Of a stretch of DNA of 64,000 nt, positions 1 to 64,000 are shown one piece after another (within the stretch, counting starts at the first letter, position 1; every line of letters begins with the position of its first letter). A model generated the notes under the pieces. That model saw only the letters and a list, made by a program, of their open reading frames with translations, did no database searches and was not told the DNA's origin. The stretch covers positions 1 through 64,000 of the forward strand of contig NZ_AHJE01000013.1 in NCBI RefSeq assembly GCF_000243095.1, written 5' to 3'. This stretch comes from Cupriavidus basilensis OR16. GTDB taxonomy: Bacteria; Pseudomonadota; Gammaproteobacteria; Burkholderiales; Burkholderiaceae. Made by a program: the position numbers and the translations under genes.

Positions 1-593
1 TCATGACCGACATCCCGTTGCAGGACGTGCAATCGGTGCTGCCCGACATGTTGGCGGGCCGCTACGAGTCGGAGACCCGCATGCTGCTGGAGTCCCAGGT
101 CGTGCGCGACGATGGCGTGATCTTCTCCGCGCTGGCCTTCAACGACGTCGTGGTCAACCGTTCCGGCATTTCCGGCATGGTCGAGCTGGCGGTCTCGGTG
201 GACGGCCACTTCATGTACAACCAGCGCTCCGACGGCCTGATCGTGTCCACGCCGACCGGCTCGACCGCCTATGCGCTGTCGGCGGGCGGCCCGATCCTGC
301 ACCCGACCCTGTCGGGGCTGGTGCTGGTGCCGATTGCCCCGCATGCGCTGTCGAACCGCCCGATCGTGCTGCCGCACGACGCCGAAGTGTCGATCGAGGT
401 CGCCACGGCGCGTGACGCCAGCGTGAATTTCGACATGCAGTCGCTGACCTCGCTCTTGCCCGGCGACCGCATCGTGGTGCGGCGCTCGGCCAAGACCGTC
501 AACCTGCTGCACCCGATCGGCTACAACTATTACGCCACGCTGCGCAAGAAGCTGCACTGGCACGAGTACCCGAGCGAAGACAACCGGCTCTGA
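1..593 (+). CDS. nadK: NAD kinase, C-terminal part (gene runs off the left edge)
   Basis: This is the last 197 or so residues of an ATP/polyphosphate-dependent NAD kinase, which makes NADP from NAD in the cytoplasm. The visible part contains the family signatures: an NDVV segment near residue 47 of the visible protein and the glycine-rich [15 protein letters not shown] block at about 76-90, both part of the NAD/ATP site. The N-terminal GGDGT motif lies outside the window, so the Met codon at base 3 is internal (the usual context is GRLGF-x-TDI) and should not be taken as the start. It is followed 72 bp later by recN on the same strand, a common betaproteobacterial order. The identification is firm; only the start is missing. 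Confidence 0.95.
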
Positions 594-665
594 TCCGCCC
601 CGGTCCGCACCGATCCGGCCCAGATCCGCCCCCTGACATCACCCAGCCCTGACCCGTCGACCACG

Positions 666-2414
666 ATGCTGCGCAGCCTGTCCATCCGCGATTTCGTCAT
701 TGTCGATACCCTCGACCTCGACTTCTCTCCGGGCTTCACCGTCTTCACCGGTGAGACCGGCGCCGGCAAGTCGATCCTGATCGATGCGCTGGCCCTGGTG
801 CTGGGCGAGCGCGCCGACGCCGGCGTGGTCCGCGAAGGCGCCGCCCGGGCCAGCATCAGCGCCACCTTCTCCACCCCGGCCGGGCTCGATGCCTGGCTGG
901 CCGAACACGACCTCACCGGCGACGAAGGCACCGTGCTGCTGCGCCGCACGGTTGATGCCAGCGGGCGCAGCAAGGCCTTTATCAATGGCGCCGCCGCCAC
1001 GCTGGGCCAGCTGCGCGACATCGGCGACCGCCTGGTCGACATCCACGGCCAGCATGCCCATCAGCTGCTGCTGCGCCCCGACGCCCAGCGCCTGCTGCTC
1101 GATGCCCATGCAGGGCTCACCGCGCAGGCCGGCGCGGTGGCCGAAGCCTGGCGCTCGTGGCGCGCCTGCGTGCGCCAGCGAGAAGACGTCGAGCGCCGCT
1201 CGCGCGAGATGCAGCTGGAACGCGAACGGCTCGAATGGCAGGTTGGCGAACTCGAGAAGCTGGCACCGCAACCCGGCGAATGGGAAGACATCCAGGCCGA
1301 GTACAACCGGCTGTCGCACGCCGCCGGGCTGATCGAGGGCAGCCGGGCCGCGCTGGAGGCGCTGTCCGAGGCCGATGGCTCGGTGCTGTCGGGGCTCAAC
1401 AGCGTAGTGCAGCGCCTGCGCCAGATGGCTGACGTCGACCCGGCGCTGGGCGACGTACTGGCGGCGCTGGACCCGGCGCTGGTCCAGGTCGAGGAGGCCG
1501 CGCACTCGCTCAACCGCTACGTCGACCGGATCGACCTGGACCCGGAACGCCTGCAGGTGGTGGAGGCGCGCATGCAGGCGCTGCACACCACCGCGCGCAA
1601 GTACCGGATGCCGCCGGAGCAACTGCCGGACGAACTGATGGCACGCCGCCAGCAACTGGACGACCTCCAGTCGGCCCAGGACCTGAACAAGGCGATGGCG
1701 CGCGAGGCCGCGGCCCGCGCCGCCTACCTCACCATCGCCCAGCATCTTGGCGCCGCCCGCAAGGTGGCGGCCGCGAGCCTGTCGGCTGCCGTGACGGATG
1801 CCATGCAGGGCCTGTCCATGGCGGGCGGCAGTTTCGCGGTGGCGCTGCACCCGCTCGATGAAGGGCAAAGCCACGGCCTGGAACAAGTCGAGTTCCTGGT
1901 GGCAGGCCATGCCGGCGTCAGCGCGCGCGCCCTGGCCAAGGTGGCGTCGGGCGGCGAGCTAGCCCGGATCAGCCTGGCGATTTCCGTCATTACCAGCGAG
2001 GCCGCGCCCACCCCGACCCTGATCTTCGACGAGGTCGACACCGGCATCGGCGGCGCGGTGGCCGAAGTGGTAGGCCGCCGCCTGCAGGAACTTGGCCGCG
2101 CCCGCCAGGTGCTGTGCGTGACCCACCTGCCGCAGGTGGCGGCCCAGGCCGGCGCCCACCTGCTGGTCAGCAAGGAGACCAGCCAGCGCGACGGCACAGG
2201 CTCGGTCACCCGCTCGCGCATCCGTGCCCTGGACGGCGCCGGCCGCGTGGTCGAAACTGCACGCATGCTGGGTGGGACCACCGTGACAGCCACCACCGTG
2301 CAACACGCCGAGGAGATGCTCGCGCACAGGGCCTGCGCGGCACCACCGGCACGGCCCGGGAAGCCCGCCGTTCGCGGCGCAGCGTTGGCTGATCGCCCAC
2401 GCCCTGGCCAGTAA
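666..2414 (+). CDS. recN: DNA repair protein RecN (SMC-like ATPase)
   Basis: RecN is a cytoplasmic SMC-family ATPase that helps recombinational repair of double-strand breaks. The 582-residue product has Walker A GETGAGKS at residues 29-36, a central coiled-coil region rich in Glu/Arg/Leu (about 150-380), and the Walker B/signature DEVDTGIGG starting at residue 455, followed by the conserved CVTHLPQVAAQA. Length is slightly above the E. coli protein (553). The extra length is a Pro/Arg-rich tail after AEEMLA, which could be natural or the result of a small frameshift near 2330. No LexA box (CTGT-N8-ACAG) is visible in the 72 bp before the ATG, so SOS control from this gap is not supported; transcription may come through from nadK. 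Confidence 0.95.
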   Translation: MLRSLSIRDFVIVDTLDLDFSPGFTVFTGETGAGKSILIDALALVLGERADAGVVREGAARASISATFSTPAGLDAWLAEHDLTGDEGTVLLRRTVDASGRSKAFINGAAATLGQLRDIGDRLVDIHGQHAHQLLLRPDAQRLLLDAHAGLTAQAGAVAEAWRSWRACVRQREDVERRSREMQLERERLEWQVGELEKLAPQPGEWEDIQAEYNRLSHAAGLIEGSRAALEALSEADGSVLSGLNSVVQRLRQMADVDPALGDVLAALDPALVQVEEAAHSLNRYVDRIDLDPERLQVVEARMQALHTTARKYRMPPEQLPDELMARRQQLDDLQSAQDLNKAMAREAAARAAYLTIAQHLGAARKVAAASLSAAVTDAMQGLSMAGGSFAVALHPLDEGQSHGLEQVEFLVAGHAGVSARALAKVASGGELARISLAISVITSEAAPTPTLIFDEVDTGIGGAVAEVVGRRLQELGRARQVLCVTHLPQVAAQAGAHLLVSKETSQRDGTGSVTRSRIRALDGAGRVVETARMLGGTTVTATTVQHAEEMLAHRACAAPPARPGKPAVRGAALADRPRPGQ

Positions 2415-2432
2415 CCATTTAGGAGTTTCCTC

Positions 2433-2870
2433 ATGTCACTTGGCAAACAGCCGCACTCCCCCTCACTGGCTCGCCCGCTGTGGATGACCGCCGCTTGCGG
2501 CCTGCTGGCCCTGCTAGCCCTGACCGCTTGCCAGGCGCAACAGCGCCCGTCGGCGCCGCCGCCCAACAGCATCAGCGCGGATCGCGCCGTGGGCGATATC
2601 ATGGTGCGTTTCTCCGCGCCGCCCGTCACCGTCTCCGAAGACGCCGATCGCTTGCTGGCGTCGATTGCCGGCCCGATCCGCTTCGTCGTCAAGCGGCCCA
2701 TGTCGGGTGGTGTCTGGCTGGTCACCGCGATCTCCGCATCGGCCGATGCCACGATCGACCAGGCGGTCGCCACGCTGCGCGGCACCCCTCGCATCGAGCT
2801 GGCCGAGCCTGACCGCGTGCTCAAGCCGAACCGCGCCCAGCCCATCGGCCGCGACATGCCTGCGAGCTGA
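2433..2870 (+). CDS. Lipoprotein resembling a subtilase propeptide (inhibitor I9-like)
   Basis: A 145-residue predicted lipoprotein with a hydrophobic signal segment (17-32) and lipobox LTAC with Cys33. A good AGGAG ribosome site lies 8 nt before the ATG. The mature part is a small domain that lines up with the propeptide of the S8 protease encoded next: IMVRF matches FIVRW, VKRPMSGG matches VKRQMGGS, and LRGTPRIELAEPDRVLK matches LRQDPRIAEVVPDRWLR, with few gaps. Propeptides of this type (I9 family) fold their own protease and inhibit it. A free, membrane-anchored copy next to the protease gene could be an inhibitor, folding helper or immunity-like protein; this is inference. It lies 123 bp before the protease start, on the same strand. 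Confidence 0.8.
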   Translation: MSLGKQPHSPSLARPLWMTAACGLLALLALTACQAQQRPSAPPPNSISADRAVGDIMVRFSAPPVTVSEDADRLLASIAGPIRFVVKRPMSGGVWLVTAISASADATIDQAVATLRGTPRIELAEPDRVLKPNRAQPIGRDMPAS

Positions 2871-2992
2871 TTCCGGCGGCGGCCCGATTCCTGTCGTCGG
2901 AATCCATGGCTTGGGCGTTGAAGGTTGAAGATTGAAGGTTGAATGCTTTAACCGCGGTCAGTCCGAAGCGGCCTCAACGGGAGAAGGCAGAC

Positions 2993-4682
2993 ATGCAGGC
3001 ACAGCGTCAATTCCAATCTGGTGAAACGCGGCGCGTGGCGCCCCATGCCGCCCTGCTGCTGGCGCTGGGCGCCGCCCTCTGGCTGGGTGTGCCGGCCGCA
3101 GCCAGTGCAGCCCCCGACCCCGCTGCGCGCCCCGCGCCGCACTACACCGGCAACTTCATCGTGCGCTGGCGCGACGGCAGCACAAGCACAACCGCCAGCA
3201 CGAGCGCCAGCACCGCCGGCGCCAGCGTTGCCCCCGGCGGCCTGTCCGAGCGCATGCTGAGCGTGAGCCAGAGCACTGGCGTGGCGCTCTCGGTCAAGCG
3301 CCAGATGGGGGGCAGCCTGCAGTTGCTGAGCGTCTCCGGCAGCGACGCCACCGACCCCGAAGGCACCGCCGCCCGGCTGCGCCAGGATCCGCGCATCGCG
3401 GAAGTGGTACCGGACCGCTGGCTGCGGCTGCACGATACTGTGCCCAACGATCCCGAATTCGCGCTCAACCAGCCCTACCTCGGCACCCCCGGCCAGGTGG
3501 TGGGCGGCGTTAACCTGCCGCCCGCATGGGACCGCACCCGCGGCAGCAGCAGCCTGGTAATTGCCGTGCTCGATACGGGCTACCTGCCGCACCCGGATCT
3601 GGCCGGCCGCATCGTGCCCGGCTATGACTTCATCAGCGATCCGTCCATCTCCAACGACGGCGGCGGCCGGGACGCCGATTGCCACCGACGCCGGCGACGG
3701 CGTACCGGTGGGATTCACCTGCCCAGGCACTACCACGCCAACCACAACCGCCACCAACAATAGCTGGCACGGCACCCGCGTGGCAGGCACGCTTGGCGCG
3801 CTCACCAATAATGGGCTGAACATCGCCGGCGTGGACTGGAACGCCCGCATCCAGCCGGTGCGCGTCTCCGGCCGCTGCGGCGCGCTGCTCTCGGACACCG
3901 TGGATGGCATGCGCTGGGCCGGCGGCCTGTCCGTGCCTAATGTGCCGGCCAATCCCACCCCGGCGCGCGTGATCAATGTGAGCCTGGGCGGCGGGACCTG
4001 TTCCAGCATCGAGCAGCAAGCCGTGGCTGACCTCGCCGCGAATGGCGTGGTGGTGGTCGCCGCCACCGGCAACAGCGCCGGCGCGGTCGAGGCACCTGCC
4101 GACTGCAGCGGCGTGGTCGCCGTAACGGCACATGCCAATGACGGCGAAAACGCCAGCTATGCCAATGTCGGGCCGCAGGTTGCACTGAGCGCGCCGGGCG
4201 GCGGCTGTGGCAACTCCAAGGTATCGGGCGGCAAATGCACAGTCGCAGAGTCGTACATCCGGACCCTGTCCAATGACGGAACCACTTCGCTTGGCAACTA
4301 CAACGTCACCAACTCGCAAGGCACCAGCTTTGCCACGCCGCTGGTATCGGGCGTGGTGTCGTTGATGCTCGCAGCCAACCCGGCGCTCACGCCCGCCCAG
4401 GTGCTTGCCACCTTGAAGAGTTCGGCACGGCCCCATCCGGCCGGTACCTATTGCACGGCCGCCGCCAATGCCGGCATCTGCGGTGCGGGCCTGCTCGATG
4501 CCAATGCTGCCGTGGCCGCCGGCACGCAGGTGGTGCAGCCGGCGCCCGCTGCGCCAGCCACCTCCTCGGGCGGCGGCGGCGGCGGCGGCGCGCTATCGTG
4601 GCCGCTCGCGCTCGGGCTGTGCACGCTTGGCTTGCTGTTGAACTGGATCGGACGCCGCCGGCGCCCGGCGAAATCGCATTGA
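2993..4682 (+). CDS. Secreted S8 serine protease with GlyGly-CTERM tail (one frameshift)
   Basis: A subtilisin-family protease made as a precursor: signal peptide (cleavage near ASA-AP, about residue 40), propeptide ending near VPDRWLRLHD, catalytic domain, and a C-terminal sorting tag. The triad is visible: Asp194 in VLDTG (codon 3572), His in SWHGTRVAG (codon 3768) and Ser in GTSFATP (codon 4326). The last 40 residues are a poly-Gly/Ser linker, a hydrophobic stretch and an RRRRP cluster, the GlyGly-CTERM pattern recognised by rhombosortase; a rhombosortase gene lies 50 bp downstream, convergent. The ATG at 2993 is chosen because GGGAGAAG precedes it. The reading frame breaks at about 3680, where one extra base follows the GAT of a GRDAD segment; both sides are clearly one protease, so a sequencing error or a recent mutation is likely. 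Confidence 0.88.
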
Positions 4683-4732
4683 TCGCGGGGCGCCGACCGG
4701 CCTGGGCCGGTCGGCGCCCTTTGGCAGCGTGC

Positions 4733-5368
4733 CTATGCGGCCGGCTGGCCGTGACGACGCTGCCACCACTCCTGCAACAGCCACAGCCCCAGGCCGGCCA
4801 GCGCGCCGGCCGCGTGCGCGATACGCACGACCCCAAACCCCCACTGCGCGTCAAACACCACGGGCGCAAGCCACGACTGTTCAAGCCAGGTCTTCGCCAG
4901 CACGCCGAGGCAGAGCGCCACGCCGAGCACGCGCGACACGCCGTGACCATAGAGCAGGCGCAGGCCGCCCCACAGGGCCAGCCCGTGCAGCGCGCCGGAC
5001 AACCCGCCATACCAGCCCACCGACGGCACGCGGCATAGCGCCAGTTGCACCGCGACGCCGCAGGCGAGCAGGACCGCCAGCATCGCGCCGGCGCGCGCCT
5101 CGCGGCCGATCAGCAGGAACAGGCCCGCGGCGGCCAACAGGTCCGCCAGCCAGTGCTGCCAGCCAAGGTGGACCCACATCGCCGTCAGCAGGCGCCACCA
5201 CTGGCCCGCCAAGCCGTGCCCCACTACCGCATCGCGCAGGTAGAGCCCGTGCGCGTGCAGCCAGGGGATGAAGGTGAAGGCGGCGCCAAGCGAGGCCGTG
5301 ACCGTCAGCACGGCCAGCACCTCCAGCCATCCCGGCGGGCGCGCCGCGCCGGCCACCTGCGGGTTCAT
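4733..5368 (-). CDS. rrtA: Rhombosortase (rhomboid-family intramembrane protease)
   Basis: A 211-residue inner-membrane protein with about six hydrophobic segments. It has the rhomboid serine motif GLSGALHG (Ser124, His128) and the second catalytic histidine in RIAHAAGALAG (His185). The short length, N-terminal region and GWYGGLSG context fit rhombosortase, the rhomboid branch known to pair with GlyGly-CTERM proteins, rather than general GlpG. Its likely substrate is the neighbouring S8 protease, which carries such a tail. The start codon overlaps the glnE stop (ATGA, 4 bp), so it may be translationally coupled to glnE. A generic rhomboid is the alternative, but the neighbour makes rhombosortase much more likely. 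Confidence 0.88.
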   Translation of the reverse strand: MNPQVAGAARPPGWLEVLAVLTVTASLGAAFTFIPWLHAHGLYLRDAVVGHGLAGQWWRLLTAMWVHLGWQHWLADLLAAAGLFLLIGREARAGAMLAVLLACGVAVQLALCRVPSVGWYGGLSGALHGLALWGGLRLLYGHGVSRVLGVALCLGVLAKTWLEQSWLAPVVFDAQWGFGVVRIAHAAGALAGLGLWLLQEWWQRRHGQPAA

Positions 5369-8357
5369 CTGGCGCCGGCAGCAACCGGCTCGCCGAACAC
5401 CGCTTGCCAGAGCGTGCGCACGTGTTCCGCCTGCTGCGCCACCACGGCCGGCGCAACCCGTGCGTGGACCTGCCCATCCAGGCGCAGCTGGTGCTGGCGG
5501 GCACGGAACACCCGATACGCATCGCCCACCTCGCGCGCCAGCGTGGCATCGATCAGGCCGAGTTCGCCCGCGGTGCGCAGCAGCGCGATATTGCCGGCAT
5601 TGCGCGTGAGCGCCGGATGATCGTGGCTGTGCAACAGCACGAGGTATTGCACCGTGAATTCGATGTCGACCATGCCGCCGCGATCATGCTTGAGGTCGAA
5701 TAAACCGCTTGGGTTGGGATGGCCGTCGGCCACCTTGTGGCGCATGGCCGCGATCTCGCCGCGCAGCGTGGCGGCGTCGCGCGGCTGGCGCAGGATCTCG
5801 TCGCGCAAGCTTTCGAAGTGCGCCCCGATCTCGGCATCCCCCGCGCAAAAACGCGCGCGCGTCAGCGCCTGGTGCTCCCACACCCAGGCGGTGTTGTCGC
5901 CCTCGCGCTGCTGGTAGCGGCGAAAGCCCTCGAAGCTGGTCACCAGCAGCCCGGCCTCGCCGTTGGGACGCAAGCGCGTGTCGACGTCGAACAGCGTGCC
6001 GGCGGCGGTATGGCTGGTCAGCCAGGTGATCAGGCGGCGCGCGTAGGCGGCGTAGACGTCGGGCGCGCGCTCATGCTCGTCCTCGTAGAGGAAGATGATG
6101 TCGAGGTCGGAGGCATAGCCCAGCTCCTTGCCGCCCAGCTTGCCGTAGGCGATCACGGCAAAGCGCGGCTGCTCGGCGTGGCGGGTGGCTAGTTGGCGCC
6201 AGACTGCCTGCAGGGTCACTTCGAGCATGACGTCGGCCAGGTCCGACAGCCGGTCGGCAATCTGCTCCACCGTCAGCATGCCTTGCAGGTCTTGCAGCAG
6301 GATGCGGAAGGTCTCGGCATGGTGCTCGCGGCGCAGGACGTCCATCTGCGCTTCGATCTGGCCATCGGCCGCGTCGAGGCGCGCGGCCAGGCGGCCGCGG
6401 AAGCCGTTCCAGTCGGGCGCGCCCGCCAGCGCATCGCTGTCGAGCAGTTCGTCGAGCAATTGCGGGTGGCGGGTCAGGTAGGCGGCGGCCCAGCTCGATG
6501 CGTGCAGCGTGTCGGCCACGCGCGCCATGGCTTGCGGGTACTCGGAAAGCAACGACAGATAGGACGCGCGGCGGCTGATGGCATCCAGGAAATCGACAAA
6601 GCGGGCGATGGTGCGGTCCGCGTCTTCCTGGCGCGAGGCCAGGTCGAGCGCGCGGTTGACCAGCAGGTCAAAGCGCACGCGGCTTTCTTTGCTCCGACAA
6701 CGCCCGGTAACGCAACGAGCCGCCGAATGGCGCGCAGGCGGTCGAGCAGCCCGGCGCAATCGCTGAAGCCGGCGGTGGCCAGGCGCTCGCACGGGGGCTC
6801 ATCCTGTTCTTCCTGGATCAACGCCGGCCACAAGGCCTCGCACGGCGCATGCGCTTCGTCGGGGTCCGAGAAGGTTGCCTCGAACTGTTGCGCCACCGGA
6901 TCCTGCAGCGACGCCAGCCGCTCTAGCAAGGCCGGCCAGTCCGCGCAGCCCATCATCCGCGCCACCGCCAGTTGCTCCTCTTCCGAAGTAGGCAGATGGT
7001 GCGTCTGGGCATCGTCGCGATACTGCAGGCGATGCTCGAGCTGGCGCAGGAAGCGGTAAGCGTCAGCCAGTTGCCCGGCCTGGCCAGCAGGCAGCAGCCC
7101 ATGCTCCACGGCCACCGTCAGCACCTCCAAGGTCGGCCGGATGCGCAGCGCCGGGTCCTGGCCGCCACGGATCAGCTGGAAGACCTGGGCCATGAACTCG
7201 ATCTCGCGGATGCCGCCGCGGCCCAGCTTGATATTGAAAGCGCGCTGGTTCACGCGCTGGCCGCTGCCAGGCGCCGCCAGGCCGCCGCTGCGCTTGGCAG
7301 CCTCGGCGCGGATCTGCGCATGCAGCGAACGGATCGCCGCGATCACGCCGTAGTCGAGGTAGCGGCGAAAGACGAAGGGCGTGGTCAGGCTGGCCAGCTG
7401 CGCGGCGGTACGCTGCGCATGCGGGGTATCCTGCGCCGACACCACCCTGCCCTTGATCCAGGCGTAGCGCTCCCACTCGCGCCCCTGCACCATCAGGTAT
7501 TGCTCCAGCATGCCGAGGCTGCAGGCCAGTGGCCCGGCGTCGCCATTGGGGCGCAGGCGCATGTCGACGCGGAACACGTAGCCATCTCCGGTCACGTCGG
7601 CCAGCAGGTTGATCAGGCGCCGCCCCAGGCGGATGAAATATTCGTGATTGGACAGGCTGCGTTGCCCGCCGTCGGTGTCGCCATCTTCGTCGTACAGGAA
7701 GATCAGGTCGATATCGGACGACACATTGAGCTCGCGGCCACCCAGCTTGCCCATGCCGACCACAACCAGTTCCTGCACCTCCCCGCTGCTCTCCCCGACT
7801 GGCCGCCCGTAGGTCGGGGCAAGGTCCGCCTCCAGCATGGCCAGGCCGTACTGGATGCCCAGTTCGGCCAGGTCGGTCATCGCGCCGGTGACTTCGCCGA
7901 GCGTCGACAGGCCGCGCAGATCGCGCTCGATCAACACGCACATCACTTCCGCGCGCAAGCGGCGCAGCGCGCGCTTGATGGCATCTTCCACATCGGCCGA
8001 TGGCTCGTGCAGGACCTTGAGCCGCGCCGCCATCCAGGCGCGCGTGAGCGGCTGCTCGCGCGCGAGCGCGACGATTTCGGCCAGCTCGGGACGAGCTTGC
8101 ACCATGCGGCGGGTGTAATGGGAATAGGCGGGCGAGTACAATGCCATGCCGGCGCATGCGACCGGCACGAGTTCCGCGGCGGCCACCACCGCGAACGGGC
8201 CCGTGGCCATGTCGGCCACAGCCTGCCTGGCAGCGCTGGAAGTGTTGCCGGGCGCATGTTCGCCGGCAGGACCAGCCGCGGCCGCGGTTTGGTTTGCGCC
8301 ATCGGTTGCGGCGGTATCGGGCGCCGCCGCGGAACTCGTCGGATCAGTGGAAGTCAT
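5365..8357 (-). CDS. glnE: Glutamine synthetase adenylyltransferase/deadenylase (frameshifted)
   Basis: GlnE adenylylates and deadenylylates glutamine synthetase in response to PII, setting its activity to nitrogen supply. Both nucleotidyltransferase domains are present: the N-terminal removase with GMGKLGGRELNVSSDIDL and the C-terminal transferase with YGKLGGKELGYASDLDI. Total length is near 997 codons, with an Ala/Thr-rich N-terminal extension of about 50 residues. The frame breaks between about 6685 and 6725, at the junction of the two halves; a third frame there gives a short plausible LRYRALSEQ segment, so two compensating indels in about 40 bp may be present. Downstream, the stop overlaps the rhombosortase start. 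The gene is essential to nitrogen control, so the break is more likely a sequence error than decay. Confidence 0.9.
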
Positions 8358-8450
8358 TCCTGTTACTTAAGTAGCGCGTGAGCCGGCCCCTGGGCCGGCG
8401 TCGCGCGTTATGCACGGCCGGTCAGGCACCGAATTGGAGAGCGCCTAGTA

Positions 8451-11400
8451 TTGTCGGATAATCTGCGCATGTCCAGCCGCGCCACCCCACCTGCCGAGCC
8501 CTCCGCCGCCACCGTCGGCGGCACGCCGGCACTCGATGGGACCGCCGGTGCAGGCTCCCCCCCATCGCAGCTAGGCGACCGGCGCGCGCTCGCGTTTGCG
8601 CGCGCGTTCGGCCGCGCCCTATTGGCAGGTTTGCGCCATCCCGTCTGGCGCGGCCTGGCACGCGTGCTGGTGCGTCTGGCCTTGGCGCTGGCGCTGCTGG
8701 CGCTGCTGGCGGGGCTCTTGATCCGCTTTGTGCTCTGGCCGCAAGCCTCGGCCGCCCGCACCTGGCTGGAGCAGCGCGGCTCGGTGGCGCTCGCGGCCCA
8801 TTTGAGCATCGGCCAGCTCGATACTTACTGGGATGGCTGGCATCCCGCTTTCCATGCGCGCGACGTCAAGGCCGTCGATGCCGACCAGCGCGTGCTGCTG
8901 GCGGCGGGCGAGCTCGATGGCAAGCTATCATGGCGCTCGCTGTTCAGCATGGACGTGCTGTTCCAGCGAATCTCCGCCCGCCAGACCGACTTGCTGATCC
9001 GCCGCTCCGCCGACGGCAAGCTAAAGGTGGCCGGCCTGGCCGTGGACACCACCGGCGCCCAGCCGCAAGACAACCGGCTGTTCGACTGGCTGCTGGCCCA
9101 GGGCAGGGTCGAGCTCACCGACGGCAAGCTGCGCTGGCTCGACGACAAGAACAAGCTGCCGCAACTGGACGTCGGCGATTCCGCCATGAATACCTGCATC
9201 GCACCGGCGACTGGCACAACTGGTATGGACAGGCCAGCTGGGACCTTGGCCGGCTGGAGCTCCCGGTGCTGCAGCGCTATCTCGCGATCTTCGACCGGGT
9301 CACGCGCGGCACCTTCAGCACCGACGGCACCATCGAGTTTCGCGGCGGCCAGATCACCCGCAGCCAGGCCCGGCTGCGCGCGAACAGCGTGGACCTGAAA
9401 CTCGCCGGCGCGCCCGAAGCGCTCAAGCTGGCCAGCGCGCAGGCCTTCGTCCTGCACCGCGCAGGGCGAGACCGCGACAACATCCTCACCATCGACACCC
9501 TGCTGTGGCAGCCCGAGCCCGTGGAAGGCCCGGCGGTGCCACCGGCACGGCAAGCGCAGGCGGCCTCGGCGGCCGGCGCCGCCAGCGCGGCCGCCGGCCT
9601 GGCCAGCGGCGAAGGCGCCTGGCGCGAAGGCATGCGCAAGGTGGTGGTCGGCTGGGCCACCGACAACAAGGGCGAATTGCGCAAATTCACGCTCAAGGCG
9701 CCCACGTTCGACCTGAACACCGTGCGCGCGCTGGCCACCTCGCTGCCGCTCGACACCGCTTTGTCGCGCCAGTTGCGCGCGCTCCAGCCCTCCGGCCATG
9801 TCGATAACCTGGACGTGAACTGGACACGGGATCGCCAAGGTGTGCTGAGCCGCCGCGATGGCCAGCGCCACTACAACGTGCAGGGCACGCTGCGCAGCGT
9901 CTCGGTGCTTGGCCAGCCCGCCAACCCGCCCCTCGGCGCGAATGGCAAGCCCCACCTGGGCGTGCCGGGCTTCTCGCGGATTTCCGGCAGCTTCAGCTTC
10001 GACGAACGCCAGGGCAGCGCCCGTTTTGAAGGCAACAATGCCGCGCTGATACTGCCCGGCATGTTCGAGGACCCGCGCCTTGCGTTCGACCAGATCAACG
10101 GCGAAGTGCGCTGGACCAACGACAACGGCAAGCTGGCGGTGCGCACCGACGGCGTGCAATTCGCCAATGCGGATACCGCCGGCAGCGTACGTGGCACCTG
10201 GCACGCCGGCGGCGACGGCCACGGCGGCATTGCCGACCTGACCGGCGAGCTGGCCCGCGCCCAGGTCAGCCGCGTACCCCGCTACCTGCCAATGGGCATA
10301 CCCGCGTCCACACGCCAATACCTGGCCGGCGCCCTGGTCAGCGGCGAAGCCAGCGACGTCAGGTTCCTGCTCAAGGGAGACCTGGAGCACTTCCCCTTCC
10401 ACAGCCCGTTCGAGCGCGCCGGCGACTTCCGGGTCGAAGTGCCGATCCAGCATGTCAGCTACCAGATCGCGCCCCATGTCAGCGCGCCGGCGGGCAGCGC
10501 CGCCAGCGCCAGCAATGGCGGCAAGGCCTGGCCGAACTTCACCGACATCAGCGGCCACTTGCTGTTCGAACGCGGCGGGCTGTCGTTCGTCGCGCAGCGC
10601 GCTGGCGTGCAAGGCGCCACTGGCGTCACGCTGCAGGAGGTCAATGGCCGCATCGCCGACCTCGGCGAGCACGGCCGCCTGGTGCTGGACGGCAGTGCCA
10701 GCGGGGCGATGGCGGGCTTCCTGCGTTTTGTCGCCGCCAGCCCGGTGCGTGACTGGACCGGCCAGGTGATGGCGGACATGCGCGCCCAGGGCAACGGCGA
10801 GCTGCGGCTCAAGCTCGACCTGCCCCTCACCGAAGCGAATGCAACCAAGGTCGACGGCCAGTTCCGGCTACCCGGCAACGATGTGGTGCTGACCCCGCAA
10901 TTGCCCGTGCTGGCCGGCACTACCGGCGTTGTTGCCTTCAACGAGCACGGCTTCCAGCTCAACGACCTGCGCGCCCGCTTCCTGGGCGGAGAGATTCGCG
11001 CCGGCGGCGGCAGCCAGCCCGACGGCGCGGTCCGGGTCAATGCCAGCGGCAACCTCACCGCCCAGGGCATCCGCGAAGCCTTTGGCGCCTCGCCGGCAGC
11101 CGGCCTGGTACAGAAACTGGAAGGCAGCACCGCCTACAGCGCCGTGATCGGCGTGCGCGATCACCAGCCACAGGTCACGGTTGCATCGGAACTGGCCGGA
11201 CTGGCGGTGAACCTGCCCGCACCGATGGCCAAGAGCGCGGCGCTGGCCGTGCCATTGCACTTTGAGCTGCGCCCGGCCGCCGCCCGCGCCGGCAGCGAGG
11301 AAATGCTGGTGCAGTATGGCAACGTGCTCAATGCGCGCTACTTGCTACGCCGCAATGGCGATGCCGTGGAAGTGCAAGCCGGCGGGATCGGCCGACGGGC

Positions 11401-11993
11401 ATGGCACCTTCGAGGGCCGGATCGGATGGCGCGGCTCGCCCCTGTCGATCGACTACCCCACCCTGTCGGGGCGGATGAAGCTGCAGCTGGAAAATGGCCA
11501 GATCCTCAGCGTGGACCCGGGTGCGGCCAAGCTGCTGGGTGTGCTCAGCCTGCAAGGCCTGATGCGGCTGGCCACCTTCGACTTCCGGGGAGTGGCGGGC
11601 CAGGGCATGGTGTTCGACGAGATCACGGGCACTGGCACGATCGAGAACGGCGTGGCCAGCACCAAGGACTTCGCGCTCAAGGGCGGGCAACTGCGCGCCT
11701 CGATGACCGGCAGCGCGAACATCCCGCGCGAGACGCAGGACCTGGACGTGACGGTAGTGCCGCGCATCAACGCCACTTCCGCGTCGGTGGCGGCGGCGTT
11801 CATCAATCCCGCGCTGGGCATCGGCACGCTGGCGGCCCAACTGATGTTTGCCGACGAATTCTCCAAGGCCTTCAGCCGCCGCTTCCATATCAGCGGTGCC
11901 TGGGCGAGCCCGCAGATCGTCAAAGTGGGGGAGAATAAGACCGACTCGCACCCCGTGCAGGGTTCGTCCAATCGTATCTACCCGGCGCCATAA
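8451..11993 (+). CDS. yhdP: YhdP-type AsmA-like outer-membrane lipid transport protein (frameshifted)
   Basis: A giant periplasm-spanning AsmA-like protein anchored by an N-terminal membrane segment (about residues 65-95). In E. coli, YhdP, TamB and YdbH carry phospholipids to the outer membrane. Recognisable parts are the WDGWHP segment near the N terminus, a long beta-rich middle, and the C-terminal VDPGAAKLLGVLS and FADEFSKAFSRRFHI blocks. The TTG at 8451 has GGAGAG 9 nt upstream; an ATG at 8469 is the alternative. The frame breaks near 9180 (one base missing) and near 11390. At the second break the text jumps from VEVQAGGIG straight to DGHGTFEG, and total length (about 1180 residues) is below the E. 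coli protein (about 1270), so an internal segment may be missing. It starts divergently from glnE. Confidence 0.85.
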
Positions 11994-12059
11994 CCGTAAC
12001 GGCTGGCCCTGCCGGCCGAGCCGCGCCGCGCCGCCGCCGCAAGCCAAGGAAACCGTTTC

Positions 12060-12905
12060 ATGACCGCAAACGCCTCCGCCCAAGCCCCCAGCGCGGCACC
12101 CTTTCGCGTCGCTGCCATCCAGACCATCAGCGGGGTTTCGCCCGAGGCCAACCTGGCCCGCGCCGACGCGCTGATCGCGCAGGCCGCCAAGGGCGGTGCC
12201 GAACTGGTGTTGCTGCCGGAATACTTCTGCATGATGGGCCTGCGCGAAGGCGACAAGGTGGCGATCCGCGAGCGCGACGGCGACGGACCAATCCAGGCAT
12301 TCCTGGCCGATGCCGCGCGGCGCCACCGGATCTGGCTGGTCGGCGGCACGCTGCCCTTGTGGTGCGAGGACGAGGCCCGCGTCTACAACACGTCGCTCGT
12401 CTACGACCCGCGCGGTGAACGCGTGGCGCGCTACGACAAGATCCACCTGTTCGGCTTCACGCGCGGCACCGAAAGCTACGACGAATCGCGTACCATCCTG
12501 GCCGGCCAGACCCCGGTCAGCTTCGAGGCGCCCTGTGGGCGGGTCGCCATGTCGGTCTGCTATGACCTGCGCTTTCCCGAGCTTTACCGCCAGCTCGCCG
12601 AGAGCGGCGGCACCAGCTTGATTTTGATGCCGGCCGCCTTCACCTACACCACCGGCCAGGCGCACTGGGAAATCCTGCTGCGCGCCCGCGCCATCGAAAA
12701 CCAGTGCTATGTGCTGGCTGCCGCACAGGGTGGGAAGCACGAGAACGGACGGCGCACCTGGGGCCACTCGATGCTGATCGATCCCTGGGGCGAAGTGATG
12801 GCGGTGCTGCCGGAAGGCGAAGGCGTGGTAAGCGGGCTGATTGACCCCGTGCGCCTGGACGAGGTGCGGCAGAACCTGCCTGCACTGCGCCATCGGGTGC
12901 TGTAG
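12060..12905 (+). CDS. Carbon-nitrogen hydrolase, Nit/deaminated-glutathione amidase type
   Basis: A 281-residue cytoplasmic amidase of the nitrilase superfamily. The catalytic triad is visible as Glu54 in LLPEYF, Lys127 in YDKIHLF and Cys167 in SVCYDLRFPELY. The YDKIHLFGF and SVCYDLRFPELYR contexts are those of the Nit1-like branch, whose known members hydrolyse deaminated glutathione, a metabolite-repair reaction. The start has an AAGGA site 9 nt before the ATG. It sits between yhdP and tldD on the same strand, a common order in this family of bacteria. Substrate assignment is by family only. Confidence 0.88.
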   Translation: MTANASAQAPSAAPFRVAAIQTISGVSPEANLARADALIAQAAKGGAELVLLPEYFCMMGLREGDKVAIRERDGDGPIQAFLADAARRHRIWLVGGTLPLWCEDEARVYNTSLVYDPRGERVARYDKIHLFGFTRGTESYDESRTILAGQTPVSFEAPCGRVAMSVCYDLRFPELYRQLAESGGTSLILMPAAFTYTTGQAHWEILLRARAIENQCYVLAAAQGGKHENGRRTWGHSMLIDPWGEVMAVLPEGEGVVSGLIDPVRLDEVRQNLPALRHRVL

Positions 12906-13009
12906 CATGTACAAGCAATGACCTGGCCGATTCCCCGGAATCGCCAAACTCCCAGATTTTCAAGCGGCGGCGTCATTTCGCCACCGCGGCACGACAATAA
13001 AGGACAACC

Positions 13010-14476
13010 ATGAACGCCGGCGACCTCGGAATCCGCAACCTCGCCACCGCCCAGCAATTGCTGCTGGCGCCCTACGGCCTGGACGAAACCAACCTGCAGC
13101 GCGTGCTGGCGGACATCTTCACGCATAAGGTCGACTACGCCGACCTCTACTTCCAGTACACCCGCAACGAGGCGTGGAGCCTGGAAGAAGGCATCGTCAA
13201 GTCGGGCAGCTTCAGCATCGACCAGGGCGTCGGCGTGCGCGCCGTGTCCGGCGACAAGACCGCCTTTGCCTACTCCGACGACATCAGCCTGGACGCCTTG
13301 CTCAAGGCCGGCGCCGCGACCCGCACCATCGGCCGCGCCGGCAGCGGCCGCGTCAAGGTGGCGAGCAAGATGACGACGGCCTCCCAGGGCGGGCGCAACC
13401 TGTACTCGCCCAACGATCCGCTGGACTCGATGGACGCTGCCGAAAAGGTGGCGCTGCTCGAGCGCGTGGAACGCATGGCGCGCGCCAAGGACCCGCGCGT
13501 GGTGCAGGTGATGGCCGGCCTGGCCGGCGAATACGACGTGGTGCTGGTAGCGCGCAGCGACGGCGTGATCGCCGCCGACGTGCGCCCGCTGGTGCGGGTC
13601 TCCGTCACGGTGATCGCCGAGCAGAACGGGCGCCGCGAGATCGGCTCCTCCGGCGGCGGCGGGCGCTATGCCTACGGCTATTTCACCGACGAGCTGCTGC
13701 GCAAGTACGTGGACGAGGCCGTGGCCTCGGCGCTGGTCAACCTCGAGGCGCGGCCGGCTCCGGCCGGCGCCATGACCGTCGTGCTCGGCCCGGGCTGGCC
13801 CGGCGTGCTGCTGCACGAGGCCATTGGCCACGGCCTGGAAGGCGACTTCAACCGCAAGGGCTCGTCGGCCTTCGCTGGCCGCATGGGCGAGCGCGTGGCG
13901 GCCAAGGGCGTGACCGTGGTGGACGACGGCACGCTGGCCAACCGCCGCGGCTCACTCAACCTCGATGACGAGGGCAACCCGACCCAGTGCACCACGCTGA
14001 TCGAGGACGGCATCCTCAAGGGCTATATCCAGGACACGCTCAACGCGCGCCTGATGAAGATGCCGGTGACCGGCAACGCGCGCCGCGAGAGCTACGCCGC
14101 GCTGCCGATGCCGCGCATGACCAACACCTACATGCTCAACGGCAACCGCGATCCGCAGGAGATCATCGCCAGCGTCAAGCGCGGCCTCTACGCGGTCAAT
14201 TTCGGCGGCGGCCAGGTCGACATCACCAACGGCAAGTTCGTGTTCTCCGCCAGCGAGGCCTACCTGATCGAGGACGGCAAGATCACTACCCCGGTCAAGG
14301 GCGCCACGCTGGTCGGCAACGGCCCGGAGTCGCTCAAGGACGTCACCATGATCGGCAACGACATGCGCCTGGACTCGGGCGTGGGCGTGTGCGGCAAGGA
14401 AGGCCAGAGCGTGCCGGTGGGCGTGGGCCAGCCGACCCTGCGCATCGAAAACATGACGGTCGGCGGCACGGCCTGA
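13010..14476 (+). CDS. tldD: Metalloprotease subunit TldD
   Basis: TldD forms a heterodimeric zinc protease with TldE/PmbA that degrades unfolded peptides and processes modified peptides such as microcin B17. The 488-residue protein carries the zinc motif [11 protein letters not shown] with His269, Glu270 and His274, and the glycine-rich C-terminal region ending in [14 protein letters not shown] typical of the family. Length matches the family (about 480). A clear AAAGGA site lies just before the ATG. The partner tldE gene is not in this window, as is usual. The frame is intact. Confidence 0.95.
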
Positions 14477-14525
14477 TTGCCGTGCCGCGCGCCGGGTGCG
14501 GTCCCTTGCTGCTCAGGGTTGCTGC

Positions 14526-15581
14526 TCAGGGCCGCGCCTCGTAGATCAGGTTGAACGGCGTTTGCGCCGCCCGGCGAAAACGCGAAAAGCCGCCCTGCTG
14601 CACCACCGAGCGCATGCGTGCCTCGCCCGACTGGGCACCCAGGCACAGGCCCACCTCCTGCGAGCGCGAGGCTGGCGTGCAGATGAAGGTCGAGGCCGAG
14701 TAGAACACCCGCCCGATTGGGTTCAGGTTGTCCTCGAGCCGGTCGTTGGCGAAAGGCTCGACGATCATCCAGGTGCCGTCCGGGCGCAGGGTCTCGCGCA
14801 CATGCGCGGCGGCGCCGACCGGATCGCCCATATCGTGCAGGCAGTCGAACACGGCCACCAGGTCGTAATCGTTGCCGCCATACTCCTTGGCCTTTGCCAC
14901 CTCGAAATGCACGCGGTCTTGCACGCCGGCGCGCGCCGCCGCCTCGGTGGCGAAGCGGATCGACGGCTCGTGGTAATCAAAGCCGTAGAACTCCGATGCC
15001 GGATACGCCTGCGCCATGATGATGGTGGAGGCGCCATGCCCGCAGCCCACATCGGCCACGCGAGCGCCCGCCTGCAGCTTGGCCTGCACATCCTCCAGCG
15101 CGGGAATCCATTCCGTTGTCAGATGCGCGGCGTAGCCCGGGCGGAAAAACCGCTCGGTGCCGTGGAACAGTGAAGGGTCGTGTTCATGCCAGCCTAGCCC
15201 GCGCCCATTGCGAAAGGCGTCCACGATCTTGGGAATCGCCTTGAATTGCGCCACCGCGATCTGGAAAGCGCCGGGGATAAACGCAGGGCTGCCCTCCTGG
15301 GCCAACGCGAAGGCCTGCTCCTCGGTCAGGCTGAACAGATCGCTGGCCGGGTCGTACGCGACATAGCCGCTGGCCGCCTGCGCGGACAGCCACTCGAGCA
15401 GGTAGCGTTCGTCGGTATGAGTTTTCTCGGCCAACACCTGCGCGGTCATCGGTTTCTCGGCCAAGGCCTTGTAGAGGCCAAGCGTATCGCCCACCACGAT
15501 GGTGGCGGCATGCATCACCGCCCCCAGATCCTGGACAAACTGCCCCATGAAGGCGTTCAGCCTCCCTTCGTCGATTGCCAT
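14526..15581 (-). CDS. Class I SAM-dependent methyltransferase with N-terminal winged helix
   Basis: A 351-residue protein in two parts. Residues 1-130 look like a winged-helix dimerisation domain (GDTLGLYKAL, YLLEWL, GYVAYD), and residues 165-300 are a Rossmann methyltransferase with motif I VADVGCGHGAST and the acidic FDYHEPS loop. This arrangement is shared by small-molecule O-methyltransferases and by the Rv2258c-like family; the substrate cannot be told. The start has a GGGAGGG site upstream. It ends convergently with tldD and is divergent from the LuxR-type gene. The Gln/Ala-rich C-terminal end is not diagnostic. Confidence 0.8.
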   Translation of the reverse strand: MAIDEGRLNAFMGQFVQDLGAVMHAATIVVGDTLGLYKALAEKPMTAQVLAEKTHTDERYLLEWLSAQAASGYVAYDPASDLFSLTEEQAFALAQEGSPAFIPGAFQIAVAQFKAIPKIVDAFRNGRGLGWHEHDPSLFHGTERFFRPGYAAHLTTEWIPALEDVQAKLQAGARVADVGCGHGASTIIMAQAYPASEFYGFDYHEPSIRFATEAAARAGVQDRVHFEVAKAKEYGGNDYDLVAVFDCLHDMGDPVGAAAHVRETLRPDGTWMIVEPFANDRLEDNLNPIGRVFYSASTFICTPASRSQEVGLCLGAQSGEARMRSVVQQGGFSRFRRAAQTPFNLIYEARP

Positions 15582-15690
15582 GATGTTTCCCTCCCCCTCG
15601 CCTCAGCCCGGCGTGCCTGAGTTGCCTGGCACGCCGCGTTCGCCTGTCTTCCCCCGGGCAAACCTGTGCAGGTGCCACCGCCACGCTACC

Positions 15691-16095
15691 ATGCGCGCTG
15701 GCGGCGCCTATACTGGCCTCATTCATGTTGGTTCACGCACGGGAACGCGCCAATACGCAGCATTGCGTACCTGCACGCTGCCCAAAGCCGCCGCAATGCT
15801 TACATCCAGCCGTTGCCAGGATGACCCGGCGCTCTCGATGCTCGCCAGGCTGACCGCGCGCGAGCAACAAGTGCTGCGCTGGCTGGCGCACGGCAAGACG
15901 GACCGCGAAATCGCCGGCATGCTAGGCATCAGCGCCCGCACGGTGCAAAAACACCTGCAACATGTTTATGTGAAGCTTGGCGTGGAGAACCGTACCGCCG
16001 CCGTGATGCGCGGGCTGGAACTGGATCCGGGACCCGCCATGGAGCGGCCGGAAATTGTGCCCAGGCCAATGCCGGACGCTTGCCAAGCTCCATAA
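15691..16095 (+). CDS. Small LuxR/FixJ-type HTH transcriptional regulator
   Basis: A short DNA-binding protein consisting of little more than a LuxR-type helix-turn-helix: LTAREQQVLRWLAHGKTDRE, then IAGMLGISARTVQKHLQHVY and a VKLGVENRTAA end. There is no receiver, PAS or autoinducer domain. Two starts are possible, ATG 15691 (134 residues) and ATG 15796 (99 residues); neither has a strong ribosome site, and the shorter form still holds the whole HTH. It is divergent from the methyltransferase gene, which could be a target. The last bases overlap the -35 box proposed for aroG. Confidence 0.72.
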   Translation: MRAGGAYTGLIHVGSRTGTRQYAALRTCTLPKAAAMLTSSRCQDDPALSMLARLTAREQQVLRWLAHGKTDREIAGMLGISARTVQKHLQHVYVKLGVENRTAAVMRGLELDPGPAMERPEIVPRPMPDACQAP

Positions 16096-16108
16096 AACGC
16101 GCTATAAA
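16080..16108 (+). promoter_or_regulatory. Predicted sigma-70 promoter for the aroG leader
   Basis: TTGCCA at 16080-16085, a 17-bp spacer, and TATAAA at 16103-16108 give a near-consensus housekeeping promoter. It overlaps the end of the LuxR-type gene and points at the aroG leader, placing the transcript start near 16115, about 115 nt before the leader peptide. Confidence 0.6.
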
Positions 16109-16231
16109 GATGCTTCGTTACCCGATGGTCAACCGCCGCTGCCGGCAGAATTGGCAGGGCTGGCGCAATTTCCTGCCATCTCGTGACGCGTTGCCGCAAA
16201 TAACCAACGCCATTTGAGCCGCATCCCATCC

Positions 16232-16303
16232 ATGTCCGCTAAGTTTTATTTTTACTTTTTTAGCGATCTCGCACCGCTGGCGGATGGAGAGGGACGATCG
16301 TAA
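16232..16303 (+). CDS. Phe/Tyr-rich leader peptide of aroG
   Basis: A 23-codon reading frame beginning MSAKFYFYFFSDLAPL and ending at TAA 16301-16303. Six aromatic codons run without a break at 16244-16261 (Phe-Tyr-Phe-Tyr-Phe-Phe). It sits between a strong promoter and a terminator that precedes aroG, the layout of a classical amino-acid attenuator. Translation of this peptide would sense charged tRNA-Phe and tRNA-Tyr, the end products of the pathway that AroG opens. The ribosome site is weak. The composition and position make chance unlikely, but expression is inferred. Confidence 0.8.
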   Translation: MSAKFYFYFFSDLAPLADGEGRS

Positions 16304-16336
16304 GTGCCTCTAGAATTCAAAAAAAAGCCGCCAGCG
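16275..16336 (+). promoter_or_regulatory. Antiterminator pairing of the aroG attenuator
   Basis: CGCTGGCGG at 16275-16283, inside the leader-peptide frame 13 nt past the last Phe codon, is the exact reverse complement of CCGCCAGCG at 16328-16336, which includes most of the terminator's left arm. The two pairings exclude each other. A ribosome held at the Phe/Tyr codons would leave 16275-16283 free to pair and let transcription continue into aroG; a ribosome moving on would cover it and allow the terminator to form. Confidence 0.72.
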
Positions 16337-16355
16337 AACCTGGCGGCTTTTTTTT
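16319..16355 (+). terminator. Intrinsic terminator in the aroG leader (attenuator)
   Basis: GCCGCCAG (16327-16334) and CTGGCGGC (16340-16347) form an 8-bp GC-rich stem with a 5-nt loop, flanked by eight A and followed by eight T (16348-16355). It lies 69 nt before the aroG ATG and after the leader peptide, so it can cut aroG transcription rather than only end the upstream gene. Confidence 0.88.
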
Positions 16356-16423
16356 ATACCGGCCCGCACCCAGCTCTACCCCAGACAACCCAAACACACG
16401 ACCCTACAAAATCCGGAGCCATC

Positions 16424-17503
16424 ATGCTGAAGAACACCGACGACCTGCGCATTCGCGAACTCAAGGAATTGTTGCCCCCCGCGCACCTGATCCGCGAGTT
16501 CGGCTGCTCCGAGAAGGCGTCCGACGTGATCTACGGCGCGCGCCAGTCCATGCACCGGATCCTGCACGGCATGGATGACCGCCTGATCGTGATCGTCGGG
16601 CCCTGCTCCATCCATGACACCCGCGCCGCGCTCGAGTACGCCAAGCTGCTCAAGGTCCAGCGAGACCGTTTCGCCGGGGAGCTGGAAGTGGTGATGCGGG
16701 TGTATTTCGAGAAGCCGCGCACCACGGTGGGCTGGAAGGGACTGATCAACGACCCGCATATGGATGGCAGCTTCAAGATCAACGATGGCCTGCGCATCGC
16801 CCGCGAACTGCTGCTGAATATCAGCGAGCTGGGCGTGCCGACCGGCACCGAATACCTCGATATGATCAGCCCGCAGTACATCGCGGACCTGGTCAGCTGG
16901 GGCGCCATCGGCGCGCGCACCACGGAGAGCCAGGTACACCGCGAACTGGCCTCCGGACTGTCGTGCCCGGTCGGGTTCAAGAATGGCACCGATGGCAACG
17001 TCAAGATCGCGGTCGATGCGATCAAGGCCGCCTCGCAGCCCCACCATTTCCTGTCGGTGACCAAGGGCGGCCACTCCGCCATCGTGTCGACCTCGGGCAA
17101 TGAGGATTGCCACATCATCCTGCGCGGCGGCAAGACGCCCAACTACGATGCCGCCAGCGTGCAGGAAGCTTGCGAAGCGATCTCCAAGGCTGGCTTGGCC
17201 GCGCGCCTGATGATCGATGCCTCGCACGCCAACAGCAGCAAGAAGCACGAGAACCAGATCCCGGTCTGCGAGGATATCGGCCGCCAGTTGGCTGCGGGCG
17301 ACGAGCGCATCGTCGGCGTCATGGTGGAATCCCACCTGGTGGGCGGCCGCCAGGACCATGCCCAGGGTACGCCGGTGGAAGACCTCACCTACGGCCAGTC
17401 GGTCACCGATGCCTGCATCGGCTGGGACGATTCGGTAAAGGTGCTCGAAACCCTGGCCAACGCCGTCAAGGCACGCCGCCTGGCCAAGGGCACCGGCAAC
17501 TGA
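16424..17503 (+). CDS. aroG: 3-deoxy-7-phosphoheptulonate (DAHP) synthase, class I AroG type
   Basis: Condenses phosphoenolpyruvate and erythrose 4-phosphate, the first step of the shikimate pathway to Phe, Tyr and Trp. The 359-residue product has the class I signatures VGPCSIHD, VYFEKPRTTVGWKG, IGARTTESQVHRELASG and DASHANSSK. Length matches E. coli AroF/G/H (348-356). The ATG at 16424 has GGAG 7 nt upstream; earlier in-frame codons lie within the attenuator and are excluded. The leader encodes Phe and Tyr codons but no Trp, suggesting supply of Phe and Tyr controls this enzyme. Which amino acid also inhibits it allosterically cannot be read here. Confidence 0.95.
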   Translation: MLKNTDDLRIRELKELLPPAHLIREFGCSEKASDVIYGARQSMHRILHGMDDRLIVIVGPCSIHDTRAALEYAKLLKVQRDRFAGELEVVMRVYFEKPRTTVGWKGLINDPHMDGSFKINDGLRIARELLLNISELGVPTGTEYLDMISPQYIADLVSWGAIGARTTESQVHRELASGLSCPVGFKNGTDGNVKIAVDAIKAASQPHHFLSVTKGGHSAIVSTSGNEDCHIILRGGKTPNYDAASVQEACEAISKAGLAARLMIDASHANSSKKHENQIPVCEDIGRQLAAGDERIVGVMVESHLVGGRQDHAQGTPVEDLTYGQSVTDACIGWDDSVKVLETLANAVKARRLAKGTGN

Positions 17504-17525
17504 GCCGCCGGACGCGCGGGCGAAG

Positions 17526-17553
17526 AAAAAGCCGCTTGAATCAGCGGCTTTTT
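17526..17553. terminator. Bidirectional terminator between aroG and the cytochrome genes
   Basis: GCCGCT (17531-17536) and AGCGGC (17543-17548) form a stem extended by five A on the left and five T on the right. It lies between convergent genes and can serve both strands. Confidence 0.85.
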
Positions 17554-17596
17554 CTAATTCCGGACCCGGGCGCGGCGTGAGCCGGCGCCAGCCTGC

Positions 17597-17995
17597 TTAC
17601 TTCTTCAGGACCAGGCCGCCCGGCAGCGACTCGATATAGGCGGCGATATCCTTCAGCTCATCCCGGGTAAAGGGACGCGGCTTGCCGTCCTTGCCCGTCA
17701 CGCCCGGGTTGGCGTTGACCTGGCCGGCCATGATGGCGTTGGAGCGGCCCACCTGCGGGTTGGTGGTGATCTGGTAGGCAGCCAGCGCGTGGTACAGGTA
17801 GTCGGCATGCTGGCCGGCCAGCTTGGGGTAGTCTGGGGTGATCGGGGCATTCAGGCCGGCGCCGTGGCAGGCCGCGCAGTTGCCCTTCTCCACCAGCGCC
17901 TTGCCGTGCGCAAGGTCGGCAGCCGAGGCGGTGATGGCCGAGGCGCCCAGCACGAGTGCGCCGATCGCGAGCGAAAGCGTCTTAAGCGTATTCAT
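17597..17995 (-). CDS. Periplasmic monohaem c-type cytochrome
   Basis: A 132-residue exported protein with a signal peptide cleaved near ASA-AD (about residue 25) and one haem site CAACHG. Met ligands may come from the NAIMAGQV segment. The fold resembles one half of cytochrome c4/c553, an electron carrier to terminal oxidases. It is the second gene of a pair with another small cytochrome 12 bp upstream, and both are probably co-transcribed. The ATG has a GAGG site about 9 nt upstream. Confidence 0.87.
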   Translation of the reverse strand: MNTLKTLSLAIGALVLGASAITASAADLAHGKALVEKGNCAACHGAGLNAPITPDYPKLAGQHADYLYHALAAYQITTNPQVGRSNAIMAGQVNANPGVTGKDGKPRPFTRDELKDIAAYIESLPGGLVLKK

Positions 17996-18007
17996 GGGTG
18001 GGTCCTC

Positions 18008-18355
18008 TTACTTCTGGGTGTTGTTTTGCGTGCTGGGAGACTGCTGCGCGTAATAGGCAGCCACGTCGGCGATGTCCTGGTCGGTCAGGGTCGCGGCAAT
18101 GCCACGCATGGTCGGGTGCTTGCGCTCGCCCTTCTGGTACTCCTTGAGCGCGTTCTCGATATATTTGGCGTTCTGGCCGCCGAGCAGGGGCACCTGGTAC
18201 ACCTCGGGGAAGGAAGCGCGATAGCCGGGAATGCCATGGCAACCAATACACATCGCGACCTTGTTCTTGGCGGCGTCCACATTGCCCTTGACTTCCTGGG
18301 CTTGCGCAGCCATTGCGGCCGCGCCCAGCACCACCATCGTGAGGAGCTTTTTCAT
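18008..18355 (-). CDS. Periplasmic monohaem c-type cytochrome
   Basis: A 115-residue exported cytochrome with signal peptide (cleavage near AQA-QE, residue 20) and haem site CIGCHG. The PTMRGIAATLTDQDIADVAAYY segment is the usual C-terminal helix with the axial Met. With the next gene it resembles a cytochrome c4 split into two single-haem proteins, so the two may work together. The tail is rich in Gln/Ser/Asn. Partner oxidase not in this window. Confidence 0.87.
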   Translation of the reverse strand: MKKLLTMVVLGAAAMAAQAQEVKGNVDAAKNKVAMCIGCHGIPGYRASFPEVYQVPLLGGQNAKYIENALKEYQKGERKHPTMRGIAATLTDQDIADVAAYYAQQSPSTQNNTQK

Positions 18356-18764
18356 TGTCGTAGCTGATTGGAAGTGTTAAACCCTGCGTGACCTGCCCAA
18401 CCGGTCGGAAATGGCTTCAGAATGCGTCCGGCCGGACCGTATCTGCCCGCGGGTAGATGCGGTGCTGCCAGCGTGGGCCGGATACCTGGGCGCTGTAGCT
18501 AGCGCTGCCAAGGCATCCCGGCATAGTCTCCGCCTCATTCTGTAACCATCTCTTGTCATCGCCGCCTCCCGGCAAGGACCGCGGGAGTGACAAGGCGGAC
18601 AAAGCGAGGGGGTGGAGTCTTGGACGTGGGGGGCGCGTCAAACCGCCGCATTGTACAGCACGCTGCACGTGGCAGTCCAGCATGGCACGGCGAGCCACAC
18701 GCGAACCGAAAAGCTCTTTTATACTGGCCAATTCCGACACGCATAAACCCCTTCAGGTTGCCCC
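18356..18764. other. Intergenic region between the cytochrome pair and the moxR operon
   Basis: No convincing gene is seen in this 409-bp gap. It must hold divergent promoters. A TATACT -10 box at 18720-18725 is suitably placed for the MoxR gene at 18765, but no good -35 box was found. Open frames here have no ribosome site or recognisable product. Confidence 0.5.
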
Positions 18765-19639
<875 letters not shown>

Positions 19640-19649
19640 GCGCCACGCC

Positions 19650-20264
19650 ATGGCACGCTTTATCGAACCCGTCACCCTGCGCGGCCAGCACGCCTTGCTG
19701 GAACCGCTGCGCCCGGAGCATGAAGCCGAGGTACAGGCCGCCGTCGCCGATGGAGAGCTGTGGAAGCTCTGGTACACCTCGGTGCCGGCGCCGGACCAGG
19801 TGCGCGCGTGGACCGACACCGCGCTGCAGATGCGCGAGCAGCAGGGCGCGATGCCGTTCGTGATCCGCGAGATCCGCGACGGCGTACCGGGCGCGCTGGT
19901 GGGCGCGACGCGTTACTTCAATGTCGACGGCGCCAACCGGCGCCTGGAGATTGGCCATACGTGGCATGCGCAGCGCGTACAGCGCAGCGCCGTGAACACC
20001 GAATGCAAGCTGATGCTGCTCACGCACGCGTTCGAGCAGCTGGCATGCATCGCCGTGGAATTCCGCACGCACTGGATGAACCACCAGAGCCGCACCGCCA
20101 TCGCCCGGCTTGGCGCCAAGCAGGACGGCGTGCTGCGCAACCACCAGCGCATGCCCGACGGTTCGCTGCGCGATACCGTGGTGTTCTCCATCATCGCCAG
20201 CGAATGGCCGACGGTGAAGCGCCACCTGCAATACCGCCTGGACCTGCCGGGGCGCGCCTCGTGA
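19650..20264 (+). CDS. GNAT-family N-acetyltransferase, RimJ/RimL-like
   Basis: A 204-residue cytoplasmic acetyltransferase. The N-terminal LEPLRPEHEAEV and the NRRLEIGHTWHAQRVQRSAVN block fit the RimJ/RimL branch that acetylates protein N termini or small molecules. It lies 10 bp after the MoxR gene and 52 bp before the CoxE-like gene, so it is probably in the same operon, which is unusual and may mean it modifies a component of that pair; this last point is speculation. Confidence 0.8.
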   Translation: MARFIEPVTLRGQHALLEPLRPEHEAEVQAAVADGELWKLWYTSVPAPDQVRAWTDTALQMREQQGAMPFVIREIRDGVPGALVGATRYFNVDGANRRLEIGHTWHAQRVQRSAVNTECKLMLLTHAFEQLACIAVEFRTHWMNHQSRTAIARLGAKQDGVLRNHQRMPDGSLRDTVVFSIIASEWPTVKRHLQYRLDLPGRAS

Positions 20265-20316
20265 ACCTGCACGCAAACCGCTGCACCCGCTCCGGGAAAC
20301 TCTAAGCGAGCCCACC

Positions 20317-21492
20317 ATGCTGATCGATTTTTTCTTCTCGCTGCGCCACGCCAAGCTGCCGGTCTCGGTCAAGGAATACCTGACCATGCTGGAAGCGCTC
20401 AAGGCCGAGGTGATCACGCCGTCGATCGACGAGTTCTACTACTTGTCGCGCATGACGCTGGTCAAGGACGAGAAGCACTTCGACAAGTTCGACCAGACCT
20501 TTGCCGCCTACTTCAAAGGCATCGAAAGCCTGGTCGACTGGAAATCCGACATCCCCCTGGACTGGCTCCAAAAGACGCTGGAGCGCGAGCTCTCGGCCGA
20601 GGAGAAAGCCAAGATCGAAGCCATGGGAGGGCTCGACAAGCTGATGGAGCGGCTCAAGCAGCTGCTCGACGAGCAGAAGGAAAAACACGAGGGCGGCAAC
20701 AAGTGGATCGGCACCGGCGGCACCTCGCCGTTCGGGCACGGCGGCTATAACCCGGAAGGCATCCGCATCGGCGGCCCGTCCAAGGGCAACCGCACCGCCA
20801 TCAAGGTGTGGGAAACCCGCGCCTACAAGGACTACGACGACCAGGTCGAGCTCGGTACGCGCAATATCAAGGTGGCGCTGCGCCGGCTGCGCCGTTTCGC
20901 GCGTGAAGGCGCCGAGACCGAACTGGACCTGGACGACACCATCCATTCCACCGCCGCCAACGCCGGCCTGCTCGACATCAAGCTGCGCCCGGAACGCCAC
21001 AACAAGGTCAAGGTGCTGATGCTGATGGACGTCGGCGGCTCGATGGACGACCACATCAAGCGCGTGGAGGAATTGTTCTCGGCCACCAAGACCGAGTTCA
21101 AGCACCTGGAGTATTACTACTTCCACAACTGCGTCTATGACTACGTGTGGAAGAACAATCGCCGCCGCCACGCGGAGAAGATCGCCACGTGGGACCTGAT
21201 CCACAAGTACACGCCCGACTACAAGGTGATCTTTGTCGGCGATGCCACCATGAGCCCGTACGAGATCCTGCAGCCCGGCGGCTCGGTGGAGTACAACAAC
21301 CCGGAAGCCGGCGCGGTCTGGCTCAACCGGCTGATCGAGCAGTTCCCGCGCTTCGTCTGGCTCAACCCCGAGCCCGAAGGGCTATGGCAATACCGGCAGT
21401 CGGTGACGGTGATCAACCAGATCATGAAGTCGCGCATGTATCCGGTCACGCTCGGCGGACTCGAGCAGGCAATGCGCCTGCTCTCCAAGTAA
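20317..21492 (+). CDS. VWA-domain protein, CoxE-like
   Basis: A 391-residue cytoplasmic protein with a metal-ion-dependent adhesion site DVGGSM (Asp238, Gly240, Ser242) in a C-terminal von Willebrand A domain, and an N-terminal half rich in Lys/Glu helices. CoxE-like proteins act with MoxR/CoxD-type ATPases, and such an ATPase is encoded two genes upstream. The known model is CO dehydrogenase maturation, but no molybdenum hydroxylase is encoded nearby, so the client is unknown. The frame is intact. Confidence 0.87.
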   Translation: MLIDFFFSLRHAKLPVSVKEYLTMLEALKAEVITPSIDEFYYLSRMTLVKDEKHFDKFDQTFAAYFKGIESLVDWKSDIPLDWLQKTLERELSAEEKAKIEAMGGLDKLMERLKQLLDEQKEKHEGGNKWIGTGGTSPFGHGGYNPEGIRIGGPSKGNRTAIKVWETRAYKDYDDQVELGTRNIKVALRRLRRFAREGAETELDLDDTIHSTAANAGLLDIKLRPERHNKVKVLMLMDVGGSMDDHIKRVEELFSATKTEFKHLEYYYFHNCVYDYVWKNNRRRHAEKIATWDLIHKYTPDYKVIFVGDATMSPYEILQPGGSVEYNNPEAGAVWLNRLIEQFPRFVWLNPEPEGLWQYRQSVTVINQIMKSRMYPVTLGGLEQAMRLLSK

Positions 21493-21524
21493 CGCCACCG
21501 GGTCTGGACTGCTGCCGCCGCGCT

Positions 21525-22691
21525 TCAGGCGCGCAGCAGTCCGCCCAGCATTTCCCCCCGCCCACCCCCGTCCCCCCGCCCGCGCCCGCGCCCGAACAGC
21601 GTGCGCGCCACGCGCTCGCCATCCAGCCCGAAGCTCTGCGCCGCTGCCGCGGCGATCAATCCATCCAGTTCCGTGGTCGGCGCCAGGTCGCGTCCCTGGT
21701 AGAGCGCGCCCTGCGCCAGCCCTGGCCAGTCGGCCAGCACCCGTCCGCCCTTCACGCCACCGCCCAGTAGCATCGCCGCCGCGCCGGTGCCGTGATCGGT
21801 GCCGCCGGTGCCGTTAGCGGCCGCGGTGCGCCCGAACTCCGTGGCCACCAGCACCGTGGTGCGCTCCCACGCCGGGCCCAGCCCGTCGCGCAGCGCCGCC
21901 AGCATGGTGTCCAGGGCCTTGAGGCGAGCCGCCAGGCGTGGCGCCTGCGCGCTGTGCGTATCCCAGCCGCCGGTCTCGATCATGGCAATGCGCGGCCCGT
22001 CCGCGCGCGCCAGGAAGCCTGCGGCGAGACGGCCGAGGCTGGCCGGGTCCTGGCGCGCGCCCGCGTCTCCCGCCAGCCCCCTGGCCTGCATTGCCGCGCT
22101 CCAGAGCGGGTGCAGTTGCGCGTCCATCTCGTAGAGTTGCCCGACGCGCGTGAGCAGGTCGTCGGGTGCCGACGGCAGCGCGGATGGCGCATAGGAACCG
22201 ACTTGCACCGGGCCGCGTAGCGCAGCCGGCACCGTCGGCGCGAAGGCAATGGCATTCTCCGAGCGCTTGGGCAGCAGGCTCACCAGCCGGTTCATCCAGC
22301 CATCCTTCACCTGGTAAGGCTCGGCGCCGCCGGTCTCCAGCACGTTCTGGCCGTCGAAGTGCGAACGCTCGCGATATGGCGATGCCACCGCCTGCACAAA
22401 CAGCGCCTGCCCTGCCGTGTACATCCGTGCCGTCTCCGTCAGCGCGGGATGCAGCGCGAACGTGCCATCGAGCTTCGTGGCTTGCGCGGCGTCGATGGCC
22501 AGCGCTCCGCGCAGGCGGGCGTAACCGGGATCGGCGTAGGGAATGACCGTGTTCAAGCCATCGGCGGCGCCGCGCTGGATGACGAAGACGAAGCGATGGT
22601 CGGAGTCGACGCTGGCGAGGGTGAGGCGCGGCAACGCCAGCATCGCGCTGGCACTAGCGGTAACGCGGAGGAAATCTCGGCGGGAAAACAT
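21525..22691 (-). CDS. DUF1501 protein, Tat-exported
   Basis: A 388-residue protein with a twin-arginine signal (SRRDFLRVTASA) and the DUF1501 (sulfatase-like fold) features ETGGWDTHS, TEFGRT and GTDHGTG. The ATG at 22691 has GGAGG 8 nt upstream; a GTG 9 bp earlier is less likely. It sits 5 bp after the DUF1800 gene, and the two families almost always occur as a pair. The function is not established. The Gly/Arg-rich stretch near the end (GRGRGRGDGGG) is low complexity. Confidence 0.88.
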   Translation of the reverse strand: MFSRRDFLRVTASASAMLALPRLTLASVDSDHRFVFVIQRGAADGLNTVIPYADPGYARLRGALAIDAAQATKLDGTFALHPALTETARMYTAGQALFVQAVASPYRERSHFDGQNVLETGGAEPYQVKDGWMNRLVSLLPKRSENAIAFAPTVPAALRGPVQVGSYAPSALPSAPDDLLTRVGQLYEMDAQLHPLWSAAMQARGLAGDAGARQDPASLGRLAAGFLARADGPRIAMIETGGWDTHSAQAPRLAARLKALDTMLAALRDGLGPAWERTTVLVATEFGRTAAANGTGGTDHGTGAAAMLLGGGVKGGRVLADWPGLAQGALYQGRDLAPTTELDGLIAAAAAQSFGLDGERVARTLFGRGRGRGDGGGRGEMLGGLLRA

Positions 22692-22696
22692 GGCAA

Positions 22697-24082
22697 TCAC
22701 CTCCGTTGAAAATCGGGCGACACCAGCAGCAAGGCCAGTGCGGTCTGTGCGCTCTCGGCACGCGCGATGGCGGCGGCGGTCGGTGCCGACAGCGTGCCCG
22801 CGAGCAGCTTGGGACCGAGCTCGCGCGCGTCGATCCGGTCGCCGACGCGCGCCGCCAGCCGCTGCGCCAGCTCGACCCGGCGCACCAGTGCGTCGGGCGC
22901 GGCCCAGCTTGCGGCAATGTCGTCATAGCCCGCTGGCGAGCCCGGCCGCCAGACCGGCTGGCCGAGCTGGGTCAGCACGGGCGCGAAGTGCTGCGCACCC
23001 GCCTCGTGCAAACCCAGTCCGCGCAAGGCGGAGAGCGTCCACTCCCAAGGCGTCTTGAATTTCGCCGGCGCGCCGGCCCACGCCTCGGGCGACTGCACCA
23101 GCGCGCGATACATCTCCGGCAGCGCGCCACCACCGCGCAGGTACGCCTCGGACAAGCGCGCCACCAGCGCGGGCGGTGGCGTGTCGGCAACGAAGTGGCG
23201 CGCCAGCTTGGTGGCCAGGTGATTGGCCGTGGCCTCGCTTTGCGCGAGGTCATGCAGCACGGCCAGCGCCTGCGCCTCGCCCTGCTGCGGGTAGCTGCGG
23301 CCCAGGATGGTGCGGGTGCCGGGCTCGTGCACGCGCGTGCGGAACTGGAAGCGCCCGGGCTCGCCGTCTTCGCGCGCGCCGAGGCCGCCTATGCTCCAGC
23401 CGGTCAGTGCACGCGCAAACTCGGTCACGTCGGCCTGCTGGTAGCCGCTGCGCACGCCGAGCGTATGCAGCTCCATGATTTCGCGCGCCAGGTTCTCGTT
23501 CAATCCGAGCTGGCGCTCGGGCGCGCGTTGCGCGGCCACCCGCGCGGCCATGCTGTCGGGACCGATCGAGCGGACCTGGTCCAGGAAAACCTGCATGGCG
23601 GGATGGCGCTCCACCGCGACCAGCATGTCCTCGAAGCGCCCGAGCACATGCGGGCGGATCGCCTCGGCCTCGAACGCGCCAGCCAGCGCGGCTACGGCCG
23701 GCTTCTCCACCGAGACCGCGAAGTGGTTGGACCAGAAATGCACCAGCCGCTCGACGAACGGCGCCTGCGTCACCAGGGCACTGGTCACGCGCGCGTCGAC
23801 GGCGTCGCGATAGGCCTCGCGCGTCTCGCGCTGCAACTGCTGGCGCGCCGCGGTCTTGGCGTCGGCCTGCGCCTGGCGCACCTCGCGCTGCTGCGCGCCG
23901 AACGCGCCGGCCAGCGCGGGGGTGCCCGGCTGCGCGCTCCAGGCCGCGGGCCTGGCCTCGTAGCGCTCGAACTGGCCCAGCAGCCAGCCGCGCGGATCGG
24001 CCGGCGGCGGCTCGTCCGGGCGCGCGCCCAGCCCGAACCGGTTGACCGCGACAGCCGCGGCCGTCATGGCGGTGTTTGTCAT
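22697..24082 (-). CDS. DUF1800 protein
   Basis: A 461-residue DUF1800 protein: NRFGLGARPDE near the start, HFWSNHFAVS, ELHTLGVRSGYQQADV and LARHFVADTPP are all family blocks. The ATG at 24082 is chosen because GGGGAGC lies 5-6 nt upstream and the domain starts directly after it, but the upstream Spy-like frame runs into it without a stop (see that entry). DUF1800 proteins pair with DUF1501 proteins; their role is unknown. Confidence 0.85.
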   Translation of the reverse strand: MTNTAMTAAAVAVNRFGLGARPDEPPPADPRGWLLGQFERYEARPAAWSAQPGTPALAGAFGAQQREVRQAQADAKTAARQQLQRETREAYRDAVDARVTSALVTQAPFVERLVHFWSNHFAVSVEKPAVAALAGAFEAEAIRPHVLGRFEDMLVAVERHPAMQVFLDQVRSIGPDSMAARVAAQRAPERQLGLNENLAREIMELHTLGVRSGYQQADVTEFARALTGWSIGGLGAREDGEPGRFQFRTRVHEPGTRTILGRSYPQQGEAQALAVLHDLAQSEATANHLATKLARHFVADTPPPALVARLSEAYLRGGGALPEMYRALVQSPEAWAGAPAKFKTPWEWTLSALRGLGLHEAGAQHFAPVLTQLGQPVWRPGSPAGYDDIAASWAAPDALVRRVELAQRLAARVGDRIDARELGPKLLAGTLSAPTAAAIARAESAQTALALLLVSPDFQRR

Positions 24083-24649
24083 GTGTTGCTCCCCTGGGAC
24101 GTGCTTGCTACCTTGGTCCTGGCCGCAATCGCTGTCGTCGTCGTTATCGTTATCGTTCGCCGCATCATGGCGCCGCCTTCGCGGGCCGGGCCGGGCCGGT
24201 GCGCAGCGGGCCGCGCTGGACCATGCATCGGCCAGCTTCTCCCGGTCCGCGGGCGACAGCGTGGCGGCAAAATCCACCACGCTGCCTTCGAGCTGGCTGC
24301 GCACCGCGGCATCGGCCTCGCGCGTGCGGGCTAAAGCCGCCGCCAGCGCGTCGCGCTCGAACTGCGGCTGCCGCAGCAGTTGCTCCACCTGGCGGCGTCC
24401 ATCGCGCGCGGCGTCCACCTCGGCGGCCGCGCCGCGGCGTGCCGCGCGCAAGCCTTGCAGGAACTGCCTGCGCTGCTCAGCCTCCAGCCCGTCGGCGGCA
24501 AAGCGCAGGCCGCGCGGCTGCGCGGCTGCGTTGCGCTCCGCGGCGTACCAGCGATAGCCGCCGCCGCCAATCGCGCCCAGCAGGAACACGTTGACCAGCA
24601 CGGAGACCGCCAGCGCCATCCTGAGCCGCTTCGGCGTACGCTCGTTCAT
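24083..24649 (-). CDS. Membrane-anchored Spy/CnrX-like periplasmic protein (3' end unclear)
   Basis: The first 30 residues hold one membrane segment (LAVSVLVNVFLLGAIGGGGY). The periplasmic part is helical and Arg/Ala/Glu-rich (EQRRQFLQGLRAARRGAAAE, LEGSVVDFAATLSPADREKLAD), as in the metal-resistance/Spy family that binds metals or unfolded proteins. No in-frame stop follows: reading continues through an Asp/Asn repeat (NDNDNDDDSD) straight into the DUF1800 protein. Either this is a real fusion or a stop was lost by a small indel near 24170-24200; the ribosome site before DUF1800 favours the latter. It overlaps the upstream gene by 4 bp. Confidence 0.7.
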
Positions 24650-25044
24650 TCTTCGCTCCCGCTGTGCGCCATGCCACCGAAGCCGGTCGAGGCATAGGGC
24701 AGATCGATGGCGGCCGGCACCGGCACCGTTGCCAGCACGGCCGAGACCAGCAACGCGCCCGCCAAGCTACCGGCCAGGCCGACGCCAGCCAGGCCCAGCC
24801 CGGACCACCACCACGGCGAGCGTGGCGTTGGCGCGCTCGCGGCGATGCGGCGCTGCAACGCCGCTTCCGGGGCCGCCACCTGATGCGCGGCCAGCAAGCG
24901 GTCGAGCGCGGCGGCGTTGGCCAGCGCAGCAAGATGCCCGGGATCGGCGGCCATGGCCTGGCCCTCGGCCCGCTCCCCTTCGGGCCAGCGTGCCGGGTCG
25001 GCACCGTAGCTCTCGGTCAGTGCGCGAAATCTCTCGGGTGTCAT
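24646..25044 (-). CDS. Small single-span membrane protein, probable anti-sigma factor
   Basis: A 132-residue protein: N-terminal cytoplasmic helical part (MTPERFRALTESYGADPARWP), one membrane span (GLGLAGVGLAGSLAGALLVSAVLATV, given here in two pieces by position: about residues 82-107) and a short periplasmic tail. It overlaps the ECF sigma gene by 4 bp upstream and the Spy-like gene by 4 bp downstream, so its position and topology fit an anti-sigma factor. No zinc HxxxCxxC motif is seen, so it is not the ZAS type. Confidence 0.65.
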   Translation of the reverse strand: MTPERFRALTESYGADPARWPEGERAEGQAMAADPGHLAALANAAALDRLLAAHQVAAPEAALQRRIAASAPTPRSPWWWSGLGLAGVGLAGSLAGALLVSAVLATVPVPAAIDLPYASTGFGGMAHSGSEE

Positions 25045-25601
25045 CGCAAGTCCTCGTGATGGCCGTCCTGCATGAGCAAGTCGCGCAGGTTGCGCCGTGC
25101 GCGCGCGAGCAAGCTTTCCAGCGCCTCGATGCTGATGCCCATCAGCGCGGCGGCCTCGCCGTTGGGCAACTCCTGGTAGTACTGCAGCACCAGCGCCTCG
25201 CGCTGGCGCGCGGGCAGCTTCGCCAGTGCCGCGCCCACGCGCGCGCCCTGCGCGGCCACATCCAGCGCTTCCTCCGGTCCCGCCCCGGGCGCCGCCTGCT
25301 CGGGCATAGCCTCGATCGCCTGCTCTTGCGTACCGCGCAAGCGGTCGTAGCAGAGATTCAGCGCCACGCGATGCAGCCAGGTGTCAAAGCGCGCCCGGCC
25401 GGGTTGCCAGCGCGCGGCCTCTCTCCACAGCCGCATGAACACTTCCTGCGCCACGTCCTCCGCTTCACCGCGGTCTCCCAGCATGCGCGTGGCCAGCGCG
25501 AGCACGCGCGGCAGCTTGCGCGAGACCATCTCGCGCACCGCGGCTGCATCATGCCTGCCGACCCGCGCCAGCAACACATCGTCCGGATCTTTGTCGCTCA
25601 A
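25041..25601 (-). CDS. ECF-family RNA polymerase sigma factor
   Basis: A 186-residue sigma factor with region 2 (RMLGDRGEAEDVAQEVFMRLW) and region 4 (LPARQREALVLQYYQELPNG, EAAALMGISIEALESLLARARRNLR). The start must be TTG at 25601 because a stop lies nine codons upstream and no other start codon is in between. It begins an overlapping chain with a membrane protein, a Spy-like protein, DUF1800 and DUF1501 genes and probably controls them in response to an envelope signal. Confidence 0.88.
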   Translation of the reverse strand: MSDKDPDDVLLARVGRHDAAAVREMVSRKLPRVLALATRMLGDRGEAEDVAQEVFMRLWREAARWQPGRARFDTWLHRVALNLCYDRLRGTQEQAIEAMPEQAAPGAGPEEALDVAAQGARVGAALAKLPARQREALVLQYYQELPNGEAAALMGISIEALESLLARARRNLRDLLMQDGHHEDLR

Positions 25602-25677
25602 TGGGTGTGGTTCCGCGTTGCCGCTTCATCCTTCTCGTAATCCACGCCCGCCCCCGGGGCGGGCGCGCATTGCCTCG

Positions 25678-25788
25678 TCAGTAGACAAAAACCGGCGCGC
25701 GATAGTGATAGTAGGCGGGCCGGGCCGGCACGATCACGCAGCCTGACAACGTAACGGCGACAAGCGCCGCGATCAAAAGGCTTTTCAT
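25678..25788 (-). CDS. 36-residue lipoprotein
   Basis: A very small predicted lipoprotein: MKSLLIAALVAVTLSGCVIV, with lipobox LSGC (Cys17), then a Pro/Tyr-rich mature part (RPAYYHYRAPVFVY). The mature protein is only 20 residues. AGGGGAAA lies before the ATG. It sits between the YXWGXW gene and the ECF sigma gene on the same strand. Similar Tyr-rich mini-lipoproteins are often missed in annotation; no function is known to me. Confidence 0.68.
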   Translation of the reverse strand: MKSLLIAALVAVTLSGCVIVPARPAYYHYRAPVFVY

Positions 25789-25842
25789 CGATTTCCCCTT
25801 GCTATGGTTTGCTGCCAACGCGCGTCACCAAGGCCATGCCGA

Positions 25843-26160
25843 TCACGCCGCCCAATGCCCTTCGACCCAGCGCCATTGCGGGCCGCGCGCCACCCAGTGC
25901 CCCGGCACCCAGCGGTAGCCCGCCCTGGCGGGACGCCAATGGCCACCCAGCCAGACGTAGGCGCCATTGCGCCATTGCCAGTGGCCCGGATCCCAGACGT
26001 AGCCGCCACGCGCGGGCGGCAGGACCTCCTGGCGCATCGGCGGGGGCGCCGAGGGCGCGATCACGATGGTTTGAGCGATTGCCGGCGCCAGCGCGAACGC
26101 CGCCGTCGCGGCGACGCCCAGGCGGGCAAGGCTAGATGAAAGGGGCGATGACCTGCGCAT
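25843..26160 (-). CDS. YXWGXW-repeat exported protein
   Basis: A 105-residue exported protein: signal peptide (cleavage near AIA-QT, residue 29) and a mature part of Trp/Tyr/His repeats, YVWDPGHWQWRNG, YVWLGGHWRPARAG, YRWVPGHWVARG and WRWVEGHW. This repeat family is common in betaproteobacteria and has no established role, though surface or envelope functions are suspected. It is on the same strand as the sigma-factor chain, 54 bp from the mini-lipoprotein. Confidence 0.85.
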   Translation of the reverse strand: MRRSSPLSSSLARLGVAATAAFALAPAIAQTIVIAPSAPPPMRQEVLPPARGGYVWDPGHWQWRNGAYVWLGGHWRPARAGYRWVPGHWVARGPQWRWVEGHWAA

Positions 26161-26300
26161 GAGAACCTCCAGTCCACAATCGACGGCCTGGCGCAGCTTG
26201 CGCGCAGGCTTGTCATGTCTGTCATGTCTCTTAAACGCAGGCGGGCGGAGAAAACCGTCGCGGGAAAACGTAAGTTTTGATTACAGCAGGCGCGCGCGGC

Positions 26301-27203
26301 TCACACCACCACGTCCACGCCTTCCATCACCCACTGGCGGAAGGTCTGCAGCGCAGGCAGGTGCTGTTTCTGTTCGGGATAGCAAAGGTAATAGCCCTTC
26401 TTGCTAAGCACCCGGGCGGGATGCGCCACCACCAGCACGCCGGTGGCAAGCTCCTCCTCGATCAGGCAGCGCGGGATCAGCGCGATGCCGAGCCCCGACA
26501 TCGCCGCCTGCGTGAGCAGCGAGAACTGGTCGAAGCGCGCGCCGCTCCACGCCTTGCGGGTCGCGACGCCAAGCTCGGCGAACCAGTCGGGCCAGGCTTC
26601 AGGCACGGTGGTGTGATGCAGCAGGGGAAAACGCAGCAGCGCCGAGGGCACGCGCGCCATGCCTTCCGGCTCGCCGGCCAGCAAGGCCGGGCGGCACACG
26701 GGCAGCACCTCGCGGCCGGTCATGTAGTCGGCCAGGCTGCCAGGCCACATGCCGTCGCCGAAGCGGATGGCCGCATCGAGGTCGGGCTGGGAGAAGTCAT
26801 AGCCCTGCGCATGCGGCACGAATTCAAGGCTGACGTCGGGATGCTTCTCGAAGAACTGCGGCAAGCGCGGGATCAACCACTTGGCGCCCAGCGTGGGCAT
26901 GCTGGCGATATGCAGGGTGCCGCCGCGGCCCTGCTTGGCGATCAGCTCCACCGTGGCGGCCTCGATCTCGGTCAGGCTGGGGCGGATGCGGTCCAGGTAG
27001 CGCTGGCCGGCATCGGTCAGCATCAGGCGCTGGCGCACACGCTCGAACAGCTCCACGCCCAGGAAGGCCTCCAGGCTGCGCACCTGCTTGCTCACGGCAC
27101 CCTGGGTGACGTGGAGCTCCCGTGCCGCGGCGGTGAAACTGTTGTAGCGCGCGGCAGCCTCAAAGGCCTGCAATTCAGTCAGCGACGGACACAAGCGTCG
27201 CAT
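26301..27203 (-). CDS. LysR-family regulator, GcvA-like
   Basis: A 300-residue LysR regulator. The HTH is FEAAARYNSFTAAARELHVT then QGAVSKQVRSLE, and the effector domain has the GcvA/AmpR-type LTEIEAAT, LHIASMPTLGAKWLIPRLP and GLGIALIPRCLI blocks. It is divergent from a Bug-type binding protein gene; the 131-bp gap holds an inverted repeat suited to LysR binding. It likely controls the Bug/N-formylglutamate hydrolase pair. The frame is intact. Confidence 0.9.
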   Translation of the reverse strand: MRRLCPSLTELQAFEAAARYNSFTAAARELHVTQGAVSKQVRSLEAFLGVELFERVRQRLMLTDAGQRYLDRIRPSLTEIEAATVELIAKQGRGGTLHIASMPTLGAKWLIPRLPQFFEKHPDVSLEFVPHAQGYDFSQPDLDAAIRFGDGMWPGSLADYMTGREVLPVCRPALLAGEPEGMARVPSALLRFPLLHHTTVPEAWPDWFAELGVATRKAWSGARFDQFSLLTQAAMSGLGIALIPRCLIEEELATGVLVVAHPARVLSKKGYYLCYPEQKQHLPALQTFRQWVMEGVDVVV

Positions 27204-27225
27204 AGATAACCCCCAACTTCACTAC

Positions 27226-27259
27226 CAAACGGAATGATCGCACGATTTTATTTCGTTTG
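27226..27259. promoter_or_regulatory. Candidate LysR operator
   Basis: CAAACGGAAT (27226-27235) and ATTTCGTTTG (27250-27259) are inverted repeats matching at 9 of 10 positions, 14 bp apart, in the gap between the divergent lysR and Bug genes. Position and symmetry fit a LysR-type site; the assignment is inferred. Confidence 0.45.
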
Positions 27260-27334
27260 CGGCCTGCCTGCACGAACAAGCAGAATCGGGGAAGCCTCTC
27301 TTCTCCTCATTTCCCACCATTCAGGAACCGAACC

Positions 27335-28321
27335 ATGCAACGCCGTAACATGCTCCGCCTCCTTGCCGCCGCCACGGGTGCCGCCGCCGCCGGCCTGTCG
27401 CTGTCGGCCGCTGCCCAGGGCACCTACCCGACCAAGCCGATCTCGCTGGTCGTGCCGTTCCCGGCAGGTGGCACCACCGACATCGTGGCGCGCATCGTGG
27501 CCGACAAGCTCGGCCAGCAACTGGGCCAGACCGTGGTGGTGGACAACCGCGGCGGCGCCGGCGGCAGCATCGGTACCGGTTACCTGGCCAAGGCCGCGCC
27601 GGACGGCTACACCCTGGGCATCGCCACCGCGTCCACCCACGGCATCAACCCCGCCGTGTACCCGCGCCTGTCGTATGACGCTACCAAGGACTTCACCACC
27701 ATCACCAACCTGGCTTCAGTGCCCAACGTGATGAGCATCAACCCGGCCGTGAAGGCCAACGACATGAAGGCCTTCATCGCGCTGGCCAAGGCCCAGCCGA
27801 ACAAGATGGCCTACGGCTCGGCCGGCAATGGCAGCGTCTCGCACATGATGGGCGAGCTGTTCAAGCTGAGCAGCAAGACCGAGCTCCTGCACGTGCCGTA
27901 CAAGGGCGTGGGCCCCGCGCTGAACGACGCGCTGGCCAACCAGGTGCAGGTGCTGTTCGATAACTTGCCCTCCTCGCTGCCGTTCATCGAAGGCGGCAAG
28001 CTGCGCGCCCTGGCCGTGGCTTCGCCCAAGCGCGTGCCGGCCCTGCCCAACGTGCCCACCTTCGCCGAACTCGGCCTGCCCGAAGTCAACGACGCCGCCT
28101 GGTTCGGCCTGATCGCGCCGGCCAACCTGCCTGCCGACGTGCAAGCCAAGCTGCACGACGCCGCCGTCAAGGTGCTGGCGCTGCCCGAAGTAAAGGCTAA
28201 GCTGGAGAAGCTGGGCGCGGTGCCGGTTGGCAACACGCCGGCGCAATTCGCCGCGCAGATCAAGTCCGAAGTGGCGAAGAACAAGCGCATCGCCGCCGCA
28301 GCCAAGATCACCCTGGATTAA
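27335..28321 (+). CDS. Bug/TctC-family periplasmic solute-binding protein
   Basis: A 328-residue exported binding protein of the Bug family, expanded in Bordetella and Cupriavidus, which bind carboxylates and amino acids. Signal peptide to AAA-QG (about residue 27); then PTKPISLVVPFPAGGTTDIV, VVVDNRGGAGGSIGT, VPYKGVGPALND and PTFAELG, all Bug hallmarks. No TctAB membrane genes are adjacent, as is usual. The ATG at 27335 has AGGAA upstream. The next gene starts 12 bp later, so the ligand may be related to an N-acylated amino acid; this is inference. Confidence 0.92.
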   Translation: MQRRNMLRLLAAATGAAAAGLSLSAAAQGTYPTKPISLVVPFPAGGTTDIVARIVADKLGQQLGQTVVVDNRGGAGGSIGTGYLAKAAPDGYTLGIATASTHGINPAVYPRLSYDATKDFTTITNLASVPNVMSINPAVKANDMKAFIALAKAQPNKMAYGSAGNGSVSHMMGELFKLSSKTELLHVPYKGVGPALNDALANQVQVLFDNLPSSLPFIEGGKLRALAVASPKRVPALPNVPTFAELGLPEVNDAAWFGLIAPANLPADVQAKLHDAAVKVLALPEVKAKLEKLGAVPVGNTPAQFAAQIKSEVAKNKRIAAAAKITLD

Positions 28322-28333
28322 ACGACGCACATC

Positions 28334-28992
28334 ATGACGGAAGCAGACCGAAAGACCGGGCCCAGCCCTTACCTCCTGCAACTGCCGCAAGGCGAGAGCA
28401 GCCCGCTCTTTCTCGATTCGCCGCATAGCGCCACCAGCTACCCGGCCGATTTCCGGCCGGCGGCCGGCTTGCCCCTGGCGCTGCTGCGCCAGGCCGAAGA
28501 CACCTTCGTCGACGAGCTGTACGCCGACGCTCCCGCACGGGGCATTGCGCTGCTGTGCGCGGGTTTCCCGCGCAGCTACCTGGATGCCAACCGCGGCATC
28601 GAGGAAATCGACGAAGCCGTGCTCGACGCGCCCTCCGGCCCGCGCCAGGAAACCTCCAAGACCCGTCTTGGCAAGGGCCTGGTGTGGCGCGTGCTGGATT
28701 CGTGGTGGGCGATCGCGACGGCACCACCTGCGACACGCGCTTCACGGACCGCGTGGAAGGCGTGCTCAAGGACATGGGCTACGACGTCTGGCGCAACCAC
28801 CCTTACAAGGGCGTGGAGATCGTGCGCGTGGTCGGCCAGCCGGCGCACAAGCGCCACAGCCTGCAGCTTGAGATCAACCGCAAGCTGTACATGGATGAAG
28901 TCGGCCTGGTGCACAACGCGGGCTTCGGCAAGCTCAAGGCCGACCTCAACGCGCTGCTCGACGACCTCAAGGTCTTCATCAAGACCGTCTGA
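28334..28992 (+). pseudogene. N-formylglutamate amidohydrolase, internally deleted and frameshifted
   Basis: The start (SPLFLDSPHSATSYPADFRP, FVDELYADAP) and the end (FVVGDRDGTTCDTRFTD, DVWRNHPYKGVEIVR, KLYMDE) belong to one N-formylglutamate deformylase-family hydrolase. Between them the frame changes at about 28705, and the text goes from GLVWRVLD directly to FVVGDRDG. In relatives, as I recall them, about 60-70 residues including a conserved NCHSMPS-type segment lie here. Total length is about 219 residues against an expected 270-290. As it stands the product would be inactive. It follows the Bug gene by 12 bp. Confidence 0.75.
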
Positions 28993-29051
28993 GCGTTGAA
29001 CTGAGCGTCGAAAGCCATTCAGCGATTCAGCGTCCAGGCGCTGAAGGCCAG

Positions 29052-29082
29052 GCGGGCCGCCATGCAATGCATGGTGGCCCGC
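29052..29082. repeat. Perfect-arm inverted repeat (hairpin) after the hydrolase gene
   Basis: Two 15-nt arms, 29052-29066 and 29068-29082, are complementary with a single G-T mismatch around one central base. There is no T run, so it is not a standard terminator. It lies in a 279-bp gap that otherwise shows no gene. Confidence 0.5.
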
Positions 29083-29271
29083 ACTGGCACCTCCCCCCTC
29101 GCGCCGCCATCCCCGGGCGGCCAGTGCAGCCGGGCAGAACGCTGCACATCCAGCACGCTTTCACTTCGGGTAGAACCCTTAGGCCGGGAGATTTCGGAAC
29201 TTTGCAGCATGGGTTTCCTCTATCATGGCAGACCTTTGCCAACCCCTTACGCTCCAAAGCAAGACGATCCC

Positions 29272-30105
29272 GTGATCCGACGAATCTCTGACCTCCTCAG
29301 CAGCCGGCTGTGTGCGCTCGCTGCTGCAGTGGCAGGTGCGATCGCCCTGGTGGGCTGCGCCGATACCCAGCTCAATGATCGCGACGCCGTGGTGACCCCC
29401 GGCATCGCCACCCCGGCCGCCCAGGCAGCCGCTGCCAACGCCGCATCCGCCACCGCCCGCGCCGCCGCGCCGCCCGCCACCGCCTCACCGCCCACCACGA
29501 CCGTGACCCTGCCCGCGCAAGGCCGCGTGAGCCTGGCCGAGTACCGTGCGCAGATGCGCCAGCAACTGATGCAGACGGAGAACGCCAGCGCGGACGTGGC
29601 CGATTGCGCCGCGCACGCCAGCTGGGTGGTGCCACGCTCGGCCACCTACGACGCATTGAAGATTCCCACCGGCGCGCTCGGCGCCGGCCAGGCTACCGTG
29701 GAGCCCTGGGACGGCCGCTTCTCGCAGGGCAAGCAAGCGGTGCCGGTCAGCTCCGTGGTGACGTTTTCCGCGACTGCCCACAAGCGCCGCGCCGAGGCCC
29801 AGTGGGAAGCGGTCAAGGTACGCTGTGGCTATGCCGACGGCATGATGCTGGCCTACGAATTGCTCGATGGCAGCGGCACCGTCATCAGCGAGCCGGCAGC
29901 CGCGCCCGCTGTACGCAGCAGCACGCGCCAGGCCTCCAGCAGCAAGGGCCACAAGGGCGGCAAGGGCAGCAAGGCAAGCAAGTCCAGCTCGGGCAAGTCC
30001 GCCAAGGCAAGCGCGTCCTCTTCCAAGTCGAGCAGCAGCAAATCGAGCGCGAAGAGCAGCAGCGCCAAGACCACCGGCAAGTCGACCACCAAGAAGACGC
30101 ACTGA
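29272..30105 (+). CDS. Lipoprotein with long Lys/Ser-rich tail
   Basis: About 277 residues, starting at GTG 29272: a signal with lipobox LVGC (Cys near residue 22), an Ala/Pro/Thr-rich linker, a central domain with two Cys (VADCAAHASWVVPRSATYDA, KVRCGYADGMMLAYELLDG), and a C-terminal tail of about 55 residues made almost only of Lys, Ser, Ala and Gly. The tail resembles histone-H1-like nucleic-acid or polyanion-binding tails. I do not recognise the central domain. Codons upstream of the GTG are in frame but would put a non-signal segment first, so they are rejected. A role in binding LPS, DNA or peptidoglycan is speculation. Confidence 0.72.
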   Translation: MIRRISDLLSSRLCALAAAVAGAIALVGCADTQLNDRDAVVTPGIATPAAQAAAANAASATARAAAPPATASPPTTTVTLPAQGRVSLAEYRAQMRQQLMQTENASADVADCAAHASWVVPRSATYDALKIPTGALGAGQATVEPWDGRFSQGKQAVPVSSVVTFSATAHKRRAEAQWEAVKVRCGYADGMMLAYELLDGSGTVISEPAAAPAVRSSTRQASSSKGHKGGKGSKASKSSSGKSAKASASSSKSSSSKSSAKSSSAKTTGKSTTKKTH

Positions 30106-30176
30106 GCGCCGCCGGCCCTGCATGGGGCCGCCCGGCACCTGGCCACCTGAGCGGCGGCCAGGTGCCGATCACGGCC

Positions 30177-31319
30177 TCAGCCTAGTTGCGCCAGCACCGC
30201 CTGCAACATCGCGGCGCCCAGCAAGGCGCTGCGCGCGCCGTTCCAGCCCACCGCCGGATCGGGCTGGTCGGCGTTGTCCTTGAACGGCATCTCCAGCGTC
30301 AGCGACAGACAGCCAAAGGTATGGCCGATGTACTTCGAGGCCAGCTTGAGCGCATCCTGGTTGTACTTGCTGGCAGCGTAGCCATGCACATCCTGGAAGT
30401 CCGGCGTCGCGCGCTTGAACGCGTCGATGAAACGCAGTTGCTCGGCTTTCTGCGCCTCGGTGAAGCCCGGCAGCATCTCGCTGCCCGCGACGAAGTTGTA
30501 CGGCAGGCCCTCGTCGCCATGGATGTCGAAGAACATGTCGCAGCCGGTGGCCTCGATGGCGCGGCGCACGTGGTAGACCTCGGGGCTGTTCTGCTCGCTC
30601 GGCGCCATCCATTCGCGGTTGAGATTGGCGCCGGCCGCGTTGGTGCGCAGGTTGCCGCGCGCCGAGCCGTCGGGGTTCATGTTCGGCACGACATGGAACA
30701 CGGCGCGCTCCAGCAGGCGGCGCGCCACCGGGTCGCCGGCCCACATGCCGGTACCCGTCAGGCGTTGCAGCACGCCCTCGCAAAACCACTCGGCCATGGT
30801 TTCGCCGGGATGCTGGCGCGCGATCATCCAGATGGTCTTCTTGCCGTCGCCGGGCGTGCCGACCGTGACCGCGGTCATGTCGCGGCCTTCCACCGTGCTG
30901 CCCAGATGCGAAAGCCGCGCCAGCGGCGAGCGCTGGCAAGTGGCCAGCAGGGACAGGTGGCGGTCCTCGGCATAGGGCTCGAAGTAGGCCAGCCACACGC
31001 TGTCGTGCTCGGGCGTGAAGGCCACCGTCATGGTGCTGCCATCGAAGCTGGTCGGCACGCGGAACCAGTGCGCGCGGTCATAGGCGGCCACGGCCTGGTA
31101 GCCGCGCCAGCCATCGGGGTAGGTACAGTCGCCGGCGTTGAGGAACTGCAGGCGGCAAGCCTGGCCACCCGCGCCCTGCAGGCGGAAATGAAACCACTGA
31201 CGGAACTCGGCGTGCGAATCGGCGCGGATGCGCAGGCGGATGTCGCTGGCTTGCGCGAGCGATTCGACTTCGATGGCACCCGCGTCGAAGCTGGCGGAAA
31301 TATGCAGGGCTGTGGTCAT
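30177..31319 (-). CDS. M14-family zinc carboxypeptidase, cytosolic type
   Basis: A 380-residue metallocarboxypeptidase without a signal peptide. An N-terminal beta domain (WFHFRLQGAGGQ, DGWRGYQAVAAYDR) precedes the peptidase domain. Zinc ligands are His and Glu of RQHPGETMAEW and His of FFDIHGDEG; the catalytic Glu is in LTLEMPFKD. The Arg/Asn substrate block is NPDGSARGNLRTN. This arrangement is that of the cytosolic carboxypeptidase (AGBL-like, M14B/D) branch, which removes acidic residues in eukaryotes; the bacterial substrate is unknown. ATG 31319 is the start, as the upstream extension is Pro/Arg-rich noise. Confidence 0.88.
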   Translation of the reverse strand: MTTALHISASFDAGAIEVESLAQASDIRLRIRADSHAEFRQWFHFRLQGAGGQACRLQFLNAGDCTYPDGWRGYQAVAAYDRAHWFRVPTSFDGSTMTVAFTPEHDSVWLAYFEPYAEDRHLSLLATCQRSPLARLSHLGSTVEGRDMTAVTVGTPGDGKKTIWMIARQHPGETMAEWFCEGVLQRLTGTGMWAGDPVARRLLERAVFHVVPNMNPDGSARGNLRTNAAGANLNREWMAPSEQNSPEVYHVRRAIEATGCDMFFDIHGDEGLPYNFVAGSEMLPGFTEAQKAEQLRFIDAFKRATPDFQDVHGYAASKYNQDALKLASKYIGHTFGCLSLTLEMPFKDNADQPDPAVGWNGARSALLGAAMLQAVLAQLG

Positions 31320-31414
31320 GGCTTGGAATCTCGGAGGGTTCGCGCCAGGATGCCGCGAGGCATGCCCTGGCGCCGGGTTCTGTACGGGGCGGCGGGCCGC
31401 AGCCACGCCACGCT

Positions 31415-32200
31415 TCAGTCGTCCAGGCGGCGCCGGAACACCCAGCGGGCGTCGTCGGAAGCGGCCGCGTCGAAGGCGTAGCCATGCTCGGCGAAACGCT
31501 TGAGCTTGGCCGGCTCCGTGATGCGATGCATCACCGCGTGGCGAGCCATGAAGCCGCGCGCGCGCTTGGCGTGGAAAGAAATGATCTTGTAGCGGCCGCC
31601 CTTCCAGTCCTCGAACACCGGCGTGACGATCCTGGCACCGAGCACCTTGGGACGCACCACCTTGAAGTATTCCTCGGAGGCCAGGTTGACCAGGGTCGGG
31701 CTGCCTTGCGCCTTCTGCGCCTTGAAGTCATCGTTCAGCAACTGCGTGACGTCATCGCCCCAGAATGTGTAGAGATCCTTGCCGGCCACGTTGTCGAGGC
31801 GCGTGCCCATCTCCAGCCGGTAGGGCTGCATCCAGTCGAGCGGGCGCAGCACGCCGTACAGGCCGGACAGGATGCGCACATGCTTCTGCGCGAAGCCGAG
31901 GTCGTCGGCCGACAGGCTGGACGCGTTGAACCCTTCGTAGACATCGCCGTTGAAGGCCAGCACGGCCTGCTTGCTGTTGGCCGCGGTGAACGCCGGCGAC
32001 CAGTCGCCATAGCGGGTGGCATTGAGCACTGCGAGCTTGTCGGAGATGTCCATCAGCGCCCCGATATCCTGCGGCGCAAGCTTGCGCAGACGCTCGATCA
32101 ACACCGCCGAACGGTCGATAAAACGTGGCAGCGTATGGGTCTTCAGACGCGCAGGCGTCTCGTAGTCGAGCGACTTGGCAGGGGACAGGACGATGAGCAT
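31415..32200 (-). CDS. yaaA: Peroxide stress protein YaaA (DUF328)
   Basis: A 261-residue cytoplasmic protein with the family start [16 protein letters not shown] and the blocks [27 protein letters not shown] and NLASEEYFK. In E. coli YaaA lowers free iron under peroxide stress and limits Fenton damage. Length is as expected (about 258). The start is 39 bp from the divergent PIN-domain gene. The frame is intact. Confidence 0.95.
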
Positions 32201-32239
32201 GGCAAAATCGCGGCAAACACAAAGGCCAGATTGTAACGA

Positions 32240-32788
32240 ATGCACCCCGACTCCACCGCAGTACCCGTCAATTCCCCGCCGCCCCCCCAGGCCATTCCCG
32301 GTCCACTGGCGCCGCGGGTTGTGCTCGACTCCAATATCTGGGTCGACCTGCTGGTCTTTGCGGATCCCCACGTCGAGCCGATCCGGGTCGCGCTGGACAG
32401 CGGCACCATTGCCGCAGTGATCCGTGCCGATTGCCGCGAAGAGCTGCGCCGAGTGCTGGCTTATCCGCAATTCGCCCATTTTGGTGTGGATATCCCCGCC
32501 GCCATGGCCACGGTCGACCGGCTGACCACCGCCTTCGCCATCCCGGACGGGGCCGACACCCTCGCCGCCCGCCTGCCGCGCTGCCGCGACACCGATGACC
32601 AGAAATTCATCGAACTGGCGCACTTCGCCCAGGCAGCATGCCTGGTCTCCAAGGACAAGGCCGTGCTCAAGCTCAAGGGCCGCCTGCGCCGCCAGAGCGG
32701 CGTGGATATCATGCTGCCCCAGGCCTTCGCCGCGTGGCTGGCCGCGCGCCTCGAGGCGGCTGCGCAGGCACATGCCGATCCCCGCTAG
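32240..32788 (+). CDS. PIN-domain protein (COG1569-type putative toxin)
   Basis: A 182-residue protein with a Pro-rich start and a PIN nuclease domain: [11 protein letters not shown] with the first Asp, [13 protein letters not shown] and [13 protein letters not shown]. It belongs to the branch annotated as PIN-family putative toxin-antitoxin component, but no antitoxin gene is next to it: the flanks are yaaA and an aminotransferase. It may therefore be an orphan nuclease. It lies 55 bp before the aminotransferase, same strand. Confidence 0.85.
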
Positions 32789-32843
32789 AATGCCAGCATC
32801 GTTTTGCCGCCCTTCCCGACCGCCTAGCCTGACGCCGCTTCCC

Positions 32844-34031
32844 ATGCCCACCAATCTCTCCGCCCAGCCGGGCGCTCTCGCCCCGCTCACGCCGCCGGTT
32901 TCGCGCCTGCCCAAAGTCGGCACGACCATCTTTACCGTGATGTCGGCGCTGGCCGCCGAGCGCAATGCCGTCAACCTCGGCCAGGGCTTCCCGGATTTCG
33001 ACTGCGATCCGAAGATTGTCGACGCCGTCACCCACGCCATGCGCTCAGGCTTGAACCAGTACCCGCCGATGGCGGGCGTGCCCAAGCTGCGCCAGGCCAT
33101 TGCCGACAAGATCGGCAAGCTGTACGGCCATGCCTACGACTGGGACAGCGAGATCACGGTCACCGCGGGCGCCACCCAGGGCATCCTGACCACCATCCTG
33201 TGCGCCGTGCATCCGGGCGATGAAGTGATCGTGCTGGAACCCTGCTACGACAGCTACATCCCCGCGATCGAATTGGCCGGCGGCAAGGTCGTGTCGGTGG
33301 CGCTTGAGGCGCCGCACTTCCACATCCCCTTCGACCGTCTCGCCGCCGCCATCACGCCACGCACGCGGATGCTGCTGATCAACACGCCGCACAACCCCAC
33401 CGGCACCATCTGGCGCGCCGGCGACATGGACCGCCTGTCAGGGCTGCTGGCGGGCACCGACATCCTGCTACTGTCCGACGAGGTGTACGAGCACATGGTG
33501 TTCGACGGCCAGCCGCACCAGTCGGTGTCGCGCCACCCCGAGCTGGCACGGCGCAGCTTCGTGGTGTCGAGCTTCGGCAAGACCTACCACGTGACTGGCT
33601 GGAAAGTGGGCTATGTGGCCGCGCCGGCCGCGCTCTCGGCCGAGTTCCGCAAGGTGCACCAGTTCAACGTGTTCACGGTAAACACCCCGGTTCAGCACGG
33701 CCTGGCCGACTACATGGCGGACCCGGCGCCCTACCTGGACCTGGCGGCCTTCTACCAGGCCAAGCGCGACCTTTTCCGCGCCGGGCTGGCCACCACGCGC
33801 TTCAAGCTGCTGCCCTCGGATGGCACGTACTTCCAGTGCGTGGACTACTCCGCCATCTCGGACATGAGCGAGGCGGATTTCTCGATGTGGCTCACGCGCG
33901 AGATCGGGGTGGCGGTGATTCCAGTCTCGGCGTTTTACTCGCAGCCGCGGGAGTCTGGGATTGTGCGGTTCTGTTTTGCCAAGAAGGAGGAGACGCTGGC
34001 GCTGGCCCTGGAAAGGTTGAAGGCGTTGTAA
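32844..34031 (+). CDS. PLP-dependent aminotransferase (methionine aminotransferase YbdL-like)
   Basis: A 395-residue class I/II aminotransferase. Lys246 in [16 protein letters not shown] is the PLP lysine; [21 protein letters not shown] and [13 protein letters not shown] are the standard blocks. The GQGFPDF start and [12 protein letters not shown] motif place it with YbdL/kynurenine aminotransferases, which use Met, Phe, His and related amino acids. There is no clear ribosome site before the ATG. The frame is intact and is followed by a strong hairpin. Confidence 0.88.
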
Positions 34032-34096
34032 GCACGACCATTCGCAGAACAGACAGCCAAACAAGCGCCCAAAAACAACGCCCGCGGATTGAACAG

Positions 34097-34133
34097 CACC
34101 CCAAAAGTTGGATACCAACTTTTGGGGTGTTTT
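34097..34133. terminator. Strong hairpin terminator between convergent genes
   Basis: CACCCCAAAAGTTGG (34097-34111) and CCAACTTTTGGGGTG (34115-34129) form a perfect 15-bp stem with a 3-nt loop, followed by four T. It lies between the aminotransferase and the converging GST gene. Confidence 0.75.
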
Positions 34134-34174
34134 CATGCCGCGGGAGTTTGCCTTGCTACTGAACCGTTTTCGCT

Positions 34175-34816
34175 TTACTTCCGGCCGCCCAGCATCAGCT
34201 CGGTATTCGCCTTGCGATCCTCATTCACCTTCTGCACCGTCGGCCGCTCCGACATGCGCTTGAGGTACTCCTTGACCGGCAGGTCGGCCAGCATGTCCGT
34301 ACCGTAGATGATCTTGGTACAAGACGAGATCAGCGGAAAGTGCACCACCGCGGCGCAGTCCGCCAGCGTAAAGGTGTCGCCCGCCAGGTAGGGCGAGAAC
34401 TTCGCCAGCTTGGCGAAGGCGGGGATATAGCGCTCGAGCAGCTTTTTCTGGCGCTCCTTGACGCCATCGCTGACCTTGCCGCCGAAGAACGCTTCGGGGT
34501 AAAGCTCGCGCGCGGTCAGCTCCAGGTACAACTCCAGGAAGGTCACCAGCTCACGCACCTTGGCCGCCTCGTAGGGGCTGGCGGGCAGCAGCGGCGACTG
34601 CGGGTAGGTCGACTCGATGTAGGCGTCCAGTACTTCGGACTCGCATAGCGGGCCGTGATCGGTGATCATGTAGGGCACCTTGCCCAGGGGCGAGGCTTCG
34701 AGATCGGTCTTGCCGATCCAGGCCAGTTCTTCCTCGAACGGCAGGTTCTTCTCCAGCAAGGCCAGCTTGACCTTGTTGTAGTAGTTGCTGGCGGCAAAAC
34801 CACAGAGTTTCAGCAT
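34175..34816 (-). CDS. Glutathione S-transferase family protein
   Basis: A 213-residue GST: N-terminal thioredoxin-like half (LCGFAASNYYNKVKLALLEK, GKVPYMITDHGPLCESEVL with the Glu-Ser that binds glutathione) and a helical C-terminal half (YLAGDTFTLADCAAVVHFPL). GAGGAGAG precedes the ATG. The substrate is unknown. The gene converges on the aminotransferase. Confidence 0.88.
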   Translation of the reverse strand: MLKLCGFAASNYYNKVKLALLEKNLPFEEELAWIGKTDLEASPLGKVPYMITDHGPLCESEVLDAYIESTYPQSPLLPASPYEAAKVRELVTFLELYLELTARELYPEAFFGGKVSDGVKERQKKLLERYIPAFAKLAKFSPYLAGDTFTLADCAAVVHFPLISSCTKIIYGTDMLADLPVKEYLKRMSERPTVQKVNEDRKANTELMLGGRK

Positions 34817-35047
34817 GTCGTCTCTCTCCTCGTTATTGCGTGATTGGCGACCCACCGGGTGGATCGCGATGAAATCGGGGGCGAAGGTACCCTGCCCGCA
34901 CACGGGCAAGCAGGCATTGTGTGCCATGACAGACTCTGGCGGTCCGCGTTGGCCGATCAGCGCACGCCACCTGCATTGCCCCACTGTCGCGGATGATGCA
35001 AAAAACGTACGATCGTGCTAATTTAACCACACTTTTCTGGACGCACT

Positions 35048-36570
35048 ATGAGCACTTTCACCATTGACTCGCTGGGCATCGTCGGCACCGGTGCCATGGG
35101 CCGGGGCATTGCGCAGATCGCCGCGCAGGCCGGGCTGACCGTCAGCCTGTACGACACCAACCCGCAGGCCGTGGCCGCCGCCCGGCAATACCTGCAGGAT
35201 ACCTTCGCCAAGCTGGCCGAAAAAGGCAAGATGAGCGCCGAGGATGGTGCCGCCGCGCTGGCCCGCGTGCTGCCCTGCAATGCGCTGGAAGACCTGGCCG
35301 GCTGCGACATGGTGCTCGAGGCCATCGTCGAGCGGCTGGAAGTCAAGCGCGACCTGGTGGCAAAGCTCGAAGCCATCCTGCGTCCGGATGCGGTCATCGC
35401 CTCCAATACGTCGTCGCTGTCGATCACCGCGATCGCGGTCGGCGCGAAGCAGCCCGGGCGCAGTCGCCGGCTATCAACTTTTCAACCCGGTGCCGCTGAT
35501 GAAGGTGGTCGAGGTGATCGACGGCCTGTCTGGCGACCCCGCCGTGGGTGATGCGCTGATGGCGCTGTCGCGCCGCCTGGGGCACACCCCGGTGCGCTGC
35601 AAGGACATGCCCGGCTTCATCGTCAACCATCGGGCGCGGCATGAACATCGAAGGCCTGAAGGTCGCGCAGGAAGGCGTGGCCGAGTTTGCCGACATCGAC
35701 GCCATCATGCGCGAGCAGGCGGGCTTCCGCATGGGCCCCTTCGAGCTGATGGACCTGACGGGTCTTGACGTGTCCCACCCGGTGATGGAATCGATCTACA
35801 ACCAGTTCTACCAGGAACCGCGCTACCGCCCGTCGCCGATCACGGCAATCCGCTCGGTGGGCGGCCTGATCGGCCGCAAGGCCGGTGCCGGCTTCTACCG
35901 CTACGTCGACGGCCAGAAGCAACTGCCCGCCACCGCCGCCGTGCCCACCGCGCGCCCGGCCAGCGTCTGGGTCAGCCACGCCGACGAGCGCGGCCACGCC
36001 ATGGCCGTCAAGCTGATCGGCGCCCTGGGCATGACCACCGAAGCCGGCAACCACCCCTCCGCCGAGGCCCTGATCGTGGTCACGCCGCTGGGCCTGGATG
36101 CCACCACCTGCGCGCTGCAGGAAGGCCTGGACCCGACCCGCGTGGTGGCCATCGACACGCTGCTGCCCCTCGAAGCCACCAAGCGCCGCACCCTGATGAC
36201 CACGCCGGCCACCTCCGCTGCCATGCGCGAGGCCGCGCACGGCCTGTTCGGCAGCGACGGCGTGCCCGTGACCGTGATCCGCGACTCGGCCGGCTTCGTG
36301 GCCCAGCGCATCATCAGCTGCATCGTCAATATCGCCAGCGACATCGCGCAGCAGCGCATTGCCACGCCGGTGGACATCGACCTCGCCGTCAACCTCGGCC
36401 TGGGCTACCCCAAGGGCCCGCTGGCGCTCGGCGACGTGATCGGGCCGCACCTGGTGCTGACCGTGCTGCGCAACCTGGAGCGCCTGACCGGCGACATGCG
36501 CTACCGCCCCAGCCCGTGGCTGTGGCGCCGCGCCGGCCTCAAGCTGTCGCTGCTGGCCGAAGAGCAGTAA
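35048..36570 (+). CDS. 3-hydroxyacyl-CoA dehydrogenase (two frameshifts)
   Basis: An NAD-dependent 3-hydroxyacyl-CoA dehydrogenase with a Rossmann N-terminal domain (GIVGTGAMGRGIAQIAAQAG) and two C-terminal dimerisation domains (PGFIVNH, GPFELMDLTGLD and, repeated, GFVAQRIISC, YPKGPLALGD). This double-domain form is the PaaH type used in phenylacetate and fatty-acid degradation. One extra base at about 35462 breaks the frame inside KQPGR-VAGYQLFNPVP, and about two bases are missing near 35630 in NHAGRGMNIEG-like text. All three pieces are collinear and well conserved, so the gene is probably intact in the organism. An enoyl-CoA hydratase gene follows. Confidence 0.88.
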
Positions 36571-36671
36571 GAAGCGCGACCGCAGGCTTGTTCTTGGCCT
36601 GCGGTCGTTTCGTATCCGACACCGCATTTGCATCGTTGCATCGTTGCATTCGCTCATCCGTACAGGCCGCC

Positions 36672-37451
36672 ATGACCGCACAGCTGCTATCCGAACGCGT
36701 CGACACCACCCTGGTGCTGACCATCTCGAACCCCGAGGCACGCAACGCGCTGCATCCGGACATCTACGCGGCCTCGCAGGAAGCGCTTGAGCTGGCCTCG
36801 CGCGACGACGAGATCCGCGCGGTAGTGATCACCGGCGCCGACGGCGTGTTCTGCGCCGGCGGCAACCTCAACCGCCTGCTTGGCAACCGCGCCAAGCCAC
36901 GCGAGGTGCAAGCCGAGAGCATCGAAGTCCTGAACCACTGGATCGAAACGCTGCACGCCTTCCCCAAGCCGATCATCGCGGCCGTGGAAGGCCCCGCCGC
37001 GGGCGCCGGCTTCTCGCTGGTGCTCGCCTGCGATTTCGTGGTAGCGGCCAGCGACGCCAAGTTCGTGATGGCCTACGTCAATGTTGGCCTGACGCCCGAC
37101 GGCGGTGGCTCGTACGAGCTGGCGCGCAACCTGCCCCGCCAGCTCGCCTCCGAACTGATCATGGAAGGCAAGCCCGTGGATGCCGCGCGCCTGGCCCATT
37201 TCGGCCTGGTCAACCGCGTGGTGCCGCCCGGCCAGGCGCTGACCGAAGCGCTGCGCCTGGGCGAATCGCTGGCCACGCGCTCGCCGCATGCCATGGGCCG
37301 CATCAAGGCGCTGATCAACCACGCCGCCACCGCCAGCCTGACCGAGCACCTGGCAGAGGAGCGCGACAACTTCGTGGCCGCGCTGCATCACAAGGATGGC
37401 GGCGAAGGCATCGGTGCCTTCCTGGAAAAGCGCAAACCGAACTACCGCTGA
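36672..37451 (+). CDS. Enoyl-CoA hydratase/isomerase family protein
   Basis: A 259-residue crotonase-fold enzyme: oxyanion-hole segments FCAGGNLNRL and GPAAGAGFSLVLACD, then YVNVGLTPDGGGSYELAR. Asp in the last block takes the place of the second catalytic Glu of classical hydratases, a feature of the PaaG/PaaB-like and isomerase members. It follows a hydroxyacyl-CoA dehydrogenase gene and probably works with it in beta-oxidation-like or phenylacetate catabolism. ATG 36672 follows a CAGGCCGCC stretch, a weak ribosome site. The frame is intact. Confidence 0.9.
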   Translation: MTAQLLSERVDTTLVLTISNPEARNALHPDIYAASQEALELASRDDEIRAVVITGADGVFCAGGNLNRLLGNRAKPREVQAESIEVLNHWIETLHAFPKPIIAAVEGPAAGAGFSLVLACDFVVAASDAKFVMAYVNVGLTPDGGGSYELARNLPRQLASELIMEGKPVDAARLAHFGLVNRVVPPGQALTEALRLGESLATRSPHAMGRIKALINHAATASLTEHLAEERDNFVAALHHKDGGEGIGAFLEKRKPNYR

Positions 37452-37560
37452 GCCGCCCTGCCGCCCTGCCGCCGGGTCCGCCAATACGCACCCGGCCCGC
37501 AATGCCACGCCAACAATGCCCGCGCAGACGGGCACGAAAGCACAAGCACCGGAGACTTGC

Positions 37561-38295
37561 ATGGAATTGCCGCCCTCGCCCCGCCGCCGCGTCTACCTGA
37601 TGCGCCATGGCGCCGTGACTTACTTCGACGAGACTGGCCGCCCGGCGCTGCCCGAGCTGGTGCCGCTCAACGAGACCGGGTGCGCCCAGGCCAGCGCGGC
37701 CGGCCGCGCCTTCGCCGCCGAGAATATTGGCTTTGACCGCATCATCGTCAGCGGCCTGCCGCGCACGGTGGAAACCGCAGAGCGCGTGCTGGCGGAACTG
37801 CCCGGCATGGCCGACGCCGCGCTGGAAACCTGGCCCGAGCTGCAGGAGATCCGTGGCGGCAAGCTGCACGGCATCAGCGACGACAAGCTGCGCGACGCCT
37901 TTATCGGCGCCTTTGAAGGCGAAGTGCCAGAAGACAAGCGCTTCCTCGACGGCGAGAGCGTGGGCGAATTCCTCGACCGCGTGCTGCCCGCGCTGCGCCG
38001 CCTGCGCGACGACCCGAACTGGGACACCGCATTGCTGGTCCTGCATGGTGGCACCAACCGCGCCATCCTCTCCCACGCCATCACCTGCGGGCGCCGCGTG
38101 TTCTACGGCAGCCTGATGCAAACCGCCGGCTGCATCAATGTGCTGGACGTGGGCGACGATCCGCAGGACTGGGTGGTCCGCATGATGAATTACTCGCCGC
38201 CCACGCCCGTGCACAGCGGTACGCGCCACACCACCATGGAAGTGCTGCTGCACCAGTACCTGCGCTTTCGCGACTTGCGCGGGCCGGCCAGCTAG
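37561..38295 (+). CDS. Histidine phosphatase family protein (phosphoglycerate mutase-like)
   Basis: A 244-residue cytoplasmic phosphatase. The catalytic RHG is in YLMRHGAVTYFD, with the second Arg in SGLPRTVETAE and the second His in LVLHGGTNRAIL. It belongs to the broad PGAM/CobC superfamily; the substrate is unknown. It lies between acyl-CoA genes and a kinase-fold protein often co-localised with acyl-CoA dehydrogenases, so a CoA-linked role is possible. The frame is intact. Confidence 0.87.
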   Translation: MELPPSPRRRVYLMRHGAVTYFDETGRPALPELVPLNETGCAQASAAGRAFAAENIGFDRIIVSGLPRTVETAERVLAELPGMADAALETWPELQEIRGGKLHGISDDKLRDAFIGAFEGEVPEDKRFLDGESVGEFLDRVLPALRRLRDDPNWDTALLVLHGGTNRAILSHAITCGRRVFYGSLMQTAGCINVLDVGDDPQDWVVRMMNYSPPTPVHSGTRHTTMEVLLHQYLRFRDLRGPAS

Positions 38296-38377
38296 CCACG
38301 CCGCAAGCAGATAAAACAAAAAACAGACAGATTCGAATCTCGGAATACCCGGAACATACCGAAAACACGGAGACAGC

Positions 38378-39661
38378 ATGAGCACCAACGTTTCGAATTT
38401 CGAAGGCACCCGCGAGGTAGCCGAGCAGCAACGCTTCGACATGGCCGCGCTGGAAGCCTGGATGCGCGAGCATGTAGCCGGCTTTACCGGCCCGCTCTCC
38501 ATCGAGCAGTTCAAGGGCGGCCAGTCCAACCCCACCTTCAAGCTGATCACGCCGGGCCAGACCTACGTCATGCGCGCCAAGCCTGGCCCCAAGTCCAAGC
38601 TGCTGCCCTCGGCCCACGCCATCGAACGCGAATACCGCGTGATGGCCGCGCTGGCCGGCACCGACGTGCCGGTCGCCAGGATGTACGCCCTGTGCGAGGA
38701 CGAGACCGTGATCGGCCGCGCCTTCTACATCATGGAATTCGTCGCCGGCCGCGTGCTGTGGGACCAATCCCTGCCCGGTATGACGCCAGCCGAGCGCGGC
38801 GCCATCTACGACGAGATGAACCGCGTCATCTCCGCGTTGCACACCGTCGACTACCAGGCCATCGGCCTGGGCGACTACGGCAAGCCGGGCAACTACTTCT
38901 CGCGCCAGATCGAGCGCTGGACCAAGCAGTACAAGCTGTCCGAGACCGAGAGCATTCCCGCCATGGACTCGCTGATGGCCTGGCTGCCCGGGCATATCCC
39001 GCAGGAAGACGCCGATCTCACGTCCATCGTGCATGGCGACTACCGGCTGGATAACCTCATGTTCCATCCCACCGAGCCGCGCGTGCTGGCCGTGCTCGAC
39101 TGGGAACTGTCCACGCTGGGGCACCCGATGGCCGACTTCGGCTACCACTGCATGAGCTGGCATATCGCGCCCGGGCAGTTCCGCGGCATCGCCGGGCTGG
39201 ACCATGCCGGGCTTGGCATCCCTGACGAGGCAACCTACCGGCGCACCTACGAGCAACGTACCGGAAGGCCGATCACGGGCGACTGGAATTTCTACCTGGC
39301 TTTCAGCATGTTCAGGATCGCCGGCATCCTGCAGGGGATCATGAAGCGCGTGGTGGACGGGACAGCGTCATCCGCGCATCCGGCGCTGCGCCGGGATCAC
39401 CAGGAAACCTCTTCCCCCAGCCGCGGGGAAGAGGTTTTTTTACGGGACAGGTTATCGTATCAGATGATGTGTAGCCCTGCTTTCGGCGACGATCTCACGA
39501 TGACCCGCACCAGGTTCGCTACTCGCCACGCCAAAATCCTGCCGGGAAAATGCCCTGGACCCAATCTTGACTTCCAGTTATTATCCAACACATACGACAA
39601 CATACAACAAAACCAATACCGGAGACAAAGCCAATGCCAACCAGCCGCCGTACTTTCCTGA
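38378..39661 (+). CDS. Aminoglycoside-phosphotransferase-fold protein (ACAD10/11-like), 3' end lost
   Basis: A kinase-like fold related to the N-terminal domain of ACAD10/11, usually encoded beside acyl-CoA dehydrogenases: FKGGQSNPTFKL, YVMRAKPGPKSKLLPSAHAI, VHGDYRLDNLMFHP (catalytic Asp) and LDWELSTLGHPMADFGY. The protein reads normally to GIMKRVVDGTASSA near 39375; relatives then end with about 30 further residues, but here unrelated text follows, including a terminator at 39406-39441, and the frame stays open to 39661, into the next gene. The true 3' end appears deleted or scrambled. AGACAGC before the ATG is a poor ribosome site. Confidence 0.75.
   Translation: MSTNVSNFEGTREVAEQQRFDMAALEAWMREHVAGFTGPLSIEQFKGGQSNPTFKLITPGQTYVMRAKPGPKSKLLPSAHAIEREYRVMAALAGTDVPVARMYALCEDETVIGRAFYIMEFVAGRVLWDQSLPGMTPAERGAIYDEMNRVISALHTVDYQAIGLGDYGKPGNYFSRQIERWTKQYKLSETESIPAMDSLMAWLPGHIPQEDADLTSIVHGDYRLDNLMFHPTEPRVLAVLDWELSTLGHPMADFGYHCMSWHIAPGQFRGIAGLDHAGLGIPDEATYRRTYEQRTGRPITGDWNFYLAFSMFRIAGILQGIMKRVVDGTASSAHPALRRDHQETSSPSRGEEVFLRDRLSYQMMCSPAFGDDLTMTRTRFATRHAKILPGKCPGPNLDFQLLSNTYDNIQQNQYRRQSQCQPAAVLS
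39406..39441 (+). terminator. Intrinsic terminator after the kinase-fold gene
   Basis: AACCTCTTCCCC (39406-39417) and GGGGAAGAGGTT (39425-39436) form a perfect 12-bp stem with a 7-nt loop and a T run to 39441. Its place inside the open kinase frame shows that the original gene ended before it. Confidence 0.88.
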
Positions 39662-40668
39662 CCCAGCTCTCAACCCTGGGCGCCACCGCCACCCTGGGCA
39701 GCCTCGGCGCAGCCGGCACCCTGCTTTCGTCCCCGGCCAAGGCAACCACCGGCTGGCCCACCCGCCCGATCCGGCTGGTCGTCCCTTACCCCGCCGGCGG
39801 CTCCTCCGACATCATCGCCCGCCTGATCAGCCGCCAGCTCGGTGAAGCGCTTGGCCAACCCATCGTGGTCGACAACCGGCCGGGCGCCAACGGCAATATC
39901 GGCGCCGCCATGGTCGCGCAGGCCGGCACCGACAATCACACGCTGCTGCTGTGCGATATCGGCGCGCTTGCCATCAGCCCGTCCGTCTACACCAAGCTCA
40001 CTTTTGATCCGGGCAAGGACCTGAAGGGCGTTTCCATGCTGGCGTATTCGCCGCATTTGCTGGTGGTCCATCCTTCGGTGCAGGTCAGCAACCTCAAGGA
40101 ACTGGTGGACCTGTCCAAGCGCACCCAGCTCAATTTCGCCGTGACCGCCATCGGCAGCGCGCCGCACCTGGCCGGCGTGGCGGTGGCGCAGGCTACCGGC
40201 GCCAAGTGGCAGTACGTGCCTTACAAGGGCGGCGCACAAGCGGTGGCCGATACCGTGGGCGGCACGGCCCAGGTGCTGATGAACGGCATGCTGGCAACGC
40301 TGCCCCAGGTCCAGGCGGGCAAGCTGAAGGTGATTGCCGTTTCCAAGAAGACGCGCATGCCGCTGGTCGGGCAAGTCCCGACCATTGCCGAGCAAGGCGT
40401 GCCGGGTTTTGAATCCGGCACCTGGCAGGGCGTGATGGCGCCGGCCGGCATGCCCGACGCGCTGGTGGCACGCATCAGCAGCGAGCTGATCCGCATCATC
40501 CGCTTGCCGGACGTGCGCGCGCAACTGGCCGGCCAGGGCGCGGAAGTGGTGACCATGACGCCACCGGAGACCAACAAGTTCTTCAGCGCCGAAACAGGCC
40601 GACATCCGGCTCGACTGATCCGCGCGCCGGGTCTTGGCAAGTTCTTGCATTTATTTGATCGCGCTTAA
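39634..40668 (+). CDS. Bug/TctC-family solute-binding protein (3' end frameshifted)
   Basis: A second Bug-type periplasmic binding protein, with a Tat-like signal (SRRTFLTQLSTLGATATLGS) and the Bug blocks WPTRPIRLVVPYPAGGSSDI, VVDNRPGANGNIGAA, YVPYKGGAQAV and PTIAEQGVPGFE. The end is disturbed: after FFSAET the frame gives an atypical tail, while the other frame ends ADIRLD at a TGA (40616-40618), as expected for the family. About 25-30 bases seem to be missing near 40597. The ligand is unknown. Confidence 0.87.
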   Translation: MPTSRRTFLTQLSTLGATATLGSLGAAGTLLSSPAKATTGWPTRPIRLVVPYPAGGSSDIIARLISRQLGEALGQPIVVDNRPGANGNIGAAMVAQAGTDNHTLLLCDIGALAISPSVYTKLTFDPGKDLKGVSMLAYSPHLLVVHPSVQVSNLKELVDLSKRTQLNFAVTAIGSAPHLAGVAVAQATGAKWQYVPYKGGAQAVADTVGGTAQVLMNGMLATLPQVQAGKLKVIAVSKKTRMPLVGQVPTIAEQGVPGFESGTWQGVMAPAGMPDALVARISSELIRIIRLPDVRAQLAGQGAEVVTMTPPETNKFFSAETGRHPARLIRAPGLGKFLHLFDRA

Positions 40669-40749
40669 CCCCTTGCGCCAGGCTGCCTCGTTTCACTGAC
40701 AGCGCCCTGCCGCCGGCATCGCCGGCGCGGCCTTTCAGGAGAAAAGAAC

Positions 40750-42352
40750 ATGCTCAAGCGCTTGGGAGCCCTAGCCATTGCCTTCGCGGTGGCCGCATGC
40801 GGTGGTCATTCCACCACCGCCCCGACTCCGCCGGATTCGCCCGCACGGGCCGACAACGCGGCACCGGCCACGCAGCCGCCCCCGGTTGCCCCAGCCGCTC
40901 CCGCGCAATCCGCGCCGGCCAAAGACCCGCGACGCCGCGTTTGCCGCCAGGGAGGCGGCGGCCGGTGCCGCCGCCAATGCTGTAGCCGATAAGCGCGCGC
41001 CAGTCATGCGCACCCTGCCCGCGGCGCCGATGACCCTGATGGCGCGGCCCATGCCCTACCCGCAGCCGCAGCCCGGGCCAGACCGTGAGCGCTATGGCGC
41101 CATTGACGAGAACGGCGTGCAGCAGGTGGCGCAAGCGCCCGTCTCCACCTTCAGCATCGACGTCGACACCGGCAGCTACAGCAATGTGCGCCGCCTGCTC
41201 AACGCGGGCCGCCTGCCACCGGCCGACGCGGTGCGCGTGGAGGAAATGGTCAATTACTTCCCGTACGACTACGCGCAGCCGCGCGACGGCCGCCCCTTCG
41301 CCGTGCACGCCGACGCCGCGCCCGCGCCATGGCAAGCGCGCAATGTGCTGCTGCGCATCGGCATCAAGGCGGCCGACGCGGCGCGCGACAGCCTGCCGGC
41401 TGCCAACCTGGTCTTCCTGGTCGATGTGTCGGGGTCGATGTATTCGCCCGACAAGCTACCGCTGCTGAAATCCTCGCTCAAGCTGCTCACCAACGCCCTG
41501 CGCGCGCAGGACCGCATCACGCTGGTGACCTACGCCAGCGGCACGCGCGTGGTGCTGGCGCCGACCTCGGGCAGCGACAAGGCCGCCATTTCGTCGGCCA
41601 TCGACTCGCTGGTGGCAGCCGGCTCGACCGCCGGCGCGAGCGGCATCGCACTGGCCTACCAGGCCGCGCAGCAGAGCTTTATCGCGGGCGGCATCAATCG
41701 CGTGTTGCTGGCCACCGATGGCGATTTCAACGTGGGCATCACGGACTTCCGCCAGCTCAAGGCCCTGGTCGCGGAGAAGCGCAAGTCCGGCGTTTCCCTG
41801 TCCACGCTGGGCTTTGGCACGGGCAACTACAACGACCAGTTGATGGAGCAGCTGGCCGACGCGGGCGACGGTGCCTACTCGTATATCGACAACCTGATGG
41901 AAGGCCAGAAGGTGCTGGTGGAAGAATTCAGCTCCACGCTGGCCACGGTGGCGCGCGACGTCAAGATCCAGGTCGAGTTCAACCCCGCCACGGTCAAGGA
42001 ATACCGCCTGATCGGCTATGAAAACCGCGCGCTCAAGCGCGAGGATTTCAACAACGACCAGGTCGATGCCGGCGATATCGGCGCCGGCCACACGGTGACG
42101 GCGCTGTATGAGCTGACACTGGCGGGCCAGCCCGGCCTGATCGACCCGCTGCGCTACCAGCCGCCCAGCCCCGCCGCCCAGCCGGGCAAGAGCAGCGCGG
42201 GTGAACTGGCCCACATCAAGCTGCGCTACAAGCTGCCGCAGGCGCAAGCCAGCGAGTTGATCGACCTGCCGGTGCGGGACAGCGCGGTGCGGCCGCTAGC
42301 GCAGGCCGACGACGCCTTGCGCTTCGCCGCGGCGGTCGCCGGCTTCGGCCAG
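40750..42352 (+). pseudogene. YfbK-like VWA-domain lipoprotein (two frame breaks)
   Basis: A lipoprotein (MLKRLGALAIAFAVAACGG, Cys17) with a Pro/Ala-rich linker, the YfbK N-terminal domain (STFSIDVDTGSYSNVRR, VRVEEMVNYFPYDY) and a VWA domain with the MIDAS VDVSGSM and LLATDGDFNVGITD. In relatives a DUF3520 domain follows. The frame shifts near 40930 (one base extra), and near 42353 the C-terminal text after AAVAGFGQ turns into unrelated sequence leading to the sigma-factor gene, so 60 or more residues may be missing. It is followed by an ECF sigma/anti-sigma pair, which suggests an envelope-sensing role. Start has AGGAG before it. Confidence 0.78.
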
Positions 42353-42476
42353 GTAGCCCCGGGAGCCGCCCACGCTGAGGCCGCCCGCCCCGCGATCCAC
42401 CGGCTTGTCCGCGCGCGAGCGCCCGGCGCTGACAACCCCGCACAGCAGTGCGCGGGGCTGTCATATACTGCCGCGC

Positions 42477-43103
42477 ATGCATGCCTCCCCGCCTGGCGCC
42501 CCGCCCCCCCAATCCTCTGCCGGACTGTCCGCGTTGCCGGATACCGACCTGATGCTGCTGGTCGCCAACGGCCTGATCGAGCAGCCGGTGGCCGAGCTGT
42601 TCCGCCGCCACAACGCAGCGCTGTACAACTACGTGGCCTGGCTATGCCAGGGCAACACCGGCGAGGCCGAGGATGTGGCCCAGAAGACCTGGGTCAAGCT
42701 GATGACGCGCTGCGCGGACTACCAGCCCAGCGCGGCCCTGCGCACCTTCCTGTTCCAGATCGCGCGCAACACCTGGCTGGACCAGTTGCGCGGCGCCTAT
42801 GAGCGCCAGCGCGACACGCTCGACGAAGCGCACCTCGCCCTGCCGGCGGATGACCTCAGCCCCGAGGCCGAGGCGCAGCTGCGCCAGAACCTGCAGGGCG
42901 TGCGGCAAGCGCTGCTGGCGCTGCCGGCGCCCCAGCGCGAGGTGATCGTGCTGCGTTTCTTCAGCGAGATGAGCGTGGAGGACATCGCCCTCACGCTGGG
43001 CGAGAAGTTCGAAACCATCAAGAGCCGGCTGCGCTACGCCTTTGCGCGGCTGCGCGAGAGCCTGGCGGCCACCGCCACCGCGTCGCAGGAGCGGCTGCCA
43101 TGA
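42477..43103 (+). CDS. ECF-family RNA polymerase sigma factor
   Basis: A 208-residue sigma factor: region 2 (LFRRHNAALYNYVAWLCQGN, EAEDVAQKTWVKLM) and region 4 (LPAPQREVIVLRFFSEMSVE, IALTLGEKFETIKSRLRYAFARLR). A TATACT box at 42464-42469 is only 7 bp from the ATG, so transcription from it would be nearly leaderless, and no ribosome site is seen. The stop overlaps the next gene by 4 bp (ATGA), the usual arrangement for an anti-sigma partner. Confidence 0.9.
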   Translation: MHASPPGAPPPQSSAGLSALPDTDLMLLVANGLIEQPVAELFRRHNAALYNYVAWLCQGNTGEAEDVAQKTWVKLMTRCADYQPSAALRTFLFQIARNTWLDQLRGAYERQRDTLDEAHLALPADDLSPEAEAQLRQNLQGVRQALLALPAPQREVIVLRFFSEMSVEDIALTLGEKFETIKSRLRYAFARLRESLAATATASQERLP

Positions 43104-44520
43104 GCGCGGACGAACGCTTCATCGCCGGCGAGGACCGGCTCGCGGCACTGCTGCGCGAGTTGCCGGCCTTTGTGCCGCCCGCCTCGCTGGAGGCCTCGGT
43201 AATGGCCGCGGCGCGGGCCGAGCAGGCTGCGCGGAATGCACCCGCGCCGCTGCCGCCGGCGTCGCTGCCGGCCAAGGTCCGGGCCTATGCGGAGCAAGCC
43301 GAAGCCCCCACCGGTGACGACGACATGGCGTTCACGCCGCCGGCCGGCCTGCAGGCATCGGTCATGGCGGAAGCTGCGCGGATGCAGGCGGCGCAGGCCA
43401 CGCGCCGCGACGCTGTGCTGGCGGAAGTCCGGCGCGGCGACGCGCCGCGGAGCGTGCTGGGCGCCCCGGTCGGCGAGGCTGCGCAGGCATGGCTGCGTGA
43501 ACAGGCAAAGCCCGCCGCGCAGCCTGCCGCAGGCGAGCAGGCCCCTACCCGCCCTGCCCGGCGCTGGTGGCCCGCGCTGGGCGTGCTCGCTGCCACCCTC
43601 GGCGTGGGTGTCTTGTCGTTGCAGATCGTCATGCGCCAGCTTGACCTGCGCGACGGCGAAATCACGTTGCCGGCCAAGGCCCCTGTGCCCGTGACGGGCA
43701 AGGCGGAACAGCGGGCGGAAGCCGCCAGGCCTGCCGCCCGGGCGGCAGCGCAGCCAACGGCTACGGCTGCGGCACCAGCACCGCAAGGCGAACCTGCCGC
43801 ACAACCGCCAGCGCCGCGCGCGGATGCGCCGGTGCCGCCGCCAACTGCGCAACCGGCCAGCCCGCCAACCACGGCCAACGCACAAACCCATCGCGCGCCG
43901 CCCGCCGAGGCACAGGCCAAGTCCGCGCAGCGCGAGCCCGACGCGATCGCGGAACAGCGCGCGCCGGCGCCCAAGGAAAGCGCGCCAGGCGCGACAGCCT
44001 CGCTTTCTGCCGGGGCGCCGCCCGCCGCAGTGCCCGCGCCTGCGATGCGCGCGCCGGCACCGATGGCCCCATGGCTTCCATCGCGCCGCCGGCCCCGATC
44101 ACCCCGATCGCCCCGATCGGGCCCATCGCGCCACCGGCGCCGTCGCCCACCATCGAGCCACCCCGGTTCGCGCTGCACGCCAGCCCGTCGATGCAGGCCG
44201 ATGCCGCACGCGCTCCCGCGCCCGCAGCACGCGTGCAACGGCCGGGGACAATGACAATGAGCCTGCGGGAAGAGCCTCAGCTGGCCGTGGAGCGCCTGCT
44301 GTCCGCCCCGTCGGGGGCAGAGCCCGCCGCCGGGGCGCAGCTCGCGCTGCGCCTCACGGCGGCGTCGCCGGCAAGTCCCGAGGTCAGGGGATGGGCCGAG
44401 CGCCTGTGGCAGGCGGTGCCGGCGCAATACCGGCCGCCGCTGCCGTATGCGGTACAGGCCGACAGCACGTTGCCGCCAGCCACCGTGCGCATCGAGCGCC
44501 AGGCCGACAGCGCGCCTTGA
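43100..44520 (+). CDS. Anti-sigma factor-like membrane protein with Pro-rich linker (one frameshift)
   Basis: About 473 residues. The cytoplasmic part has two short repeats (VPPASLEASVMAAAR, TPPAGLQASVMAEAAR), then one membrane span (WWPALGVLAATLGVGVLSLQ, about 154-173). The periplasmic part is a long Ala/Pro/Gln linker with a short Pro-Ile repeat (ITPIAPIGPIAPPAP) and a C-terminal domain (EVRGWAERLWQAVPAQYRPP). One base is missing at about 44070, in PMAPMASIAPP-like text. Overlap with the sigma gene and one-span topology fit an anti-sigma factor; no standard domain was recognised. Confidence 0.72.
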
Positions 44521-44549
44521 GAGCTGAGAGGTGGGGCAAACCGACGCGT

Positions 44550-45345
44550 TCAGTCCTGCGCCAACTCGCCCGCGCCGCCGCCGAGCGCGCTGATCACTGC
44601 CAGCAACTGCTCGCGCAGCCAGCGATTGGCGCCATCGTTCTCGCCGCCGGCGTGCCAGTAAAGGTGCAACTCCAGCGTAGGCACCTTGAAGGGCAGTGAG
44701 AGCAGGCGGTTGGCATAGGGCTCGTTGGCGATGCGCGCGTAGCGCAGCGGCAGCGTGGCCAGCAAGTCGGTGCAGCTCACCACCCGGCAGGCCGCGGCGT
44801 AATGCTGGCAGCGCAACCGCACCCGGCGCGTCAGGCCCATGCGGTGCAGCGCCTGGTCTTCCAGTGAAGCCCCGCGCCGGCGCGAAGACACATGCACATG
44901 CTCGGCAGAGCAATTCCGACTCCATCTCCCGCCTGTCAAAGCGGATCGCGGCGATTTCCACCTGCGGCGCCACCGCGGTCACCCGCGCCATCAGCGGCGG
45001 CAGCAAGGTGGACTCCAGCGCATCGCGCATGCCGATGGTGAACCGGCGCACCGTGGCCGCCGGATCGAAATGCGGCGTGTCCTGCAAGGTGCGGGCAAAG
45101 GACTGCAGGGCCGTGCGGACCTCGGCGGCCAGCGAGCGCGCTAGCGGCGTGGGCGCCATGCCCTGACCGCGCCGCTCGAACAAGGGGTCGTCAAACAAGG
45201 TGCGCATGCGCCCCAGCGCATGGCTGACCGCAGGCTGAGTCAGGTTAAGCTGGCGGGCGGCGGCCGTGATGCTGCCTTCGCTATAGATAGCGTCGAACAC
45301 CACGAAGAGATTGAGGTCGATGCGGGATAGCTGCATGAAAGGCAT
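44550..45345 (-). pseudogene. LysR-family regulator with internal deletion and frame change
   Basis: The N-terminal half is a normal LysR (RIDLNLFVVFDAIYSEGSIT, AAARQLNLTQPAVSHALGRM) and the C-terminal half a normal effector domain (LEDQALHRMGLTRRVRLRCQ, LPLRYARIANEPYANRL). They meet at about 44910 with a frame change, and the product is 40-50 residues short of the usual 300; the missing part is the start of the effector domain. The gene is divergent from the acyl-CoA dehydrogenase gene and would be its natural regulator. Confidence 0.8.
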
Positions 45346-45528
45346 TCTGGCATGGAATGCACAGTATTGATACTGGCTAATCCAGAAAATTCATTTTTCT
45401 AATTACCTGGATTGCGGTACAGTCCTCTCCAGTCGGCGCAAACCGCGTCTGCCGGTGCCGGGAACGGCCCGCCGCAACCTGCGGCGGCCCAACCGATGCC
45501 GGCCTCATTCAGAGGTGGAGGAGACAAC

Positions 45529-46791
<1,263 letters not shown>

Positions 46792-46833
46792 GCCGCAATT
46801 GGCCTCGCCGCCGGCCCTGCTGGCAACATGGGA

Positions 46834-46862
46834 AACGCGCAGCCTGTCTGCGCGTTTTTTTC
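46834..46862 (+). terminator. Terminator after the acyl-CoA dehydrogenase gene
   Basis: AACGCGCAG (46834-46842) and CTGCGCGTT (46848-46856) form a 9-bp stem with a 5-nt loop followed by a run of T. Confidence 0.88.
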
Positions 46863-46949
46863 TTCTGTGCTTAAATCGCGCGGTTCGCCACGTCAGTGGT
46901 TGATGTGGCGGTTCACCGTTTGCACGATCACAGCCAGGAGCCCTTCCCG

Positions 46950-47642
46950 ATGATCGACGTCTACAGCTGGCCCACGCCCAACGGCCACAAAATCCACATC
47001 ATGCTCGAGGAGTGCGGCCTCGCGTACAAGGTCCACCCCATCAATATCGGCGCCGGCGACCAGTTCGGCGAGGACTTCCTCAAGATCAGCCCGAACAACA
47101 AGATCCCGGCCATCGTCGACCCCGACGGCCCGGACGGCAAACCCATCGCGCTGTTCGAGTCCGGCGCCATCCTGCTGTACCTCGCCGGCAAGACCGGCAA
47201 GTTCCTGCCCGAGGACGTGCGCGGCAAGTACGATGCACTGCAATGGCTGATGTTCCAGATGGGCGGCGTCGGCCCGATGCTAGGCCAGGCGCACCATTTC
47301 CGCATGTATGCGCCACAGCAGATCGAGTACGCCATCAACCGCTACACCAACGAGGCGAAGCGCCTGTACGGCGTCATCGACAAGCAACTGTCGGAACATG
47401 CCTGGCTGGCTGGCCGCGAATACTCCGTGGCTGATATCGCCACCTTCCCGTGGCTGCGCAGCTGGCAAAACCAGGGGGTGGAACTGGACGACTATCCGCA
47501 CTTGAAGCGCTGGTTCCTTGAGATCGCCGAGCGGCCCGCCGTGAAGCGCGGCGTCGCGGTGCTGGCGCAGGAACGCAAGCCGCTGACCGGCGACAAGGAA
47601 CGGGAAATCCTGTTCGGCACCACGCAGTACCAGCGCCGCTGA
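46950..47642 (+). CDS. Glutathione S-transferase, YfcG/Ure2-like
   Basis: A 230-residue GST of the YfcG/YghU type, some of which are disulfide-bond reductases. Visible blocks: WPTPNGHKIHIMLEECGLAY, SPNNKIPAIVD, FESGAILLYLAGKTGKFLP and YSVADIATFPWLRSW. The Thr/Asn near the N terminus (TPNG) is the usual contact to glutathione in this branch. CAGGAG precedes the ATG. The frame is intact. Confidence 0.9.
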   Translation: MIDVYSWPTPNGHKIHIMLEECGLAYKVHPINIGAGDQFGEDFLKISPNNKIPAIVDPDGPDGKPIALFESGAILLYLAGKTGKFLPEDVRGKYDALQWLMFQMGGVGPMLGQAHHFRMYAPQQIEYAINRYTNEAKRLYGVIDKQLSEHAWLAGREYSVADIATFPWLRSWQNQGVELDDYPHLKRWFLEIAERPAVKRGVAVLAQERKPLTGDKEREILFGTTQYQRR

Positions 47643-47681
47643 ACCGTGCGCCAGCGTGGCCATGGCCATCGCGCGAGGCGA

Positions 47682-48446
47682 TCAATGCAGGAAAGGCCCC
47701 TGCATCCCGCCCGCGCCGGCCACGCGCGCCGGCGCCTGCAGGCAGCACAGCAGGCTCGCCACGGGATGCAGCGCATCGATCCGGTACGCTTCATCGGGGT
47801 CCGGCGCGAAGACCATGCCGGGCTGCAGGTACGCCACCCGCGGCTCGACATGCGGCCAGGGCGAATGCCACTGCAGGCATAGCGTGCCCGCGTGGCAGGC
47901 GGCCCAGTTCAGCCCGCCCGCGCGCAAGCGCAGCGCCCAGTCCGGCTCGCCCTCGGCCAGCGAAACAAAGGCCGCGTTGGCGCGCGGCACGCCATCCTGC
48001 GCACCGCGCTTCAGGCCATCCGGCTGCCAGCGGCCCGCCTGCCCCCCGGCAAAAGCATCGTAGCTGCTAGTCACGCCCGCCCCCATCAGCCCGACTGCAT
48101 TCGGGTCCAGGACCGCGCGGATCAATACCGCGTCTTGCAGCACCGCCAGATGCAGGCGTTCGGCCTGGCGCAGCGCATACACGCCACCCGCGGACACCAG
48201 CACCGGCTCTCCGCCCACCGGCGTCAGCTTGATCGTGCCGCACAGGCAAGCCCACCACTCGGCGCAGGCCGTGACGATGCCGGACTGCATCGCACCCTGC
48301 GGCAAGAAGATGTAGTCACCACTGCTGCCAAGGCCAGCAGCCTCCGGCACCACCCTCACCTGCAAGCCCACGCGCAATTGCGATGCGGTTCCGCCTGTCA
48401 GGACTTCGCCGCGCATCTGCGCATCGAACAACGAAAAAATACGCAT
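47682..48446 (-). CDS. Protein of unknown function (possible cupin-like N-terminal domain)
   Basis: A 254-residue protein without signal peptide or membrane span. The first half (GSSGDYIFLPQGAMQSGIV, CGTIKLTPVGGEPVLVSAGG, VYALRQAERLHLAVLQDAVL) looks like a beta-barrel sensory domain of the cupin/AraC-N kind, but no HTH follows. The second half is unrecognised. I do not know this family. It is on the minus strand, converging with a GST gene, with a long upstream gap before the XRE regulator. Confidence 0.6.
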   Translation of the reverse strand: MRIFSLFDAQMRGEVLTGGTASQLRVGLQVRVVPEAAGLGSSGDYIFLPQGAMQSGIVTACAEWWACLCGTIKLTPVGGEPVLVSAGGVYALRQAERLHLAVLQDAVLIRAVLDPNAVGLMGAGVTSSYDAFAGGQAGRWQPDGLKRGAQDGVPRANAAFVSLAEGEPDWALRLRAGGLNWAACHAGTLCLQWHSPWPHVEPRVAYLQPGMVFAPDPDEAYRIDALHPVASLLCCLQAPARVAGAGGMQGPFLH

Positions 48447-48917
48447 GGCACTCCATTCTCCGGGTGATGGAAAAAAACAGCGCCGCGCTTCCCGGGGGTT
48501 TCAGTGCCTCTATGTCGAGGCCGTGCATTTTTTTGGGCCTGGTGCCTCGCCGCCTGAACAAGACGCGGAGGCCGGTCGCCTCGTCCTTGTTGCCGCGAAA
48601 CCCGTTTGTATCGTTCGTATCGTTCGTATCATTCGGACAAGGTTTTTCCCTTTGCCCACGGACATCATCCGCAGGTTGCGTGGCATGCCTTGGCGCCGAG
48701 TTACGTCCTGTGCAACGCCAACGCTAACGCCAATAGCGTCCGCAACATGCCGACAAGACGCCAACAAGACGCCAACATATGCCAGCGATCGCCTATATCA
48801 CCATAAATGACATAATCATTGAAACTGACAGATACCCATAGTACGTACTACTATAAGGCGTCGCTACAAAGAGGTCAAACCCTTAGCCTCAATCCGTTCT
48901 CAATCACGTATAGAGCC
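48447..48917. other. Intergenic region with AT-rich control segment
   Basis: A 471-bp gap without a recognisable gene. It contains a 9-bp tandem repeat GTATCGTTC, about three copies at 48608-48634, and an AT-rich stretch from about 48770 that differs from the GC-rich surroundings and holds the promoter of the XRE gene. Confidence 0.55.
48825..48854 (+). promoter_or_regulatory. Predicted promoter and palindrome upstream of the XRE gene
   Basis: CTGACA (48825-48830), an 18-bp spacer and TACTAT (48849-48854) resemble a sigma-70 promoter. The palindrome AGTACGTACT (48840-48849) overlaps the -10 box, as an autorepressor site would. Confidence 0.45.
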
Positions 48918-49307
48918 ATGGTCGCTGATCCTCTCAAGCTCTTCGGGCTACACCTTGCAGCACTGCGCAAACAGCGTGGCTGGTCACAGGAAAAGCTCGC
49001 GCTCGAAAGCGGCATGGCGCGCTCCTACCTCAGCGGTATCGAGCGCGGCATGCGCAATGTCTCCTTGATCAATATCTGCGCACTGGCCGGCACGCTTGGC
49101 GTGGACGCCCGCGAGATGCTCAACTTCAGCGAGGCCGGCAGCAACGGCCGTGGCAGCGCGCTCGTGCTGGAGCAACGCTGCGCCGAGTTCAACATCACGC
49201 CGGCACAGCGCGTCACCGTGCGTCACATGGCCTTGATGACCGATGCGGAGCAGGATGTGATTGCATCGGTGGCGCGCACGATCGCCGTCAGGGCCATGCA
49301 GGCCTGA
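48918..49307 (+). CDS. XRE-family HTH regulator
   Basis: A 129-residue regulator with an N-terminal HTH (LHLAALRKQRGWSQEKLALE, SGMARSYLSGIERGMRNVSL) like the Cro/CI and SinR type. The C-terminal part is short with no known sensing domain. An overlapping palindrome lies in its promoter, so autoregulation is plausible. It converges with the Ser/Thr dehydratase gene. Confidence 0.85.
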   Translation: MVADPLKLFGLHLAALRKQRGWSQEKLALESGMARSYLSGIERGMRNVSLINICALAGTLGVDAREMLNFSEAGSNGRGSALVLEQRCAEFNITPAQRVTVRHMALMTDAEQDVIASVARTIAVRAMQA

Positions 49308-49346
49308 CGGCGCCGCGCAGGCCAGCCGCGCGGAGCGGCACCGGGC

Positions 49347-50366
49347 TCAGCGGGCGCTGGCGGGCGCGTCCACCGCCAGCAGTTCGGCGAAACGCTCGGC
49401 GTCAAGGTTGGACCCGCACACGATCAGCGCGACCTTCTTGCCCGCCAGCGTCTGGCGCAGGGGCCCCAGCAGCGCCGCGGTGGACACCGCGGTGGCAGGC
49501 TCCGTGGCCAGCTTCATGTCGCGATACAGGACGCGCATGGCGGCGCGTATCGCCTCGTCGGATACGCGCACCATGCCGTCGACAAACTGGCGGCACATGC
49601 CGTAGCTGTAGTCCAGCGCATAGGGCGCGCCCAGGCTGTCGGCAATCGTCGTGACGCGCTCCAGCGTTTGCGGCCGCCCGGCCTCGAAGCTACGGTTCAT
49701 GGCATCGGCGCCCTCCGGCTCGACCCCGTAGACCCGGCAAGCCGGATTGATCTGCTTGACTGCCGCGGCGATGGCGCCCCACAAGCCGCCGCCGCCCACC
49801 GGCACCACGACCGCATCCAGCCCGGCCACCTGGCGCATCAGCTCAAGCCCGACCGTGGCCGTGCCCTGCGCGATCAGCGGGCCGTCGTACGGGTGCACCA
49901 TGGTGCGGCCCTCGTCGGCCACCAGTTGCAGCGCGCGGTCGAAAGCCGCATGGACGTCCGGCAGCAGCAGCACCTCGGCGCCCGCCTCACGGCAGGCCGC
50001 CACGCGCGCCGGGCTGGCGGTGGCCGGCATTGCCAGCTTGGCGCCGACACCGGCCACCTTGGCCGCGTAGGCTACCGCCATGGCATGGTTGCCGGCACTG
50101 GCCGCTACCACGCCGCGCGCGCGTGCGGCGGCATCCATGTGTTCGATGCTGTTGAGCGCGCCACGCACCTTGAACGTGCCGGTGATCTGGAACAACTCCA
50201 GCTTGAGCCAGACTTCCGTGCCCGCATCGAGCTGCTGGGCCGCGCCGGTCTGCCAGCGCCACGCGGGCGTCTCCAGCACCTTGCCTTGCAGGCGCCGCGC
50301 GGTGTCCTGGATTTCGGGCAGGGAAGGATAGCGGGCGTGCGCGCGCAGGTCGGAAAGATCGGACAT
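49347..50366 (-). CDS. PLP-dependent threonine/serine dehydratase
   Basis: A 339-residue fold-type II PLP enzyme. The PLP lysine is in GTFKVRGALNS, the phosphate loop is VGGGGLWGA, and SAGNHAMAVAY is the third block. It lacks the C-terminal ACT domain of biosynthetic IlvA, so it is a catabolic-type dehydratase or an amino-acid racemase relative; the exact substrate is open. GGAGAA precedes the ATG at 50366. Confidence 0.85.
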   Translation of the reverse strand: MSDLSDLRAHARYPSLPEIQDTARRLQGKVLETPAWRWQTGAAQQLDAGTEVWLKLELFQITGTFKVRGALNSIEHMDAAARARGVVAASAGNHAMAVAYAAKVAGVGAKLAMPATASPARVAACREAGAEVLLLPDVHAAFDRALQLVADEGRTMVHPYDGPLIAQGTATVGLELMRQVAGLDAVVVPVGGGGLWGAIAAAVKQINPACRVYGVEPEGADAMNRSFEAGRPQTLERVTTIADSLGAPYALDYSYGMCRQFVDGMVRVSDEAIRAAMRVLYRDMKLATEPATAVSTAALLGPLRQTLAGKKVALIVCGSNLDAERFAELLAVDAPASAR

Positions 50367-50768
50367 CGGGTGTTCTCCATCGAATCGGTTGGTCGCGTGC
50401 AGGCCCCTATGGCCGTGCACGGCAAGGGAGGGACCACGGGCCACCGAGCACCAGCCAAAGCCGCAGCTCAGCGACCCCGGATAATTCGAATAATGGAGAA
50501 CGAGAAGGAAATCGACGACGCGCCGGACGCGCAGGCAACCCCGACCGGCATCTCGGCACCCACGCATGCAGCAGCGCCACCGGTATCGGTGGTACGGCAC
50601 AGCGAAGAAGGGGCGAGCGATTGGAACGTCATGGATCGGCAAGTATGCCACAAGCCGCGGCGATGTGGCGGCGTGCGTGGAATGCGCGGGCACGGCGTGC
50701 CGTCCATGCCTTGCCTTGGCTTACTGGAACCGCAGCCACCGGAGGCCACGGGCGAAGTGAACCCGCGG
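50367..50768. other. Gap between the dehydratase gene and ureG
   Basis: 402 bp with no convincing gene. A 90-codon frame from ATG 50492 (MENEKEIDDAPDAQ) has a GGAG-like site, but the rest is low-complexity Pro/Ala/Arg text and it runs on into ureG on the other strand without a stop, so it is not reported as a gene. It may hold the 3' end of the urease transcript and the dehydratase promoter. Confidence 0.45.
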
Positions 50769-51398
50769 CTACACGCCCAGCATGCCCTGGCGCTCGATGA
50801 ACGCGATCACCTCGTCAAGCCCCTGCCCCGACTTCACGCTGCCCATCACGAACGGGCGCGCGCCGCGCATCTTGCGCGCATCGCTCTGCATCACATCCAG
50901 GTTAGCGCCCACATAGGGGGCCAGGTCGGTCTTGTTGATCACCAGCAGGTCCGACTTGGTGATGCCCGGGCCGCCCTTGCGCGGAATCTTCTCGCCGCCG
51001 GCCACGTCGATCACGTAGATGGTCAGGTCCGACAGTTCCGGGCTGAAGGTGGCCGCCAGGTTATCGCCGCCAGACTCGATAAAGACGATGTCGGCATCGG
51101 GAAACTTGCCCAGCATGCGATCGACCGCTTCCAGGTTGATGGAGGCATCCTCGCGGATCGCGGTGTGCGGGCAACCGCCGGTTTCCACACCCATGATGCG
51201 CTCGGCCGGCAATGCGCCGGAGATGGTCAGCAGGCGCTGGTCTTCCTTGGTGTAGATATCGTTGGTGATGGCGATCAGATCATAGCGCTCGCGCATGGCC
51301 TTGCACAGCATCTCCAGCAAGGTGGTCTTGCCGGAACCGACGGGGCCGCCCACGCCGACGCGCAACGGAGGATTCTTCTTGGTACGAACCTGGGTCAT
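50769..51398 (-). CDS. ureG: Urease accessory GTPase UreG
   Basis: The 209-residue GTPase that drives nickel insertion into urease with UreD, UreE and UreF. Walker A is GPVGSGKT, the metal-binding CPH is in [15 protein letters not shown], and [11 protein letters not shown] is the guanine-specificity motif. The last gene of the urea operon visible here; 49 bp after ureF. The ATG at 51398 gives the standard [15 protein letters not shown] start. The frame is intact. Confidence 0.97.
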
Positions 51399-51447
51399 GG
51401 TGGAGATCTTGTCTTGGGGAATCGTTTGAATGCTGCCGTGGCCCGTT

Positions 51448-52140
51448 TCAGGAACGGAACAGCCGCGAGTACTGCGTCTCATGGCGCGCGGACAGCAGAC
51501 CCAGCATCGGGGAAAAGGTAGACAGCCGCGGTGGCTCGGCATCGGCGCGGCGCACGGCCTCGTCGACGGTCTCCAGCACCGCGGGATGCAGCCGGCGCAG
51601 GATGTGCTGCCCGGCCACCTGCCCCAACGGCACCGCCTTGAGCGCCGCCGATACCTGGTTCTCCGCCCAGCTGAAACAATAAGCCGCGAGGCCATCGCGC
51701 TCATTCACGTCCAGCGCCACGCAGGCCGCGGCAAAGGCGGTAGGCAGGCACACCGGCGCCAACGCCACCAGTTGCGCGCGCAACCGCGCATCGCCCCACT
51801 CCATCTGCGCCACCAGCCGCGCCAGCGACCAGCCCATCTGCTCCGTCTCCAGCCGCAACTCGGCGCTCTCGCGCGTGGCATGGAACCAATCGTTCCATTC
51901 GGCCAGGCGCGTTGCGTCCAGCGTGCGCCAATGGCGATACAGCAGCAGCCAGACGGGCGCTTCGCACTGCGCCTGCACGTCCAGCAGGTTGCTGCGCACC
52001 CACCGCTGCGCGCTGCCAGCATCGCGCACCATGCCGCACTCGATGGCCGCCTCCAGCCCTTGCGAATAGCTGAAGCTGCCTATCGGCAGCGCCGGCGAGG
52101 CGAGGTGCAGCAGGGAGATGAGTTGGGACAGCTGGGTCAT
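51448..52140 (-). CDS. ureF: Urease accessory protein UreF
   Basis: A 230-residue UreF, the scaffold that joins UreG to the UreD-apourease complex. Hallmarks: [18 protein letters not shown] near the N terminus and the C-terminal [11 protein letters not shown]. It starts 21 bp after ureE. An alternative start 15 bp earlier is less likely. The frame is intact. Confidence 0.95.
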
Positions 52141-52161
52141 GGAACGACTTTGCACTGAAGG

Positions 52162-52807
52162 TCAGTGCTTGTGCCCGCAATGCTCGTCATGGACATGCGG
52201 CGCATGATCGTGGTCGTGGTCGTGGTCGTGCTCGTGACCGTGGTCGTGGTCGTGGTCGTGCTCATGCCCGTGATGCTCATGGAACACCGCCTGCGCCACC
52301 GCATAGTCCTCGGCAAACGTCGCCTCGTGCCCATGCTTGTGCCCGCCGCCGTAGGCGCCGGCTTCCGGCTCGAACGGCAGTTCCGCGCGTTCGGCCTGCA
52401 CGCCGAGGCGGGCCAGCATGTCCGCGAGCACCGGGTCGAACTCCAGGCGCAGGTAGTCGCGGCCCACTTCCACCGGCGTGTGGCGATTGCCGAGGTGGTA
52501 GGCCGCGCGCATCAGCGCCCGCGGATCGCTGGCGCCGACTTGCAGCACGGACTCCGGCGCGGCCTGCACTTCGACGAAGATACCGCCTTCGGTGACCAGC
52601 AGGTCGCCGCCGCGCAGCACGGTGCCGCGCGCGAGGAACAGCGCCACTTCCTGGCCATTGTCGAGCGTGGCGCGCAGGCGGCTCTTGCTGCGCTCGGCAA
52701 AAGGCAGTACCAGCTTGGGCGCGCGACGCACCAGCACGGCGGCGATGCCGTGCGGGGCGGCGAGGTGTTTGTCGATGGGCGGCGAGGTGTTTGTCGATCT
52801 TTTGCAA
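52162..52807 (-). CDS. ureE: Urease nickel chaperone UreE (5' end disrupted by a tandem duplication)
   Basis: UreE delivers Ni2+ to urease. Visible: [38 protein letters not shown], and a His/Asp-rich tail of some 45 residues ([14 protein letters not shown] and on) that binds extra nickel. Near the N terminus a 22-bp tandem duplication at 52755-52798 shifts the frame: the true start (TTG 52807, giving [10 protein letters not shown]) is out of frame with the body. Deleting one copy gives a continuous protein beginning [20 protein letters not shown], the usual UreE length. As it stands only a truncated form from GTG 52737 could be made. Confidence 0.88.
52200..52262 (-). repeat. Hexanucleotide microsatellite coding the His/Asp tail of UreE
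   Basis: On the plus strand GTGGTC-type hexamers repeat about ten times with a few changes, coding alternating His and Asp. Changes of whole units stay in frame, so tail length can vary without harming the protein. Confidence 0.8.
52755..52798. repeat. 22-bp perfect tandem duplication in ureE
   Basis: Two identical 22-bp units, 52755-52776 and 52777-52798, each starting GGGCGGCGAGG and ending TTTGTCGAT. Because 22 is not a multiple of three, the second copy breaks the ureE frame. Confidence 0.93.
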
Positions 52808-52816
52808 AGCGGCCCT

Positions 52817-54534
<1,718 letters not shown>

Positions 54535-54535
<1 letters not shown>

Positions 54536-54840
54536 CACAGCGCTCCCATGATCTTGCCGTTGAAGCCATAGACGATGCGCGCGCCAGCGAGCGCCACCAG
54601 TTCCACCGTGCGGCGCTGCCCCGGCTCGAAGCGCACGGCGGTGCCGGCGGCGATATTCAGGCGGAAGCCGCGCGTGGCCTCACGGTCGAAATCCAGCGCG
54701 GGATTGGTCTCGTAGAAATGGAAATGCGAGCCGACCTGGATCGGGCGGTCGCCGGTGTTGGCCACCGCCACGCTGACCGTGGCACGGCCGGCGTTCAGTT
54801 CGATCTCGCCCTGCGCGGGCATCAGTTCACCGGGGATCAT
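54535..54840 (-). CDS. ureB: Urease beta subunit
   Basis: A 101-residue urease beta subunit: [36 protein letters not shown] and [18 protein letters not shown] are the family blocks. Its stop overlaps the start of ureC. It follows ureJ by 28 bp. Complete. Confidence 0.98.
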
Positions 54841-54868
54841 GATGGGTTCCTTGTCGAGGTCAGCACGG

Positions 54869-55492
54869 TCAGGCGACCATCAGGCCGACGCCATACAGCG
54901 CCACGCCCGCACCGGCCAGCCGTGCCAGCCAGCCCGCGTGGCGGCGCAACGCGCCGCCCAGGCCGATGCCGGCCGCGTGCAGCACCATCGTGGCCACGCC
55001 AAAGCCGCCGACATAGGCGGCTATCGCAGGCAAGGCGCCGGCCGTGGCCGGCAACTCGGATCCGTGCGCATAGCCGTGGAAGACGGCGAAGCCGCCCACG
55101 ATGGCCATCCCCGCCCATGCCGCCAGCCTGGCGCGCAGTGCCACCAGCAAGCCGACCACCAGCAGCGACGCGGCAATCATCGGCTCCACCAGCGGCAGCC
55201 CCGTGCCGGCAAGCCCGAGCGCCGCGCCGGCCAGCATCATGGCCACGAAGGCAAAGGGCATGCGCCAAGCTTCGCGCGGCGAGCGCGCGCCCAGCGCGCT
55301 CCACACGCCCACGCCCACCATGGCTAGCAGGTGATCCATGCCGGTGAAAGGATGCAGCAAGCCGGCGAACAGGCTGGCGCCAACGGTGGTGGCGTCGTGG
55401 CCTGGATGCGCGGCGGCGGCGGCACTGGCAAGCGCCAGCGAGGCGCCCACGGTAGCGAGCCTCACGGCGCGCGAGCGGCTGGAGTGGTTCAT
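54869..55492 (-). CDS. ureJ: HupE/UreJ-family permease, probable nickel transporter
   Basis: A 207-residue membrane protein: signal peptide, then HPGHD and [20 protein letters not shown], the His-rich metal entry motifs of the HupE/UreJ family, and about six spans including [12 protein letters not shown]. In this place, inside the urease operon between ureA and ureB, it most likely supplies Ni2+ to the enzyme. ATG 55492 has GAGG 7 nt upstream and is preferred to 55516. Confidence 0.9.
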
Positions 55493-55526
55493 GTCTTGAC
55501 CTCGGGTCTTGTTCATCGTGTCTTGT

Positions 55527-55829
<303 letters not shown>

Positions 55830-55885
55830 CGTGGTATTCCCGTTGTTTTCTTGCTTTGTATGTCCGCTGCGCGATCGGCCAACGC

Positions 55886-56755
55886 CTACGTCGCCCACAG
55901 CCTCAGCGGCCTGGCGGCAACGCCGTGGATGGGTTCGCGCAATGCGCTCCATGCCGTCACCATCAGATGCCTGACCGCCTCGATCTGCGCACCCAGCACG
56001 CGCAGCAGCAACATGGACTGGCCGTCCTGCTCAAACCGCGTCACGCCGGCGCGCAGGTCCGGCCCATACGGCAGTTGTTCGGCGAGCGCTTCGGCCAGCG
56101 CCTGCGTGGCGCCCTCGCCTACCGCCCACAGCGTGCCCATGACGTTGAGCCCGTCGAGCCCGGCCACCGCATGCCGCAGCGAGGAGCCAGCGTCCAGTTG
56201 CGCGCATTCGATCCACAGCGGGCGCATACCGCCATTCACCGTGGTCTCCATCGCCAGCGATCCGCGCGCCCACGTTTCGCCGCTGGCCTGCCGGCCCAGC
56301 ACGATCGCATCCCAGCCGATCGCGCTGGCGCCAGGCGCCACCGTCACGGTGGTGGCAAGGCGTGCATGCGCGTCGTCAAAGACGATGTTCTCCTGCGGCA
56401 GCCAGTCCAGCCGCGCGCCGGCCTCCAGCGTCAGCGTGACGCGCTGCGCGGCCTCCCGGCCGAGCGACTTGTACCACTTGGTCGCGCCGGGCGTCGCCAG
56501 CACCGCATGGGCGCCAGCACCCACCGTTACGTCGATGTCCAGGCTGTCGCCGCCGGCTACGCCGGCGGGCGGATGCAGGATCACCACGTGGCAGATCGAC
56601 CCCTCCGGATAGAGTGGCTTTTGCACCAGCAAAGGCCCCCTGTGGCGGCGCTCGACCAGCGCGCTGCGCTCGCCGCGCGCGGCAAACCGCAGGCGCAGGC
56701 TGGCCTCCCATGCGGGTGGCACGGCGAGGGACGAAGGAAAGTCTGGATGACGCAT
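55886..56755 (-). CDS. ureD: Urease accessory protein UreD
   Basis: A 289-residue UreD (UreH) that binds apourease and forms the nickel entry tunnel with UreF. Typical blocks: [31 protein letters not shown] and [17 protein letters not shown] 56755 is preferred to a TTG 30 bp earlier; neither has a strong ribosome site. First gene of the ure part, 192 bp after urtE, a larger gap than elsewhere in the cluster. Confidence 0.93.
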
Positions 56756-56882
56756 GAATAGTGGAATGGCGGAGGCGGCCGGCAATGCATCGTGTGCTGG
56801 ATGCGGGCATCATAGCGCGCAGCCAGAAGCACTGGAAGTGGTATTCGGGGCGGTGTCCGAACCATCACCGGCACGCGTTCGT

Positions 56883-56933
56883 CCTCTCCTGCACAGCGGG
56901 AGAGGGGAACACACCCGCATGACGATCATGCGG
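56883..56933 (-). repeat. Two hairpins in the urtE-ureD gap
   Basis: CCTCTCC/GGAGAGG arms (56883-56889 and 56899-56905) and CCGCATGA/TCATGCGG arms (56915-56922 and 56926-56933) form two stem-loops in the only long gap of the urt-ure cluster. There is no T run, so they may slow or process the transcript rather than end it. Confidence 0.5.
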
Positions 56934-56947
56934 CTCCGCGTGTGATA

Positions 56948-57640
56948 TCACACCGCGATGAGCTCCCGCACGCCCTCCTCTTCCATCTTCGCGCCCTCGC
57001 CCCTGGCCACCACTTCGCCGCGGCTCATCACCACGTAGTGATCCGCCAGGTGCCGGGCGAATTCGTAGTACTGCTCCACCAGCAGCACGGTCATGCCGAA
57101 CTCATCCACCAGCAGGCGCAGCGCCCGTCCGATGTCCTGGATGATCGAGGGCTGGATGCCTTCGGTCGGCTCGTCCAGGATCAGCAGTTCCGGCTCGCTC
57201 ATCAGCGCGCGGCCGATCGCCAGCTGTTGCTGCTGGCCGCCAGAGAGATCGCCGCCGCGGCGCTGGCGCATGCTGCGCAACACCGGGAACAACTGGTAGA
57301 TGCGGTCCGGCACGCCCGACGGGCTCTTGAGGCTGGCCGCGCCGATCAGCAGGTTCTCCTCCACCGTCAGGCGCGGGAAGATCTCGCGGCCCTGCGGCAC
57401 GTAGGCCAGCCCCGATGCCACGCGCTCGTACGGCGGCTTTTTCTCCAGCGCCTGCCCCGCCCAGCTGATGCTGCCGCTCTTGGTCGGCACCACGCCCATC
57501 AGGCATTTGAGCAAGGTGCTCTTGCCCACGCCATTGCGGCCAAGCAAGGTCGTCAGCTTGCCTTGCGGCACCTCGAAGGTGACGTTGCGCAGGATGTGGC
57601 TGCCGCCGTAGAACTGGTTGAGTGCATTGACCTGCAACAT
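56948..57640 (-). CDS. urtE: Urea ABC transporter ATP-binding subunit UrtE
   Basis: A 230-residue ATPase of the branched-chain amino acid/urea type. Walker A GRNGVGKST, signature LSGGQQQQLAIGRALM, Walker B LLILDEPTEGIQPS. The match of the TEGIQPS and the YGGSHILRNV start with UrtE, and the surrounding genes, support urea. It follows urtD by 35 bp. Confidence 0.94.
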   Translation of the reverse strand: MLQVNALNQFYGGSHILRNVTFEVPQGKLTTLLGRNGVGKSTLLKCLMGVVPTKSGSISWAGQALEKKPPYERVASGLAYVPQGREIFPRLTVEENLLIGAASLKSPSGVPDRIYQLFPVLRSMRQRRGGDLSGGQQQQLAIGRALMSEPELLILDEPTEGIQPSIIQDIGRALRLLVDEFGMTVLLVEQYYEFARHLADHYVVMSRGEVVARGEGAKMEEEGVRELIAV

Positions 57641-57675
57641 AGTCTCGTTCCTTGTTTCTATCCGGTGCGAAGCGC

Positions 57676-58524
57676 TTAGCGGCCGAGATAGGATTCGATC
57701 ACGCGCTCCTCGCGCTTGACGGCGTCGAGCGTGCCTTCGGCCAGCACGCTGCCCTCGGCCAGCACCGTGACCTTGCCCGCATCGCCGGCCAGCGCCGCGA
57801 CGAACTCCATGTCGTGCTCCACCACCATCATCGAGCAGGTGCCGCGCAGGCTGTTGAGCAGCTTGGCCAGCTGCATGGTTTCTTCATCGGTCATGCCCGC
57901 CACCGGCTCGTCGAGCAGCAGCAACTGCGGCTGCTGCATCAGCAGCATGCCGATTTCCAGCCGCTGCTTCTGCCCGTGCGACAGCAAGCCGGCCGGGCGA
58001 TAGGCCTCGTCCTCCAGCCCCGTGAGCGCCAGCGTTTGCTCGATGCGGCGATGTCCTTCGGCCCCCAGGCGCGCCCGCAGCGAATGGAACCAGCGCTTGT
58101 CGCCCTTCATCGCCAGTTCCAGGTTCTCCCACACTTCGTGCTGCTCGAACACGGTGGGCTTCTGGAACTTGCGGCCAATACCGGTCTGCGCGATCCTGGG
58201 CTCGGTCATGCGCATCAGGTCGATGGTCTGGCCGAGGAACACGCGCCCGCTCACATTGGCGTTGCGCGGCCCGGTCTTGCCTGTGATCACGTCCATCATG
58301 GTGGTCTTGCCAGCGCCATTAGGCCCGATCACGCAGCGCAGCTCGCCGTGGTCGATCGACAGCGTGAGCTGGTTGAGCGCGCGAAAGCCATCGAACTGCA
58401 CCGTCACGTCTTCCAGGTAAAGAATGGGGCCGTGCGAGACGTCGATGACGCCCGGCTCCATGACGCGGCCCAGCCCGGTGGTGCCGCCGCTTTCCGCCTG
58501 TTGTGCTCCCAGTGCTGCGTTCAT
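57676..58524 (-). CDS. urtD: Urea ABC transporter ATP-binding subunit UrtD
   Basis: A 282-residue ATPase: Walker A GPNGAGKTT, signature LSHGQKQRLEIGMLLM, Walker B LLLLDEPVAGMTDEE, H-loop VVEHDMEF. The family-typical signature with LSHGQ rather than LSGGQ supports UrtD. The start overlaps the urtC stop (ATGA). Confidence 0.95.
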   Translation of the reverse strand: MNAALGAQQAESGGTTGLGRVMEPGVIDVSHGPILYLEDVTVQFDGFRALNQLTLSIDHGELRCVIGPNGAGKTTMMDVITGKTGPRNANVSGRVFLGQTIDLMRMTEPRIAQTGIGRKFQKPTVFEQHEVWENLELAMKGDKRWFHSLRARLGAEGHRRIEQTLALTGLEDEAYRPAGLLSHGQKQRLEIGMLLMQQPQLLLLDEPVAGMTDEETMQLAKLLNSLRGTCSMMVVEHDMEFVAALAGDAGKVTVLAEGSVLAEGTLDAVKREERVIESYLGR

Positions 58525-59729
58525 GCTTCCCCTCCGCTGCGGGTGGCGGCCGCCGGCGCGTTCGCCGCGTTGCCCGGCGCGGCCTGCGGGCTTGCGCGCA
58601 TGGCGCGCGCGCGCTTGAGCAGGCCGATCACGCCATCCGGCATGTACAGCGTCACCAGCACGAACATCGCACCCAGCAGGAACAGCCAGTACTCGGCGAA
58701 GTACGCCGTGAACATGGTCTTGGCGCCATTGACGATGAAGGCGCCGATGATCGGGCCGATCAGCGTGCCGCGTCCGCCCACGGCCACCCATACCGCCATC
58801 TCGATGGAGTTGGCCGGCGACATCTCGCCCGGGTTGATGATGCCCACCTGCGGCACGTAGAGCGCGCCGGCGATGCCGCACAGCACGGCCGAGAAGGTCC
58901 ACACGAACAGCTTGTAGCCAAGCGGGTTGTAGCCCGAGAACATCACGCGCATCTCGGCATCGCGGATCGCGGTCACGACCCGGCCGAGCTTGGACGTCAC
59001 GATGTAGCGGCAGGCGATAAAGCCCGCCAGCAAGGCAAGGAACGTCAGCACGAAGAGCGCGGTACGGGTCTGCGGCGCCGCCACGGCAAAGCCGGCGATG
59101 CGCTTGAAATCGGTGAAGCCGTTATTGCCGCCGAAGCCGGTCTCGTTGCGGAAGAACAGCAGCATGGCCGCGTACGTCATGGCCTGCGTGATGATGGACA
59201 GGTACACGCCCTTGATGCGCGAGCGGAAGGCGAAGAAGCCGAACAGCCACGCCAGCACGCCCGGCACCAGCACCACCAGCAGCATCGAATAGCCGAGATG
59301 CTCGGTGCCGTGCCAGAACCACGGCATCTCCTTCCAGTCGAGGAACACCATGAAGTCGGGCAGGTCGCTCTTGTACACGCCTTCGCGGCCGATGCTGCGC
59401 ATCAGGTACATGCCCATGGCATAGCCGCCGAGCGCGAAGAACAAGCCGTGGCCGAGGCTGAGAATACCGCAGTAGCCCCACACCAGGTCCAGCGCGATCG
59501 CGGCCAGCGCGAAGCACATGATCTTGCCGATCAGCGTCAGCGCATAGGCCGACAGATGCATGGGATGGCCTTCGGGCACCAGCAGCGCGCACACCGGCAC
59601 GCCGAAGCCCACCACCAGCGCGATCACCAGCAGGGCGGCCCAACTGCGCCCGGAGAACAGCGGCTGGCGCTCCGGCACAGCCAGCCGGAAACCCGCCGTG
59701 GATGGATTCGAGAGTGAAGTCTTCATCAT
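58521..59729 (-). CDS. urtC: Urea ABC transporter permease UrtC
   Basis: A 402-residue inner-membrane permease of the LivM type with about ten spans; blocks include GYCGILSLGHGLFFALGGYA, RDAEMRVMFSGYNPLGYKLF and EMAVWVAVGGRGTLIGPIIG. The GREGVYKSDLPDFMVFLDW insertion is characteristic of UrtC. It overlaps urtB at the start and urtD at the end by 4 bp each, so all are translated together. Confidence 0.96.
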   Translation of the reverse strand: MMKTSLSNPSTAGFRLAVPERQPLFSGRSWAALLVIALVVGFGVPVCALLVPEGHPMHLSAYALTLIGKIMCFALAAIALDLVWGYCGILSLGHGLFFALGGYAMGMYLMRSIGREGVYKSDLPDFMVFLDWKEMPWFWHGTEHLGYSMLLVVLVPGVLAWLFGFFAFRSRIKGVYLSIITQAMTYAAMLLFFRNETGFGGNNGFTDFKRIAGFAVAAPQTRTALFVLTFLALLAGFIACRYIVTSKLGRVVTAIRDAEMRVMFSGYNPLGYKLFVWTFSAVLCGIAGALYVPQVGIINPGEMSPANSIEMAVWVAVGGRGTLIGPIIGAFIVNGAKTMFTAYFAEYWLFLLGAMFVLVTLYMPDGVIGLLKRARAMRASPQAAPGNAANAPAAATRSGGEA

Positions 59730-61366
59730 GCCTCCGCGCTGCGCCCTTTGAGCGCGAACAGTCCCTGCGGGCGTTTCTGGATGAAGAGCACGATCAGCAC
59801 CAGGACAAAGATCTTGGCCAGCACCGCGCCATAGAACGGCTCGATGAACTTGTTGATCAGGCCCAGCCCGAAAGCGCCGATGATGGTGCCTGCGAGCTGC
59901 CCCACACCGCCCAGCACCACCACCATGAAGGAGTCGATGATGTAGGCTTGGCCGAGGTCGGGGCCGACATTGCCGATCTGCGACAGCGCGCAGCCGCCCA
60001 GGCCGGCGATACCCGCGCCAAAGGCAAAGGCGTAGCTGTCCACCTTCCAGGTGCGCACGCCCACGCAAGCCGCCATGGTGCGGTTCTGCGTGGTGGCGCG
60101 CACGAACAGGCCAAGGCGGGTGCGATTGAGGACAGCCCAGGCCACCGCCACCACCGCCAGCGCAAACACGATGATGACCATGCGGTTGTACGGCAGCACC
60201 ATGCCGGGCAGCCACTCCACGCCACCGCTCATCCAGGACGGATTGGCCACTTCCACGTTCTGCGCGCCAAACAGCGTGCGCACCGCCTGCATCAGCAGCA
60301 GGCTCACGCCGAAGGTGGCCAGCAGGGTTTCCAGCGGACGGCCGTAGAGATGGCGCAGCACCAGCCGCTCCAGCACGAAGCCGACCACCGCGGAGGCGAG
60401 GAACGACGCGGGCAGCGCGAACAGCAGGTACCAGTCGAACGCGCTGGCGAAATGCGCGCGGAACACGCCTTGCACCATGTACGTGGCATAGGCGCCGATC
60501 ATCAGGAATTCGCCGTGCGCCATGTTGATGACGCCAATCAGGCCGTAGGTGATGGCCAGCCCCAGTGCGGCGAGCAGCAGCACGCTGCCCAGGCTCAGGC
60601 CGGCAAAGAGGTTGCCGATCAGCTCGGCGCGGCGCTGGTCGCCGCGCAGGGCATCGAGCGCCTGCAGCGCGGCGCCGCGCAGTTCGGCGTCGGGCTCACG
60701 ATAATTGCCGGCGGCATCTTTCTCCAGCAATGGCTGCAGCTTCTGGCGGCTCTGCGGATTACTGTCGCGGCCAAGGATACGAATGGCTTCGAGCCGATCG
60801 TCGCGGCTGCCATCCGCCAGCACGATATTGGCCCAGATCACGTCGAGCTTGGTGCGCAGGCCGGCGTCGGCCTCGGCCTTGCGCGCGGCTTCCACCACCG
60901 GGCGCGAAGCGCTCCCCGGCTGGTCCAGCAGCGTATTGACGGCCTGCGTGCGCACCGCCGCATCGGGCGATTGCAGCAGCGTGCTGCTGGCGGCACTGTC
61001 CACCATCGCGCGCAGGCTGTTGTTGAGGGTGAGCGCTTCGAGCGCATCGGGCTTGACCGTGACGGGCTTGCCGCTGATCGCGTCCACCAGCTTGTCGCCG
61101 TCCTGGCGCACCATGCCAACGTCGGGCGCGTATTGCAGCGTATCGTCCTGCAGCAACGCCTTGAGAATGGGGCCGGCCTGCGCCACCGGTGCCTTGGTCA
61201 GCGCGGTGATCGCGGCGGTCTTGGCATCGAAGTCGTCTTCGGCCAGCGGCTTCAGGTCGGCCTGCGTAAGCGGCGCGGCCCACAGCGGGCACGCGGCCAG
61301 CAGGAGCAGCGCGGCCAGCATGGCGCGCAACCGTGAAGCGAGAGAGAACGATAAGGGTCGGTGCAT
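59726..61366 (-). CDS. urtB: Urea ABC transporter permease UrtB
   Basis: A 546-residue LivH-type permease. A cleavable N-terminal signal and a periplasmic domain of about 200 residues (HEAT-like, LLQSPDAAVRTQAVNTLLD) precede the membrane part (GLAITYGLIGVINMAHGEFL, GVGQLAGTIIGAFGLGLINK). The extra N-terminal domain is typical of UrtB rather than LivH. ATG 61366 gives a clean signal peptide; the ribosome site is poor, so the start is less certain. Confidence 0.94.
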   Translation of the reverse strand: MHRPLSFSLASRLRAMLAALLLLAACPLWAAPLTQADLKPLAEDDFDAKTAAITALTKAPVAQAGPILKALLQDDTLQYAPDVGMVRQDGDKLVDAISGKPVTVKPDALEALTLNNSLRAMVDSAASSTLLQSPDAAVRTQAVNTLLDQPGSASRPVVEAARKAEADAGLRTKLDVIWANIVLADGSRDDRLEAIRILGRDSNPQSRQKLQPLLEKDAAGNYREPDAELRGAALQALDALRGDQRRAELIGNLFAGLSLGSVLLLAALGLAITYGLIGVINMAHGEFLMIGAYATYMVQGVFRAHFASAFDWYLLFALPASFLASAVVGFVLERLVLRHLYGRPLETLLATFGVSLLLMQAVRTLFGAQNVEVANPSWMSGGVEWLPGMVLPYNRMVIIVFALAVVAVAWAVLNRTRLGLFVRATTQNRTMAACVGVRTWKVDSYAFAFGAGIAGLGGCALSQIGNVGPDLGQAYIIDSFMVVVLGGVGQLAGTIIGAFGLGLINKFIEPFYGAVLAKIFVLVLIVLFIQKRPQGLFALKGRSAEA

Positions 61367-61535
61367 AAGGTTTGCGAAGCGCGCGCGATGAAGCGCGCGC
61401 ATCACCTTGATCAGCGTGACGATTTGCCACCACGGCGCCGAAGCGGCGGACAGCGTAGAAGAGATGCTGCCTTGCTCCCTCTGCTCGCCCACAGGCCGCA
61501 AGCCCGGCAGGCAGACAGAGCAAGGCCAAGCTTGC

Positions 61536-62801
61536 TTACATCACCTTGTCCGGCTTGCCTTCGTTACCCGCGATGAACGGGCTCCACGGCTGTGCGCGCA
61601 CGGCCTTGGGCGTCTTCCACACCACCGTGAACTGGCCATCGCCCTTGATCTCGCCGATCATCACCGGCTTGTACAGGTGATGGTTCTCGCCCATGGTCAG
61701 GGTGAAGCCGTCCGGCGCCTTGAAGGTCTGGCCATACATCGCGGCACGCACCTTGTCAGGATCGGTCGTGCCGGCCTTCTTCACGGCTTGCGCCCACATA
61801 TGGATGCCCACGTAAGTAGCTTCCATCGGGTCGTTGGTCACGCGCTTGTCGCCGCCCGGCAGGTTGTTCGCCTTGACCCACGCCGCCCATTGCTTCTTGA
61901 AGGCTTCGTTCTCCGGGTTCTTGACGGACATGAAGTAGTTCCATGCGGCTAGGTGGCCCACCAGCGGCTTGGTGTCGATGCCGCGCAGTTCTTCCTCACC
62001 CACCGAGAACGCCACCACCGGCACGTCCTTGGCCTTCAGGCCGGCGTTACCCAGCTCCTTGTAGAAGGGCACGTTGGAGTCGCCGTTGATGGTGGAGATC
62101 ACGGCGGTCTTGCCGCCCTGCGAGAACTTCTTGATGTTGGCAACGATGGTCTGGTAGTCGCTGTGGCCGAACGGCGTGTAGACCTCTTCGATATCCTTGT
62201 CCGCCACGCCCTTGCTCTTCAGGAAGGCGCGCAGGATCTTGTTGGTGGTGCGTGGGTAGACGTAGTCGGTGCCCAGCAGGAAGAAGCGCTTGGCGCCGCC
62301 GCCTTCCTTGCTCATCAGGTATTCCACCGCCGGAATGGCCTGCTGGTTGGGCGCCGCACCGGTGTAGAAAACGTTCTTGGACATCTCCTCGCCTTCGTAC
62401 TGCACCGGATAGAACAGCAGCGAATTCAGCTCTTCATAAACGGGCAGCACCGACTTGCGCGACACCGAGGTCCAGCAGCCGAACGTCACGGCAACCTTAT
62501 CCTTGGTGACCAGCTGGCGCGCCTTCTCGGCGAACAGCGGCCAGTTGGAAGCGGGGTCGACCACCACCGGCTCAAGCTTGCGGCCAAGCACGCCGCCGCT
62601 CTTGTTGATCTCGTCGATGGTCATCAGCGCCACGTCCTTGAGCGAAGTCTCGGAAATGGCCATGGTGCCGGACAACGAATGCAGGATACCGATCTTGATC
62701 GGCTCCTTGGACTGCGCCAACGCCAGCGGGCTCACGCCTGCCGTTGCAAACAAGGCCGCGGCGCCTACCGCCGACAGCTTCAGCATGTCACGTCTTTTCA
62801 T
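61536..62801 (-). CDS. urtA: Urea ABC transporter substrate-binding protein UrtA
   Basis: A 421-residue periplasmic binding protein. A Tat-like signal (MKRRDMLKLSAVGAAALFAT) is followed by IKIGILHSLSGTMAISETSL, FGCWTSVSRKSVLPVYEELN, FYPVQYEGEE and FVVWKTPKAVRAQPWSPF-like text, all characteristic of UrtA. It opens the urt-ure cluster and is preceded by a sigma-54 promoter, so it is likely switched on by nitrogen limitation. Confidence 0.97.
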   Translation of the reverse strand: MKRRDMLKLSAVGAAALFATAGVSPLALAQSKEPIKIGILHSLSGTMAISETSLKDVALMTIDEINKSGGVLGRKLEPVVVDPASNWPLFAEKARQLVTKDKVAVTFGCWTSVSRKSVLPVYEELNSLLFYPVQYEGEEMSKNVFYTGAAPNQQAIPAVEYLMSKEGGGAKRFFLLGTDYVYPRTTNKILRAFLKSKGVADKDIEEVYTPFGHSDYQTIVANIKKFSQGGKTAVISTINGDSNVPFYKELGNAGLKAKDVPVVAFSVGEEELRGIDTKPLVGHLAAWNYFMSVKNPENEAFKKQWAAWVKANNLPGGDKRVTNDPMEATYVGIHMWAQAVKKAGTTDPDKVRAAMYGQTFKAPDGFTLTMGENHHLYKPVMIGEIKGDGQFTVVWKTPKAVRAQPWSPFIAGNEGKPDKVM

Positions 62802-62858
62802 TGCAGCTCCCAGATTGTCGTGTTGGATAAAGGAACAACGCACCCCGGGTAATCCTTC

Positions 62859-62874
62859 TGCAACTAGCGTGCCA
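62859..62874 (-). promoter_or_regulatory. Sigma-54 (RpoN) promoter of urtA
   Basis: Read on the minus strand, TGGCACG-CTAG-TTGCA agrees at all key positions with the -24/-12 consensus TGGCACG-N4-TTGCA. It lies 58-73 bp before the urtA ATG, a normal distance. Confidence 0.85.
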
Positions 62875-62946
62875 TGGCATACAAGCATGTATACAAGGCT
62901 GTGCACACGGCCTGAAGAGCCTCTGGAGGCCGCAATGCGGCCAATC

Positions 62947-62961
62947 GCACCACGATAGTGC
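62947..62961. promoter_or_regulatory. Candidate NtrC-binding site
   Basis: GCACCACGATAGTGC fits the NtrC consensus GCACY-N5-RGTGC. It lies about 80-100 bp upstream of the sigma-54 promoter, where an enhancer-binding protein would act. Confidence 0.65.
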
Positions 62962-63147
62962 GCAAGCGTCACGCACCAAGCCTGTGCGCCGCCACCAGCG
63001 GATTCAGATTGGGGCATCCGGCGGCGCGCATGTTGCGCCGTGACTTGCCCGAATCCGCAATCGGCTCTATGGTGAGCGCTCGATTGCGCGCCACGGCGTT
63101 GCCGCATGCGCCGCGCCTACCAAAAAAAGCACGACGGAGACAGCCCA

Positions 63148-64000
63148 TTGAAAGCGTCAACGACGCCCGGCGCGGACCAGATCGTCATCATCGGCGCCGG
63201 CGTGGCCGGCATGTGCATGGGTATCCGGCTCAAGCAAGCCGGCATCGATGATTTTGTCATGCTGGAGAAGGCCGGCACCGTAGGCGGCACCTGGCGGGAT
63301 AACACCTACCCGGGCTGCGGCTGCGACATCCCCTCCCATCTCTATAGCTTCTCGTTCGCGCCCAAGCCGGACTGGTCCACCGCGTATTCGCCCCAACCGG
63401 AGATCCATCGCTACCTGCAGCACTGCGCAGAGCGCTTTGGGCTGCTCGGGCATATCCGTTTCGGCACGGAGGTCACCGAGGCGCGCTACGACGAAGCCGC
63501 CTGCCTGTGGCAGGTGGCCACCAGCAACGGCGACACCATCGCCGCGCGCATCCTTGTCAGCGGCACGGGGCAACTCAACCGCCCGCTGGCGCCGGACATT
63601 GCGGGGCTGGACAGTTTTGCCGGCACGGCCTTCCATTCCGCGCGCTGGCGCCATGACGCCGATCTGCGCGGCAAGCAGGTCGCGGTGATCGGCAACGGCG
63701 CCAGCGCGCTGCAGTTCATCCCGCGCATCGCGCCGGAGGCGGGCAAGCTGACGGTATTCCAGCGCAGTGCCAACTGGGTGCTGCCGCGCAACGGCGAGGC
63801 CTATACGCCCGGGCAACAGGCGCGCTTCGAACGCCACCCGTGGACGGCCCGGCTGCATCGCTGGCATCTCTACCTGCAGCGCGAACTGCGCTTCGGGCGC
63901 ATGCAGCGCGACAGCGGCCGCAACCGGGAGCTGGAAACGCTGGCGCGCCGCTACCTGGCGCACAGGATCCCCGACCCGGCGCTGCGCGCCAAGCTCACGC
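63148..64000 (+). CDS. Baeyer-Villiger-type flavin monooxygenase, N-terminal part
   Basis: A class B flavoprotein monooxygenase that runs off the right edge; 284 residues are visible. FAD site GAGVAGM near residue 17, the FxGxxxHxxxW fingerprint as FAGTAFHSARW, and the NADPH site GNGASALQ. The GGTWRDNTYPGCGCDIPSHL block is typical of the group, which oxidises ketones or heteroatoms. The start is TTG 63148, with GGAG 8-9 nt upstream; no ATG is in frame. It is divergent from the urt operon. Substrate unknown. Confidence 0.88.
   Translation, partial: MKASTTPGADQIVIIGAGVAGMCMGIRLKQAGIDDFVMLEKAGTVGGTWRDNTYPGCGCDIPSHLYSFSFAPKPDWSTAYSPQPEIHRYLQHCAERFGLLGHIRFGTEVTEARYDEAACLWQVATSNGDTIAARILVSGTGQLNRPLAPDIAGLDSFAGTAFHSARWRHDADLRGKQVAVIGNGASALQFIPRIAPEAGKLTVFQRSANWVLPRNGEAYTPGQQARFERHPWTARLHRWHLYLQRELRFGRMQRDSGRNRELETLARRYLAHRIPDPALRAKLT

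Follow-up and report, generated by a model that had tools for sequence, protein, structure and literature searches.

Gene organization of the locus

The analyzed window is a stretch of 64,000 nucleotides from Cupriavidus basilensis OR16. A sequence-only reading had described seven features in a row on one strand; all seven were present in that order on the minus strand, from 26160 to 21525. The first gene (25843..26160, minus strand) encodes a secreted YXWGXW/WXXGXW-repeat protein of 105 aa (PF12779, 42.8 bits against a cut-off of 18), and a predicted promoter, P1 (26231..26260, minus strand; CGACGG-N17-CGTTTAA), lies 97-100 bp upstream of its start. The second (25678..25788, minus strand) encodes a 36-aa lipoprotein with an LSGC lipobox, read from the sequence, and no Pfam match above cut-off; its relatives are 33-37 aa long. 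An ECF sigma factor of the NF004113 (PRK05602) kind with a TTG start follows (25041..25601, minus strand; 275 bits, cut-off 208), and then a one-span membrane protein (24646..25044, minus strand), which matched no Pfam family above cut-off and was labeled a putative anti-sigma factor from its position, its overlap with the sigma gene, and a hydrophobic segment at residues 95-113.

The remaining genes encode a membrane-anchored Spy/CnrX-like protein (24165..24649, minus strand; Metal_resist, PF13801, 83.7 bits; end inferred by homology), a DUF1800 protein of 461 aa counted from its own ATG (22697..24082, minus strand; PF08811, 421.9 bits), with GGGGAG 5' of that ATG, and a DUF1501 protein possibly resembling the alkaline phosphatase superfamily (21525..22700, minus strand; PF07394, 121.5 bits). 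The DUF1501 protein carries a twin-arginine motif, although its TAT_signal score of 20.6 bits was slightly below the cut-off of 22.7. Overlaps of 4 bp had also been described in the core, and three were found in the window: between the sigma and one-span genes (25041-25044), the one-span and Spy-like genes (24646-24649), and the DUF1800 and DUF1501 genes (22697-22700).

The earlier description of the Spy-like and DUF1800 products as separate proteins held for the three sister genomes G023, G024, and G807, where the genes are apart, but not for the window, where both domains lie in a single 650-aa frame (24649-22697). Alignment with G023 and G024 revealed a one-base deletion near the Spy-like 3' end in the window. 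A natural Spy-DUF1800 fusion was therefore ruled out, the joined frame resulting from this deletion relative to the sister genomes, which is either a mutation or an assembly error in the 416-contig draft.

Distribution and integrity of the module in the genus

Within the genus of the window, the module was present in four of 40 genomes, flanked by LysR and CoxE-like genes, and was probably acquired there. A second promoter copy found ahead of DUF1800 in relatives, P2, was absent in the window and the three sister genomes. Co-regulation in the window would thus depend on P1, and in this genus the DUF pair must be read either from the predicted P1 or from an unrecognised promoter.

The restricted occurrence, the missing P2, and the frameshift in the window would fit a decaying acquisition without function in this genus, as would an internal deletion in the YXWGXW gene of G023 and the state of the module in G024, where the sigma and one-span genes are frameshifted and DUF1501 is shortened next to transposase genes. 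However, all seven genes are open in G807, the module proteins are 86-97% identical between species, and single-base lesions seen in draft assemblies may be artefacts. Taken together, we regard decay as a rather unlikely account of the module in this genus.

Conservation of the module

The comparison drew on the best 80 among 499 DUF1800 relatives; these 80 all came from Burkholderiaceae or unclassified Burkholderiales bins. The co-occurrence anticipated from the window was borne out in 83 related loci: the five core genes (sigma, one-span, Spy-like, DUF1800, and DUF1501) occurred in order in 79, and all seven genes in 53. Three of the remaining four loci begin at a contig end, and one lacked only an anti-sigma match. 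The sigma gene likewise adjoined the DUF pair in 80 of the 83, and the three exceptions are truncated by a contig end; its loss beside the pair in relatives, which would have counted against the earlier reading, was not seen. A YXWGXW match preceded the sigma gene in 72 loci and a lipoprotein match in 55 (each of 83). One of the loci, L073, belongs to the non-pathogenic Paraburkholderia xenovorans LB400. The 4-bp overlap was kept between the one-span and Spy-like genes in 50/80 loci and between DUF1800 and DUF1501 in 63/83. Judged by this gene order, the five-gene set is a conserved module, more than a chance association.

The two halves also occur apart. A paralogous DUF1800/DUF1501 pair found throughout the genus had no sigma gene beside it within the flanking DNA examined, and the pair of Methylobacterium bullatum had no sigma match within the 13 kb examined. 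Conversely, L231, one of the six g387 genomes, and all nine f230 genomes sampled had the regulator but no DUF pair in the DNA examined. In the sigma tree, the Burkholderiaceae and g387 sigma factors formed a supported clade (99/92); these are the groups that carry the DUF pair among those sampled.

The three-gene regulator

For the wider NF004113 family, 1.5-kb flanks were too short to reveal partner genes, and longer stretches were used. Among 40 such loci, 26 had both anti-sigma-like and Metal_resist matches beside the sigma gene, five more had a diverged protein with a hydrophobic segment between the sigma and Metal_resist genes, and in eight neither partner was seen. By these comparisons, the ECF sigma factor, a small membrane protein, and an anchored Spy/CnrX-like protein are a conserved three-gene regulator, in which the one-span protein is a putative anti-sigma factor; among 78 anti-sigma candidates, 36 had two segments instead of one by a crude hydropathy measure.

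The CnrYXH and NccYXH systems of Cupriavidus metallidurans comprise an ECF sigma factor, a one-span anti-sigma factor, and a membrane-anchored Metal_resist protein, and the metal ligands of CnrX are of the His/Met type. The window has the same three components in one operon, and CnrH (4cxf) was among the PDB matches of the sigma factor (E 4.7e-14), behind SigE, SigW, SigK, and RpoE chains. A switch of this type, in which the Spy-like protein would bind a transition metal and free the sigma factor through the one-span protein, would account for the shared layout and the Metal_resist domain. However, the periplasmic part of 81 Spy-like members contained no Cys conserved in 90% of them, nor any such His or Met, and 26 of the 81 had no His, Cys, or Met there at all. 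The module also lacks an efflux gene, its predicted output being the DUF1800/DUF1501 pair. The lack of conserved ligands weakens the case for a CnrX-type metal response, which we consider improbable. Of the earlier suggestion of a metal or envelope stress response, the reading as an envelope module under ECF control, with the DUF pair as its likely output, is supported, and the metal part is weakened.

The Spy-like protein also resembles the small helical periplasmic proteins Spy, ZraP, and CpxP (LTXXQ) in its LTPEER-like stretch, and the Ensifer member had a sub-threshold PF07813 match; unlike these proteins, it keeps an N-terminal membrane anchor and the regulator gene order. Against PDB sequences it gave nine weak, chance-like matches.

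Predicted promoters of the module

The target promoter of the ECF sigma factor was sought by comparing loci, which yielded a candidate motif, CGACGG-N15..18-CGTTNAA, with observed spacers of 16 or 17. The motif was first recognised by inspecting the same loci in which it was then counted: P1 stood upstream of the leading gene in 77 of 80 testable loci, and P2 upstream of DUF1800 in 79 of 81. The P1 exceptions were L032, where a copy is present but was tallied as 'other', and L076 and L104, which have one-base variants. Elsewhere in the same 1,207,899 bases there were three sense matches and no antisense match. A stricter form gave 104 matches, of which 102 lay at P1 or P2 places; dinucleotide-shuffled sequences averaged 2.0 matches. 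In independent loci (L200-L239; 584,718 bases), which are 40 hand-chosen neighbourhoods favouring high scores (37 places from one search, three from another), 32 of 45 relaxed and 18 of 20 strict matches fell at P1 or P2.

Where at least 200 bp separate the two halves, a P2 copy stood ahead of DUF1800 in 26 of 26 loci, and on an Ensifer adhaerens plasmid with convergent halves, the motif lies 60 bp upstream of DUF1800 and again 192 bp upstream of the sigma gene. This retention in split and convergent arrangements supports co-regulation of the two halves. That the motif serves another regulator, or that the DUF pair is merely a linked neighbour, is the least probable alternative: it draws on the recognition of the motif in the very loci counted, but it sits poorly with the retained P2, with the recurrence of the motif in independent loci ahead of the sigma operon in lineages with differing first genes, and with a spacing and CGTT -10 element that suit an ECF promoter.

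A wide regulon was rejected. The pattern CGACGGN{16,17}CGTTNAA gave 59 matches in nine genomes, 15 within the module, and its 44 matches outside compare with 48 for a reversed control pattern. An earlier pattern, CGGATTTN{11,13}CGTTNA, gave 25 matches in six genomes, four within the module, and its control pattern gave two; six of the 21 non-module CGGATTTN-pattern matches are a single site repeated across six genomes, in an RpoB-like frame where inspected. There may be a few further targets outside the module; one motif site, upstream of a secreted-protein frame, was repeated in two Burkholderia genomes.

A predicted SigV-type switch and its possible effectors

The SigV-CaBP circuit of Caulobacter vibrioides is induced by calcium loss and acid, and its cabp promoter, which depends on SigV, consists of -35 GGAAA, 13 nt, and -10 CGTTCA (PMC13171946). 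A primer of the same study ends in ..gcgcgacgga (PMC13171946), and the primer and promoter pieces in the available text join to CGACGGAAA-N13-CGTTCA, which fits the module motif with N16. The NF004113 family was also matched in a Caulobacter control genome, and we infer that SigV is this protein. As in Caulobacter, the ECF sigma gene adjoins a small secreted protein gene, and the available text describes sigma-dependent activation of that front gene; the window has an NF004113 sigma factor (275 bits) and P1, with T after CGACGG where Caulobacter has CGACGGA. Unlike the module, the Caulobacter front gene encodes an EF-hand protein, and the available text describes neither DUF1800/DUF1501 nor an anti-sigma factor (PMC13171946). 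There, cabp and sigV are monocistronic, sigV having its own intragenic promoter, and the authors noted a SigT-like consensus, with direct binding not demonstrated in that text (PMC13171946). An EF-hand first gene was not found in the window or Burkholderiaceae, where the YXWGXW protein stands instead; by a simple pattern, with three checked in Pfam, 27 of the 40 other loci, and 23 of 25 with a P1 match, had an EF-hand-like first gene.

These comparisons suggest that a self-activating sigma-factor switch probably drives both the regulator operon from P1 and the DUF1800-DUF1501 pair from P2, matching promoters that recur across many soil bacteria. The one-span protein would hold the sigma factor as its anti-sigma factor until a periplasmic change is felt via the Spy-like protein; by analogy with SigV-CaBP, a loss of calcium, acid, or stress on the envelope in general is a better guess than metal. 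The freed sigma factor would then read P1, amplifying itself and raising the YXWGXW protein and the lipoprotein, and, outside the genus of the window, would also read P2. A more tentative extension, which we put forward only as a possibility, makes DUF1800 and DUF1501 the dedicated effectors of a SigV-type envelope switch that is widespread. On this view, the calcium-sensing EF-hand protein would have given way in Burkholderiaceae to a YXWGXW protein together with a lipoprotein of about 35 residues; once the switch is activated, DUF1501, as an exported enzyme of the alkaline phosphatase superfamily, would carry the signal-less DUF1800 through Tat and remodel the envelope. In Caulobacter, the one-span and Spy-like proteins would supply the connection from periplasm to SigV, and the comparison puts them forward as candidates for the membrane link missing from that circuit.

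DUF1800 and DUF1501 are widespread families of unexplained function, for which the sigma factor and its predicted promoter offer a handle. DUF1800-DUF1501 pairs also lie beside bacterial chitin synthase genes, adjoining each other and with a Tat motif on DUF1501, as in the module; the partners there differ, and the available text describes no sigma factor (PMC5122149). Neither family had PDB sequence relatives at E up to 10. DUF1800, in which a signal peptide was not seen, gave nothing in Foldseek (best E 0.29). Tat may export DUF1501 in folded form, possibly taking the signal-less DUF1800 along, and in the envelope DUF1501 could act as an enzyme of the alkaline phosphatase superfamily. Judged by their names, the 50 Foldseek matches listed for it all belong to that superfamily, with a best E of 0.019 from a poor model (pLDDT 47.7) and none reaching 0.001. 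Six DUF1501 residues were invariant in 30 sequences (D47, D247, H249, E288, D302, and H303); they are of a kind that could bind metal.

Gene order and conservation of the module

On the minus strand of the window, the order is, 5' to 3', promoter P1 (26260-26231, a match to CGACGG...CGTTNAA), a YXWGXW protein, a 36-aa lipoprotein, an ECF sigma factor, a one-span protein, a Spy/CnrX-like domain, DUF1800 and DUF1501. Re-reading of gene order and family matches confirmed the coordinates that the sequence-only reading had assigned to the seven-feature row (26160-21525). All seven features stand in the order it gave, but the Spy-like gene and DUF1800 form a single 650-aa frame in this assembly. Alignment with the same-genus genomes G023 and G024 showed that the Spy-like gene lacks one base close to its 3' end in the window, and the two genes are separate in G023, G024 and a third such genome, G807; the missing base may be a draft-assembly error or a true mutation. 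The window holds a further ECF-like sigma match at 42636-43064 on the plus strand, 36% identical to the sigma of the module.

A DUF1800 protein scan of species genomes gave 499 relatives, the best 80 of which (from Paraburkholderia, Burkholderia, Trinickia, one Pandoraea bin and unclassified Burkholderiales bins) were combined with the window, G023 and G024. In this 83-locus set, the five core genes, from the sigma factor to DUF1501, kept the same order in 79 loci, and all seven genes were present in 53; judged by gene content and order, the set is a conserved module. Three of the four exceptions start at a contig end (L064, L108, and L133), and the fourth (L090) lacks only a one-span match. 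The sigma gene was preceded by a YXWGXW match in 72/83 loci and by a lipoprotein match in 55/83. The 4-bp overlaps noted in the core recurred for sigma/one-span in 72/79 loci, for one-span/Spy-like in 50/80 and for DUF1800/DUF1501 in 63/83. Unrelated genes separate the Spy-like gene from DUF1800 in some Burkholderia loci; in L086, L093, L097, and L124 they differ at the same junction, resembling an insertion hot spot.

A candidate promoter motif before both halves of the module

Two boxes before DUF1800 of a gene-split Burkholderia locus were seen by inspection to match boxes before the window's first gene. The search for the ECF target promoter yielded a candidate motif, CGACGG-N15..18-CGTTNAA, which was found before the first gene (P1) in 77/80 testable loci and before DUF1800 (P2) in 79/81, with spacers of 16 or 17. 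P2 was present in all 26 loci with at least 200 bp between the module halves and in 53/55 without such a gap. The two P2-less loci among the 81 were G023 and G024, and P2 was also not found in the window or G807; L076 and L104 carry one-base P1 variants. Other matches in 1,207,899 bases numbered 3 sense and 0 antisense, one of the former being the P1 of L032, a locus with a shortened front gene. Of 104 matches to a stricter form, 102 fell at promoter places (shuffle mean 2.0 matches, 20 shuffles). In two Burkholderia genomes (L190 and L191), a P2-like site precedes the same secreted-protein frame, a possible further target.

Because the motif was derived from the 83-locus set, it was tested on 40 further NF004113 sigma neighbourhoods (584,718 bases), chosen with preference for high scores. 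For the relaxed form, matches numbered 25 before sigma, 7 before DUF1800, 4 elsewhere on the sense strand and 9 on the antisense strand, and the corresponding strict-form counts were 11, 7, 2 and 0; the relaxed P1 match of L237, at the sigma frame start, is probably false. The DUF pair occurred in 7/40 loci, namely in 5/6 genomes of the g387 group, which is placed outside the window's class, and in two from the window's own family, and P2 was present in 7/7. Plasmid pC of Ensifer adhaerens carries the DUF pair and sigma operon in convergent orientation with a motif copy at each, 60 bp before DUF1800 and 192 bp before the sigma gene, plus one extra relaxed match. Since copies stand at both halves in adjacent, split and convergent layouts, co-regulation of the DUF pair and sigma operon thus appears to be maintained across all three. 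Genome-wide searches of nine genomes gave 59 matches, 15 in the module and 44 elsewhere; as the latter are at control level (48), the regulon looks local by this motif. In the g387 loci L205 and L206, a gene for a small secreted Trp/His-rich protein (GCGPGW..WGRC, translated by eye) lies between P2 and DUF1800.

Regulator partners and lineages

One-span and Spy-like matches both lay beside sigma in 26/40 NF004113 loci; in five more, a diverged hydrophobic-segment protein separated sigma from a Spy-like gene, one locus had the one-span match alone, and eight had neither partner. On a crude scale, the candidate anti-sigma (one-span) protein has one hydrophobic segment in 42/78 members, including the window's, and two in 36/78. 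The first gene was EF-hand-like in 23/25 loci with a P1 match and 27/40 overall, and Pfam confirmed an EF-hand for three first genes; where a first gene was identified in Burkholderiaceae loci, it usually encoded the YXWGXW protein, and many of these loci also had the lipoprotein. The sigma tree grouped Burkholderiaceae (15) with g387 (6) (99/92), with the f230 group (9) adjacent, and the DUF pair was not found near sigma in the locus neighbourhoods of nine f230 genomes sampled. This pattern fits a DUF pair that joined this sigma line once and was then lost in L231. The latter, a g387 locus, has the regulator and a P2-like site, with no DUF pair in the 15 kb examined.

Comparison with the Caulobacter SigV-CaBP circuit

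The EF-hand gene cabp of Caulobacter vibrioides is reported to adjoin the ECF gene sigV, and its mapped promoter (-35 GGAAA, 13 nt, -10 CGTTCA) goes up on SigV overexpression, goes down on sigV deletion and is induced by EGTA and pH 4 (PMC13171946). There, sigV has a separate promoter, SigT has a role, direct binding is not shown, and the authors mark the membrane link as unknown (PMC13171946). A printed primer ends gcgcgacgga (PMC13171946), so the cabp promoter may be read as CGACGGAAA-N13-CGTTCA. We infer that SigV is Caulobacter's NF004113 member from a match in the Caulobacter control genome, where the gene is not named. The likeness would lie in the ECF sigma and promoter boxes; the front gene is EF-hand in Caulobacter and mostly YXWGXW in Burkholderiaceae. 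Sigma control is not described in the passages on DUF1800 consulted, nor by the titles or abstracts of the open-access papers searched; few open-access papers name both DUF families.

Predicted signal and output proteins

One N-terminal hydrophobic segment was found in 80/81 Spy-like members. Cys is absent from their periplasmic part and neither His nor Met is conserved there; 26/81 members lack all three residues. This argues against a metal site of the CnrX type and weakens the metal response suggested earlier from the sigma factor and Spy-like protein.

The proposed Tat export of DUF1501 agrees with a twin-arginine signal in the window protein and with TAT_signal listed for 24/30 members at a loose threshold. 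By hydropathy, no signal-like N-terminus was found in the first 45 residues of DUF1800 (highest 10-residue value 1.79; DUF1501 median 2.0), and the paralogous DUF1800 present across the genus begins like a lipoprotein; co-export of DUF1800 with DUF1501 is therefore a conjecture. The predicted model for DUF1501 was poor (pLDDT 47.7, pTM 0.55), yet each of the 50 structure matches listed for it looks like a member of the alkaline phosphatase superfamily; the lowest E value among them was 0.019, so none fell below 0.001. The DUF1800 model was fair (pLDDT 75.5), and its structure search matched nothing. The own genome's other DUF1800 (G000:C346:62000-69512, ~5184-6875) has the lipoprotein-like start and adjoins a DUF1501-like frame ending at the contig end; this type of pair is present in most same-genus genomes with DUF1800, with no sigma gene in the sequence examined.

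Probable gain and lesions in the window's genus

A module-type DUF1800 with sigma was found in the own genome and, out of 35 others of the genus, in G023 and G024; the G807 copy was located via its CoxE-like gene. Lesions were present in 3/4 module copies of the genus and none in G807. At 30 CoxE-like loci, the gene was directly adjoined by LysR in 19, by the module in 3 and by neither in 8, including G024, where transposase genes intervene. G804-G806, compared at this site only, all have LysR there. The simplest reading is that the module was gained between LysR and CoxE. In G024, the transposase-like genes adjoin the module (L033, ~7814-10252), separating it from the CoxE-like gene.
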